Shown one piece after another: positions 1-42,909 of a stretch of 42,909 nucleotides of DNA. Location of the stretch: assembly GCA_015063165.1 (NCBI GenBank), contig SUSZ01000017.1, positions 1 to 42,909 of the forward strand, in the 5' to 3' direction. Source of the stretch: Thermoplasmata archaeon. GTDB taxonomy: Archaea > Thermoplasmatota > Thermoplasmata > Methanomassiliicoccales > Methanomethylophilaceae. The notes below the pieces were generated by a model. It made no database searches. It was not told where the DNA came from and was given only the letters and a program-made list of their open reading frames with translations. The stretch's first letter is position 1. Each line of letters begins with the position of its first letter. The position numbers and the translations under genes are program-made.

Positions 1-118
1 CGTGGAAGGAGGGCGAGGACAGGAAGGAAGGGCAGCGAGGTCGTTGCAGGATCATACATGAAACGTTGGTGGACAACGGATTATGGGCCGTTTTCCGGAC
101 GTCTGGCTAAGGTAAAAA

Positions 119-195
119 TGGTGGACAAGGCGAGATTCGAACTCGCGACTTCTGCCTTGCGAAGGCAGCGATCTACCGGGCTGATCTACTTGCCC
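119..195 (-). tRNA. tRNA-Ala (anticodon CGC), CCA encoded
   Basis: On the minus strand the sequence folds as a full cloverleaf. The seven-pair acceptor stem is GGGCAAG with CTTGTCC, the anticodon stem is CTGCC/GGCAG, and the T arm is GCGAG-TTCGAAT-CTCGC. The seven-base anticodon loop TTCGCAA gives anticodon CGC, which reads the Ala codon GCG. The third acceptor pair is G-U, the alanine identity element, which supports the call. The 3' CCA (119-121) is encoded in the DNA. No intron is seen. An AT-rich box (TTTTATAG, near 233-240) lies upstream on the minus strand and may be its promoter. Confidence 0.96.
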
Positions 196-410
196 ATAAT
201 ACAAATCCGGTGAGTGAGCGCATGACAAATCACTATAAAAGGATTATGTCTTCAAAAAATAGAAGATCAAACGGCCAGCATCTGCTTCCGCCGTTCTTAC
301 GAAGCAAGGGCGAAATCCTCGACCGGATTCCGGCTCTGCGCTTTTCACGTCTCTGACCGTTCTGAGATTCCGTATGAAAATATATATCGCGTCCGTGAAG
401 TTCGAACCTT

Positions 411-815
411 ATGGCAAATCTTTCTCCTGAAATCATAGCCGAGATGAAGAAGCAGGGCGTCTTCGCCCTCGCTACCGCCACCAAGGACGGAATCCCCAAC
501 GTCGTCCCCGTGGGCATGCTGTTCGTCGGAGACGACGGGAAGGTCTGGCTCGTAGACAACTTCCTCAAGAAGACCCTGAAGAACATCCAAGAGAACCCCA
601 GGGTGTCGTTCTACGTCTGGAACCCCGAAGCCAAGGAGTCGTTCCAGGTCAAGGGAACCGCCACCGTCTGCAATTCCGGAGCCGACTACGAGAAGGCCGT
701 CGCCTTCGCTCACTCCAAGAAGGAGACCCTCCCCGCGAAGAACCTGATAAAGATAGACGTCACCGAGGTGTACTACACCACTCCCGGCTCTCACGCCGGC
801 GACCTCGTGAGCTGA
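411..815 (+). CDS. Pyridoxamine 5'-phosphate oxidase-family FMN-binding split-barrel protein
   Basis: This 134-residue protein has the single split-barrel fold pattern of the PNPOx-like superfamily. Early strands read GVFALATATKDGIPNVVPVG, followed by VWLVDNFLKKTLKNIQENP, the usual segment around the flavin phosphate, and then the core strand PRVSFYVW. Its length is typical of small stand-alone members. These bind FMN or F420-like flavins, and many are only known as putative reductases, so the substrate cannot be read here. A TATA-like stretch (near 376-387) sits about 30 bases before the ATG, so the leader is short. A hairpin terminator follows directly, which makes this a single-gene unit. 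Confidence 0.85.
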   Translation: MANLSPEIIAEMKKQGVFALATATKDGIPNVVPVGMLFVGDDGKVWLVDNFLKKTLKNIQENPRVSFYVWNPEAKESFQVKGTATVCNSGADYEKAVAFAHSKKETLPAKNLIKIDVTEVYYTTPGSHAGDLVS

Positions 816-824
816 CAAAGAGCA

Positions 825-855
825 CAGGGGGCCAGACCCCCTGCTAAACTGTTTT
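825..855 (+). terminator. Hairpin terminator after the split-barrel gene
   Basis: A perfect seven-pair stem (CAGGGGG, loop CCAGA, CCCCCTG; 825-843) is followed by TTTT at 852-855. It lies nine bases past the stop codon at 813-815. The next gene reads in the opposite direction and ends at 880, so the hairpin separates convergent transcripts. Confidence 0.6.
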
Positions 856-879
856 CGGTGTCTCACGATGGAGATTCAT

Positions 880-1698
880 TCAGTCATCCATGGGGATCGA
901 ATCGTTCAGGATCACGTGTGGACGCCCGTTGACATCTATGATGTCCGCATCCACCCCGTAGACGTCGCGGATCGATTCCTTTGTCAGCACCTCTTTGGGC
1001 GTTCCGTACGCGTATATGCCTCCGTTGGCTATCATCAGGATCTTGTCCGCATACTTCGCCGTGATGTTGATGTCATGGCTTATCATGATGACGATGCTGT
1101 TCTTCTCCTTGGGCATCTCCGACAGGATCTTGGTGACCTCGATCTGATGGCGGATGTCCAGATTGGAAGTCGGCTCGTCCAGAAGTACCACGGGCGGCGA
1201 CCTCACGAGACCGCGCGCCAGCATGACCTTCTGGTGCTGTCCGGCCGAGAGTTCGTTGAAATCGCGCATCGCCAGATGGTCGATCCTCAGGAGCTTGAGG
1301 ATGTCGTACACCTTGTCGAGGTCGTCCTTCCTCACTCCGAACTTGTAGTCGTTCTGCATCCCCACCATGACGGTGTCCACCACGGTCAGAGGGAACGAAT
1401 CCTCGGATGAGGCAGGAACGTACCCGATCTCGTTCGCGACCTCCTTGAGCTTCATCTCCTTGGTGTCGCGCCCGTTGATGAGGACGGCTCCGCGCGTGGG
1501 CTTGAGGATCTTGTTGATGCAATGGATCAGGGTGGACTTCCCGACCCCGTTGGGGCCCATGATGCATATGAACTCCGGCGTGTCGAAGATGTGGCTGATG
1601 TTCTTCAAAACGGGATTATTTGGGTTGTAGCCGAAGTCGAGGTCCTTGATCTCGATGGTGGCCCTTCCCTTCCCGTTGTTCTCTGTTGTGTCGTCCAT
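880..1698 (-). CDS. ABC transporter ATPase, iron-siderophore/cobamide (FecE/BtuD) type
   Basis: This 272-residue protein is the nucleotide-binding subunit of a type II importer. It has Walker A GPNGVGKST (around residues 49-57), Q-loop region GYVPASSED, the ABC signature LSAGQHQKV, Walker B VVLLDEPTS and the switch histidine in MISHDIN. The C-terminal tail, with the motif VYGVDADIIDVNGRPHVI, is typical of the FecE/BtuD group that handles metal chelates, haem and cobamides. The cargo itself cannot be read from the sequence. It starts four bases after the permease stop codon, so it belongs to the same transcript. It is the last gene of the operon, running into convergent ground. Confidence 0.93.
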   Translation of the reverse strand: MDDTTENNGKGRATIEIKDLDFGYNPNNPVLKNISHIFDTPEFICIMGPNGVGKSTLIHCINKILKPTRGAVLINGRDTKEMKLKEVANEIGYVPASSEDSFPLTVVDTVMVGMQNDYKFGVRKDDLDKVYDILKLLRIDHLAMRDFNELSAGQHQKVMLARGLVRSPPVVLLDEPTSNLDIRHQIEVTKILSEMPKEKNSIVIMISHDINITAKYADKILMIANGGIYAYGTPKEVLTKESIRDVYGVDADIIDVNGRPHVILNDSIPMDD

Positions 1699-1702
1699 GT
1701 TA

Positions 1703-2767
1703 TCACCACATGCTCTTCCTTGCCCTGATCAGGAGCCACATGAACAGCGGGCATCCGATGAAGGCGGTTATCACTCCGACCGGGAGGAACGTGGGCGCGA
1801 TTATCACTCTGGATATGAGGTCGGAGACCATCAGCAGGACTGCTCCGAACGCTGCGGATGCAGGGATCAGGTACCTGTTGTCGGATCCCAGGAATATCCT
1901 CACTATGTGCGGAGCGACCAGCCCGATGAAACCTATGATCCCGGTGAAGCACACCACGGAGGCGGCCATCAGAGAGATGACGATTAGCAGGATTATCCTC
2001 AGCTTGTGGGCGTCCAGACCGAGCGCCGTGGCGTTCTTGTCCCCGGTGATGAGGATGTTAAGCTTCTTCGACATGGCCATCAGGACGGCACCGCCGATCA
2101 CGCAGAATATGGCGATGACCTCGAAGGACTCCCATGTGGACCCGCTCAGGTCTCCGATGGACCACTGGAAGACAGCGGACAGCGACTGCTCCGACAATGT
2201 GAGCTTGATTATCGTCGTGCATGCGTTGAAGAGGTACATCACCGCGATACCCGCCAGGATCATCGTCGCGGCGGAGGTGTGCCTCAGAGAGGAGACGAGG
2301 ATGATGACCGCTGCGGGTATCAGCGAGAAGACGAACGCCATCGCGATGAGCCCGAAGGATCCGGACAGGCCGAAGGTTATTCCGAGCCCCAGAGCCAGGG
2401 TGGCTCCGAAGGACGCACCGGACGATATCCCTGTGGTGTAAGGGTCGGCCAAGGGGTTCTTCATCATGCTCTGCATGGCCGCGCCGGCCACTCCGAGCGA
2501 GGCTCCGGCGACCATTCCGGTGAGTATGCGGGGCAGACGCACGGTGAACACGACCCAGTCGTCGGTAGGGTCGATGTTACCAGGATTGAAAAGGTGATTG
2601 TAGATGGTCTCGTAGACCTGGATCGCCGTCATATCGGCCGAGCCTATCGTGGCCGCATAGCCGATGACGAACACCACTCCCACGATGCAGATGATGATGA
2701 AGAGGATCTTCTTCGCGACGTACTTGTGATAGCTCGCCGCCATCTGATCGGAATCTAATTCTGTCAT
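1703..2767 (-). CDS. FecCD-family ABC transporter permease
   Basis: This 354-residue integral membrane protein has about nine to ten hydrophobic helices and the FecCD/BtuC family hallmarks. The motif RLPRILTGMVAGASLGVAGA is followed by QSMMKNPLADPYTTGISSGA, and FTGIIGFIGLVAPHIVR forms the cytoplasmic coupling segment near the C terminus. It should form the channel of a metal-chelate or cobamide importer together with the ATPase downstream. Its ATG overlaps the stop of the upstream methyltransferase by four bases (ATGA), so the two are translationally coupled. Length is normal for the family. Confidence 0.93.
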   Translation of the reverse strand: MTELDSDQMAASYHKYVAKKILFIIICIVGVVFVIGYAATIGSADMTAIQVYETIYNHLFNPGNIDPTDDWVVFTVRLPRILTGMVAGASLGVAGAAMQSMMKNPLADPYTTGISSGASFGATLALGLGITFGLSGSFGLIAMAFVFSLIPAAVIILVSSLRHTSAATMILAGIAVMYLFNACTTIIKLTLSEQSLSAVFQWSIGDLSGSTWESFEVIAIFCVIGGAVLMAMSKKLNILITGDKNATALGLDAHKLRIILLIVISLMAASVVCFTGIIGFIGLVAPHIVRIFLGSDNRYLIPASAAFGAVLLMVSDLISRVIIAPTFLPVGVITAFIGCPLFMWLLIRARKSMW

Positions 2768-3516
2768 GTCTTTGAATCCTCCTTAGTGAAGAAAATCTCG
2801 AAAGAGCCTACCAAGGACTCCTCATTCACGGATATGAAGCGGCGAAGCTTCATGCGTATCTCGGAGCACGGGAGCGAAGCCAGGATTTCCGCGTCCCATT
2901 GGGGGCGCCTGTGGCTGCTGGCAGGCAGGTCCAGAGCCAGGACGTCCATCTCTCTGAAGTCGACCTGGTCGTCGTTGAACTTGTAATGCGAGCCCACCTG
3001 CCTGCCGGCATGCTCCGAAGGAGGCGACGGCTTGCGACGGTAGGTCTCGTCGTGAAGATGAAGGTAATAGTTTCCGTCGCGGACGTACGCCTTGGCCCCA
3101 GGCTTCATCACCCGGAGCATCTCGCGATACGCCGCTTCCGGATCCGGAAGACTCCAAAAAACATCCCTGGACACGACAGCGTCGAACATCCCGTCGGGGT
3201 AGTCGAGCTTCTGGGCGTCCATATGGCGGACATCGGCGGCGAATCCTGATAGGCGGATATTGTCGCGCGCCCGCGAGACCATTTCCCTGGAATAGTCTAT
3301 GGCATGGAACTCTGCGCCGGTATCTCCAAGGAGCATCTCGAAATAGCCTGGTCCGCAGCCGACATCCAGGACCTTGGTGCCCGGTCCGATTCCGAGCGTC
3401 TCCATGATGTTCTTGCGATACGGATTGGTCCCGTTCTGGATTTCGTCGTTGACGGCCTGTGAAAACCCGGAGCTGCGCCTGTCCCAATAGTCTGCAACCT
3501 GGTCCTTTAACTCCAT
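2764..3516 (-). CDS. Class I SAM-dependent methyltransferase in the ABC uptake operon
   Basis: This 250-residue protein has the Rossmann methyltransferase core. Motif I is VLDVGCGPGYFE (residues 49-60), followed by the acidic end of strand 2 (AIDYSREMV), motif II (MFDAVVSRDVFWSLPDP) and motif III (LRVMKPGAKAYVRDGNYY). The middle part resembles the methyltransferase half of the fusion protein at 5386-6576: both have W-LP-P, DGNYYL and RRP-WD signatures, so the two are paralogues. It overlaps the permease start by four bases. A methyltransferase bound to an uptake operon may modify the imported ligand or a carrier, but this is inference and the acceptor is unknown. Confidence 0.88.
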   Translation of the reverse strand: MELKDQVADYWDRRSSGFSQAVNDEIQNGTNPYRKNIMETLGIGPGTKVLDVGCGPGYFEMLLGDTGAEFHAIDYSREMVSRARDNIRLSGFAADVRHMDAQKLDYPDGMFDAVVSRDVFWSLPDPEAAYREMLRVMKPGAKAYVRDGNYYLHLHDETYRRKPSPPSEHAGRQVGSHYKFNDDQVDFREMDVLALDLPASSHRRPQWDAEILASLPCSEIRMKLRRFISVNEESLVGSFEIFFTKEDSKT

Positions 3517-3534
3517 GTGTATACCTTCGCATAG

Positions 3535-3555
3535 AAAACCGGGGCCGGAGCCCCG
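3535..3555 (-). terminator. Hairpin plus T-run between the substrate-binding gene and the methyltransferase operon
   Basis: On the minus strand CGGGGC-tccg-GCCCCG forms a six-pair stem followed by TTTT (plus-strand A-run 3535-3538). It lies nine bases after the stop of the substrate-binding protein and about 20 bases before the methyltransferase start. Partial termination here would give more binding protein than membrane subunits, a common arrangement in importer operons. Confidence 0.6.
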
Positions 3556-3563
3556 TAAGATGA

Positions 3564-5225
3564 TCAGGAGGACGCGATCAGGTCCGCGAGGTTGTAGTAC
3601 TGGGCGTTGATGCCGTTGACGACGAAATCATCGACCTTGTACTCGGGGTGGTAGCTCTTCAGATAGTCGGCGAACAAGGCGTCGACGTCGAATTTCAAGG
3701 TGATGGAGCTGTTGTCCTCGTAGATCTTGTTGAACATGTACGCGATCGTGATGTAGGACGCGGGCCCCATGTAGGTCCCCTGGTTGAATCCGAAGACGTC
3801 GCCGTCCTTGTATGCCTGGGACTGGTTGATGGCCTGGATGTACTTCAGGTCGGTGTTCTTGAGCTGGTCGACCATCTTGGCGTAGGAGTCCGCCTTGTTG
3901 GCGACATCCCAGGTCTCGAGGAATCCGTAGTACTGGTCGAGGCCAATGTAATCAGGGTTCATCTTGAGGTTGACCTCTTCGATGCTGATGCTTCCGTTGC
4001 TGTATCCGACATCGTAGGGGGTCTTCCCGCCTGCGGCGTAGACCGCCTCGTGGATTCCGTTGTGCATGGTGGAGATGCTGGTTCCGTTGTAGGACTGGAA
4101 GACGAGAGGCCTGTCCTCGAGATCTATGTCGGCGACCGCGTCCTCGATCTTGTCGAGCACATCGGTGACCTTCGCGCCGTATTTGAGAGCAGACTCCTGG
4201 CAGCAGATGAGGAACCCGAGGGTGACGACGGAGGACTCGCAGGTGTTGTCCTCCCAGAAGGGCAGACGGACGACGCTGACGCCGAGAGGCGCGAGGGTGG
4301 TCTCCATGTTCTCATCGAACCAGGCGCGGGTTCCGGAGAGGAACATCTGAGGAGCGCCGCTGTTGATGAAGACCTCGTAGTCAGGGGTGAACCTGGATCC
4401 GATGGGCTTGGCGTCGGCATAGTAGGGGTGGTACCACTTGTAGTAGCTGCTGGAGGAGTCGCTGACCTGGTTGCACGCGTAGGTGCACCTGGAGTTCGCA
4501 TCGCAGATGAGGATGGACTCGTAGTTGGACTTGTATCCGATGGCCATGTCTCCGGTCAGGGGGTACTGGAAGGATGCGAGGACGGAGTCGACGTCGTAGA
4601 AATAGATGTTGACCCTCTCGATTCCGAGGGAGATGAGCTGGTTGGAGGAGATGACTTTGGTGTTGTCCCCCTTGTTGTAGTTGTGGACGGCTCCCTGGAT
4701 GGTGATGATCTTATTGACAAGAGCGGAATCGAGGGCGTCGATCTTCCCGTCGCAATTGGCGTCGGCGAGATAGTAAGTGGTCTTGTTCCCCTTGTAGGTC
4801 CAGGATGCGTCGAGGACAGCGGGGAGGCAGGCGTCGAGAGCGGCCTGGGCAGCTGTGACCTTGGCTGCGGCGGTCGCCTTAGCGGACTCGTCGGTCCCCT
4901 TGTCGGCAGTGCTCTTCTCGGCCTTCGCGGCAGTGAGGTTGGAATAGAGAGGGATGGCTTTCTGGATGAGCGCGACATCGTCCTTGTTGATGACGGAGTC
5001 GCCGTTGGCGTTTCCGAAGACGGTCAGAAGGCCGACATCGGTGCTGGCAGGCTCCCAGGATCCGTAGTCCTTGGGCTGCCAGGTGTCGTCATTGTTGTCG
5101 CCAGAATTGTCGCCGCTGTTGTTTCCGTTGTTGCCGTTGTTGTTGGTGAGAACGAACGCGGCCGCGGCAGCGACAGCGATGACAACAATCGCAGCGATTA
5201 TGGCGATTAATGTTGATTTTTCCAT
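3564..5225 (-). CDS. Membrane-anchored ABC substrate-binding protein with two dockerin-like calcium loops
   Basis: This protein has 553 residues from the chosen start. Residues 5-27 form a hydrophobic anchor, followed by an Asn/Gly/Asp-rich linker (28-48). Two EF-hand-like loops follow. Loop 1 (72-83) has N72, N74, D76, N80 and D83; loop 2 (155-166) has D155, N157, D159, D163 and D166. Each is followed by a short helix as in type I dockerins. They are separated by an Ala/Lys-rich helical stretch (98-140). The rest, from about 185, looks like a TroA/FecB-type binding domain that would feed the permease downstream. The ATG at 5225 is preceded by AGGTG at good spacing; the in-frame ATG nine codons earlier (5252) lacks this. 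The cargo is unknown. Confidence 0.85.
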   Translation of the reverse strand: MEKSTLIAIIAAIVVIAVAAAAAFVLTNNNGNNGNNSGDNSGDNNDDTWQPKDYGSWEPASTDVGLLTVFGNANGDSVINKDDVALIQKAIPLYSNLTAAKAEKSTADKGTDESAKATAAAKVTAAQAALDACLPAVLDASWTYKGNKTTYYLADANCDGKIDALDSALVNKIITIQGAVHNYNKGDNTKVISSNQLISLGIERVNIYFYDVDSVLASFQYPLTGDMAIGYKSNYESILICDANSRCTYACNQVSDSSSSYYKWYHPYYADAKPIGSRFTPDYEVFINSGAPQMFLSGTRAWFDENMETTLAPLGVSVVRLPFWEDNTCESSVVTLGFLICCQESALKYGAKVTDVLDKIEDAVADIDLEDRPLVFQSYNGTSISTMHNGIHEAVYAAGGKTPYDVGYSNGSISIEEVNLKMNPDYIGLDQYYGFLETWDVANKADSYAKMVDQLKNTDLKYIQAINQSQAYKDGDVFGFNQGTYMGPASYITIAYMFNKIYEDNSSITLKFDVDALFADYLKSYHPEYKVDDFVVNGINAQYYNLADLIASS

Positions 5226-5252
5226 TTGAACACCTTTGGAACTATGTTCCAT

Positions 5253-5385
5253 ACCGACTTTAAATTATTAGAGTCGACTTGGATGCTTATTCCGACACAA
5301 AAACTTGAAATACGGTTTATAAACTTTTCCCATTTTGAGGATAACTCATGAAAAAATATTCATATGTCCAATTGGATGATTATGC
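5253..5385. promoter_or_regulatory. Divergent promoter region of the uptake locus
   Basis: This 133-base AT-rich gap separates the binding-protein gene (minus) from the methyltransferase-ArsR fusion (plus). Facing right, TTTATAAA at 5314-5321 is a clear TATA box. Facing left, an AATAATTTAAAG box lies near 5260-5271. The ArsR-type half of the right-hand protein is a natural candidate to act here, though no clear inverted-repeat operator was picked out by eye. Confidence 0.5.
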
Positions 5386-6576
5386 ATGGGTTCCGATGCC
5401 GAGTACAGGGTCTGCAAAGAGGACTCCGATTCCAGCGACGGTCTGAAGAAAAGGACGATGAACTACTGGAACGACCGTGCCAGAGGGTACAAGGAGCTCA
5501 CGCGCCTATGCCTCAAGGAAGAGGACTACGATGTGGTTCGCATCATCGGCCGTTTCATCAATCTGAACCGCCAGCTGAAGGTCGCGGACATGGGCACCGG
5601 CGCTGGCTTCTTCGCCATACTCCTGGCCAAGCAGGGCCACGACGTGACTGCCATGGACAACTGCGAACGCATGCTGGACGCCGCCAGGGAGATCGCGGAG
5701 GAGGAGGGAGTGGAGGTCAATTTCGTCCTAGGGGACATAGAGAGCCCCCAGCTGAAGAAGGGCACGTTCGACCTGGTGGTCTCCAGGAGCACGGTATGGG
5801 GGCTCCCCAATCCCAAAAAGGCGTACAAGGCCTGGAAAGAGCTGCTCAAGCCGGACGGAGAAATGGCGATAATCGACGGAAACTATTACCTCGACCTTTA
5901 CGACGATGACTACCGCAGGCGCATGAACTACCTGAGAAGGGTGAATCTGGACAGGGACAGCGGCCTGCATGCGAAGACCAACGTGGACAACGTGGACTTC
6001 AGCATAATACAGGACATAGCCTACGACCTTCCCTTGAGCAGGGAGCGCAGGCCGGCATGGGACGTGGCAGCGCTCATGAGCGTCGGGATGACCAACATCC
6101 ATGTCAAGTCGCTCGACAAGGAGCAGTACCAGATACTCACAGAGACCGGGATCACCGAGCTCCCGTCGATGTTCGTCGTATGCGCGAAGATGCCTCTGGA
6201 CTCGACCCCCTACATGGACGCGGTCAACTATCCTCTGATCGACAACGAGAGCCTCGTCCGCATAGCCGAAACCGCTAGCGGACGGTACGAGGAGCTGTCC
6301 TCGCTGTTCAAATCCCTGGGCGACAGCAACAGGATGAAGATCATAGCCGCCCTGTTCTCCGGACGCATGAACGTCCAGCAGATTTCCTACATAACAGACA
6401 GCTCCCAGTCGCTCACGTCCCATAACCTCATGGCCCTTCGCAAGGCTGGCCTGGTCGGTACGGAGAAGAACGGAAGGGAGGTCCTGTACCATCTGCTCGA
6501 CCCTTACAGGACGCAGATAATACTGGAGATGAGCGAGATAATCCAGGAGAGGAACAGGGTCCAGAAATCCGACTGA
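5386..6576 (+). CDS. SAM methyltransferase fused to a C-terminal ArsR-type winged helix
   Basis: This 396-residue protein has two parts. Residues about 25-260 are a class I methyltransferase: motif I VADMGTGAGFFAILLA, acidic residue in TAMDNCERML, then FDLVVSRSTVWGLPNP and DGEMAIIDGNYYLDLY. It is a paralogue of the protein at 2764-3516. Residues about 300-385 are an ArsR-like winged helix: LFKSLGDSNRMKIIAALFSG, recognition region SQSLTSHNLMALRKAGLV, wing EKNGREVLYHLL. No obvious CxC metal site is seen in the helix. It is divergent from the uptake genes, so it may regulate them. Known ArsR-methyltransferase fusions often have the opposite domain order. The ligand and acceptor are unknown. Confidence 0.85.
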   Translation: MGSDAEYRVCKEDSDSSDGLKKRTMNYWNDRARGYKELTRLCLKEEDYDVVRIIGRFINLNRQLKVADMGTGAGFFAILLAKQGHDVTAMDNCERMLDAAREIAEEEGVEVNFVLGDIESPQLKKGTFDLVVSRSTVWGLPNPKKAYKAWKELLKPDGEMAIIDGNYYLDLYDDDYRRRMNYLRRVNLDRDSGLHAKTNVDNVDFSIIQDIAYDLPLSRERRPAWDVAALMSVGMTNIHVKSLDKEQYQILTETGITELPSMFVVCAKMPLDSTPYMDAVNYPLIDNESLVRIAETASGRYEELSSLFKSLGDSNRMKIIAALFSGRMNVQQISYITDSSQSLTSHNLMALRKAGLVGTEKNGREVLYHLLDPYRTQIILEMSEIIQERNRVQKSD

Positions 6577-6584
6577 TTTTATAA
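6577..6584 (+). promoter_or_regulatory. TATA box of the NCS2 permease gene
   Basis: TTTTATAA is centred about 26 bases before the ATG at 6607. This is the spacing expected if transcription starts at or next to the start codon, so the message is probably leaderless. The box overlaps the end of the preceding gene. Confidence 0.6.
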
Positions 6585-6606
6585 CGCACAAACGGATTTC
6601 GACGCC

Positions 6607-7989
6607 ATGGGCAGCTTCCTTGACAGCGTGGACTCGTTCTTCCGCATAAGCGAGAGGGGATCCTCTTTCGGGACCGAGATCAAGGGAGGGCTGATCACGT
6701 TCCTCTCGATGTCCTACATACTGGTGGTGAACCCGTTCATACTCGAAGGCGCCGCCGAGGGGTACACATTCCTCCAGCTCTTCACCGCTACTGCTCTGGC
6801 AGCCGCCTTGTCATGCCTGCTGATGGGGTTCTACGCCCGCTTCCCTGTGTCATTGGCTCCAGGGATGGGCATCAACGCGTTCATGGCGTTCACCATCTGC
6901 TACAGCATGGGGTTCACGTTCGAACAGGCCCTGGCGGTGGTGCTCGTCTCAGGTATAGCGTTCTTCCTGATCTCCGTGACAGGCCTCAGGAAAAGGATAA
7001 TCGAGGACATCCCCAACTCGATGAAGCTGGCCATAACCGCCGGAATAGGTTTCTTCATAGTCGTGATCGGCCTGTACAACTCGGGGCTGATAGACTCCGG
7101 AGAGACGTCCGCCATGACGCTCGGGAATCTTTCGGACTCGGGGGTGCTGCTTTCGCTCCTCTGCATTGCCACCACCCTGGCCATGTGGCTCAGGAACAGA
7201 TGGTACGCTGTCATCGGCAGCATACTGATGACCTGGGCGATAGGGCTCGTCCTGGCCTTCATGGGGGTCTATTCCGAGACAGGGCTCATACCCGAGCTGG
7301 AAGGAGTGAAGCTGGTCTCGATGCCGGATGCGACGCTGTTCGGAAAGGTGTTCGAAGGCTTCACCCTGGAAGGGGCGATGATCGTGCCTTTCATCGCCGC
7401 GGCGATTTCCCTTCTGGTGGTGAACATATTCGACACCACCGGCACCCTCATCGGGGTGAGCAAGGCGGCCGGCCTTATGGACGACGAAGGTCATGCGGAA
7501 GGCATAGACAAGGCTATGAAGAGCGACGCCGCGGGATCCATCATCGGAGCCGTCTGCGGAACATCCACTACGACATCTTTCATAGAGTCCGCCACGGGGA
7601 TCGAATCGGGAGCCCGCACCGGGCTGATGACCGTAGTCGTAGGGCTGCTCTTCTTTGTCTCCCTGATCCTAGGCGGGGCGATGGCGACCTTCACCAGCGC
7701 GTGCACCGTCGGCGCGCTCGTGCTTGTGGGAATCATGATGATAAGGAACGTCAGGGAGATCGACTGGCACGACCCTCTCACCTGCGCCATGGCCTTCATG
7801 ACCATATTCATGATGGGCCTCTCCGGATCCATCACGAACGGGATAGCTGCAGGCGTGTTCGTCTATGTCGGAGGCCTTCTGGTTCTCGGCAGGAGGAGGG
7901 AAGTACCCGCCACCCTGTGGATGCTGACGATTCTGTTCCTGGTGTACTTCGTGATAAACTACGCCGCCATCCCGCTCGAATGGATTTGA
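6607..7989 (+). CDS. NCS2 (AzgA/PbuG-type) purine permease
   Basis: This 460-residue protein has about twelve to fourteen membrane segments and the AzgA-subfamily marks. They are GLITFLSMSYILVVNPFIL near the N terminus, the substrate-site stretch SLAPGMGINAFMAF, FDTTGTLIGVSKAAGLMD in the middle, and GTSTTTSFIESATGIESGAR. The subfamily moves guanine, hypoxanthine or adenine with protons. It is probably a purine salvage importer, the exact base not being readable. A TATA box 26 bases upstream suggests a leaderless single-gene transcript, separate from the upstream regulator gene. Confidence 0.92.
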   Translation: MGSFLDSVDSFFRISERGSSFGTEIKGGLITFLSMSYILVVNPFILEGAAEGYTFLQLFTATALAAALSCLLMGFYARFPVSLAPGMGINAFMAFTICYSMGFTFEQALAVVLVSGIAFFLISVTGLRKRIIEDIPNSMKLAITAGIGFFIVVIGLYNSGLIDSGETSAMTLGNLSDSGVLLSLLCIATTLAMWLRNRWYAVIGSILMTWAIGLVLAFMGVYSETGLIPELEGVKLVSMPDATLFGKVFEGFTLEGAMIVPFIAAAISLLVVNIFDTTGTLIGVSKAAGLMDDEGHAEGIDKAMKSDAAGSIIGAVCGTSTTTSFIESATGIESGARTGLMTVVVGLLFFVSLILGGAMATFTSACTVGALVLVGIMMIRNVREIDWHDPLTCAMAFMTIFMMGLSGSITNGIAAGVFVYVGGLLVLGRRREVPATLWMLTILFLVYFVINYAAIPLEWI

Positions 7990-8162
7990 AGTCGAGCGCG
8001 GGGCCCGCGAATGAAGGCCGTGCTCCTCGGTTCGTCCCGTTTATTCACGATTTGCACCATTGGTGTTGAGGAGAACTATCACGATCGGAGCCGTTCCAGT
8101 GGCCTCTAGAATGCATTACGCATACGGTTATATCCTGTAATCTTGATTAAGGAAAGGGTAAC

Positions 8163-8828
8163 ATGGCCAACGAAGACATTTTTGACATCAATGTGGACCT
8201 TGTGATGTGCATCGACGGCACAGGAAGCATGGGACACGTCATCGGCATGGTTAAAGACAACGTCATGACGTTCCACGAGCGTCTCAAGGAATCCCTGAAA
8301 TCCTTCAACAGGGAAGTCGACGAGCTCCGTATAAAAGTCATAGTGTTCAGAGACCTCTCCTGCGACGGCGACAACGCCCTTATCGAATCTCCGTTCTTCC
8401 AGCTCCCCCAGAATGTCGACGATTTCAAGAATTTCGTCATGAAGATCGAGGCCACCGGAGGAGGGGACGCCCCCGAGACCGCTCTCGACGCCATCGCTCT
8501 CGCTATGAAATCGGACTGGGTCAAGACCGGAGCCAAGAGGCGCCACGCCATCATGGTATGGACCGACGCTCCCACCAAGGACATCTACGGAGGAGGAGCC
8601 AACTTCGACCTCCCCAAGTCCAACGCCGAGCTGTTCTCCCTCTGGGACGATCCTCAGATCGGAATGAACCCCAACGCCAAGAGGCTCATCGTGTTCGCTC
8701 CCGACGACCCCTCCTGGGCCTTCGTCGACGAGCTGGAGAACACCTACTGGGCGAAGAGCAACCTGAACGGAGGGCTCGAGGAGTTCGACCTCGAAGCCGT
8801 CCTCAGGACGCTTTCTGCCAGCCTCTGA
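8163..8828 (+). CDS. VWA-domain protein of a kinase/phosphatase locus
   Basis: This 221-residue protein is almost entirely one von Willebrand factor A domain. The metal-ion-dependent adhesion site is D18-G-T20-G-S22 (a DxTxS form of the usual DxSxS), with a later Thr in EATGGGDAPETALDA and the acidic residue D135 in MVWTDAPT. All five metal ligands appear to be present. There is no signal peptide or membrane segment, so it should be cytosolic. It precedes a Ser/Thr kinase and a PP2C phosphatase on the same strand, the combination seen in TerY-P-type stress signalling. It has an AAGGAAAGGG-like ribosome site and a TATATCC box near 8130. A hairpin terminator separates it from the kinase. Confidence 0.88.
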   Translation: MANEDIFDINVDLVMCIDGTGSMGHVIGMVKDNVMTFHERLKESLKSFNREVDELRIKVIVFRDLSCDGDNALIESPFFQLPQNVDDFKNFVMKIEATGGGDAPETALDAIALAMKSDWVKTGAKRRHAIMVWTDAPTKDIYGGGANFDLPKSNAELFSLWDDPQIGMNPNAKRLIVFAPDDPSWAFVDELENTYWAKSNLNGGLEEFDLEAVLRTLSASL

Positions 8829-8837
8829 ACATATCAC

Positions 8838-8868
8838 GAAGGGGGCGTCTCCCCCTTCACCCCATTTT
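8838..8868 (+). terminator. Strong hairpin between the VWA and kinase genes
   Basis: GAAGGGGG-cgtct-CCCCCTTC is a perfect eight-pair stem (8838-8858) with TTTT at 8865-8868. It lies ten bases past the VWA stop codon and would end or thin out the message before the kinase gene. The VWA protein may therefore be made in excess over the kinase and phosphatase. Confidence 0.65.
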
Positions 8869-8890
8869 CCAAGGTGTTCTATTGGAGACC

Positions 8891-10081
8891 ATGCGCGGCT
8901 ATGAGCTGCTCGAAGAATGGACGACGACGGCGAACGGGAGCTACACGTTCGGGCGGAAAGGCTCCAGCGAGTTCTTCATAAAGAAGCTCCCCCAGCCGAA
9001 GTATCCCAACCCCAAGATGCTGACCGGCGAGACCTTCAAGCGCAAGAAGGCGGCCTGCGAGGAGTGGGAGGCCAAGCGCAGAAGGCTCATCGCCGCGCTC
9101 CAGAGAGCATCCTCCACGTGCGCCTTCGTCATAGCCCCGACGGAGTACTTCCTCGAGGGGAACTCCTACTACATAGTGTCCCCCAGGGTCAAGGAGAAGA
9201 AGCTCACTCCGGAACAGGTCTCCGAGCTGGACGCGAGCACCAGGCTGGACGTCATCAAGAAGTACGCCTACGCCCTGAAGGCGCTTGCCGAGAACAACGT
9301 CGTCCACGGCGACATAAAGCACAGCAACGTCTTCGTCGTCAAGGCAAGCAGAGGGTACGAGCCCAGGTTCATCGACTTCGACGACAGCTACTTCTCGGGA
9401 GAGCCCCCCGAACCGGAATCCACTATCGGATCGCCCGAATTCTACTCCCCCGAGCTGGGGAAATACATAATGTCCGACGACCCGGACCTGAAGGGGACCG
9501 TCCAGTGCAAATCAGACGTCTTCGCCTCCGCCATAATGTTCCATGATTACTACACGGGGAAGAGGATGCTCCAGAGGCACGGGAAGTACCCGTTCCAGAT
9601 CGACTCATCCAAGGACATGATCATGGCCATCCCGTCTGGACAGCTCAAGGAGCTGATCAAATCGATGATGGAGGTCGAAGCCAGCAGAAGAGCTGACGCG
9701 AGCACCGTCCTCGAAACCATGAAGGCCATCTGCGGCGAGGCCCCGGCACCTCCCAGGCCTGCTCCCACCATCGCCAAGACCGAGCCCAGGAAGGAGGCCG
9801 AGCCCATCACCGGCGAGAGGATGATTCCCGGAAAGCCGAAATGGACCTACGTGATGGCCGACGGGACCCAGAGGATGCTCCCGCCCGCGGTCGCCAGAGG
9901 CATGGCCGAGGACAAGGGCATACCCATCGTCGGCGAGGAGGAGCCCAGGAAGGAGGCCGAGCCCAAGAAGGAGGAGGTCGTCAAAAAGGACGACAAGTAC
10001 GTCTGGGTGAAGAAGACCGACGGAACCGTGAGCAAGCTCGCGAAGAAGATCTACGATGCGATAGTGGGTGATAAGCCATGA
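8891..10081 (+). CDS. Eukaryotic-type Ser/Thr protein kinase with a repeated C-terminal tail
   Basis: This 396-residue protein has a kinase domain at about residues 1-282. It shows the ATP lysine in FFIKKL (K31 or K32), the catalytic loop HGDIKHSN (H139, D141, N146), the metal motif DFD (163-165, DFD in place of DFG), SPE at 186-188, the helix-F Asp D209 and a helix-I Arg near 267. All key residues are present, so it should be active. The tail (283-396) is Pro/Glu/Lys-rich, with EPRKEAEP occurring twice (298-305 and 351-358) and two similar modules (KWTYVMADGTQRML and KYVWVKKTDGTVSKL). A TTG nine bases upstream (8882), with AAGGTG before it, is a possible alternative start. It overlaps the phosphatase gene by four bases. 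Confidence 0.88.
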   Translation: MRGYELLEEWTTTANGSYTFGRKGSSEFFIKKLPQPKYPNPKMLTGETFKRKKAACEEWEAKRRRLIAALQRASSTCAFVIAPTEYFLEGNSYYIVSPRVKEKKLTPEQVSELDASTRLDVIKKYAYALKALAENNVVHGDIKHSNVFVVKASRGYEPRFIDFDDSYFSGEPPEPESTIGSPEFYSPELGKYIMSDDPDLKGTVQCKSDVFASAIMFHDYYTGKRMLQRHGKYPFQIDSSKDMIMAIPSGQLKELIKSMMEVEASRRADASTVLETMKAICGEAPAPPRPAPTIAKTEPRKEAEPITGERMIPGKPKWTYVMADGTQRMLPPAVARGMAEDKGIPIVGEEEPRKEAEPKKEEVVKKDDKYVWVKKTDGTVSKLAKKIYDAIVGDKP

Positions 10082-12306
10082 AGAGCGACCTTCTGTTCGA
10101 TGTGCCTTTCCCCGGCCATGCGGAGGATGCCCCTCCGGTAGCCGACGAAAGGATGGCCATAGTGTGCGACGGCCTCGGAGGCGCCGGCGGAGTGGAGTTC
10201 GAGGTGGACGGAGAGGTCCACACCTGTGCCTACTACGCGTCCCGCGCCGTGATCGCCGTCGTGAAGAAGTTCCTGGAGGACAACTACGACTTCGCGTTCT
10301 CCGACGGGATGCGCCACCTGGACCAGATCGCAGTCGACATGAAAACAGCCATCAGGAGAGACCTCCAGGCGTACTCCGACGAGACAGGGATCAATTTCAA
10401 GGGGAGGAAGTCGGGAGGATCGATGGTGAAGCTGCTCCCGACCACGCTGGCATCCTGCATCTACCAGGACAAGGGGGACCACGTGGAAGTCGTCTGCTTC
10501 TGGGCGGGCGATTCCAGGTGCTACGCCCTGGGAAAGGACGGGCTGCACCAGCTCATGGATGACGACGCCAGAGGCTACATAGACGCCATGGAGTGCATAA
10601 TCCAGGACGCCGTGATGAACAACGTGATCTGCCTGGACCACGACTTCCACATCAGCTGGAAGGCGTACAGCATACCCAAGCCCTGCATAGTGTTCGCCGC
10701 CTCCGACGGGTGCTTCGCCTATCTGGAGTCCCCGATGAGCTTCGAATCCATATTCCTGCCCAGGACGGGAGCCGAGTTCGACCTCGAGAAGTCCATCCAG
10801 GAATCCCTCGAAGCGCATGAGAACGACGACCGCACCCTCGCCGGGCACATATTCGGCATTTCGTCCCCGGAGGAGTACATCGAAATGTTCAGCCCCAGAG
10901 GGAACGCCATCGAGTCCGAATTCATGTCGAAGATGGTCCTCACCCCGAAGATAGACGAGCTCAGGGCCAAGCGCAACGAGATGGGATCCAGGGATCTGAC
11001 CGAGGAGGAGAAGGTCGAGTACGGAGAGGTCAAAGCCGAGCTCAAGAACCTGAGGAAGCAGAACGAGGACCTGATGAGGTCCCTCTGGAACGTCTACAGC
11101 AAAGGATATCTGCTAGAACCTCTGGCCCTCGAACAGGAGCCGGTGGTTATCGTAGAGGAGCCTGAGCCGGTGGAGCCAGAACCGGTGGAACCCGTGGAGG
11201 AGCCCAAGACCCCTGCGGAGAAGGATGCGCCGAAGACTAGAACGCCCATGGAGGCCGAGATCCCCAAGACCGAGAAGCCTGCGGAGAAGGACGCTCCTGG
11301 CAAGGAGACGCCTGTGGAGGCCGAGACCAAGCCCCTTAAGGCCAAAAAGATCCCCGTGAAGGACGCCCTCCCGGATGCGGACGACGAGCTCTCTCCGACT
11401 TACGATTACGTCAAGCCTTCGTTCAAGGACATAGGCGCAGACGTCCCCGAGAAGGATTCGGGAGTCCGCCCGCTCGTCATGGGACCTGATTGGACCGTTC
11501 CGAACAGGACTGTCAACGAGACGGACATCTCCCTGATCATGCCCTACGCGATGAACAAGACCTTCATGATGGAGACCCGCCGTGCAAGGGTGGTCCAGGG
11601 CCTCCTGGTGGAGGACGACTGGGTCAGGTGCGGCGACACTCTCACCACCCTCTGCAACAAGAACAAGAGCCCCCGCAACGCCAGAAGGATATTCGTGAAG
11701 AAGCGCGACAACTACGACATAGAGCGCAACTCCACGATCCTGGACAGGATATCCTCGTTCAACGAGGGTCGCTTCATACTTCCCGCCGAGAAGTATATGC
11801 TATCGGACATCTACGTCCAGACATTCACGTGCAGCCAGTCCGGGATGGAGGATTTCAGCATCCTACGCAAGTACGGAAAGCTGGACAAGCAATACCTCGA
11901 GCTGGAGCTGTGCAAATCCGTGAAGGACCTTCACGACATGGGCATCGTCCATGGTGCCATCTCGCCCGAATCGCTGATCGTCCTCAAGACCAAAGGCGGA
12001 CACCTCAGGCCCATACTGCTCAACTTCTGCGACGCCTTCCTGATGAAGGACGCGGACGACATGGAGAGGATGGACCCGGTCGAAAGAGGCCCGTGGTACG
12101 ACGTCTACTGCCTCGGGATGCTGTTCTACAAGATCTCCGTCAGGAACGTCGACGACAGGATCGTCGTGGAGCAATGCAACCTCTACAAGAAGGGCGGAGA
12201 CCGCGACTGGAAGATGGATCTCATAAGCTCGATGCTGTCGAAGGACCCGTCCAAGAGGCCAGACCTGTCCAGCGTCATCGACACGCTGAACCGCAACATG
12301 TTCTGA
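10078..12306 (+). CDS. PP2C-type phosphatase fused to a pseudokinase domain
   Basis: This 742-residue protein has an N-terminal PP2C phosphatase (about 1-275). Its metal and core motifs are CDGLGG (30-35), PTTLASC (121-127), AGDSRCY (143-149), ASDG (208-211) and ENDDRTLA (248-255). A helical segment (about 285-345) leads to a Pro/Glu/Lys-rich linker (355-435). The C terminus (about 480-742) has a kinase fold but lost catalysis: the catalytic loop reads HGAISPES (A627 for Asp, S632 for Asn) and the DFG site is NFC (649-651). The helix-F Asp (D675) and helix-I Arg (R727) remain. It would bind rather than phosphorylate. It is translationally coupled to the active kinase, so phosphatase and kinase probably act on the same targets. 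Confidence 0.88.
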   Translation: MKSDLLFDVPFPGHAEDAPPVADERMAIVCDGLGGAGGVEFEVDGEVHTCAYYASRAVIAVVKKFLEDNYDFAFSDGMRHLDQIAVDMKTAIRRDLQAYSDETGINFKGRKSGGSMVKLLPTTLASCIYQDKGDHVEVVCFWAGDSRCYALGKDGLHQLMDDDARGYIDAMECIIQDAVMNNVICLDHDFHISWKAYSIPKPCIVFAASDGCFAYLESPMSFESIFLPRTGAEFDLEKSIQESLEAHENDDRTLAGHIFGISSPEEYIEMFSPRGNAIESEFMSKMVLTPKIDELRAKRNEMGSRDLTEEEKVEYGEVKAELKNLRKQNEDLMRSLWNVYSKGYLLEPLALEQEPVVIVEEPEPVEPEPVEPVEEPKTPAEKDAPKTRTPMEAEIPKTEKPAEKDAPGKETPVEAETKPLKAKKIPVKDALPDADDELSPTYDYVKPSFKDIGADVPEKDSGVRPLVMGPDWTVPNRTVNETDISLIMPYAMNKTFMMETRRARVVQGLLVEDDWVRCGDTLTTLCNKNKSPRNARRIFVKKRDNYDIERNSTILDRISSFNEGRFILPAEKYMLSDIYVQTFTCSQSGMEDFSILRKYGKLDKQYLELELCKSVKDLHDMGIVHGAISPESLIVLKTKGGHLRPILLNFCDAFLMKDADDMERMDPVERGPWYDVYCLGMLFYKISVRNVDDRIVVEQCNLYKKGGDRDWKMDLISSMLSKDPSKRPDLSSVIDTLNRNMF

Positions 12307-12360
12307 AAACACCTCGGGCCCGACAGCGATGCCGGACCCTGGCTTTCTTCTTCAAAGACT

Positions 12361-12534
12361 TCAGTCCTCGTCGTCCTCTACGGGCTTCAGAAGCTGGGGC
12401 GCCATTCCCATGATGGCGGCCACGGGGATCAGGAGGAGACAGAAGTAGTTATTAGTCATGATGGTGAAAGGAATGCCGATGATGGCGCCCGCGATGGCTC
12501 CGAAGAAGAGCCCCTGCTTCGCCTTGGCGTCCAT
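12361..12534 (-). CDS. Small membrane protein (57 aa) downstream of purB
   Basis: This short reading frame starts one base after the purB stop codon (TGA-G-ATG) and encodes 57 residues. Two hydrophobic segments (about 8-25 and 30-45) are joined by a short polar turn (MTNN). A basic N terminus (MDAKAKQG) and an acidic tail (PVEDDED) suggest a two-helix hairpin with both ends in the cytoplasm. I do not recognise a family. The tight spacing and good membrane pattern make it likely real and cotranscribed with purB. Its function is unknown. Confidence 0.7.
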   Translation of the reverse strand: MDAKAKQGLFFGAIAGAIIGIPFTIMTNNYFCLLLIPVAAIMGMAPQLLKPVEDDED

Positions 12535-12535
12535 C

Positions 12536-13903
12536 TCACTCTACCTTCCTTCCCAGGACCTTCTCGGCCTCTGCGACCATGTTGTCGACGATCTCCCTGG
12601 CTCCGCCGACGTAGTTGGCAGCGTCCATGGTCTCGACGATCTCGTCGCGAGTGAGGACTCCCTTGAGATCCTCCCTCTCCATCAGGACGTCCCTGAGGTG
12701 CCTTCCGGTGTCCTCGGCGACCATCGACGACTCGCGGATGATCTCGTGCGCGTCCTGCCTTCCGATTCCCTTCTGAGTGAGCTTCATCATGAGGGGCTCT
12801 GCCATGACAAGTCCCTTGGAGGACTCTATGTTGTAGAGCATCTTGTCCCTGTGGACGTCGAGGCCCTCGAAGATCCAGTTCATCTTCTTGAGGATCTCGT
12901 CCATGAGGATGAATACGTGGGGAAGGGTGAACCTCTCGGTAGAGGAGTTGGAAAGATCCCTCTCGTGCCACAGAACCTGGCTCTCGAAGGTGGGGGTGAC
13001 GAAGCTCCTGACGATCCTCGCGAGCCCGCAGACGTTCTCCGAGTTCATGGGGTTCCTCTTCTGGGCCATGGTGGAGCTTCCTACCTGCTTCTTCACGTCG
13101 AAGAACTCGGAAGCCTCGCCGATCTCGGACCTCTGGAGGTTCCTGATCTCGGTCCCGTACCTCTCCAGAGAGGTAGCGATGTTCGCCATGAGGCAGATGG
13201 CCTCGGTGTACCTGTCGCGTCCGACGACCTGCGTGGCTGCAGGCTCGTACGTGAGTCCGAGGTCCTCCATCACGAGCGACTGTATCTTGAAGAAGTTCTT
13301 TCCCAGCGCGGCACCGGTTCCTACGGCTCCCGCCATCTTCCCGGCGCAGACCCTGGGCATGGCCTGGATTATGCGCTCCCTGTGCCTGAGCATCTCGGCG
13401 ACGTATCCGGCGATCTTGAATCCGAAAGTGATAGGGATGGCGAACTGAGCATGGGTCCTGCCTATCTCGAGGGTGTCCCTCTCCTTCTTGGCCAGGGATG
13501 CGAGCGTATAGATGAAGACGTCCACATCGTCGAGGATCATCGTCATGGCCGCCTTGAGCTGGAGAGCGGTGGCGGTATCGACGATATCGTTGGATGTCGC
13601 GCCGAGGTGTACGTACTTTCCGGCGTCCCCGGAGCACTTCTCGGTCATGGCCTTGACCATCGCCATGAGGTCGTGCCTCGTTTCCTTCTCGATCTCCTTT
13701 ATCCTATCGACGCTAACGACGTCGAGGCTGGCCACGCGCGAGATCTCGTCTGCATCCGCCTTGGATATGGTGCCGAGAGACGCGTGCGCCCTCGCCAAAG
13801 CCGCTTCCACATTCATCTGGTACTGAATGCGGCTCTCTTCGCTGAAAACCGCTTTCATTCCCTCGCGGCCGTATCTGTAGTCAAGGGGACAGACATTGCT
13901 CAT
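12536..13903 (-). CDS. purB: Adenylosuccinate lyase
   Basis: This 455-residue enzyme of the fumarase/aspartase superfamily splits adenylosuccinate to AMP and SAICAR to AICAR, each with release of fumarate, in purine synthesis. It has the N-terminal CPLDYRYG typical of archaeal PurB, the substrate-binding ATSNDIVDTA, the active-site THAQ stretch, and the signature GSSTMAQKRNPMNSE. The start at 13903 was chosen because a TATA box (TATTATAA, 13933-13940) places the transcription start a few bases upstream of it. An in-frame ATG at 13921 is the alternative. A small membrane-protein gene follows directly. Confidence 0.93.
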   Translation of the reverse strand: MSNVCPLDYRYGREGMKAVFSEESRIQYQMNVEAALARAHASLGTISKADADEISRVASLDVVSVDRIKEIEKETRHDLMAMVKAMTEKCSGDAGKYVHLGATSNDIVDTATALQLKAAMTMILDDVDVFIYTLASLAKKERDTLEIGRTHAQFAIPITFGFKIAGYVAEMLRHRERIIQAMPRVCAGKMAGAVGTGAALGKNFFKIQSLVMEDLGLTYEPAATQVVGRDRYTEAICLMANIATSLERYGTEIRNLQRSEIGEASEFFDVKKQVGSSTMAQKRNPMNSENVCGLARIVRSFVTPTFESQVLWHERDLSNSSTERFTLPHVFILMDEILKKMNWIFEGLDVHRDKMLYNIESSKGLVMAEPLMMKLTQKGIGRQDAHEIIRESSMVAEDTGRHLRDVLMEREDLKGVLTRDEIVETMDAANYVGGAREIVDNMVAEAEKVLGRKVE

Positions 13904-14165
13904 TTGAATCGAATCGGCCATCGGCCAAGTAGTTATAATATGTTGCCCTTTGCCAGAGCCGGAAACCTGGGAGATCCGGATCGGGAAACAGTTAACACCC
14001 ATTAATTGCTATAGAAACAGACGGACATCCCCGCAATTCTTCGTACACGTCGGGTTTAATCCAGGATGCATCCGTAGAAATCCTTATATTATAGGCATTA
14101 ATAGGGCAGGATAGAAGTGGGTCATGCTTCTGCTCATGGCCAAGTCGAATATTGAGTGATGATTT

Positions 14166-15179
14166 ATGGAAGATTTTGTGGAGGAAGTTCAGCAGCAGGA
14201 TTCTCAGGTAGAGGAGCAGGTTTCTATGGCGACCGAGGAAAAGACGGAAAACGCCCCCTGCGAGACCGAGGAGTCAGCAGAAGAGAAGACGACCGTCGCA
14301 TCCGAGGACGAACTCGTAGAGCTCGAGGAAAAGCGCGGCATCGTCAACGAAGATGCAGAGAAGCACAGGAAGCTCAGGGACGAGCTCAACAACCAGACCA
14401 AGGAGTGGAAAGCCAAGAGGGATGCGCTCAACGGTCAGGTCAGGGAGCTTGTCGACGAGGCTGGAAAGTGCAGGGAAGAGCGTGACTCCCTCAACCAGAA
14501 GGTTAGGGAGACCAAGGAGCTCAGGGACGAGTGGAACCAGAAGGTGACCGCTCTCAAGGAGCAGCTTGCTCCTTTCAGGAACACCGAGAGAAATGACGAG
14601 AAGAACGAGGTTCCCGTCAAGCAGCTGAAGAAACAGCTCCAGGATCTTGAATACACCCAGCAGACCAAGGCCCTCGGAAAGGACAAGGAGAACGAGATCA
14701 TCAAGCAGATCTCCGTCCTTGCCAAGGAGATCGCCGACAGGGAGAAGACCTACGAGCAGAACGACGAAGTCAAGGGACTCGTCGGACAGCTCAGAGAGGC
14801 AAAAGCTCAGGCAGAGATCTACCACCGCCAGGTTTCCGAGTACGCTGAGAAGGCCCAGGCATCCCACGACAAGATGATCGGCTTCTACGAGCAGGCTGAC
14901 AAGCTCAGGAAGGAGGCCGACGCTGCACAGGCGAAGTTCATCGAGTGCAAGCAGGCTGCCGACGAGGAGCACAAGAAGCACATCGAGCAGATCAAGTCCG
15001 TCCACCAGATGGACCGCGACGCCTCTGGGTACAGGAACAAGGACAAGAACGGCAACCGTGCCAAGAAGAGAGAGTCCGACAACAAGAAGGAGGCAAAGGA
15101 GATCTTCGAGCGCTTCAAGGCTGGAGACAAGCTCTCCACCGAAGACCTCATGGCTCTTCAGAAATCGGGATACCTCTGA
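14166..15179 (+). CDS. Long coiled-coil protein (COG1340-like)
   Basis: This 337-residue, highly charged protein is almost wholly predicted coiled coil from about residue 45 to 290, rich in Glu, Lys, Gln and Arg. The first 45 residues are an acidic, disordered-looking tail. The last part (NKKEAKEIFERFKAGDKLST, then EDLMALQKSGYL) is the conserved end of the archaeal coiled-coil family COG1340, which has no known function. There is no signal or membrane helix. A second ATG at 14226 could be the true start. It is a single-gene unit with a TATATTATAGG box near 14085-14095 upstream and a hairpin terminator downstream. Confidence 0.75.
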   Translation: MEDFVEEVQQQDSQVEEQVSMATEEKTENAPCETEESAEEKTTVASEDELVELEEKRGIVNEDAEKHRKLRDELNNQTKEWKAKRDALNGQVRELVDEAGKCREERDSLNQKVRETKELRDEWNQKVTALKEQLAPFRNTERNDEKNEVPVKQLKKQLQDLEYTQQTKALGKDKENEIIKQISVLAKEIADREKTYEQNDEVKGLVGQLREAKAQAEIYHRQVSEYAEKAQASHDKMIGFYEQADKLRKEADAAQAKFIECKQAADEEHKKHIEQIKSVHQMDRDASGYRNKDKNGNRAKKRESDNKKEAKEIFERFKAGDKLSTEDLMALQKSGYL

Positions 15180-15188
15180 TTATCCAAC

Positions 15189-15231
15189 GGGAGCGGCCTA
15201 CCGGCCCTCCCCAAACCTTTTCCCGCTTTTT
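15189..15231 (+). terminator. Hairpin terminator after the coiled-coil gene
   Basis: GGGAG-c-GGCC-tacc-GGCC-CTCCC (15189-15211) forms a nine-pair stem with one bulged base. Two T-runs follow (15218-15221 and 15227-15231). It lies ten bases after the stop codon. Confidence 0.6.
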
Positions 15232-15526
15232 CATCATTTGTCTCGTCGTTTCGTTCAATATAGACGTTATTATCCGAAATTCATCTAATTTATGAGTAAA
15301 AATGGATGATGCTTTTGTCCCCATCCATCCATCTGTTCGCCCGTAAGGAGAGAACAGGTATATCCTATAACGAAGGCAGATTATAGAATAAAACTTAAAA
15401 TAATATTTGTCGATATAATATGTACCAATCTATTTAATCTCAACATATGATTAAGTAATACAAGTAAAAAATAATAGACGTATTATCAGAAAAGTACATA
15501 TACGAAGGAAAAATATAAGAGGCTAA
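15232..15526. other. AT-rich intergenic stretch without a recognisable gene
   Basis: About 300 bases between the coiled-coil gene and the structured element before SRP54 are far richer in A+T than the surrounding genes. No reading frame of convincing composition, tRNA or repeat array was seen on either strand. Several TATA-like boxes are present, for example CATATAC near 15497-15503 and AAATATAAG at 15511-15519, which may serve the element that follows. Confidence 0.6.
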
Positions 15527-15600
15527 GGGAACCGGACGGGTAGAGTGCATCCCATCCCTTCTTATTGCTCGCCCGGTACCCCGCCTCGGTTTCAGGCGCA
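15527..15600 (+). ncRNA. Candidate small structured RNA upstream of SRP54
   Basis: GGGAACCGGAC (15527-15537) pairs with GCCCGGTACCC (15571-15581) in nine of eleven positions. Inside it GGG/CCC can form a smaller hairpin (15538-15553). A second stem CGCCT/AGGCG (15582-15598) follows, and then a T-rich stretch. The block is a GC-rich island in AT-rich DNA and has TATA-like boxes before it. SRP54 appears to have its own TATA box (TTTTATA near 15605-15611), so this need not be its leader. It is too short and lacks the domain IV motif to be SRP RNA. Existence as a transcript is inference. Confidence 0.35.
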
Positions 15601-15638
15601 GATTATTTTATACGAATCACGCATGGGGTATTGATCGC

Positions 15639-16994
15639 ATGGCCTTGGATGGATTGGGAAAATCGCTTAGGAACATTCTCGGACGCATAGGTAGCGCGTC
15701 CTCGGTGGACGAGAGTCTGATCAAAGACATCTGCAAGGACCTCCAGCGTGCGCTGCTGGAAGCGGACGTCAACGTCAGACTGGTTCTCGATCTCACGAAC
15801 AAGGTGAAGGATCGCGCGATCAACGAGCCCCCTGCGGCCGGAAGGAGCATGAAGGACCACCTCACCAACATCATCTACCAGGAGCTCGTGAACCTGGTGG
15901 ACAACGGCGAAGGAATACCCCTCAAGCCCCAGAAGATCATGATGGTCGGCCTGTACGGACAGGGAAAGACCACCACCACCGGAAAGCTCGCCTTGTACTT
16001 CTCCAAGAAGGGATTCTCGGTCGGACTCATCGGAGCAGACGTCTACAGGCCTGCGGCTCTGGACCAGCTGAAGCAGCTCGGAGAGAAGGTCGGGGTCGAA
16101 GTCTACGGCGAGCCCGGCGAATCTGACGCCCCCGGCATCGTCAAGAGGGGCCTCGAGAAGTTCAAGGACAAGAAGATCGTCATCATCGATACCTCCGGAC
16201 GCCACGCTTTGGAGGACGACCTCATCGAGGAGGTCAAGAACATCGCGGAGGTGGCCAAGCCCGAGGAGAGGATACTGGTCCTCGACTCCCAGGTCGGACA
16301 GCAGGCAGGACCTCAGGCAGAGGCCTTCCACAACGCCGTCGGGGTCACGGGCGTCATCCTCACCAAGATGGACGGTACCGCAAAGGGAGGAGGGGCGATC
16401 TCCGCCATAGCGAAGACCAACGCCAGGATCGTGTTCCTCGGAACCGGAGAGCACATACGCGACCTGGAGGCGTTCGACGCCAACAAGTTCATCTCCAGGC
16501 TTCTGGGAATGGGAGACTTGTCCTCCCTGATACAGCTCGCCAGCGAGGAGATCGACGACACGGAGGCCATGCAGAAGGTCACCGAGTCCATGATGACCGG
16601 GAAGTTCACCCTGAACGACATGTACTACCAGATGGCGGCCGTCGGAAAGATGGGACCTCTCCAGAAGGTCATGAGCATGCTCCCCGGATTCAGCGGCATG
16701 GAGGACAAGATAGACTACGAGGCCTCCCAGAAGAAGCTCCAGGTCTTCCGCGTGATCATGGACTCCATGACCAACGACGAGAAGGAGGACCCGTCGATCA
16801 TCAAATCCAAGCGCATAGAGAGGATAGCGTCCGGAGCCGGGGTCACCCCCCACGACGTGAGGGAGCTCCTCAAGCAGTACAACCAGACCAAGAAGACCAT
16901 GGCCGCTGTCGGAAAGAACCGCAAGATGCGCAAGCAGATGATGAAGCAGCTCGGCGGAGTGGATCTGGAAGCCCTCAAGAACATGCAGTCGTGA
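15639..16994 (+). CDS. srp54: Signal recognition particle GTPase SRP54
   Basis: This 451-residue protein is the SRP GTPase that binds signal sequences and docks ribosomes to the membrane. The N domain is at 1-90. The G domain has G1 GLYGQGKTTTTGKL (104-117), the insertion-box region ADVYRPAALDQLKQL, DTSGRH and TKMDGTAKGG. The Met-rich M domain follows from about 300, with MSMLPGFSGM and the RNA-binding KRIERIASGAGV, ending in NRKMRKQMMKQLGG. Length and order are standard. It opens a tight six-gene same-strand run: TrmY begins four bases after its stop. Confidence 0.97.
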   Translation: MALDGLGKSLRNILGRIGSASSVDESLIKDICKDLQRALLEADVNVRLVLDLTNKVKDRAINEPPAAGRSMKDHLTNIIYQELVNLVDNGEGIPLKPQKIMMVGLYGQGKTTTTGKLALYFSKKGFSVGLIGADVYRPAALDQLKQLGEKVGVEVYGEPGESDAPGIVKRGLEKFKDKKIVIIDTSGRHALEDDLIEEVKNIAEVAKPEERILVLDSQVGQQAGPQAEAFHNAVGVTGVILTKMDGTAKGGGAISAIAKTNARIVFLGTGEHIRDLEAFDANKFISRLLGMGDLSSLIQLASEEIDDTEAMQKVTESMMTGKFTLNDMYYQMAAVGKMGPLQKVMSMLPGFSGMEDKIDYEASQKKLQVFRVIMDSMTNDEKEDPSIIKSKRIERIASGAGVTPHDVRELLKQYNQTKKTMAAVGKNRKMRKQMMKQLGGVDLEALKNMQS

Positions 16995-16998
16995 TCCG

Positions 16999-17592
16999 AT
17001 GAGGTACTTCGTGATCATCGGCCACAAGGCGGCCACCACCGGCAGCTTCAAGCTGGACGACATTGCCGGAGGAGCGGGAAGGCTGGACATACTCGTGAGA
17101 TGCGTGAACTCAGCGTTCTTCCTCAGCCACAACCTCCGCAAGGATGTCGAAGCCTACCTCGTGTGCCAGGGCGGAGAGGATGCCCCCAAGACCGTGGTCT
17201 TCAAGGGAGAGGAGCTCAGATATCTCAATCCCGACGAGAGGAGCACCTCCTCCCTCATCCGCAACGCGCTCCTGAAGCCCGTGGAGAAAGGACAGGAGGT
17301 GAAGTCCTCCCCTGGGGTCTACGTGACCCGCATGTCCTTCCAGGACGTCCTGGAGAAGCTCTCGGAGAAAGGGAAGCTGGTGTACCTCAAGGAGGACGGG
17401 ACTGACTGCAGGGACTACGAGTTCCCGGAGAACCCCGTGTTCGTGCTCGGCGACAACCACGACCCCACTCCCGAAGAGGAGGAGGCCCTTCTGTCGTACA
17501 AGCCTGACAAGATCTGCTTAGGACCGCTCAGCCTCCACGCAGACCACTGCATGATCGTGGTCCATAACGAGATGGACCGCAGGCAGGCCTGA
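16999..17592 (+). CDS. trmY: tRNA (pseudouridine-54 N1) methyltransferase TrmY
   Basis: This 197-residue SPOUT-class enzyme makes 1-methylpseudouridine at position 54 of archaeal tRNA using SAM. The start MRYFVIIGHKAATTGSFKLD, then GRLDILVRCVNSAFFLSHNL, and the knot-forming end VLGDNHDPTPEEE followed by ICLGPLSLHADHC match the DUF358/TrmY family. A conserved Cys lies in the C-terminal segment, as in family members. It starts four bases after SRP54 and ends two bases before the next gene, so it is within the operon. Confidence 0.93.
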   Translation: MRYFVIIGHKAATTGSFKLDDIAGGAGRLDILVRCVNSAFFLSHNLRKDVEAYLVCQGGEDAPKTVVFKGEELRYLNPDERSTSSLIRNALLKPVEKGQEVKSSPGVYVTRMSFQDVLEKLSEKGKLVYLKEDGTDCRDYEFPENPVFVLGDNHDPTPEEEEALLSYKPDKICLGPLSLHADHCMIVVHNEMDRRQA

Positions 17593-17594
17593 CC

Positions 17595-18542
17595 ATGACC
17601 ACCGCGGCCGTCGCAGGCACCTTCAACATCCTGCACGAAGGCCATAAAGCTCTGATAAGACGCGCCTTCGAGATCGCGGACCATGTCGTCATCGGGATAA
17701 CGTCCGACCGCATGGCTTCAGGAGGCCGCGACAAGCATGTGCCCATGGTCATACGCAGGAGGGAGCTGGAATCGTTCGTGTCCATTCTGGGCAGCGCCAG
17801 GATATTCGAGATCGACGACATGTACGGTCCCGACGAGATCATGGACGGAGTGGACTTCCTGGTCGTCTCGGAGGAGACCCTGGACAACGGCAGGAAGGTC
17901 AACGACAGGAGGAGGTCCAGAGGGCTCAAGCCCATGGAGCTGTCCGTGGTCCCGCTGGTGATGTCAGATCGCGGCGAGAAGATATCCGCATCTTCCATCC
18001 TGGACGGCAGATACGGCCGCCAAGGAAAGAGCACCGTCATGGACATAGCAGTCGGATCCACCAACATGGTGAAGGTATCCGCCGTCCGCGCCGTCATGGA
18101 GAGGGTGTACGGAGACGTCAGGATAACCGCGAGAGACGTCGACAGCGGGGTCCCCCCACAGCCTTTCGGCGAGCAGACCCATCAGGGCTCCCTGAACAGG
18201 GCCAGAGCCGCCATAGAGGGCCACGAGATGGCTGTAGGGATAGAGGCAGGCGTCTTCGAGATGCTCGACGGCCTGTACGACATCCAGCATTGCACCATCA
18301 TAGACAAGGAAGGCAGGGAGACCTACGGACAGGGCTCCGGCTTCCGCTACCCCGATGCCGTCGCCGAGCTCGTGCGTTCAGGGATGACCGTAGGGGACTC
18401 CATGCGCGAGATCTACGGCGACACAGACATCGGGAAGAAGCAGGGCGCGGTCGGCCTGCTCAGCAAAGGACTGATCGACCGCGAGAAGCTGACGGAACAG
18501 GCGGTCATCGCCGCCATGATTCCGCGCCTATGGGATGATTGA
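17595..18542 (+). CDS. Fusion: archaeal phosphopantetheine adenylyltransferase + DUF84 inosine/xanthosine triphosphatase
   Basis: This 315-residue protein has two enzymes. Residues 1-145 are an archaeal PPAT (COG1019, CoA pathway: 4'-phosphopantetheine to dephospho-CoA), with the nucleotidylyltransferase motif GTFNILHEGHKALI and the C-terminal ISASSI. Residues about 147-310 are a YjjX/DUF84 house-cleaning NTPase that removes ITP and XTP. It has IAVGSTNMVKVSAVRAVM, VDSGVPPQPFGEQTHQGSLN and VGIEAGVFE. The two domains are joined with no long linker. CoA synthesis and nucleotide clean-up have no obvious shared substrate apart from NTPs, so the reason for fusion is unclear. Confidence 0.92.
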   Translation: MTTAAVAGTFNILHEGHKALIRRAFEIADHVVIGITSDRMASGGRDKHVPMVIRRRELESFVSILGSARIFEIDDMYGPDEIMDGVDFLVVSEETLDNGRKVNDRRRSRGLKPMELSVVPLVMSDRGEKISASSILDGRYGRQGKSTVMDIAVGSTNMVKVSAVRAVMERVYGDVRITARDVDSGVPPQPFGEQTHQGSLNRARAAIEGHEMAVGIEAGVFEMLDGLYDIQHCTIIDKEGRETYGQGSGFRYPDAVAELVRSGMTVGDSMREIYGDTDIGKKQGAVGLLSKGLIDREKLTEQAVIAAMIPRLWDD

Positions 18543-18544
18543 TC

Positions 18545-20089
18545 ATGTTTCAGAGACAGAGGATCGGACACAACACCGGATACCTGACAGACGAATCGAA
18601 GATGACCGGCCGCGCGGACAACGTCCTGCTGCCGTACAGCGAGCAGGAGCTCCGCGAGATACTGAGGGTGTACAACTCCAAAGGTACCCCGGTCACCATC
18701 GCGGCCATGCGCACAGGAGTGTCGGGCGGAAGCGTGCCGAACGGAGGGGACGTCCTCTCGCTGGAGCACATGAAGGGCGCCGTGGGCGTCGGAAAGGACA
18801 AAAGGGGATACTTCCTCCGCGTCCTCCCGTGCACCACCCTGGACGAGATCGACGACATCCTGACGAGGAAGAGCTTCTCCTCCCTCGAAGACATCACAGA
18901 GGGCGCATGCGATGCCCTGGCCAAAGAGCCTGTGACCTACTTCTATCCCATAGACCCAACCGAGATGAGCGGCTCCATCGGCGGCAACATCGCAGCAAAC
19001 GCGTCCGGACCCAGGACCTACAAGTACGGCCCTACGAGAGACTGGGTGAGGAGGATCAGGGTGGTCATGGCGGACGGGACCTTCACCGACGTCGTCCGCG
19101 GAGAGCATCTGGCGGACGGAAGGCGCATGAGCTTCCCCGCAGGGAAGAACTACTACTCCTTCGAGCTTCCCAGATACGATTTCAATTCGTCCGTAAAGAA
19201 CGCCACAGGGCCCAAGATAGGCGAGAACATGGACCTGCTGGACCTGTTCATAGGCTCCGAGGGCATATTCGGGGTTATAGCCGAAGCCGACATCTACCTG
19301 GCCCCCAGGCACCCTCTCGTCTCGAACATACTCTTCTTCCCGGACGACGAGTCGGCTCTGGAAGCCGTCAAGGACATCCGTTCCGACGACCGCATCGACT
19401 CCGAATTCCTCGAGTTCATGGACGTGAGATCGATAGAGCTGGTCAGGTCCAGGAAGAAGGCCGATCCGCTGTCCGTGCGCATACCCGCCATACCGGAAGA
19501 CGCCGGCTCCGCCCTGTTCTTCGACCTCCCGGACGACGGATCCCTGAACGGGCGCTACGCCATCCTCAAGGAGATTGCGGAGAGGCACGGGACCTCGCTG
19601 GACAAGTCCTGGTGCGGCCACGAGGCCTCCGACCGCGAGAGGATGAGGGAGCTCAGGCATTCCATCCCCAAGACGATATTCGAGTACGTGGCGTCCCTGA
19701 AAGGCGAGATGCCCAGGATACACAAGCTCGGGAGCGACATGTCCGTCCCCGACGGATCCGCCGACGAGATGATGGCGTTCTACAAGAAGAGGCTAAACGA
19801 AGAGGGACTGGAGTACTGCATGTTCGGCCACATAGGCGACAACCACCCTCACGTGGAGATCATCCTGAAGTCGATGGACGAGTTCAACCGCGCCAAGGCC
19901 GTGTACGAGGAGTTCGCCGCCAAGGCGGTGGAGCTCGGAGGCTCCCCCAGCGCGGAGCATGGCATCGGCAAGATCAAGACGAAGTACATGGAGCTCCTCT
20001 ACGGCAAGCAGGGCGTAGAAGAGCTTCGCAAGGTCAAGAAGGTGCTGGACCCCAACGGGATACTGTGTCCCGGCAACATGATAGGGTGA
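18545..20089 (+). CDS. GlcD-type FAD-linked oxidoreductase (D-lactate/glycolate dehydrogenase family)
   Basis: This 514-residue flavoprotein is of the VAO/PCMH family. The FAD-binding domain contains PVTIAAMRTGVSGGS, then DPTEMSGSIGGNIAANASGP and the segment DLFIGSEGIFGVI. The cap and catalytic half has MFGHIGDNHPHVEI and the C-terminal SAEHGIGKIK. Family members oxidise D-lactate, glycolate or related 2-hydroxyacids. EtfB and EtfA follow directly, as in lactate dehydrogenase-Etf complexes of anaerobes, so electrons are probably exchanged with the Etf pair. ATG at 18545 is preferred over an upstream TTG at 18539 that would overlap the previous stop codon. Confidence 0.88.
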   Translation: MFQRQRIGHNTGYLTDESKMTGRADNVLLPYSEQELREILRVYNSKGTPVTIAAMRTGVSGGSVPNGGDVLSLEHMKGAVGVGKDKRGYFLRVLPCTTLDEIDDILTRKSFSSLEDITEGACDALAKEPVTYFYPIDPTEMSGSIGGNIAANASGPRTYKYGPTRDWVRRIRVVMADGTFTDVVRGEHLADGRRMSFPAGKNYYSFELPRYDFNSSVKNATGPKIGENMDLLDLFIGSEGIFGVIAEADIYLAPRHPLVSNILFFPDDESALEAVKDIRSDDRIDSEFLEFMDVRSIELVRSRKKADPLSVRIPAIPEDAGSALFFDLPDDGSLNGRYAILKEIAERHGTSLDKSWCGHEASDRERMRELRHSIPKTIFEYVASLKGEMPRIHKLGSDMSVPDGSADEMMAFYKKRLNEEGLEYCMFGHIGDNHPHVEIILKSMDEFNRAKAVYEEFAAKAVELGGSPSAEHGIGKIKTKYMELLYGKQGVEELRKVKKVLDPNGILCPGNMIG

Positions 20090-20093
20090 TCCC

Positions 20094-20870
20094 ATGAAGT
20101 TCATAGTAGCGATCAAGCAGGTGCCCGACACCTCCGAGGTGTCCGTGGACGAGAACGGCTCCCTCGTGAGGGCGGGAGTCCCGTCCATACTGGACCCGTA
20201 CTGCGAGCACGCCCTGAGAAAAGTCCTGTCCGTCAAACAGGACGGCGACGAGGTCGTGGTCTTCACCATGGGCCCTCCGCAAGCCTCTGAAGCCCTCAGA
20301 CGCTGCCTGTGCCTCGGAGCCGACAGAGGATACCTCCTCACCGATCGCGCCTTCGCAGGGGCGGACACATGGGCCACAGCGAGGACCATAGCCGCCTTCG
20401 TCGAAAGGCACGCATGCGACGCGGACCTGCTGGTGTTCGGCCAAAAGGCCGCGGACGGAGAGACCGGGCAGGTCCCGTTCGAAGTCGCCCAGCTGCTCTC
20501 GGTCCAGCAGTTCGCCTACGTCAAGGACCTCAGAAGATCGGAAGACTCCCTGGAGGTCACCCAGGACTACGGAGACGTTCTGAGGGACTGCAAGGCCCCT
20601 CTGGGAAGCGTCGTGTCCTTCTCGGACGTCGACCCTTGCGGAACCATGATGACAATCTCGGACCGTCTGAGGGGCGCAGAAAAGTCTATCGAGAACATCG
20701 ACAGGGTAGGGCTCGGCCTAGGGCTGTACAGCGTGGGCCTCAAAGGCTCCAAGACCAAGATAGTCAAGACCGGCACGAACGACGTCAGAAGGAAGAACAG
20801 GAAGGCGGTCGTTGGAAGCCCCGGCAGGGTAGCCGAGCTTCTCAGGGACGAGATGGGGGCGAGAGAATGA
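20094..20870 (+). CDS. etfB: Electron transfer flavoprotein beta subunit
   Basis: This 258-residue protein starts with the family hallmark MKFIVAIKQVPDTSEVSVDE. It has the nucleotide-binding loop VFGQKAADGETGQVPFEVAQ, which resembles the NADH-linked, bifurcating EtfB signature more than mitochondrial forms. The stop codon and ribosome site (AGGGTGAT) of the upstream GlcD gene precede the ATG by four bases. It overlaps etfA by four bases. With EtfA it should bind FAD and pass electrons to or from the GlcD-type partner. Confidence 0.93.
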   Translation: MKFIVAIKQVPDTSEVSVDENGSLVRAGVPSILDPYCEHALRKVLSVKQDGDEVVVFTMGPPQASEALRRCLCLGADRGYLLTDRAFAGADTWATARTIAAFVERHACDADLLVFGQKAADGETGQVPFEVAQLLSVQQFAYVKDLRRSEDSLEVTQDYGDVLRDCKAPLGSVVSFSDVDPCGTMMTISDRLRGAEKSIENIDRVGLGLGLYSVGLKGSKTKIVKTGTNDVRRKNRKAVVGSPGRVAELLRDEMGARE

Positions 20871-21946
20871 GCGGATGTTCCGACGGCTCCTGCTCCTCCG
20901 GGTCCTGCTCGACAGGATCATGCTCCAGCGACCCCAACAGGCTTCCTCCTGGGATGCTGAAGAAGTACAATCTCAACGAATCCACGGCTGACGGCATCCT
21001 TGTATGGGCGGAGACAGAGAACGGCCAGCTCGCCAGATCCAGCGCGGAGATAATAGCAGCGTCATCCAAGCTAACCGACGGAAGGGTGTTCGTGGCTCTC
21101 TTCGGTGGCCCGGACATGAAGGCTCTGTACCCGGAGATCTTCGGATACGGCACCGACACCATCTACCACGTCCGCGGCAAGGCCACGGAGCAGTACACCC
21201 CCGAGGCATACGCGGAAGCCCTCGCTCAGGTCGCAGAAAGGGTGAACCCCGCTACGGTCCTCATCGGAGCCAGCACCCGCGGGAGGGAGACCGCCCCCAG
21301 GCTCGCGGCGATGCTCGGATCCGGATTGACAGCCGATTGCACAGGCATCGTGGCGGACGGAAGAAGGATCGTAGTAACCCGGCCCGCTTTCGGCGGCGTC
21401 CTGACCGCCGACATCGAATGCATCGGGTTCCCCCAGATGGCCACCATACGCCAAGGGGTGTTCCCTGCTCCCAGGAAAGTCGAAGGGCAGGGCACCGCGA
21501 TATACTGGCAGTACACGGGCGAGCAGAAGAAGGAGATCCTGTCTGAGCGCCAGCCTTCCAAGGACGGGAAGGACATATGCGACGCCAGGGTCCTCATCGC
21601 CCTCGGCGCCGGGATCAGAGACAGAAAAATCGTAGAACTGGCCGAGGAGATCGCTTCGTCCATAGACGGCGCCATGGTCTGCTGCTCCAGAGCCCTGGTG
21701 GAAAGGGGATGGATGCCCCAGTCCCGCCAGGTGGGGATGTCAGGAAGGATCGTGAGGCCCGACGTGTACGTCGCGCTGGGGATATCCGGAGCCGTCCAGC
21801 ACATCGCAGGGATGTCCAGCGCCAAGAGGATAATCGCGGTGAACACGGACGAGGACGCCCCCATACACAGCTACGCGGACCTCAGCATAATATCCGATGC
21901 GGAGCCCGCCCTGAGAGAGCTTTCGATCCTCATCAAAGAGCGCTGA
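20867..21946 (+). CDS. etfA: Electron transfer flavoprotein alpha subunit with an N-terminal Cys-repeat tail
   Basis: This 359-residue protein has a normal EtfA body. FAD-domain motifs include GASTRGRETAPRLAAMLGSG, then SRQVGMSGRIVRPDVYVALG and ISGAVQHIAGM, with the AMP-site Asn in IIAVNTDEDAPIHSYAD. What is odd is the first 20 residues: Cys at 4, 9, 14 and 19, each exactly five apart, within C-S-x-G-S repeats. No ferredoxin domain is present. The evenly spaced cysteines could hold a metal or Fe-S cluster or be redox-active, but this is inference. It is the last gene of the run that begins with SRP54. Confidence 0.92.
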   Translation: MSGCSDGSCSSGSCSTGSCSSDPNRLPPGMLKKYNLNESTADGILVWAETENGQLARSSAEIIAASSKLTDGRVFVALFGGPDMKALYPEIFGYGTDTIYHVRGKATEQYTPEAYAEALAQVAERVNPATVLIGASTRGRETAPRLAAMLGSGLTADCTGIVADGRRIVVTRPAFGGVLTADIECIGFPQMATIRQGVFPAPRKVEGQGTAIYWQYTGEQKKEILSERQPSKDGKDICDARVLIALGAGIRDRKIVELAEEIASSIDGAMVCCSRALVERGWMPQSRQVGMSGRIVRPDVYVALGISGAVQHIAGMSSAKRIIAVNTDEDAPIHSYADLSIISDAEPALRELSILIKER

Positions 21947-22080
21947 AGCACCGCCGAAAGATGTCATAAAATCCCATAGAGGGCAGACTATAGTTCTACT
22001 AGTGGCCAGTTGGCCTACGCCTCAATTGGTAGAAGGGCCAGGGATAAAACGCAACAAGCCGTTCGGCTCCGTGATTCCAC

Positions 22081-22570
22081 ATGAGCTTTCTTGAGTGGAT
22101 AATAAAGATGGAGAACAAACAGAGGTCGTCTGCTCCTGTGGCGACAGAAAGGAAGCCCAAGGAGTCCAAGGCCCTAGCCGAAGAGAAGAATCCGAAGGTC
22201 TGCGAGGGATTCCTCGGATTATACTCCGAATAGCCCATGCACGAGTTTTCTCCGTGCCTGCGGACATCCAGGAGTCCATCAGATGGTACAAGAAGGCCGC
22301 CGACCTGGGGGACAGGCTGTCGCAATGCCGCGTGGAAGACATGTACTGCGAACAGGGAAAACAGAATGACAACTACAAGGCCGCCGTGGGGATGTACATG
22401 CGCGGCGCAGAAATGGCTACGGCGCCTCGGAATACCGCATGGGATAGATGCATCAGCACGGGAAAGGTGTCCAGAGGTCGATCCTCTCGGCGACGGAATG
22501 GTACAGGAAGGCCTTGAAGAACGGCGTCGAGGCTGCGGAAGACCGCCTGAAGGAGCTGGGAGCGCTCTGA
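22081..22570 (+). pseudogene. Broken Sel1-repeat protein gene
   Basis: The ATG at 22081 opens 50 codons ending in a Sel1-like GFLGLYSE and then a stop. A second frame continues with DIQESIRWYKKAADLGDRLS (a clear Sel1 repeat) and YKAAVGMYMRGAEMA. A third frame, after a further shift and a stop, gives MHQHGKGVQRS and EWYRKALKNGVEAAEDRLKE before the final TGA at 22568. The order of repeat fragments is preserved across the frames, so this is one gene with at least two frameshifts. Two intact Sel1-type genes lie 2-4 kb away. Confidence 0.75.
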
Positions 22571-22612
22571 AGACTGCTGTTAAAGATTGAGGGGAAAAGA
22601 ATCCCCTCGTTT

Positions 22613-23080
22613 TCACTGTTTGAAAAGGGACATGGCCTTGTCGAAGACCTTGGCCGCATGTCCTGCCGCCTTCACGTTGTGCCAGGCTGCTTCCACGATG
22701 CCGTCCTTTCCGACGATGAACGTGGAGCGAACGATACCCATATACTCCTTGCCGTAGTTCTTCTTGAGGGCCCAGACCCCGGTCTTGTCCATGAGCTCGT
22801 GCTCGGGATCGCTGAGGAGCTTGACCTTGAGGGCCTTGCTGTCGATGAACTTCCTATGGGACGCAGGGGAGTCCTTGCTGACCCCGATGACGGGGATGTT
22901 CCTCATCATGAACTTGGGGAACAGCTCGGTGAACTCCTGAGCCTCCTTGGTGCATCCTGCGGTGTTGTCCTTAGGATAGAAGTAGATGACGTAGCGCACG
23001 CCCTCGAGGGAGGCGCTGTCGAACTCCTCTCCGTTCTCATCCTCTAGCTTGAATTCCGGGAACTTTTCTCCGACTTCCAT
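22613..23080 (-). CDS. Bcp/PrxQ-type peroxiredoxin, single catalytic cysteine
   Basis: This 155-residue thioredoxin-fold peroxidase reduces peroxides. The peroxidatic Cys is C43 in PKDNTAGCTKEAQEF. The resolving Cys found five residues later in many Bcp proteins is replaced by Gln 48, and no other Cys is present, so it should work as a one-Cys enzyme with an outside thiol. The strong ribosome site GAGGTGA overlaps the pheT stop codon, which indicates cotranscription with pheT. Length is typical. Confidence 0.92.
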   Translation of the reverse strand: MEVGEKFPEFKLEDENGEEFDSASLEGVRYVIYFYPKDNTAGCTKEAQEFTELFPKFMMRNIPVIGVSKDSPASHRKFIDSKALKVKLLSDPEHELMDKTGVWALKKNYGKEYMGIVRSTFIVGKDGIVEAAWHNVKAAGHAAKVFDKAMSLFKQ

Positions 23081-23089
23081 ATCTTCACC

Positions 23090-24748
23090 TCAGAAAAGGG
23101 TGCCCTTCCCCTCGCCCAGGATAGGCTCGAGGTCAAGCTCCATGAACATTATCGGGTGGGTGATCTCGTATCCGATGACCACGTCGGGGGCCATCTCTCC
23201 GAAGAATCCGATGACCTTCCCGTCCTTGACTATGTTGGCTCCCCTGCCGTCGATGAACGTCTTGTAGTCGCAGGGGGTGATCTCATGCTCGCACCTGATC
23301 TCCCTGAGGATTCCCTCGGCGACCGCCTTGATCTCCGCGAAGGGGGTCTTGGAGGCGGTTGCCATCACGCAGAGATGGGGGATGGTCCTGTTCTCCCTTA
23401 CCACGTATCCGATCTCGAAGATCTTCTGGGGCAGGTCGCGGTGCTTGTTGTGCTTGAGGATCCTGATGAGGCTGGGCATCAGATAGGACCTGAGGCAGGT
23501 GTGGTCCTCGGTGATGGGGTTGAGGACGCGCACGTTGTCCATCCTGGGGAGCTTGGAGAGCACGAACTCCTCCTTGTCGCTGCTCAGGGTGAGGGTGCAG
23601 ACCTCGGTGTATCCCATTCCGATGGCGACGTCCCTTACGCCGTCCGAGAACGTGGTGATGGGCTCGGCGCCTCCGGCGGTCTGGTCCAGCATGTACGGGC
23701 CGCCGAACTTCTCGAAGCCGTATCCGGTGGCGACGTCCTCGAAGATGTCCACCTTGTGCATGATGTCGAGCCTGACAGGGGAGTACTTCACGTGGACGGT
23801 GTCTCCCTCCGCCATCGCGTCCATCCCCATCCTGCGGAGGCACTCGCATTCGCCTTCGGCTCCGAGGGAGAGCCCGAGGAACCTGTCGCACTCCGATGCG
23901 GAGATGTCGATGGTCTGGGACTCCAGGTTGGGCGAGAGGAACGACTCGTCGCCGTCGTGCATGGTGACGGCCATGATCTTCCCTCCGCGCTCGGCGAGGG
24001 CGGTGCATACGATGTCCAGAGCGCCTTTCACGGCTTTCAGGTCGTTTCCGGTGACGTCGACGAACAGATTGTGCTTCCCGACGGTGACGGTGGTGAGGGC
24101 TCCGTTGATGATAGGAGGGAACGAGAGGACCCTGCCCTGCCTGTCCTGGATGACGGGGTACCTGTCCATCCCGTCGAGGAGGTGGGCGTATCCGACTCCC
24201 TTCTCATGCTTGGTGAGGATCTCCTCCATGTCCATCTCCTCTGTCTTCGCGAGAGGGACGAACCTTACAGAATGGGGGTCCGCCAGCCTGTACGTGAAGG
24301 GCGGCTCCACCTTGTCCAGGTCGTGGATTCCGATGGCAAGCTTGCTCCTCTTCCTTCCGATAGTGACGTGGAGCTTCTCCTGGAGCTCCATCATGGACCT
24401 GAGGAACTCGTCGTCTATGTCGACGTCCAGAACGGCTCCGCAGAGGAAGTACGGCCTCACGAATTTGACGCTTGGGTCGATGGTGACCTCTATATCGGAC
24501 CTGCCTACTTCGTACGTCTTGAGGCCGGGCTGTATGTCCAGGAAAGCCCTCATGCCCCTGGCGAGGCCTTCGACGCTGTATAAATCGGGGCGGTCGGGGA
24601 AGAATTCGACGGACATGTCCTCTTCGCCGGACTCGGTGTCGTGCATATCCGCCCCGATCATGGGGATTCTTTCGACCAACACGTCTTGAGGGACGTCCTT
24701 GCCGATGAGCGAGCAAAGGTCGCTGTACTTGAAGTTGATGACAGGCAT
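23090..24748 (-). CDS. pheT: Phenylalanine-tRNA ligase beta subunit (archaeal type)
   Basis: This 552-residue protein matches the shorter archaeal/eukaryotic PheT, lacking the N-terminal tRNA-binding domain of bacterial forms. The start is MPVINFKYSDLCSLIG. It has a B3/4 region with GKHNLFVDVTGND, a B5 domain around DISASECDRFLGLSLG, and a C-terminal catalytic-like core with FEIGYVV and GFFGEMAPDVV. It works with PheS, which is not in this window. A TATA-like CATATACTA about 23 bases upstream suggests a leaderless message. The promoter lies beside the end of the preceding Sel1-type gene. Confidence 0.95.
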   Translation of the reverse strand: MPVINFKYSDLCSLIGKDVPQDVLVERIPMIGADMHDTESGEEDMSVEFFPDRPDLYSVEGLARGMRAFLDIQPGLKTYEVGRSDIEVTIDPSVKFVRPYFLCGAVLDVDIDDEFLRSMMELQEKLHVTIGRKRSKLAIGIHDLDKVEPPFTYRLADPHSVRFVPLAKTEEMDMEEILTKHEKGVGYAHLLDGMDRYPVIQDRQGRVLSFPPIINGALTTVTVGKHNLFVDVTGNDLKAVKGALDIVCTALAERGGKIMAVTMHDGDESFLSPNLESQTIDISASECDRFLGLSLGAEGECECLRRMGMDAMAEGDTVHVKYSPVRLDIMHKVDIFEDVATGYGFEKFGGPYMLDQTAGGAEPITTFSDGVRDVAIGMGYTEVCTLTLSSDKEEFVLSKLPRMDNVRVLNPITEDHTCLRSYLMPSLIRILKHNKHRDLPQKIFEIGYVVRENRTIPHLCVMATASKTPFAEIKAVAEGILREIRCEHEITPCDYKTFIDGRGANIVKDGKVIGFFGEMAPDVVIGYEITHPIMFMELDLEPILGEGKGTLF

Positions 24749-24780
24749 GCTGTCGCAATCCGCAGTATAGTATATGATTT

Positions 24781-25542
24781 TTACATGGATTGCTTGTCTT
24801 TGGAGGCTCTGGCTTTGCGGTACAGCGGCTCGAGCTCCTTCTTGAGCTCGGGGTTCTTCTTTTCGGCTTCCTCGAACATCTTCAGAGCCTTGGACGGGTC
24901 TTTCTTGACGCCTTTTCCGTAGAGGTAAGCCTTCCCTACGAGTATCATGGTCCTGTCGTGCTTATTGTTCACGAGAGGACGTGCCGCCTTCACCATCTCC
25001 CTGCACGAATCCTCGCTGCCCTCCTCCCACAGAAGCCTGACCTTGTATGCTCTGGCCCCTATCACGCGCGCCTCTATGGCCTTGTCCAGTAAGCTCAAAG
25101 CCTCCTCGAAACCATTCTCGAAGTCCTTACGCCTGATCACGACCCTGGCGTACCATATGCCTTCCTTGAGGTTTCCGCGCGAGACCTGCTCCTGCGATAC
25201 GGCCATGAGCTCGTCGAGCATCTCGTCCGTTCCGGCTTTCCAGAGAAGCTTAGTGAAAATGGCCTCCGACCCAGAGACCAGCGACCTGTATGCCACCCTG
25301 GCATATCCGATGGCCTTCTCCTCGTTGAGCTCCACCAAGACCCCTTTGCTTAACGCGTCCGCCATGCACAGCATGGACATCGGGTGCCCCTCGCCAACGG
25401 ACTGGTCGATCGCATCCATCACGTCGGACATCCTTTCGGTCCGGCCTTCCTCGGAGAGGATCCAGTACAGGAAGCAGGCTGCGTCCTTGGAGCCTTCCCT
25501 CATGGCCTCGAGCATGCATGCCGTTCCGGTTCCGACATCCAT
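24781..25542 (-). CDS. Sel1/TPR-like repeat protein
   Basis: This 253-residue all-helical protein has degenerate Sel1-type repeats. The clearest is the last, MILVGKAYLYGKGVKKDPSK followed by ALKMFEEAEKKNPEL. Earlier ones include MSMLCMADALSKGVLVELNE with EKAIGYAR. There is no signal peptide. Such proteins act as scaffolds, and no enzyme domain is visible. ATG at 25542 was chosen over a TTG two codons upstream. It lies 21 bases after the DUF6270-Sel1 gene on the same strand, so the two are probably cotranscribed and may be partners. Confidence 0.75.
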   Translation of the reverse strand: MDVGTGTACMLEAMREGSKDAACFLYWILSEEGRTERMSDVMDAIDQSVGEGHPMSMLCMADALSKGVLVELNEEKAIGYARVAYRSLVSGSEAIFTKLLWKAGTDEMLDELMAVSQEQVSRGNLKEGIWYARVVIRRKDFENGFEEALSLLDKAIEARVIGARAYKVRLLWEEGSEDSCREMVKAARPLVNNKHDRTMILVGKAYLYGKGVKKDPSKALKMFEEAEKKNPELKKELEPLYRKARASKDKQSM

Positions 25543-25563
25543 GTCCAATCCTTTTCCGAGATA

Positions 25564-27030
25564 CTAGGCGAGACCGTAGCGGGCCTTGGACTCCGGGGAG
25601 CCACTCATGGTCAGACGGTAGATGGAATCGATCATGTCGCCGTAGAGCTCGGGATCGTCCAGCTCCAGAAGAAGATCGAAGTAGGTGTCGCGGATGTCCT
25701 CCCCCCTGAAAGCTTCCGCCACTGGCTTCATCAGTCTAGCGGCCTCTCCGAGGTCCTTTTCTATGCCTATGCCGTAGCGATACGCTTTGGACAGACGTTT
25801 CAAGGCCCACTTGTACCCTTTATCCGACCCTTCCTTGACCACCTCTATCATCTTGGGATAGAATTCGGGATCCTTCTCCTCCCAATAGATGTCGAAGAGG
25901 TCCTTGTATGCGCCCCTCATCCCGCCGTTTATGACCTTCTGAATCATGGATTCAGCCCTGAGGAAGTCCTTCTCCACGAACATCCCCTCCGCATACAACT
26001 TGGCCATCTCGACCTCCGCCTGCGGGAGTTTCTGGGACATCATCCTCTCGAGTATGCCAAGTGCTTCGTCGCGGTCACCGTCGCGCTTGAACTCCAGGAA
26101 CCTCTCGATACCGTTCCTGATGCTGAGGATCTCACCTGCCCTTATCTGGGAGAACAAAACAGAATATTCGAAATACAGGTCCTCCAGACGACGCTCTACA
26201 CCTTCTCCTCCGAAGACTATAGTCTCTATGCAACGCTCCAGATAGGCGTAGTGCTCCTCGATGTAGTGAAGAGTGTAAAGTCCCCACCGGTGGTACACGT
26301 CCGCCATCTGGAACATGGGGCACTTGATGTAATAACATCCGGTGGCACGGATGAAATCGAGATTGAACCTCATCAGAAAAGCGTTGTTGATCGCCATCAT
26401 GTCACTCGAGGACTCTTGAATCGTGCCGTCGAAATCAAGGAAGAATCCCGCGTCCAGAGAACAGTTGAGGATGATCCTGTCCCCGTACCTGTCCTTGACG
26501 AATCCGACCAGTCTGTCGAAGCATTCCTTGTACTCCGCTTCGGAATAGCCTGTCCCGATATCCTCCAACGTGTGATTGATACCCATCTCCCACAGTATCT
26601 CGCTGATCCCATACCTGTGGGCAGTCTTGTTAGAAACGTAGTCGAAGGAACCGTCCGCATAGGTGAGCTTCGATACCCCGTATATGTCCGCTCTGCCGTC
26701 GATGAGAAGCCATTCAGACCCAGAACGGCTGAGGTCCTTCGTCAGGGTCTTATTGTAGTCTGCCAGAGCAGATTTGCGGGCGATTCCCGTAGAGAACGAC
26801 GACGCCTCCGACCTGACCTTCTGCAGATCCTCCAAGGTTAGTTCCGGACCGTTGCGCTTGGTGAACTGGGACACGAACGAGCAGGCCTTGTAATACTTGT
26901 TCACTTTGATGCGGCCTTCCGAGCCGCGGAACTCGTCCTGCACCCTGAAGATGTCGCGATTGACGCAGATTCCCCAGATGTCAATCTTTACCTGATCATC
27001 TGTTAAATCGTCAGCCTTATTATCAGACAT
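25564..27030 (-). CDS. DUF6270-like domain fused to Sel1 repeats
   Basis: This 488-residue protein has two regions. The N-terminal part (about 15-290) opens with IDIWGICVNRDIFRV and has LLIDGRADIYGV, DAGFFLDF and a C-terminal HYIEEHYAYLERCI. This resembles DUF6270, an SGNH-hydrolase-like family beside surface-polysaccharide genes, with Cys in place of the usual Ser in G-C-V. The C-terminal part (about 320-488) has Sel1-type repeats, for example AEVEMAKLYAEGMFVEKDFL and ALKRLSKAYRYGIGIEKDLG. The assignment to DUF6270 is from pattern memory and moderate. A TATATATCC box (near 27047-27055) is upstream. Confidence 0.65.
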   Translation of the reverse strand: MSDNKADDLTDDQVKIDIWGICVNRDIFRVQDEFRGSEGRIKVNKYYKACSFVSQFTKRNGPELTLEDLQKVRSEASSFSTGIARKSALADYNKTLTKDLSRSGSEWLLIDGRADIYGVSKLTYADGSFDYVSNKTAHRYGISEILWEMGINHTLEDIGTGYSEAEYKECFDRLVGFVKDRYGDRIILNCSLDAGFFLDFDGTIQESSSDMMAINNAFLMRFNLDFIRATGCYYIKCPMFQMADVYHRWGLYTLHYIEEHYAYLERCIETIVFGGEGVERRLEDLYFEYSVLFSQIRAGEILSIRNGIERFLEFKRDGDRDEALGILERMMSQKLPQAEVEMAKLYAEGMFVEKDFLRAESMIQKVINGGMRGAYKDLFDIYWEEKDPEFYPKMIEVVKEGSDKGYKWALKRLSKAYRYGIGIEKDLGEAARLMKPVAEAFRGEDIRDTYFDLLLELDDPELYGDMIDSIYRLTMSGSPESKARYGLA

Positions 27031-27077
27031 CCTCGTTCACCGTCATTGGATATATAATCGATGTAATAAAATGTGCC

Positions 27078-28232
27078 TTACCTTCCTAATTTGGCGTGGG
27101 CGCTGCCGAGCTGTCCCGCCGCCTGCGCCGCCAGGGTGGAGAGCTCTCCTGCCAGGATGGTGACGGCTACTATCTCTGCCAGCTTCTTCGCCTTCCCTTC
27201 TCCGAGGCATCCTATCATCTGAAGAGCCTCTTTCTGGAACGGGAGACGCGTCCCGCCTCCTACGGTTCCGACCTCGACGGTGGGAACCCTGACGCACATG
27301 TACAGGTCTCCGCCGATGTCCTCGCAGGTGGTGAGCGTGGTGCTGCATCCGACGACCTGCGCGGGGTCCTGGCCGGTCGCGATGTATAATGCTGCCGCCA
27401 TGTTCGCCGCATGGGCGTTGGCTCCGAGCATCCCCGACATGCTGCCTCCGATGAGGTTCTTGCGGGTGTTCGTCTCAGCTATCGTGGCGGAAGTGGCATG
27501 AAGGCTGCTCTCGACCAGGTCCTTGGGTATCCTGACCTCGGCCACCACGGTCTTCCCGCGGCCTTCGATCATGTTGATCGCGGCAGGCTTCTTGTCGGAG
27601 CACATGTTTCCTGAAACAGACACCAGAACCGCGCCGGTCATCTTCTCTATGAGCCTGCAGACGGCCTCGGAGGCTATCGTCGCCATATTCATGCCCATGG
27701 CATCGCCGGTTGAGAACGAGAATCTGAGGAAAAGGTTCCTACCGTCTGGGAACTTCTCTATGCGGACTAGCTTCCCATGTGACGTGGTGGTGCTGACAGC
27801 GACCTGGATTGCTTTCTCGTTGTTGTCTATCCAGTCCATGACCTGGATGCAGTGATCCAGATCGCGGACCCTCAGGACAGGGGCGCGGGTCATGGCGTCT
27901 CCGAACACATGGACGGCGGCGCCTCCGGACTTCGTTATCACGGACATCCCGCGGGAGATGGAAGCGACCAGGGCGCCCTCGGTGGTTGCCAGAGGCACCA
28001 AGAAATCCCCGACGGCGTACTCCCCGCGGATCTTCACCGGGCCAGCATACCCCAAAGGTATCTGGGTCACGCCGATCATGTTCTCGATGTTCTTGGATGC
28101 TCCCTCGTAGTCCATGCCGCATCTCTTGATATACTCGAATTCGACGCCGGTGAACTCCTCCACCGCCGTTCTGCGGTCCTCTGCGTCCTCTTCGGTATAC
28201 CCGCGGTTCTTCAGACCTTTCCGCTCTCCCAT
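27078..28232 (-). CDS. hmgA: HMG-CoA reductase (class I, NADPH)
   Basis: This 384-residue enzyme makes mevalonate for archaeal isoprenoid lipids. It has the class I motifs ENMIGVTQIPLGYAGPV, catalytic Glu in ATTEGALVAS, NADPH-binding DAMGMNMAT, catalytic Lys in CSDKKPAAINMIEGRGK, GTVGGGTRLP and the catalytic His near the end (GSAHAKLGR). It lacks the eukaryotic membrane anchor, as expected in archaea. A TATA box 24 bases before the ATG suggests a leaderless transcript. It diverges from the membrane-protein gene at 28323. Confidence 0.97.
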   Translation of the reverse strand: MGERKGLKNRGYTEEDAEDRRTAVEEFTGVEFEYIKRCGMDYEGASKNIENMIGVTQIPLGYAGPVKIRGEYAVGDFLVPLATTEGALVASISRGMSVITKSGGAAVHVFGDAMTRAPVLRVRDLDHCIQVMDWIDNNEKAIQVAVSTTTSHGKLVRIEKFPDGRNLFLRFSFSTGDAMGMNMATIASEAVCRLIEKMTGAVLVSVSGNMCSDKKPAAINMIEGRGKTVVAEVRIPKDLVESSLHATSATIAETNTRKNLIGGSMSGMLGANAHAANMAAALYIATGQDPAQVVGCSTTLTTCEDIGGDLYMCVRVPTVEVGTVGGGTRLPFQKEALQMIGCLGEGKAKKLAEIVAVTILAGELSTLAAQAAGQLGSAHAKLGR

Positions 28233-28249
28233 GATACTAGATTAACCCG

Positions 28250-28262
28250 CTGTTATAAATCC
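28250..28262 (-). promoter_or_regulatory. TATA box of the HMG-CoA reductase gene
   Basis: On the minus strand ATTTATAACA is centred about 24 bases before the ATG at 28232, the spacing for a leaderless message. The opposite promoter (CATTAAATC near 28291-28299) lies about 25 bases before the GTG at 28323, so both divergent genes appear leaderless. Confidence 0.6.
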
Positions 28263-28322
28263 ATAATGCGATGAAAATGCTCTTCCAGTTACCATTAAAT
28301 CCTATTCAACGCTCTTACGACC

Positions 28323-29477
28323 GTGCCGAGGGATACCGTTCTGAAGAAGGTCGATATCGAATCCATCAACGACAGGCTAGATCTGGCCGCCTCGCGCCTC
28401 GGCAGCGGAGCGAAGGTGAATCCTCGTTCCGAGGAAAGGGACAGAAAGATCGTCAAAGCCTTCCCCTGGTTCCTCGCGGCCTGCATAGCCCTCTCAGTGA
28501 TAGCGACCGTCCTGAGGAACGATTACAACCTGTGGAGCATCCTGGACACGATCTGCATAGCGTTCGTGACGCAATTCGCTCTGCTGGGAATCTGGACGGT
28601 CAACAAGCTCGACTCCGGCCCGTTCCCGTTCTGGCTTCTCGGCGCGTTCATGATGTTCTCGGCGATGGTGATGTGGTTCTACGTCACGGGCGCCGGGGCG
28701 ATGATTCTCTTGAAAGGAGCCTCCTCCCTGAATCCGTTCCTTCCCGGCGATGTGGACGACGCGACGCTGTTCATCGACCTCCTAATGACGACATTCGTCT
28801 TCCTCTTCTCGACGATAGGCGTTCTGGCCACCACCTCCGCCATGATCAGGAAATACCTTCCAAGAGCCATCCTGTCGATTGAGGAGGAGGCCCTCGACGG
28901 GAGAAGAGGGGCCGCCGCCAACTTCTTCATGGTTCCGGACGTCTTGGATGTAGAGCGCGTCGAGATGGACCCGAAGCCGGATGGCCACGTGTTCGATCTC
29001 GATTCGATGGTCCAGCTGTCGATCTACGTGTTCTTGCTCGGCATAATGATCTGCTCGACCCTGTTCCTTAACCCGATAGTTCTGGACCTCGTTCCCAAAT
29101 ACAACGTGGTACGCATCATGATGCTCCTGTCCGTATTCCTTCCAGCGCTGGTCATACCGTGGCAGGCTATGAAGAGCACCGGTGCCAGGGTGATATCGTC
29201 CGCTCCCAGGGCGTACTACCTCTGGACGGGAGCCAAGAAGCGTCTGTTCACCGGATATGCGATGCTGGGGGTCTTCTTCCTGACCTTCGTGATATCGGTG
29301 TACTACGGGAACACCATCGAGACCATCCTCGGCTACTACATGCAGTTCATGATGCCTCTGGCGACCGTCTCCGTCGTCTCCGGGCTTCTCTATGCCAACA
29401 GCTTCGCGAGGAACCTGCGCGACAGCATCTGCCACAGATTCTACGTCAAGCGCGAGAAGATGCTGGAAGGAAGATGA
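28323..29477 (+). CDS. Multi-pass membrane protein of unknown function
   Basis: This 384-residue protein starts with GTG; the start is supported by a TATA-like box 25 bases upstream. After a charged N terminus (1-46) come about four hydrophobic helices (residues 47-180), a soluble loop of about 60 residues rich in acidic residues, and four more helices (about 225-375). The tail is basic (HRFYVKREKMLEGR). I do not recognise a family. The N-terminal soluble part and the middle loop are probably cytoplasmic. It is followed by a separate TPR gene with its own TATA box. Confidence 0.75.
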   Translation: MPRDTVLKKVDIESINDRLDLAASRLGSGAKVNPRSEERDRKIVKAFPWFLAACIALSVIATVLRNDYNLWSILDTICIAFVTQFALLGIWTVNKLDSGPFPFWLLGAFMMFSAMVMWFYVTGAGAMILLKGASSLNPFLPGDVDDATLFIDLLMTTFVFLFSTIGVLATTSAMIRKYLPRAILSIEEEALDGRRGAAANFFMVPDVLDVERVEMDPKPDGHVFDLDSMVQLSIYVFLLGIMICSTLFLNPIVLDLVPKYNVVRIMMLLSVFLPALVIPWQAMKSTGARVISSAPRAYYLWTGAKKRLFTGYAMLGVFFLTFVISVYYGNTIETILGYYMQFMMPLATVSVVSGLLYANSFARNLRDSICHRFYVKREKMLEGR

Positions 29478-29525
29478 ACCGCGATTCGACCACATTATAT
29501 ACTGCTGAACGTGTCGCAATGGCCG

Positions 29526-30152
29526 ATGACATCAGACCCGGCGTACGAGGCTATAAGCAAAGCCAGAAGACAGGTGAACGGAAACAACGTCAACGGGGCC
29601 ATAAACACCCTGGAAACCTATCTGGCGACCGATCCCCACAACACGAAGCCTCGCATGGAGCTGGCCAAGATCGCCATATACGACCTCAAGGACCTCAAAT
29701 ACGGCATCATGCAGCTCGAGATCGTCCTGGACCTGGAGCCGGACAACATCGATGCCATGAAGGCCGCCGTCACCGTGATGGGCAAGGACAAGAAGTACAA
29801 CAAGAGGACCATGGAGCTGTTCGAGAAGCTCCTGAGCATGGAAAGCTCGGCCGAGCTGTACAACCTCTACGCCAAGTTCCTGAGACGGCAGACAGGCGAC
29901 TTCAAGCAGGCCGGGGAGTACTACGAGAAAGCGCTGGCTCTGAGCCCCAACGACTACGACATCCATCAGAACTACGCCGTACTGCTCTTGAACGACCTCA
30001 GGGACTACGAGAAGGCCAAGAAGGAGTTGGAATACCTGATGTCCATCAAGCCGAACGATGCCAACCTGAAGAAGAACTACGACCGTCTGATGAAACAGAA
30101 GTTCGACAAGAACGGCAATCTGAAAAAGCCCATCTTCGGGTTCCGCCGTTAA
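29526..30152 (+). CDS. TPR-repeat protein
   Basis: This 208-residue soluble protein has tetratricopeptide repeats. Clear units are AGEYYEKALALSPNDYDIHQ and YEKAKKELEYLMSIKPNDAN, and earlier ones are more degenerate (NGAINTLETYLATDPHNTKP). The repeats should bind a protein partner, which is not known. A TATA box (ATTATATAC, 29493-29501) lies about 30 bases before the ATG at 29526. The in-frame GTG at 29511 is an alternative. It ends with a short basic tail (KKPIFGFRR). Confidence 0.8.
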   Translation: MTSDPAYEAISKARRQVNGNNVNGAINTLETYLATDPHNTKPRMELAKIAIYDLKDLKYGIMQLEIVLDLEPDNIDAMKAAVTVMGKDKKYNKRTMELFEKLLSMESSAELYNLYAKFLRRQTGDFKQAGEYYEKALALSPNDYDIHQNYAVLLLNDLRDYEKAKKELEYLMSIKPNDANLKKNYDRLMKQKFDKNGNLKKPIFGFRR

Positions 30153-30225
30153 GGAACGGCTAAAAAAAGGCGATTTCAACAACGAATTTATACGGCCGAC
30201 GGCATGGTAGTGGCGAGGGAACCAA

Positions 30226-30765
30226 ATGGAACTCAAAGGATCAAAGACAGAGAAGAACCTCGAAGCCGCCTTCGCCGGAGAGAGCATGGCCAGGAACAAG
30301 TACACCTACTATGCGTCCCAGGCGCAGAAGGAGGGGTACGAGCAGATCGCTGACATCTTCCTCGAGACCGCTGGAAACGAGAAAGAGCACGCTAAAATCT
30401 GGTTCAAACAGCTCCATGGAGGATCCGTCCCCAAGACCGTGGAGAACCTCAAGGACGCCGCGAGCGGAGAGAACTACGAGTTCAACGTCATGTACGCCGA
30501 ATTCGCCAAAGAGGCCAGGGAAGAGGGATTCAACGAGATCGCCGACCTGTTCGAGGCCGTCGGAAAAATCGAGAAAGAGCACGAGGAGAGATACCTTGCG
30601 CTCCTGAAGAACATCGAGGAGGGCGTCGTCTTCAAGAAAGACAAAGTCGTCATGTGGAAGTGCCGCAACTGCGGATACATCCACATCGGCACCGAGGCCC
30701 CCAAGTTCTGCCCCGTGTGCAAGCACCCCCAGTCCTTCTTCGAAGTCAGAGCGATGAACTGGTGA
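30226..30765 (+). CDS. Rubrerythrin
   Basis: This 179-residue protein protects anaerobes by reducing hydrogen peroxide. The N-terminal four-helix part holds the di-iron ligands: [20 protein letters not shown], then [11 protein letters not shown], and the later [15 protein letters not shown] with EKEHEERY. The C-terminal rubredoxin-like domain has CRNCG and CPVCKHP, which bind one iron. All expected ligands are visible. A TATA box (TTTATAC near 30187-30193) and GAGGGA ribosome site precede it, and a hairpin terminator follows, so it is a single-gene unit. Confidence 0.96.
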
Positions 30766-30807
30766 TTCAAGAACCGCCTTCCCCATGCGGGAGGGCGGAA
30801 ACCTTCC

Positions 30808-30830
30808 CCGTCCGACATCCGGACGGTTTT
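30808..30830 (+). terminator. Hairpin terminator after rubrerythrin
   Basis: CCGTCCG-acatc-CGGACGG forms a perfect seven-pair stem (30808-30826), followed at once by TTTT (30827-30830). Confidence 0.7.
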
Positions 30831-30840
30831 ATCCATAATT

Positions 30841-30876
30841 CAAGAAAGAAGCCTGGACCCGGGATTCCGGGCCCAG
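30841..30876 (-). terminator. Hairpin terminator after aCPSF1
   Basis: On the minus strand a ten-pair stem with one mismatch (30853-30876, loop at 30863-30866) is followed by TTCTTTCTT (30841-30850). It lies sixteen bases after the aCPSF1 stop codon and faces the rubrerythrin terminator. Confidence 0.55.
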
Positions 30877-30891
30877 AGATGTTTTCAAGGC

Positions 30892-32793
30892 TCACTTGAG
30901 ACGTATGGTCTCGAGGTTCTGAGGAGCCTTGGTCTCGATTCCGAACTTCTTATAGATTGAAGAAGCCAGATCTGTACACTTCCTGTCCTCTCCGTGGCCT
31001 ATGATGATCTTGTCGGGCTTGGGCTCCAGGGAGCTGATGTAGCGCATGAGCTGCTTCCTGTCGGAGTGACCGGAGAATCCGTCCACGGTGGCCCTCTGCA
31101 TCCTTATGGTGAGCTCGATGGACTTGCCCTTGGAGTTGAGCGTGATCTCGTTCCTTCCCCTCTGGATGGTCCTTCCCATGCTTCCCTCGGACTGGTATCC
31201 GACGAACAGGAGCCAGTTCTTCTCGTCGTCCGCCCACTCCCTGAAGTACTCGACGATAGGTCCTCCGGACATCATACCGCTGGTAGCCAGCACGATGCAC
31301 GGATCGGGCGAGTGGCAGATCTCCTCCCTCATGGCAGCGGTCTCTACCCTCTTGAATATGGGGGAGAGGAACGGGTTCTCGTTCTGCTGGAAGATCTGTG
31401 TCCTGAGCTGATTGTTCAGGTACTCCGGGTAGGCGGTATGGATGGCCGTAGCCTCCCAGATCATTCCGTCCAGGTACACGGGGCAGGTGGGTATGCGCCC
31501 GCCGCGCATGAGCTCCTCGATGACCAGCATGACCTCCTGGGACCTTCCCACCGCGAAGACGGGGATGAGAACCTTTCCGCCGTGCTCGGTGGCGGACTGC
31601 AGGAGCTTTCCCATCTCCTCGGAAGCGTCCACCCTCGAGGGCTGGATGTCCTTCTGGCCTCCGTATGTCGACTCTATGACGAGGGTCTCCAGACGGGGGA
31701 ACCTGTTGGTAGCGGGGTTGAACAACCAGGTCTTCTCGTACTTGGTGTCCCCTGAGAAAGCGACGTTGTGAAGTCCGTCCCCGATGTGGAAATGGGCTAT
31801 GGCGGATCCCAGGATGTGCCCGGCGTTGTGGAACGTAAGCCTGACATCCGGCGCAATATCGGTGGTCTCGTTGTATTTGAGGGCGATCGTGTGCATGATC
31901 TCGGTCCTGACGTCCTTGGCCTCATAGTAGTTCTTCTTGTTCTCGCCGAATCCCAGCTTGATGTTGTCCAGCTGGAGAAGGGCCATGAGGTCCCTGGTTG
32001 GAGGCGTGCAATAGACGGGGCCTTTGTACCCGTATTTGAAAAGCGCAGGAAGGGTTCCGCAGTGGTCCAGGTGGGCGTGGGTCACGACGACGGCGTCCAG
32101 CTTGGAGATGTCGAACTCGGGAATGGCGAAATAGGGCGTCGCATCCGATCCAGGATCCAGGCCACAGTCGATGAGAATCCTGCTCTCCTTGGTTGTAAGG
32201 AGAGTGGCCGACCTTCCGACCTGCCTGAATCCGCCCATGGTGGTCATCCTGACCCACTGCTCGCCGGGAAGGGTCTCCCTCGAGATGTTCCTGGCTACGC
32301 TTTTGAGCATCCCTATGCGCTCGTCGTGGTTGGCCCTGAGGTATCCCCTCACGTCCGAGACTGTCTTAGAGGGGATAGGCGGAGCTCTGATGACCTTGAC
32401 GTTCCATCCGGTCTGGGTCCTGAGGTCTCCGAGACGCTGGCCCTCCTTTCCCAGAACCTCGCTGGGGTTGATTGCCTCGATGATCGCCTCTCCCGTCTCC
32501 TCCATGAAGTTGATGTCGAATATCTCGGCGGACTCGGGAATCTTCTCGCGGATCATCTTCTCGACTTCGGCTGAATCCGCCAGAGTCGACCTGTCCGGCC
32601 TGATGTCCACCCTGCGGTGGATGTTCTGGGCGAGCATACGAGCCAGCGAATCGTTGGATGAGAACTTCTCGTACTCGCTGGTATAGACGACGACAAGCGG
32701 TCCCTCGAACTCTATTGAGGTGATCTTCATGTCGGGTGGGACCAGCCGCCGAACCTCTTTGGTCAGGTTTTCGAACAGTTTATCTACATTCAT
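30892..32793 (-). CDS. aCPSF1/FttA, KH-domain beta-CASP ribonuclease and transcription termination factor
   Basis: This 633-residue protein has two N-terminal KH-type RNA-binding domains (about 1-145), with the second around EVLGKEGQRLGDLRTQTGW. A metallo-beta-lactamase core follows, with the zinc motif THAHLDHCGTLPAL, FHNAGHILGSA, FSGDTKY and ESTYGG. The beta-CASP domain contains VFAVGRSQE and ATSGMMSGGP, and the C-terminal GFSGHSDRKQLM completes the site. This is the archaeal homologue of eukaryotic CPSF73. In other archaea the enzyme cleaves U-rich 3' ends to stop transcription. Length is normal. Confidence 0.96.
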   Translation of the reverse strand: MNVDKLFENLTKEVRRLVPPDMKITSIEFEGPLVVVYTSEYEKFSSNDSLARMLAQNIHRRVDIRPDRSTLADSAEVEKMIREKIPESAEIFDINFMEETGEAIIEAINPSEVLGKEGQRLGDLRTQTGWNVKVIRAPPIPSKTVSDVRGYLRANHDERIGMLKSVARNISRETLPGEQWVRMTTMGGFRQVGRSATLLTTKESRILIDCGLDPGSDATPYFAIPEFDISKLDAVVVTHAHLDHCGTLPALFKYGYKGPVYCTPPTRDLMALLQLDNIKLGFGENKKNYYEAKDVRTEIMHTIALKYNETTDIAPDVRLTFHNAGHILGSAIAHFHIGDGLHNVAFSGDTKYEKTWLFNPATNRFPRLETLVIESTYGGQKDIQPSRVDASEEMGKLLQSATEHGGKVLIPVFAVGRSQEVMLVIEELMRGGRIPTCPVYLDGMIWEATAIHTAYPEYLNNQLRTQIFQQNENPFLSPIFKRVETAAMREEICHSPDPCIVLATSGMMSGGPIVEYFREWADDEKNWLLFVGYQSEGSMGRTIQRGRNEITLNSKGKSIELTIRMQRATVDGFSGHSDRKQLMRYISSLEPKPDKIIIGHGEDRKCTDLASSIYKKFGIETKAPQNLETIRLK

Positions 32794-32863
32794 CTTGAAG
32801 CCAGCTTTAATTTTTGCATAAATGGCAGAAAAATCGTTTGGGAAGAGGTTTGAGCGATTGGAA

Positions 32864-33502
32864 TCAGTTAGGGAACTGGAATCCGAGGTCGGAGCAGCGG
32901 GACATGATCTCCTCTCTGGGGATGTCCTCGTATCCGTTGGGACCGATGTAGGCTATCAGCATTCCGTCGCCGGTGCAATTGTCCCTCCTCCTGGCGGAGT
33001 TCAACGCGGTTATGGCAACATCGATTCCCTCGTCCTTGATCATGCCAGGCTTGAACTTGGCCTCGAGAGCGCCCAGCGCGAATACAGAACCGGATCCTAC
33101 AGACATATAGTTGTCCTCGATGTATCCTCCGGCTCCATCAATGCTGAACACATGTCCGCCGGTCTTGTCGTATCCTCCGACTATGAGACCCAGGTAGAAT
33201 CCCTGGCGGATGACGCTTGCGACGAGCGTCGCTGCGGTGCTGACTGACATGGGAGCGCCTTTCTTCATCTCGTAGATCGAGATCTCGCTCTGCATGTAAC
33301 GGACCATGAGCTGGGCGTCTCCAACGACTCCCGCGATGGTCATTCCCAGGTTCTCGGAAAGGGGATAGAGCTTCTGGACATGACTGTGGGCAATGAGGTT
33401 GTTCATGGTCGCCCTCTGGTCAGTTGCAAGAATGACACCGTCCTTGAGCTTTATTCCGATTGTCGTAGTACCGGTTTTAAGAGTGTCCTCATCTGTCGTC
33501 AT
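32864..33502 (-). CDS. psmB: 20S proteasome beta subunit
   Basis: This 212-residue Thr-hydrolase subunit has an 11-residue propeptide ending in LKTG, cleaved before Thr 12 (TTTIGIKL). Counting that residue as 1, Asp 17 (ATDQRA) and Lys 33 (VQKLYP) of the active site fall in the right places. The GSGS motif in MSVGSGSVFALG is present. Upstream in-frame ATG codons would give a long odd tail, so 33502 was chosen, with a GGGG-type ribosome site before it. The gene precedes aCPSF1 by about 70 bases on the same strand. A leader hairpin lies before the start. Confidence 0.96.
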   Translation of the reverse strand: MTTDEDTLKTGTTTIGIKLKDGVILATDQRATMNNLIAHSHVQKLYPLSENLGMTIAGVVGDAQLMVRYMQSEISIYEMKKGAPMSVSTAATLVASVIRQGFYLGLIVGGYDKTGGHVFSIDGAGGYIEDNYMSVGSGSVFALGALEAKFKPGMIKDEGIDVAITALNSARRRDNCTGDGMLIAYIGPNGYEDIPREEIMSRCSDLGFQFPN

Positions 33503-33522
33503 ATTAAACCCCTTTAATGTGA

Positions 33523-33548
33523 GAAAAAGCACCGTCCTCGACCGTGCT
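33523..33548 (-). terminator. Hairpin plus T-run in the psmB leader (possible attenuator)
   Basis: On the minus strand AGCAC-g-GTC-gag-GAC-g-GTGCT (33548 to 33528) makes eight pairs around one mismatch and is followed at once by TTTTT (33528 to 33524). It lies about 20 bases before the psmB ATG at 33502. A TATA-like TTTTTTAAT near 33582-33590 lies upstream, so the hairpin would be inside the psmB leader. Confidence 0.45.
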
Positions 33549-33592
33549 CTGTGAGTTGATACTCCATAGTAAAAGGTGCTATTAAAAAACAT

Positions 33593-33905
33593 CTATGGTT
33601 TCCGCAACGGGTGAAATAGACTGGAGACCCAGACTTCGGCGATTCTGTCCATCACCCATAACCGATAGGGACGAACACGATCCTGATGATCTCCGAGGCT
33701 TCGAAGATGGTCGTTGAATGGACATAAAATTACATTTCTTAAGATTTCTTGCTAATAGTCCTAGCATGGGAAAAAATCAGAAATTATCTAGGAAATTATC
33801 CTTCGAAAATCCAATTATTGCATTTATAACGGCAAAAATAGAGGTTATGGACGGTTAGATGTACCAAGAAAACTATAATCCAACAACTAAACACGTCTCC
33901 ACGGT
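33593..33905. other. Intergenic region without a convincing gene
   Basis: Between psmB and the ribonucleotide reductase leader there is no frame with the codon style of nearby genes. A short minus-strand stretch (about 33652-33720) can be read as TIFEASEIIRIVFVPIGYG before a stop, which has the look of a degraded coding end, but it is too short to call. From 33725 the DNA is strongly AT-rich with several possible TATA boxes. Confidence 0.5.
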
Positions 33906-33943
33906 CCTACGATAAATAATAGGATGTATATGCCAAAGCAGAA

Positions 33944-34043
33944 GCAGCCTGCTTCGCTTCGTAGGCCGAATAGGAGTTAAGTATCCTTAGCACTTACGGC
34001 AAGAAGGCCGGAAGTCTAGCAGGCGGCATGCCGCGTCTTGCGG
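33944..34043 (+). ncRNA. Structured RNA element (four-helix junction) in the leader of the ribonucleotide reductase gene
   Basis: GCAGCCTGCT (33944-33953) pairs with AGCAGGCGGC (34018-34027) in nine of ten positions, closing an 84-base domain. Inside are TTCG/CGAA (33958-33970), AGGA/TCCT or TAAG/CTTA (33972-33989, mutually exclusive), and CTTaCGGC-aagaag-GCCGgAAG (33993-34014; seven pairs and one mismatch). A further CCGC/GCGG hairpin follows (34031-34043). The closing strand can instead pair in GCGG-CATG-CCGC (34023-34034), a possible switch. A TATA-like ATAAATAATA (33912-33921) would start RNA near 33940. It ends close before the reductase ribosome site. It does not match the cobalamin riboswitch consensus I know. 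Confidence 0.5.
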
Positions 34044-34060
34044 TTCGAGGGGAAATCGAG

Positions 34061-36301
34061 ATGGAATTGAAAGAATGGCTGGGAGAAGACAATCAGCTCG
34101 GGATAGACATTTGGGAGAGGAAGTACCGTCACGCAGGCGAGAACTTCGAACACTGGCTAGACCGTGTGAGCGCAGGCGACGAGAAAATTAAGGAGCTGAT
34201 CCGCGAGAAGAAGTTCCTGTTCGGAGGAAGGATCCTCGCCAACAGGGGGCTCCAGAACAGCGGGCTCAAGGTCACGCTGTCTAACTGCTACGTGCTGTCG
34301 TCTCCGGAAGACTCCATCGAATCCATCTTCGAGACCGCTGGAAAGCTCGCCCGCACGTTCAGCTACGGAGGAGGAGCGGGAATAGACATCTCCAAGCTCG
34401 CTCCCCGCGGCGCGAGGATCAACAACACGGCGTCCCAGACGTCCGGTGCGGTGTCATTCACCGACCTTTACTCCATGGTCACCGGACTCATCGGCCAGCA
34501 CGGACGCAGGGGAGCGCTCATGCTCACCATATCCTGCGAGCACCCCGACCTCGAGGAGTTCATGATGGTCAAGACCGACCTCGAGAGAGTCACCAAGGCC
34601 AACATGTCCATACGCATGACGGACGAGTTCATGAAAGCCGTCCGCGACAGGGAGACGTTCACCCAGAAGTTCTACCGCCCCGAGAGCGGCGAGCACATCA
34701 CCAAGGAGATCAACGCAGCCGAGTTCTTCGAGAAGATGTGCGAGGCCAACTGGGACTACGGAGAGCCCGGATGCCTGTATTGGGACAGGATCTCCTCTTG
34801 GAACCTTCTCAGCGAATTCCCCGATTATTCCTACGAATCCACCAACCCATGCGCGGAGGAGCCTCTCCCCGCCGGAGGAAGCTGCCTCCTCGGAAGCATA
34901 AACCTGTCCGCGTTCGTCGAGAACGGCGTGTTCAACATGGAGGACTTCAAGAGCGCCGTGAGGACCTGCGTGCGCGGCCTGAACGACGTTCTGGACGAGG
35001 GCCTTCCTCTGCATCCGCTCCAGGAGCAGAAGGACTCCGTCACCAACTGGAGACAGATCGGACTCGGGATCATGGGGCTGGCGGACATGATGATCCGCCT
35101 CGGATACAGATACGGATCCCCCGAAGCCGTGGACTTCTGCAACAAGCTCGGAAAGATCATGGCGGACACCGCGATGAACGAATCCGCCATCATGGCCAAG
35201 GAGTTCGGCATGTTCCCCAAGTGCGTCCCGCAGCAGATCGTCGACTCCCCCTACTTCCAGGAGAACGCATCCGACGAGACCAAGGAGCTCGTCCTGCAGT
35301 ATGGACTCAGGAACTCCCAGCTCCTAACCATCGCGCCCACCGGAACTCTCTCCACCATGATCGGAATCTCCGGAGGAATCGAGCCCATATTCGCTCTCTC
35401 CTACGAGAGGAGGACCACCTCCCTGTCAGACCACGACGAGTACTACAAGGTATACACGCCCGTCGTCCAGGAGTACCTAAGCAAGCACCCCGAGATCCAG
35501 AAGGACGAGGACCTCCCCGAGATGTTCGTCACCGCCCAGAACCTGGACTACAAGGAGAGGATCGAAATGCAGGCCACCTGGCAGAAGCACATCGACGCCT
35601 CCATCAGCTCCACCGTGAACCTTCCCGAAGATTTCCCCAAGGAGAACGTCTACGAGATCTACATGAGCGCCTGGGAGTCCGGATGCAAGGGAGTCACCGT
35701 CTTCCGCGACGGATGCAAGAGGCTCGGAATCCTCTCCACCAAGAGCTCCGAGAAGCAGGAGGATCCCGACAAGACCGTCGAGGAGCCCAAGAAGAAGGTA
35801 GTCGTCAGAGCAGCGGCGGACAACCTCATCGGAAAGAAGCGCAAGCTGATGACCGGATGCGGAAGCCTGCACTGCACAGCGTTCTTCGACCCAGAGGACG
35901 GAGAGCTCGTGGAAGCGTACCTCAACAAGGGATCGACAGGAGGATGCAACAACTTCATGGTCGGACTGTCCAGAATGATCTCCCTGGCCGCCAGGTCCGG
36001 ATGCGGCGTCGATGCGATCATCGACCAGCTGAAGTCCTGCGGATCCTGCCCCTCGTACGTGGTGCGCACACACACCAAGAGGGACACCAGCATAGGTTCT
36101 TGCTGTCCCATGGCCGTCGGATGGGCCCTCAGGGACATGTACGACGAGATGCAGAGCCAGCTGAAGGGGATCCCCGAGGCCAAGGAGCCCGAGGCGCCCT
36201 CGAGGACCATCAAGAACCCCTGCCCCAAATGCGGAGCGGAGCTCGAATTCCAGGGCGGATGCAACACCTGCAAGTCCTGCGGCTGGTCCAAGTGCGACTG
36301 A
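34061..36301 (+). CDS. nrdJ: Adenosylcobalamin-dependent (class II) ribonucleotide reductase
   Basis: This 746-residue enzyme reduces ribonucleotides to deoxyribonucleotides using a B12 radical. N-terminal SNCYVLSSPEDS and the substrate-site loops GRRGALMLTISCEHPDLEEF lead to the catalytic NPCAEEPLPAGGSCLLGSIN. Then come PTGTLSTMIGISGGIEPIFA and CKGVTVFRDGCK. The tail has the paired-Cys redox/zinc ribbon CPKCG...CNTCKSCGWSKC. ATG at 34061 is preferred, with AGGGG eight bases before it. An in-frame ATG at 34028 would lie inside the structured leader. The enzyme makes DNA synthesis depend on cobamide, which fits the B12/metal uptake type genes in the window. Confidence 0.95.
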   Translation: MELKEWLGEDNQLGIDIWERKYRHAGENFEHWLDRVSAGDEKIKELIREKKFLFGGRILANRGLQNSGLKVTLSNCYVLSSPEDSIESIFETAGKLARTFSYGGGAGIDISKLAPRGARINNTASQTSGAVSFTDLYSMVTGLIGQHGRRGALMLTISCEHPDLEEFMMVKTDLERVTKANMSIRMTDEFMKAVRDRETFTQKFYRPESGEHITKEINAAEFFEKMCEANWDYGEPGCLYWDRISSWNLLSEFPDYSYESTNPCAEEPLPAGGSCLLGSINLSAFVENGVFNMEDFKSAVRTCVRGLNDVLDEGLPLHPLQEQKDSVTNWRQIGLGIMGLADMMIRLGYRYGSPEAVDFCNKLGKIMADTAMNESAIMAKEFGMFPKCVPQQIVDSPYFQENASDETKELVLQYGLRNSQLLTIAPTGTLSTMIGISGGIEPIFALSYERRTTSLSDHDEYYKVYTPVVQEYLSKHPEIQKDEDLPEMFVTAQNLDYKERIEMQATWQKHIDASISSTVNLPEDFPKENVYEIYMSAWESGCKGVTVFRDGCKRLGILSTKSSEKQEDPDKTVEEPKKKVVVRAAADNLIGKKRKLMTGCGSLHCTAFFDPEDGELVEAYLNKGSTGGCNNFMVGLSRMISLAARSGCGVDAIIDQLKSCGSCPSYVVRTHTKRDTSIGSCCPMAVGWALRDMYDEMQSQLKGIPEAKEPEAPSRTIKNPCPKCGAELEFQGGCNTCKSCGWSKCD

Positions 36302-36331
36302 CCGGTGCCCCAGGACCCAAACCTCTTCCCT

Positions 36332-36859
36332 TCACCCTTTTCTCGTCGATTCTATGAGCGCATCGATATCTACCGTCCTGCAGATGGCTTCCACATGGCC
36401 GACGTTCTCCTCGTCCGTCGCCGATAGGGCTCCCCTGAGCATGTACGGGGACAGGTCTGCGTCGTAGGCAGCGAAATACGTGGACAGGACGCATAGATGC
36501 GCCACCAGTCCGATGAGAACGATGCATTCGGCTCCGGCCTCGCGTATCCTGTCCAGCAGATCGGTCCCATGGAACGAGTTCATGAACTCCTTGTGCACCC
36601 TGACATCCGAATCGTCCACCCTGAGCCCTTCCACGAAAGCTTCCGGGTCCTCCATGGCGTCGGAGGTGCATGAGTTCATCGCATCGTAGCATATCAGGAT
36701 GACAGGCGAACCCGTCTCGTGGAAAAGGTCCAGAGCACGGTTCATCGTATCCAGATGAGAATCGACGGACCTGTGGAGGCCGTCTGTGACCGTGTAGAAC
36801 TTGTTCTGGATATCCACTGCGACCAGAACCGCTTTCTTTCCGTCCACCGAGACGTTCAT
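36332..36859 (-). CDS. Isochorismatase-family cysteine hydrolase
   Basis: This 175-residue alpha/beta hydrolase resembles nicotinamidases. The catalytic triad is visible: Asp in VLVAVDIQNKFY, Lys in VHKEFMNSF, and the Cys in GLVAHLCVLST, preceded by the cis-peptide-like VA. The substrate (nicotinamide, an isochorismate-like ether or an N-carbamoyl compound) cannot be told. ATG at 36859 was chosen because CTCTTTTAAC (36881-36890) lies 25 bases upstream, giving a leaderless message. It is convergent with the reductase gene. Confidence 0.85.
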   Translation of the reverse strand: MNVSVDGKKAVLVAVDIQNKFYTVTDGLHRSVDSHLDTMNRALDLFHETGSPVILICYDAMNSCTSDAMEDPEAFVEGLRVDDSDVRVHKEFMNSFHGTDLLDRIREAGAECIVLIGLVAHLCVLSTYFAAYDADLSPYMLRGALSATDEENVGHVEAICRTVDIDALIESTRKG

Positions 36860-36879
36860 AGTAGGGACATCGCTCCCGG

Positions 36880-36890
36880 TGTTAAAAGAG
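36880..36890 (-). promoter_or_regulatory. TATA box of the isochorismatase-like gene
   Basis: CTCTTTTAAC on the minus strand is centred about 25 bases before the ATG at 36859 and decides between that start and the ATG at 36895, which would lie upstream of the box. Confidence 0.5.
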
Positions 36891-36919
36891 TTCACCGGGA
36901 ACGATGCGTTCTTGACGAA

Positions 36920-37903
36920 TCAGGCTTTGGTCTCTTCGACGGTCTCGTCCTCGAACTCGTCTCCGAAGCTCTGCAAGGTCCTAGAGCCGCGCTCCTTTCC
37001 GAACAGCTTGGGCTTGGTGAAGTCCTCCTGAATGGAATCGTACACCAGCAGCCTGGTCCACTGCCCGTCCATGCCGTAAAGGGTAAAGGCATCGCTCCCG
37101 AGGCTGGTCTCGATGACACCCATGGACATTAGACTCGACCCTGATCCGCTCATGTCGTAAATCACTAGGCAAGACTTGCCGTCCGCGCCCCTGACGAATT
37201 CCAGTTTCTTGTCGCCGTGGATGTTGCTGAAGAGCCTGGTGGTAACCTTGCCCCCTCTTTCGGAGCGAAGAAGGGCCTGCATCTCTTCAGCGCGTTTCCT
37301 GAGGATGTATCCATCCTCCATGTTGGCTAGACTGGCACCCTGCATCTTGAGATTATGCCTTGACATGGTGGACTCGCCGGAATAGCCCATGGACTTGTCC
37401 AAGGAAAGCAGAAGTATCGATGCCTCAAGCGCGAGGGTGAGGATAATGACGACGACTATGGTGATGTCCCCGTTGCCGATACCCATGCGAGAATAGGACC
37501 AGAACCCGAGGATCTGTATGGCCAGCAGCAACATGAAGACGTAGCGTATTCCCGAAATCCCGAAATCGTATCCGCACCAGACGCTGAAGCCGAGGATCGT
37601 CGCCAGAAGTCCGACGATCGTCCCCACGGCGGATACTGTAAGGTCCTCCAGGTAGCTGTAGCTGAAGTACGATATGACCATCATGAACAGCCCTGTGAAG
37701 AAGCAGGCGGAGGCCAGTACGTCTTTCAGAGAACTCCTCATCTGATAGACGCATACCGCTATTCCGATGAACATGATCGCAGCCGAGATCAGCATAGAAT
37801 GCGCGAGGGCGTTATCAAGTCCCTTGTACATCAAAGAGAAGATGCCGCAGACCTCCATCATGAGGATGACCGCCGCGACCTTGGCGAAACGGGAGACTTT
37901 CAT
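36920..37903 (-). CDS. Membrane protein with a cytoplasmic C-terminal domain (second of a pair)
   Basis: This 327-residue protein has about six hydrophobic helices (residues 8-170) and a soluble C-terminal half (about 180-327). That half contains a short helical segment (LRKRAEEMQALLRSERGG) and a beta-rich part (KKLEFVRGADGKSCLVIYDM and later strands), ending in an acidic tail. I do not recognise a family. Its start overlaps the upstream gene by four bases, so the two are translationally coupled. The two share layout (six helices plus a soluble C-terminal domain) but little sequence. They may form a complex. Confidence 0.75.
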   Translation of the reverse strand: MKVSRFAKVAAVILMMEVCGIFSLMYKGLDNALAHSMLISAAIMFIGIAVCVYQMRSSLKDVLASACFFTGLFMMVISYFSYSYLEDLTVSAVGTIVGLLATILGFSVWCGYDFGISGIRYVFMLLLAIQILGFWSYSRMGIGNGDITIVVVIILTLALEASILLLSLDKSMGYSGESTMSRHNLKMQGASLANMEDGYILRKRAEEMQALLRSERGGKVTTRLFSNIHGDKKLEFVRGADGKSCLVIYDMSGSGSSLMSMGVIETSLGSDAFTLYGMDGQWTRLLVYDSIQEDFTKPKLFGKERGSRTLQSFGDEFEDETVEETKA

Positions 37904-38916
37904 GTCATGACCCCCTCGACCGCATCCTCGTTCCTGATGATGGGTCCGTCGTCCTCGCTGACAGCCCTTATCCTGAAGACCTTCATCTGATGGTCGTTAC
38001 AATCGATCAAGAGATATCCATCCGAGATGCGCATGCCTTCGACCCTGAGGGGCCTGACATCGAAGGCCGATCCGCCTTTGAACATAGACAAGGACAGATA
38101 CACTTCGCCCTCGGGACCGTTCCACCTCTGCAGATTGCCATAGACGTCCACAGGACCGTCCCTGCAAGGGAACTTGTACTCCGCATAGACAGGTCCGGTA
38201 TCGCCTTCCTTGACGAACTCGGAGCTGTCTCCGAAGAACCTGACGATGTCGTCGCAGACATCCTTCTTCAAGGATGCGTTGGATATCGTCCCCTGAGCCA
38301 CTCCATATCCGCTGAAGACACGGTTGAACTGAGCTATGCTGGTCCCGTTGCGCACATTCTCCGTGCATACCAGGGCGATGTACAGGAGACAGAGCGCTAT
38401 GATTGCTATCTGGCTCGCGCCTTCCTTGAAGATCTTGTACGGATCGGTGACTCCGAAAGTGTACATGTAGAGCCTGATGAAGGACATGATCATCAGGACC
38501 ACCGTTCCTATGATGATCAGGGCGATGGTCCTGGTGTTCCCGCCGAGATACCTGACTCCCGAGTAGACCATGTTCGCTCCCACGATGGTGATCAACAGGC
38601 TAATCAGGAACAGGTAATTGTTCTCCTCCAGGAACGTGACGAACACATTGGCGATGACCCTCGACAATCCTAGGCCGATAGCGTACATCCCGGTAGCGAA
38701 GTAGATGCTGCGATGAGCATCCATGACGACGAGGAATCCGCAAATTATCATCGGAATGTACGAAGCCAGAATATAGAACGGCTCGCCGTTGTCTATGTTC
38801 CTGATCTCGCCGAATACCCCGTATATCAGCATGAAGATCCCTAGGATCAACGTGAGCTTGTTGAAGATCAGGTCCGTTCCTTTACGCACTGCGTTACGTA
38901 ACGCGTGGTATTCCAT
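37900..38916 (-). CDS. Membrane protein with a cytoplasmic C-terminal domain (first of a pair)
   Basis: This 338-residue protein has about six hydrophobic helices (residues 18-190). A soluble C-terminal region of about 135 residues follows, with SLKKDVCDDIVRFFGDSSEF and a beta-rich part (PVYAEYKFPCRDGPVDVYGN, GEVYLSLSMFKG, RVEGMRISDGYLLIDC). No known domain is recognised. It overlaps the next gene by four bases and is divergent from the RFC small subunit gene. A TATTCTTAG/TAAAATAATG AT-rich block (38937-38962) holds its promoter. Confidence 0.75.
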   Translation of the reverse strand: MEYHALRNAVRKGTDLIFNKLTLILGIFMLIYGVFGEIRNIDNGEPFYILASYIPMIICGFLVVMDAHRSIYFATGMYAIGLGLSRVIANVFVTFLEENNYLFLISLLITIVGANMVYSGVRYLGGNTRTIALIIIGTVVLMIMSFIRLYMYTFGVTDPYKIFKEGASQIAIIALCLLYIALVCTENVRNGTSIAQFNRVFSGYGVAQGTISNASLKKDVCDDIVRFFGDSSEFVKEGDTGPVYAEYKFPCRDGPVDVYGNLQRWNGPEGEVYLSLSMFKGGSAFDVRPLRVEGMRISDGYLLIDCNDHQMKVFRIRAVSEDDGPIIRNEDAVEGVMT

Positions 38917-39036
38917 GCCTACAGGTTAAAACTCGACATTATTTTAGATTAGCTAAGAATATAAACGACATTCATGGCGAAAGCGTCGTGGACGATAACC
39001 GTTTAATCGTGCTGCTCATACAGAGTCACGGTCAAC

Positions 39037-39996
39037 ATGAACGAGATATGGACGGAGAAATACAGACCGAGGACCTTGGACGAAGTGGTCGGACAGAAGC
39101 ACGTTTCTGAGAGGCTAAAGGCGTACGTCGCGTCCAGGAACATGCCGCATCTGATGTTCACCGGGCCTGCAGGAACAGGGAAGACCACCTGCTCGCTCGC
39201 TCTGGCCAGAGAGATGTTCGGGGAAGAATGGAAAGGCAACTTCATCGAGCTCAACGCTTCCGACGAGAGAGGAATCGACGTGGTCCGCGGGAAGATCAAA
39301 GAATTCGCCAGGACCTCACCTCTGGGAGGAGCGGAGTTCAAGATCATCTTCATGGACGAGGCCGATGCCCTCACTTCCGATGCTCAGGCGGCCCTCAGAA
39401 GGACCATGGAGAAGTACTCCGGGATCTGCCGTTTCATACTCTCGTGCAACTATTCGTCGAAGATAATCGACCCCATCCAGTCCAGATGCGCCGTGTTCAG
39501 GTTCAAGCCCCTCACGTCCGAGGATGTCAGTGGGTTCCTGATGTCCATCGTGGAGAAGGAGAAGATCGACATAGACGACGACGCCGTGAAAGGCCTCGTG
39601 ATGGTCGCCAGAGGCGATATGAGGCGCGCCGTGAACTCCCTGCAGGTCGCGGCATCACTCGGCAGGAAGATCGACCTGGACCTCATCTACCAGACAACCG
39701 GGATGGCGAATCCCGAAGAGGTGAAGAAGATCCTGGAGACCGCCCTCGCAGGAGACTTCATCAGAGCCCGCGACATGCTCGAGAAGACCATGATCGAGTT
39801 CGGCCTGTCCGGACAGGACATAATTAAGCAGATCCACTCTGCCTACTTCGACCTGAGCCTAACCGACATGGAGAAGGTCAGGCTCATCGACAAGACCGGA
39901 GAGATCGAGTTCCGCATCGTCGAAGGCAGCAACGAGAAGATCCAGCTGGAAGCCCTGCTGGCTTACCTCGTGATGATCGGCGGGAACAAGAGATGA
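39037..39996 (+). CDS. rfcS: Replication factor C small subunit
   Basis: This 319-residue AAA+ protein is a subunit of the clamp loader that opens PCNA at primer ends. It has the RFC box IWTEKYRPRTLDEVVGQ, Walker A FTGPAGTGKTTC, Walker B IIFMDEADALT, sensor 1 FILSCNY and the arginine-finger SRC motif (IQSRCAVFRFKPL). The C-terminal collar helices are complete. No intein is present, although RFC genes often carry them. It is convergent with the phosphatase gene, with stops separated by only one base. Confidence 0.97.
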   Translation: MNEIWTEKYRPRTLDEVVGQKHVSERLKAYVASRNMPHLMFTGPAGTGKTTCSLALAREMFGEEWKGNFIELNASDERGIDVVRGKIKEFARTSPLGGAEFKIIFMDEADALTSDAQAALRRTMEKYSGICRFILSCNYSSKIIDPIQSRCAVFRFKPLTSEDVSGFLMSIVEKEKIDIDDDAVKGLVMVARGDMRRAVNSLQVAASLGRKIDLDLIYQTTGMANPEEVKKILETALAGDFIRARDMLEKTMIEFGLSGQDIIKQIHSAYFDLSLTDMEKVRLIDKTGEIEFRIVEGSNEKIQLEALLAYLVMIGGNKR

Positions 39997-39997
39997 T

Positions 39998-40780
39998 TCA
40001 CTCCATCGCCGAGAGGACCGTCGGGAGTATCTTCTCCGTCGCTTCCGACAGGACCTCCGGCGAGGAGCACAATATCAGGATTTTCTTCTCCTCCTGGAGC
40101 TTCCTATCGTAGACAGCGCCGGCTCTCTCCGCTATGTAAAGTCCTGGAAGGAAGTCCCAGATCTTATTCGTGAAGCGGACATGCACGTCTGTACGGCCAC
40201 AGGCCAGGAAGGCGAAGTCCGTGCAGGCGGCCCCGAACACCTTGAACCTGCCTATGACGTCGTAGCACTGCGAGAACACCGCCGCCTGGGCCCTTCTGAA
40301 GGCCTCCGACTTGCGGCTGAAGTCTCCCGTCGACATCAGGCACTGCTTAAGCGGACGAGGCTGAGAAGTCCGCATGGGCTTCCCGTTGAGGAACGCCCCT
40401 TCGTCCGTCGCCGTGAACATCTCGTCGTACGCTGGAAGGTATATCGCGGCGGCCTTCGGGACGCCGTTCACCAGGAACGCAGCCTGTATCCCGAACAGAG
40501 GGAGGCCGCGGCTGTAGTTCATGGTCCCGTCGATCGGGTCGATGACCCAGGAGCGGCTGGACATGGACGCGTCGGGGCTGGTCTCCTCCGATATTATAGA
40601 GTCATCAGGGAAATGGGAGCGGATAGCGTCGATGATAAGCTTCTCCGATGCGATGTCAGCGCCCGTGACGATGTCGTAGACGCCCTCGGGGTTCTGCTTC
40701 GTCCTAGCGGTACGGTCGCTACGCATGACCGTCTCCGACGCGTTCCTGATGGCTTCCACGATGACATCCAGCTCTTGCAT
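39998..40780 (-). CDS. Inositol-monophosphatase/fructose-1,6-bisphosphatase family enzyme
   Basis: This 260-residue metal-dependent phosphatase has the family motifs. They are the Glu-Glu metal site in DSIISEETSPD, the signature WVIDPIDGTMNYSRGLPLFG, and the C-terminal metal Asp in NKIWDFLPGLYIAERAGA. Archaeal members often act on both inositol phosphate and fructose-1,6-bisphosphate. Which one applies here is not readable. ATG at 40780 gives the usual length and N terminus (MQELDVIVEAIRNASE); ATG codons at 40819 and 40855 are possible but add an unlikely tail. Confidence 0.88.
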   Translation of the reverse strand: MQELDVIVEAIRNASETVMRSDRTARTKQNPEGVYDIVTGADIASEKLIIDAIRSHFPDDSIISEETSPDASMSSRSWVIDPIDGTMNYSRGLPLFGIQAAFLVNGVPKAAAIYLPAYDEMFTATDEGAFLNGKPMRTSQPRPLKQCLMSTGDFSRKSEAFRRAQAAVFSQCYDVIGRFKVFGAACTDFAFLACGRTDVHVRFTNKIWDFLPGLYIAERAGAVYDRKLQEEKKILILCSSPEVLSEATEKILPTVLSAME

Positions 40781-40883
40781 GAAGGTGCGGATGGATAACG
40801 TCGTCAAAGGCTTTTTCATGGGGAAAAGGCCCGGCGGTGCGGCCCGTCGGGTCATATGAGTCTCGGTCCTTGTAAAGAAGCTA

Positions 40884-42083
40884 TCAAAATCGCTCCATCA
40901 CGTAGGTGAAGGTTCCTTCGAAACCCCAGGGCAGATACTTGTCAAGATGAACGATGACGGACGCGAGCTCATCGTCCGTCACAATGGTCTCATCGATAAG
41001 ATTGGCCAGTTTGTACAAGTCGTAGATGCCCCCTATGCCGTGCCTGTGCTCTCCGTAGCAGAAGCATACGTGCTTGCTCTTTACAGCATCGAGGTCTGAC
41101 CATCCTTCGCGGGCGAGGTATTGGGCCATGCATGCGGCGAGGGCTTCGTCATCTTCGTCCACGCAATATCCCAACAGCTGCTTCCCATCGTAGCAGGGAA
41201 CGCCATAGAGCAAGATCCAGTCCGCATCACATTCCACCATCTTCTCTAGGCTGAATTCGTGGTCGTCTCCTCCGCCGTAATCATTCTGGATGTTGTATCC
41301 GAGGAAGTCGATCTCAGGGAATCCTGAAGCTGTGACGTTCCCGTATTCGGACGGGCTGGAGGGGACTTCGACGTAGAAGCGGATGATGTCGGCTTTGGCT
41401 GCCAACCTGTTCTTGACGACCAGATGAGCGAAGTCGTAGAAGAAAACGATCTCGTCCCCACGAACGTCCTTCTGGAGCAGCTTGCACAGCTGTCCTATGT
41501 TGTCCCCGGATACACTGTTGCTGAGACCGAGGGCATAGAACATCATGTGGAAATACGGAACCCCTGCCTGGTCCAGCGCGGAATAGAATCCATCGAGGGA
41601 ATCCGGGAAGCGGTCCGTGACAGCCTTGGGCAGGATGACGAGGTCCGGCTTGGCGTCGGCGATCGCCTTTGCTACAGAGTTCGGATTAGAAGCGAACGCA
41701 GTTTCGAGATCGGGGATGGTCGGAAGGCTGGACAGCTTGGGCCAGGTCTTGCTGATGTGGCTCCCGAGGGAAGGGTCCTTGGACGAGTAGTCTTCAGGCA
41801 TGGCGCAGATCATGTCCTCCCATCCTTCGCCGTAAGCGGTGGCGAAGACCTCGAGCGTAGAAAGGTCGGTTACGGCAACGCGCTTGATCGTATCGTTGAT
41901 CGAGACCTTGTGTCCGGCGAGATCCAGAGCCGTGATGGGCCAGACGGGTACATCCTCCGGAGGGACATCGCCCCCTTCATCGCTGTTGTTGTTGGAATAG
42001 TTGGACAGCAACGTGAATGCCGCGACAGATATGACTGCCACCACAAGCATCGCCACCAATAGCAACCTCATGTCTTTATTCAT
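40884..42083 (-). CDS. Orphan ABC substrate-binding protein (TroA/FecB-like)
   Basis: This 399-residue protein has a hydrophobic N-terminal anchor (residues 7-27), a short Asn/Asp/Glu-rich linker and a periplasmic-type binding domain. Domain marks include DLAGHKVSINDTIKRVAVTD, PDLETAFASNPNSVAKAIAD and AKPDLVILPKAVTDRF. The ligand is probably a metal chelate or cobamide, by family only. No dockerin-like loops are seen, unlike the protein at 3564-5225. No permease is next to it; upstream on the same strand there is only the remnant of an ATPase gene. It may share the transporter of the first locus or be decaying. Confidence 0.85.
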   Translation of the reverse strand: MNKDMRLLLVAMLVVAVISVAAFTLLSNYSNNNSDEGGDVPPEDVPVWPITALDLAGHKVSINDTIKRVAVTDLSTLEVFATAYGEGWEDMICAMPEDYSSKDPSLGSHISKTWPKLSSLPTIPDLETAFASNPNSVAKAIADAKPDLVILPKAVTDRFPDSLDGFYSALDQAGVPYFHMMFYALGLSNSVSGDNIGQLCKLLQKDVRGDEIVFFYDFAHLVVKNRLAAKADIIRFYVEVPSSPSEYGNVTASGFPEIDFLGYNIQNDYGGGDDHEFSLEKMVECDADWILLYGVPCYDGKQLLGYCVDEDDEALAACMAQYLAREGWSDLDAVKSKHVCFCYGEHRHGIGGIYDLYKLANLIDETIVTDDELASVIVHLDKYLPWGFEGTFTYVMERF

Positions 42084-42199
42084 CGACTACCAGCCCCATC
42101 GGACTCAATCCGTTGCTACCAGATAGTTTCTGGTCGGTATTAAGGCTATTCAAGATATCCACGAAAATCCCAATGCGACTTAGTTATACGCATTGATCG

Positions 42200-42236
42200 A
42201 AAAAAAAAGAACCCCGGACGGCATCGCCTTCTGAAA
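42200..42236 (-). terminator. T-rich terminator after the ATPase remnant
   Basis: On the minus strand a GC-rich stretch with a weak stem (42213-42230) is followed by a run of nine T (plus-strand A-run 42201-42209). It lies about 20 bases after the remnant stop codon and before the orphan binding-protein gene. Confidence 0.45.
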
Positions 42237-42255
42237 AAGCTGTTTCTCGCCCTAT

Positions 42256-42500
42256 CTATCTTATCGAATCGACCATCGGGTAGCCTTTGGAATCGGTGTA
42301 GACCTCAGCTTCGACCCTGCAGACCTCCCCAACCATCTCCGGGGTTATTGCCCCAGTCGGAATGGACCTTCCCTTGATGCATGACAGTCAGATGATCCGC
42401 GAATCTGTATGCGAAGTTCATGTCGTGGAGGACCGTGACGGTGACCATCTCCTTGCTGACATGCTCCCACTTATCATCTCGAAGATGTCGAGCTGCAGAG
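42256..42500 (-). pseudogene. Remnant of an ABC transporter ATPase (FecE/BtuD type, C-terminal part)
   Basis: Three minus-strand frames read in order like the end of an importer ATPase. First LQLDIFEMIS, then after a shift VTVTVLHDMNFAYRFADHLT and VMHQGKVHSD (with the switch His in LHDMN), then after another shift ITPEMVGEVCRVEAEVYTDS and KGYPMVDSIR before a stop at 42256. Walker A, signature and Walker B are missing or unrecognisable. The gene is therefore truncated and frameshifted. It lies upstream of, and on the same strand as, the orphan substrate-binding gene, consistent with a decayed importer operon. Confidence 0.75.
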
Positions 42501-42570
42501 CGGGGATAAATCCTGAAGCCTCTGGAAACACGCCGTCGGATCCTCCGGAATCTGTCGGCACCATCGATAA

Positions 42571-42598
42571 TTCAAAAGAGGAGGGGGCCGAAGCCCCG
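42571..42598 (-). terminator. Hairpin terminator after the 35-residue gene
   Basis: On the minus strand GGGGC-ttcg-GCCCC (42597 to 42584) forms a five-pair stem with a stable tetraloop, followed by CTCCTCTTTT (ending at 42574). It lies about 30 bases past the stop codon of the small gene. Confidence 0.6.
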
Positions 42599-42627
42599 GT
42601 TTATCGCGATTCTGTGTCGTGGCACTT

Positions 42628-42735
42628 CAATGCTTGGATTGCTTCTTGGAAGCTCCGGTCTCGGGCGCAGTGCTGTTGCCACTGGAGGTCTTCAACTTGG
42701 AAGCTTCTCTGCGCTCCTTGTTGTGTTTCCCCATG
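42628..42735 (-). CDS. Small basic protein (35 aa) with its own promoter and terminator
   Basis: This reading frame encodes 35 residues beginning MGKHNKERREASKLK and ending in KKQSKH. The protein is strongly basic, with a low-complexity Ser/Thr middle and no hydrophobic segment. A TATA box (AATTTTTATA, minus strand, 42760-42769) lies about 25-30 bases before the ATG and predicts a nearly leaderless message. A tetraloop terminator follows. The complete transcription unit around such a short frame is the main support. I do not recognise a family; nucleic-acid binding is only suggested by charge. Confidence 0.55.
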
Positions 42736-42759
42736 ATTACAGTGTATGGTTGTCCTTCT

Positions 42760-42769
42760 ATAAAAATTT
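42760..42769 (-). promoter_or_regulatory. TATA box of the 35-residue gene
   Basis: AATTTTTATA on the minus strand is about 25-30 bases before the ATG at 42735, matching the spacing of the other leaderless promoters in this window. Confidence 0.5.
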
Positions 42770-42909
42770 AACTATAATGGGAGACTGTGTGTAACAACCC
42801 TCATTAAAGCATCGACACGGAAGCAACCGTTAGACAATCGTCCATCAGACCCCCGAGGTCATGTGCTTCAGAATCAGTCTCCTGTGAATGGCATAAAGGG
42901 CGTACCTCA

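Follow-up and report, generated by a model that had tools for sequence, protein, structure and literature searches.

A TerY-P-like VWA, kinase, and PP2C triad in a methanogenic archaeon, assigned by sequence to a second, mostly bacterial triad family

Introduction

TerY-P triads consist of a TerY-like VWA protein, a PP2C phosphatase, and a kinase with a C-terminal zinc ribbon, and they have been tied to stress resistance and antiphage systems (PMC11090510). The GAP1-N2 GTPase systems of Actinobacteria have vWA, PP2C, and kinase sets alongside them (PMC7159879). A first-pass annotation of the window, the whole 42,909-nucleotide stretch of DNA from a Thermoplasmata archaeon analyzed here, likened three of its genes to the TerY-P triad and framed them as a possible stand-alone archaeal version. 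The sequences now assign the window triad to a different place: it is predicted to be an archaeal, laterally acquired form of another family of VWA-PP2C-kinase triads, one found mostly in bacteria. The literature searches, which covered Anantharaman et al. 2012 as cited in PMC11090510, returned no description of this window-type family.

Results

Domain organization of the window triad

The VWA, Ser/Thr kinase, and PP2C genes, the last with a C-terminal pseudokinase, are consecutive on the + strand at 8163–12306 (Table 1). The ORFs and their coordinates were verified, including the four-base overlap in which the kinase stop and the PP2C start share ATGA at 10078–10081, and the first-pass description of three same-strand genes stands. 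The listed kinase ORF of 507 aa reaches upstream into the VWA gene. Its homologues begin at the ATG at 8891, which is most likely the real start. The hairpin between the VWA and kinase genes is also present in genomes G092, where two pairs are changed on both sides, and G041 (z = -3.3, -1.6, and -3.4 at the three archaeal loci with the hairpin), and it was not seen in G095 or G099. It could give unequal expression of the adaptor and the enzymes.

Table 1. Features of the window triad, its insertion site, and the TerY-P-like triads
Feature	Position	Strand	Evidence
VWA protein, 221 aa; MIDAS D18-G-T20-G-S22 / D135; integrin beta-I-like fold	8163–8828	+	Pfam VWA_4, conserved residues, AlphaFold/Foldseek
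Hairpin, 8-bp stem, 5-nt loop, inside the 62-bp VWA-kinase gap	8838–8858	+	z-scores, three archaeal loci
Hanks-type Ser/Thr kinase, 396 aa	8891–10081	+	Pkinase 4.5e-16; triad-family kinase profile 313 bits; K31, HGDIK--N, DFD
PP2C phosphatase domain, residues 1–340 of the 742-aa protein (10078–12306), metal ligands intact	10078–11097	+	triad-family PP2C profile 310.6 bits
Pro/Glu-rich linker, probably disordered	11098–11590	+	sequence; pLDDT about 30
Pseudokinase domain fused to PP2C, boundaries approximate	11591–12306	+	triad kinase profile 44.5 bits
Inserted stretch of about 11.5 kb containing the triad	816–12363	.	flanking genes adjoin in at least ten triad-less genomes of the same genus
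Flavin-reductase-like gene, conserved, left flank of insertion	411–815	+	
Small membrane-type ORF, conserved, right flank	12364–12459	-	
Adenylosuccinate lyase, next to the small ORF	12536–14002	-	
TerY-P-like triad, VWA with DTSGSM; BspA-type LRR genes nearby	L136 (G000:C11) 4776–7159 and about 7.3–8.8 kb	-	
TerY-P-like triad, G092 counterpart	L137 (G092:C63) 2004–6625		

The window VWA is matched by Pfam VWA_4 (E = 4.6e-12) and VWA_2 (3.4e-6). Residues D18, T20, S22, and D135 of the MIDAS are invariant in 22 relatives, in agreement with the earlier reading of an intact metal site of the DxTxS kind. The AlphaFold model has a pLDDT of 90.9, and the solved folds nearest to it in Foldseek are integrin beta-I/VWA domains. 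Related VWA domains also occur inside large surface-type proteins at loci L012 and L013 (genomes G042 and G093), the one at L013 with BspA-like repeats; these matches were rejected as triads.

The catalytic residues of the kinase were as first described: K31, H139-G-D141-x-K143, N146, and D162-F163 are invariant across the family, a residue set that does not include the alpha-C Glu. The residue after DF is D or E in triad-family kinases (DFD/DFE), not the G of DFG, and the window kinase has DFD. Its catalytic domain spans about residues 1–290, and the C-terminal tail that follows holds two short repeats that include DGT. There are no Cys pairs in this tail, and hence no C-terminal zinc ribbon.

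Pfam scored PP2C below its cut-offs on the 742-aa protein. With the triad-family PP2C profile, cyanobacterial tPphA is a match at 3.5e-7 and tPphA variants are matches at 1.3e-7, and tPphA is the best fold match of the structure model. The residues expected to bind metal (E16 D17, D31 G32, D145, D210 G211, and D250) are invariant. These data support the PP2C assignment. The C-terminal domain matches the profile of the triad's own kinase at residues 549–662 and 713–739, and apparently derives from that kinase family. The structure model of this part is of low confidence, and the domain call rests on sequence: HGA-S-S replaces HGD-K-N and NFC replaces DFG, which makes it the pseudokinase that had been proposed. 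The window and G092 copies have a clear pseudokinase. In G095 and G041 it can barely be detected, and it was found neither in G099 nor in any bacterial PP2C tested.

Distribution of the window-type family

Of 147 genomes from the archaeal order, five carry the triad, namely the source genome (G000), G092, G095, G041, and G099, at 30–93% identity. All five have the gene order VWA-kinase-PP2C. An assembly artefact was rejected since the triad is kept in G092, where it is 93/81/60% conserved relative to the window. A draw of 390 genomes from the phylum gave, beyond these triads, remote VWA matches alone.

A scan of 84,980 prokaryotic species with alignment A6 as the query (A3 was set aside as too diverse) found at least 425 VWA relatives, and the gene context was examined for the best 80. 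Of these best 80 from at least 425, 72 have a profile-detected PP2C and kinase no more than 4 kb away and on the VWA strand, mostly in the order VWA-PP2C-kinase. The hosts are mostly gut Clostridia, then Bacteroidota and Actinomycetota. Of the remaining 8, some are truncated where the contig stops, and five belong to a Cytophagales type in which the VWA stands alone, with no kinase or PP2C within 4 kb (L035, L036, L041, L043, and L049). The VWA and kinase also occur together on plasmids of Herpetosiphon (VWA-PP2C-kinase) and Calothrix (VWA-kinase-PP2C), as detected by tblastn. The linkage of the three genes is far beyond chance, and a chance neighbourhood was rejected because the linkage recurs across genomes. 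Conservation of gene order in related genomes, the check proposed with the first-pass annotation, was found: five genomes in archaea and about 70 loci in bacteria show it.

The family profiles, built mainly from bacterial loci and with the window rows included, score the window VWA, PP2C, and kinase at 283, 311, and 313 bits, respectively. A quick tree of 86 VWAs places the five archaeal rows in one clade (SH-aLRT 96), and the bacterial rows nearest to it include a Eubacteriaceae MAG. The end branches are long, and therefore the tree does not pin down the donor. The idea of a stand-alone archaeal form was not supported: the module is mainly bacterial, its archaeal copies are one patchy clade, and bacterial loci have Ter-type neighbours (TerD and zinc ribbons). 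The archaeal peculiarities are the VWA-kinase-PP2C gene order and the PP2C-pseudokinase fusion.

The viral contigs searched held no relative of the triad. The phage collection yielded a single match, an unverified 12 kb faecal scaffold labelled ‘Bacteriophage sp.’ (L016; MT836186.1). It encodes integrases, one of them beside PP2C-kinase-VWA at 109–5065. This scaffold is probably a bacterial integrative element and less like a phage.

The triad lies in an inserted stretch

The source genome is 2.28 Mb and 99.9% complete, and it encodes McrA and PylS; the host is therefore a gut methanogen within the Thermoplasmatota, and most likely belongs to the Methanomassiliicoccales. The lyase, the small ORF, and the flavin-reductase-like gene are neighbours in same-genus genomes that lack the triad. 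In the occupied site, the gap between the small ORF and the flavin-reductase-like gene is about 10 kb in G092, compared to the longer stretch in the window (Table 1). The comparison of empty and occupied sites and the patchy distribution point to gain of the triad by lateral transfer rather than its loss everywhere else. Elsewhere in the window, the gene at 25564–27030 (- strand) encodes a DUF6270 protein that weakly matches a Sel1 repeat and is unrelated to the triad.

The insertions in the window and G092 both hold transporter and methyltransferase genes together with the triad. This shared content would fit a triad that controls its insertion neighbours, which in the window are a FecCD/periplasmic-binding transporter, two methyltransferases, and a purine permease, and thus cofactor or nutrient uptake. 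We consider this role improbable: the transporter genes are on the opposite strand, the permease is away from the triad in G092, and such neighbours are missing at the other archaeal and bacterial loci.

Neighbours of window-type triads

Zinc-ribbon proteins with an N-terminal, RanBP-like ribbon are encoded in 36 of 87 triad loci, always on the same strand, downstream of or within the triad, and often less than 50 bp away. Their C-termini vary and include Sel1 repeats, BspA LRRs, and membrane segments (for example L027 14760–15686, L046 4546–7186, and L045 12629–14355), so the RanBP-like ribbon resembles a docking tag shared by outputs that otherwise differ. TerD is encoded in 11 bacterial triad loci, in every case downstream on the same strand. 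The bacterial loci also recurrently have a transglutaminase-like gene (downstream, same strand) and YbjN genes (mostly upstream). The Ter link of the window-type triad is real at the neighbourhood level, in bacteria.

Among the archaeal loci, G095 has YbjN directly 3′ of the PP2C and a second YbjN and a transglutaminase gene upstream, G041 has a transglutaminase gene 33 bp upstream of the triad, and G099 has a divergent transglutaminase gene. Close to the window copy there is no YbjN, transglutaminase-like, TerD, zinc-ribbon, or STAND-like gene. YbjN and transglutaminase-like genes are present elsewhere in the source genome, away from the window triad. The absence of a Ter partner was correctly noted at the outset: no effector or Ter gene adjoins the window triad, and TerD was found neither in the source genome nor in any of the 147 genomes of the order. 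Large STAND-like NTPase/TPR proteins with weak profile matches lie beside the triad in the G095 and G099 loci (L009 2537–7553 and L011 13103–17948), and they are possible effectors.

These STAND-like/TPR genes, the patchy distribution, and the inserted location are features that an anti-phage defence module would have, one in which the kinase triggers a shut-down, as in the STK-OB TerY-P-like or MADS-type systems. The best NCBIfam match of the window kinase is MAD6 (2.8e-17, below the cut-off), and its PADLOC matches are MkoA, mad6, and PD-T4-6. However, the MAD6 and PADLOC matches reflect shared kinase-domain similarity, and the window operon encodes no nuclease, methylase, or other effector. 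The VWA and PP2C match no PADLOC model, but YegL and PphC of E. coli escape these models too, and the silence is uninformative. Overall, we judge a defence module to be a rather unlikely identity for the triad.

Comparison with TerY-P

The TerY-P reference proteins were from E. coli K-12 (the yegL/pphC/yegI region) and two Ter plasmids. The TerY profile scores the window VWA at 4.6 bits, compared to 86.5 bits for the VWA on contig C11 of the same genome, and the hhalign probability between the window VWA and TerY is 30%. The TerY-P profiles give -0.5 bits on the window PP2C and 8.5 bits on the window kinase. In the reverse direction, the plasmid TerY-P kinase scores 43 bits and the plasmid PP2C 17 bits with the window-family profiles, and the hhalign values are 97% and 95%, respectively. 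Adjacent VWA, PP2C, and kinase genes are thus what the window locus shares with TerY-P; a TerY-type VWA, a kinase zinc ribbon, a PP2C and kinase of the subfamily, and a TerD link were not found in it.

The C11 locus is a second triad. It encodes a TerY-like VWA, a PP2C carrying leucine-rich repeats (an LRR-like C-terminus), and a zinc-ribbon kinase, and a transglutaminase gene adjoins it. C11-type kinases carry CxC...CxxC, and G092 holds the same TerY-P-like set. A profile search of the source genome returned only three Pkinase-like matches, namely the kinases of the window and TerY-P-like triads and one weak match. In the C11-type kinase gene of the source genome, a single in-frame TAG stands at a position that is Tyr in G092 (FI-Y-HPTD). 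Both pyrrolysine, as the organism has PylS, and a nonsense change are possible at this codon. The two triads of the source genome are different sequence families with one architecture.

Canonical TerY-P identity was rejected on the VWA scores, the missing kinase zinc ribbon, and the remoteness of the PP2C and kinase. The alternative of a genuine TerY-P triad in the window, now stripped of its Ter partners, draws on the same three activities and on the plasmid kinase and PP2C found by the family profiles. It is highly improbable given the near-noise score of the window VWA, the ribbonless kinase, and a second triad in the same genome that does fit TerY-P. The resemblance first noted therefore survives as a three-gene unit and an architecture, but not as kinship.

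Discussion

Ser/Thr signalling in archaea is poorly understood. The locus provides a defined kinase-phosphatase-adaptor set for archaeal signalling, and its parts are testable. With moderate confidence, we interpret the window triad as a laterally acquired, TerY-P-like (not TerY-P) reversible phosphorylation switch with a probable role in stress or conflict. The Hanks kinase would phosphorylate itself, a client, or both, and the PP2C would remove the phosphate that the kinase adds. The VWA would be the adaptor: its metal-dependent site may bind an acidic or phosphorylated partner and bring this partner into a complex with the enzyme pair. The fused pseudokinase may tether the phosphatase, with either the kinase or the VWA as the docking site. 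The DFD motif in place of DFG, a catalytic residue set without an assigned alpha-C Glu, and the lack of an effector or Ter gene beside the window copy count against this model. The switch would then serve a stress or genetic-conflict response, which is probably its role and is the weakest step of the model, being based on neighbourhoods in other organisms and the TerY-P literature.

A broader proposal is more speculative, and we put it forward tentatively. The window triad may represent a widespread, unnamed triad class that is sequence-independent of TerY-P but has outputs of the same types (TerD, zinc ribbons, YbjN, and transglutaminase-like proteases). This class would have spread laterally from gut bacteria to methanogens as a conflict or stress switch, with a pseudokinase added as a regulator. 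The architecture tied to tellurite resistance and antiphage systems exists in at least two sequence families, which have common neighbourhood partners and can co-reside in one genome. Two families with a shared architecture make the role of TerY-P-like triads easier to approach by comparison.

Three described systems are closest to the window triad. The MADS MAD6 and PD-T4-6 kinases have a related Hanks kinase domain. However, the window kinase scores 62.5 bits against a MAD6 cut-off of 460, and other MADS genes were not seen. The GAP1-N2-associated sets (PMC7159879), compared by description only, are similar in having a stand-alone vWA, an active PP2C, and an active kinase as neighbours and in their zinc ribbon theme. 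The window triad differs in having no noted GAP1-N2 component nearby, and the GAP1-N2-associated sets may include actinobacterial members of the window-type family. TerY-P has the same three predicted activities and operon architecture, and bacterial window-type members lie near TerD or zinc-ribbon genes. In contrast to TerY-P, the window-type VWA is of another family (DxTxS, GGGDxPE), the zinc ribbon is a separate downstream gene in bacterial window-type loci and is absent from the window, and the PP2C of archaeal window-type copies is fused to a pseudokinase.
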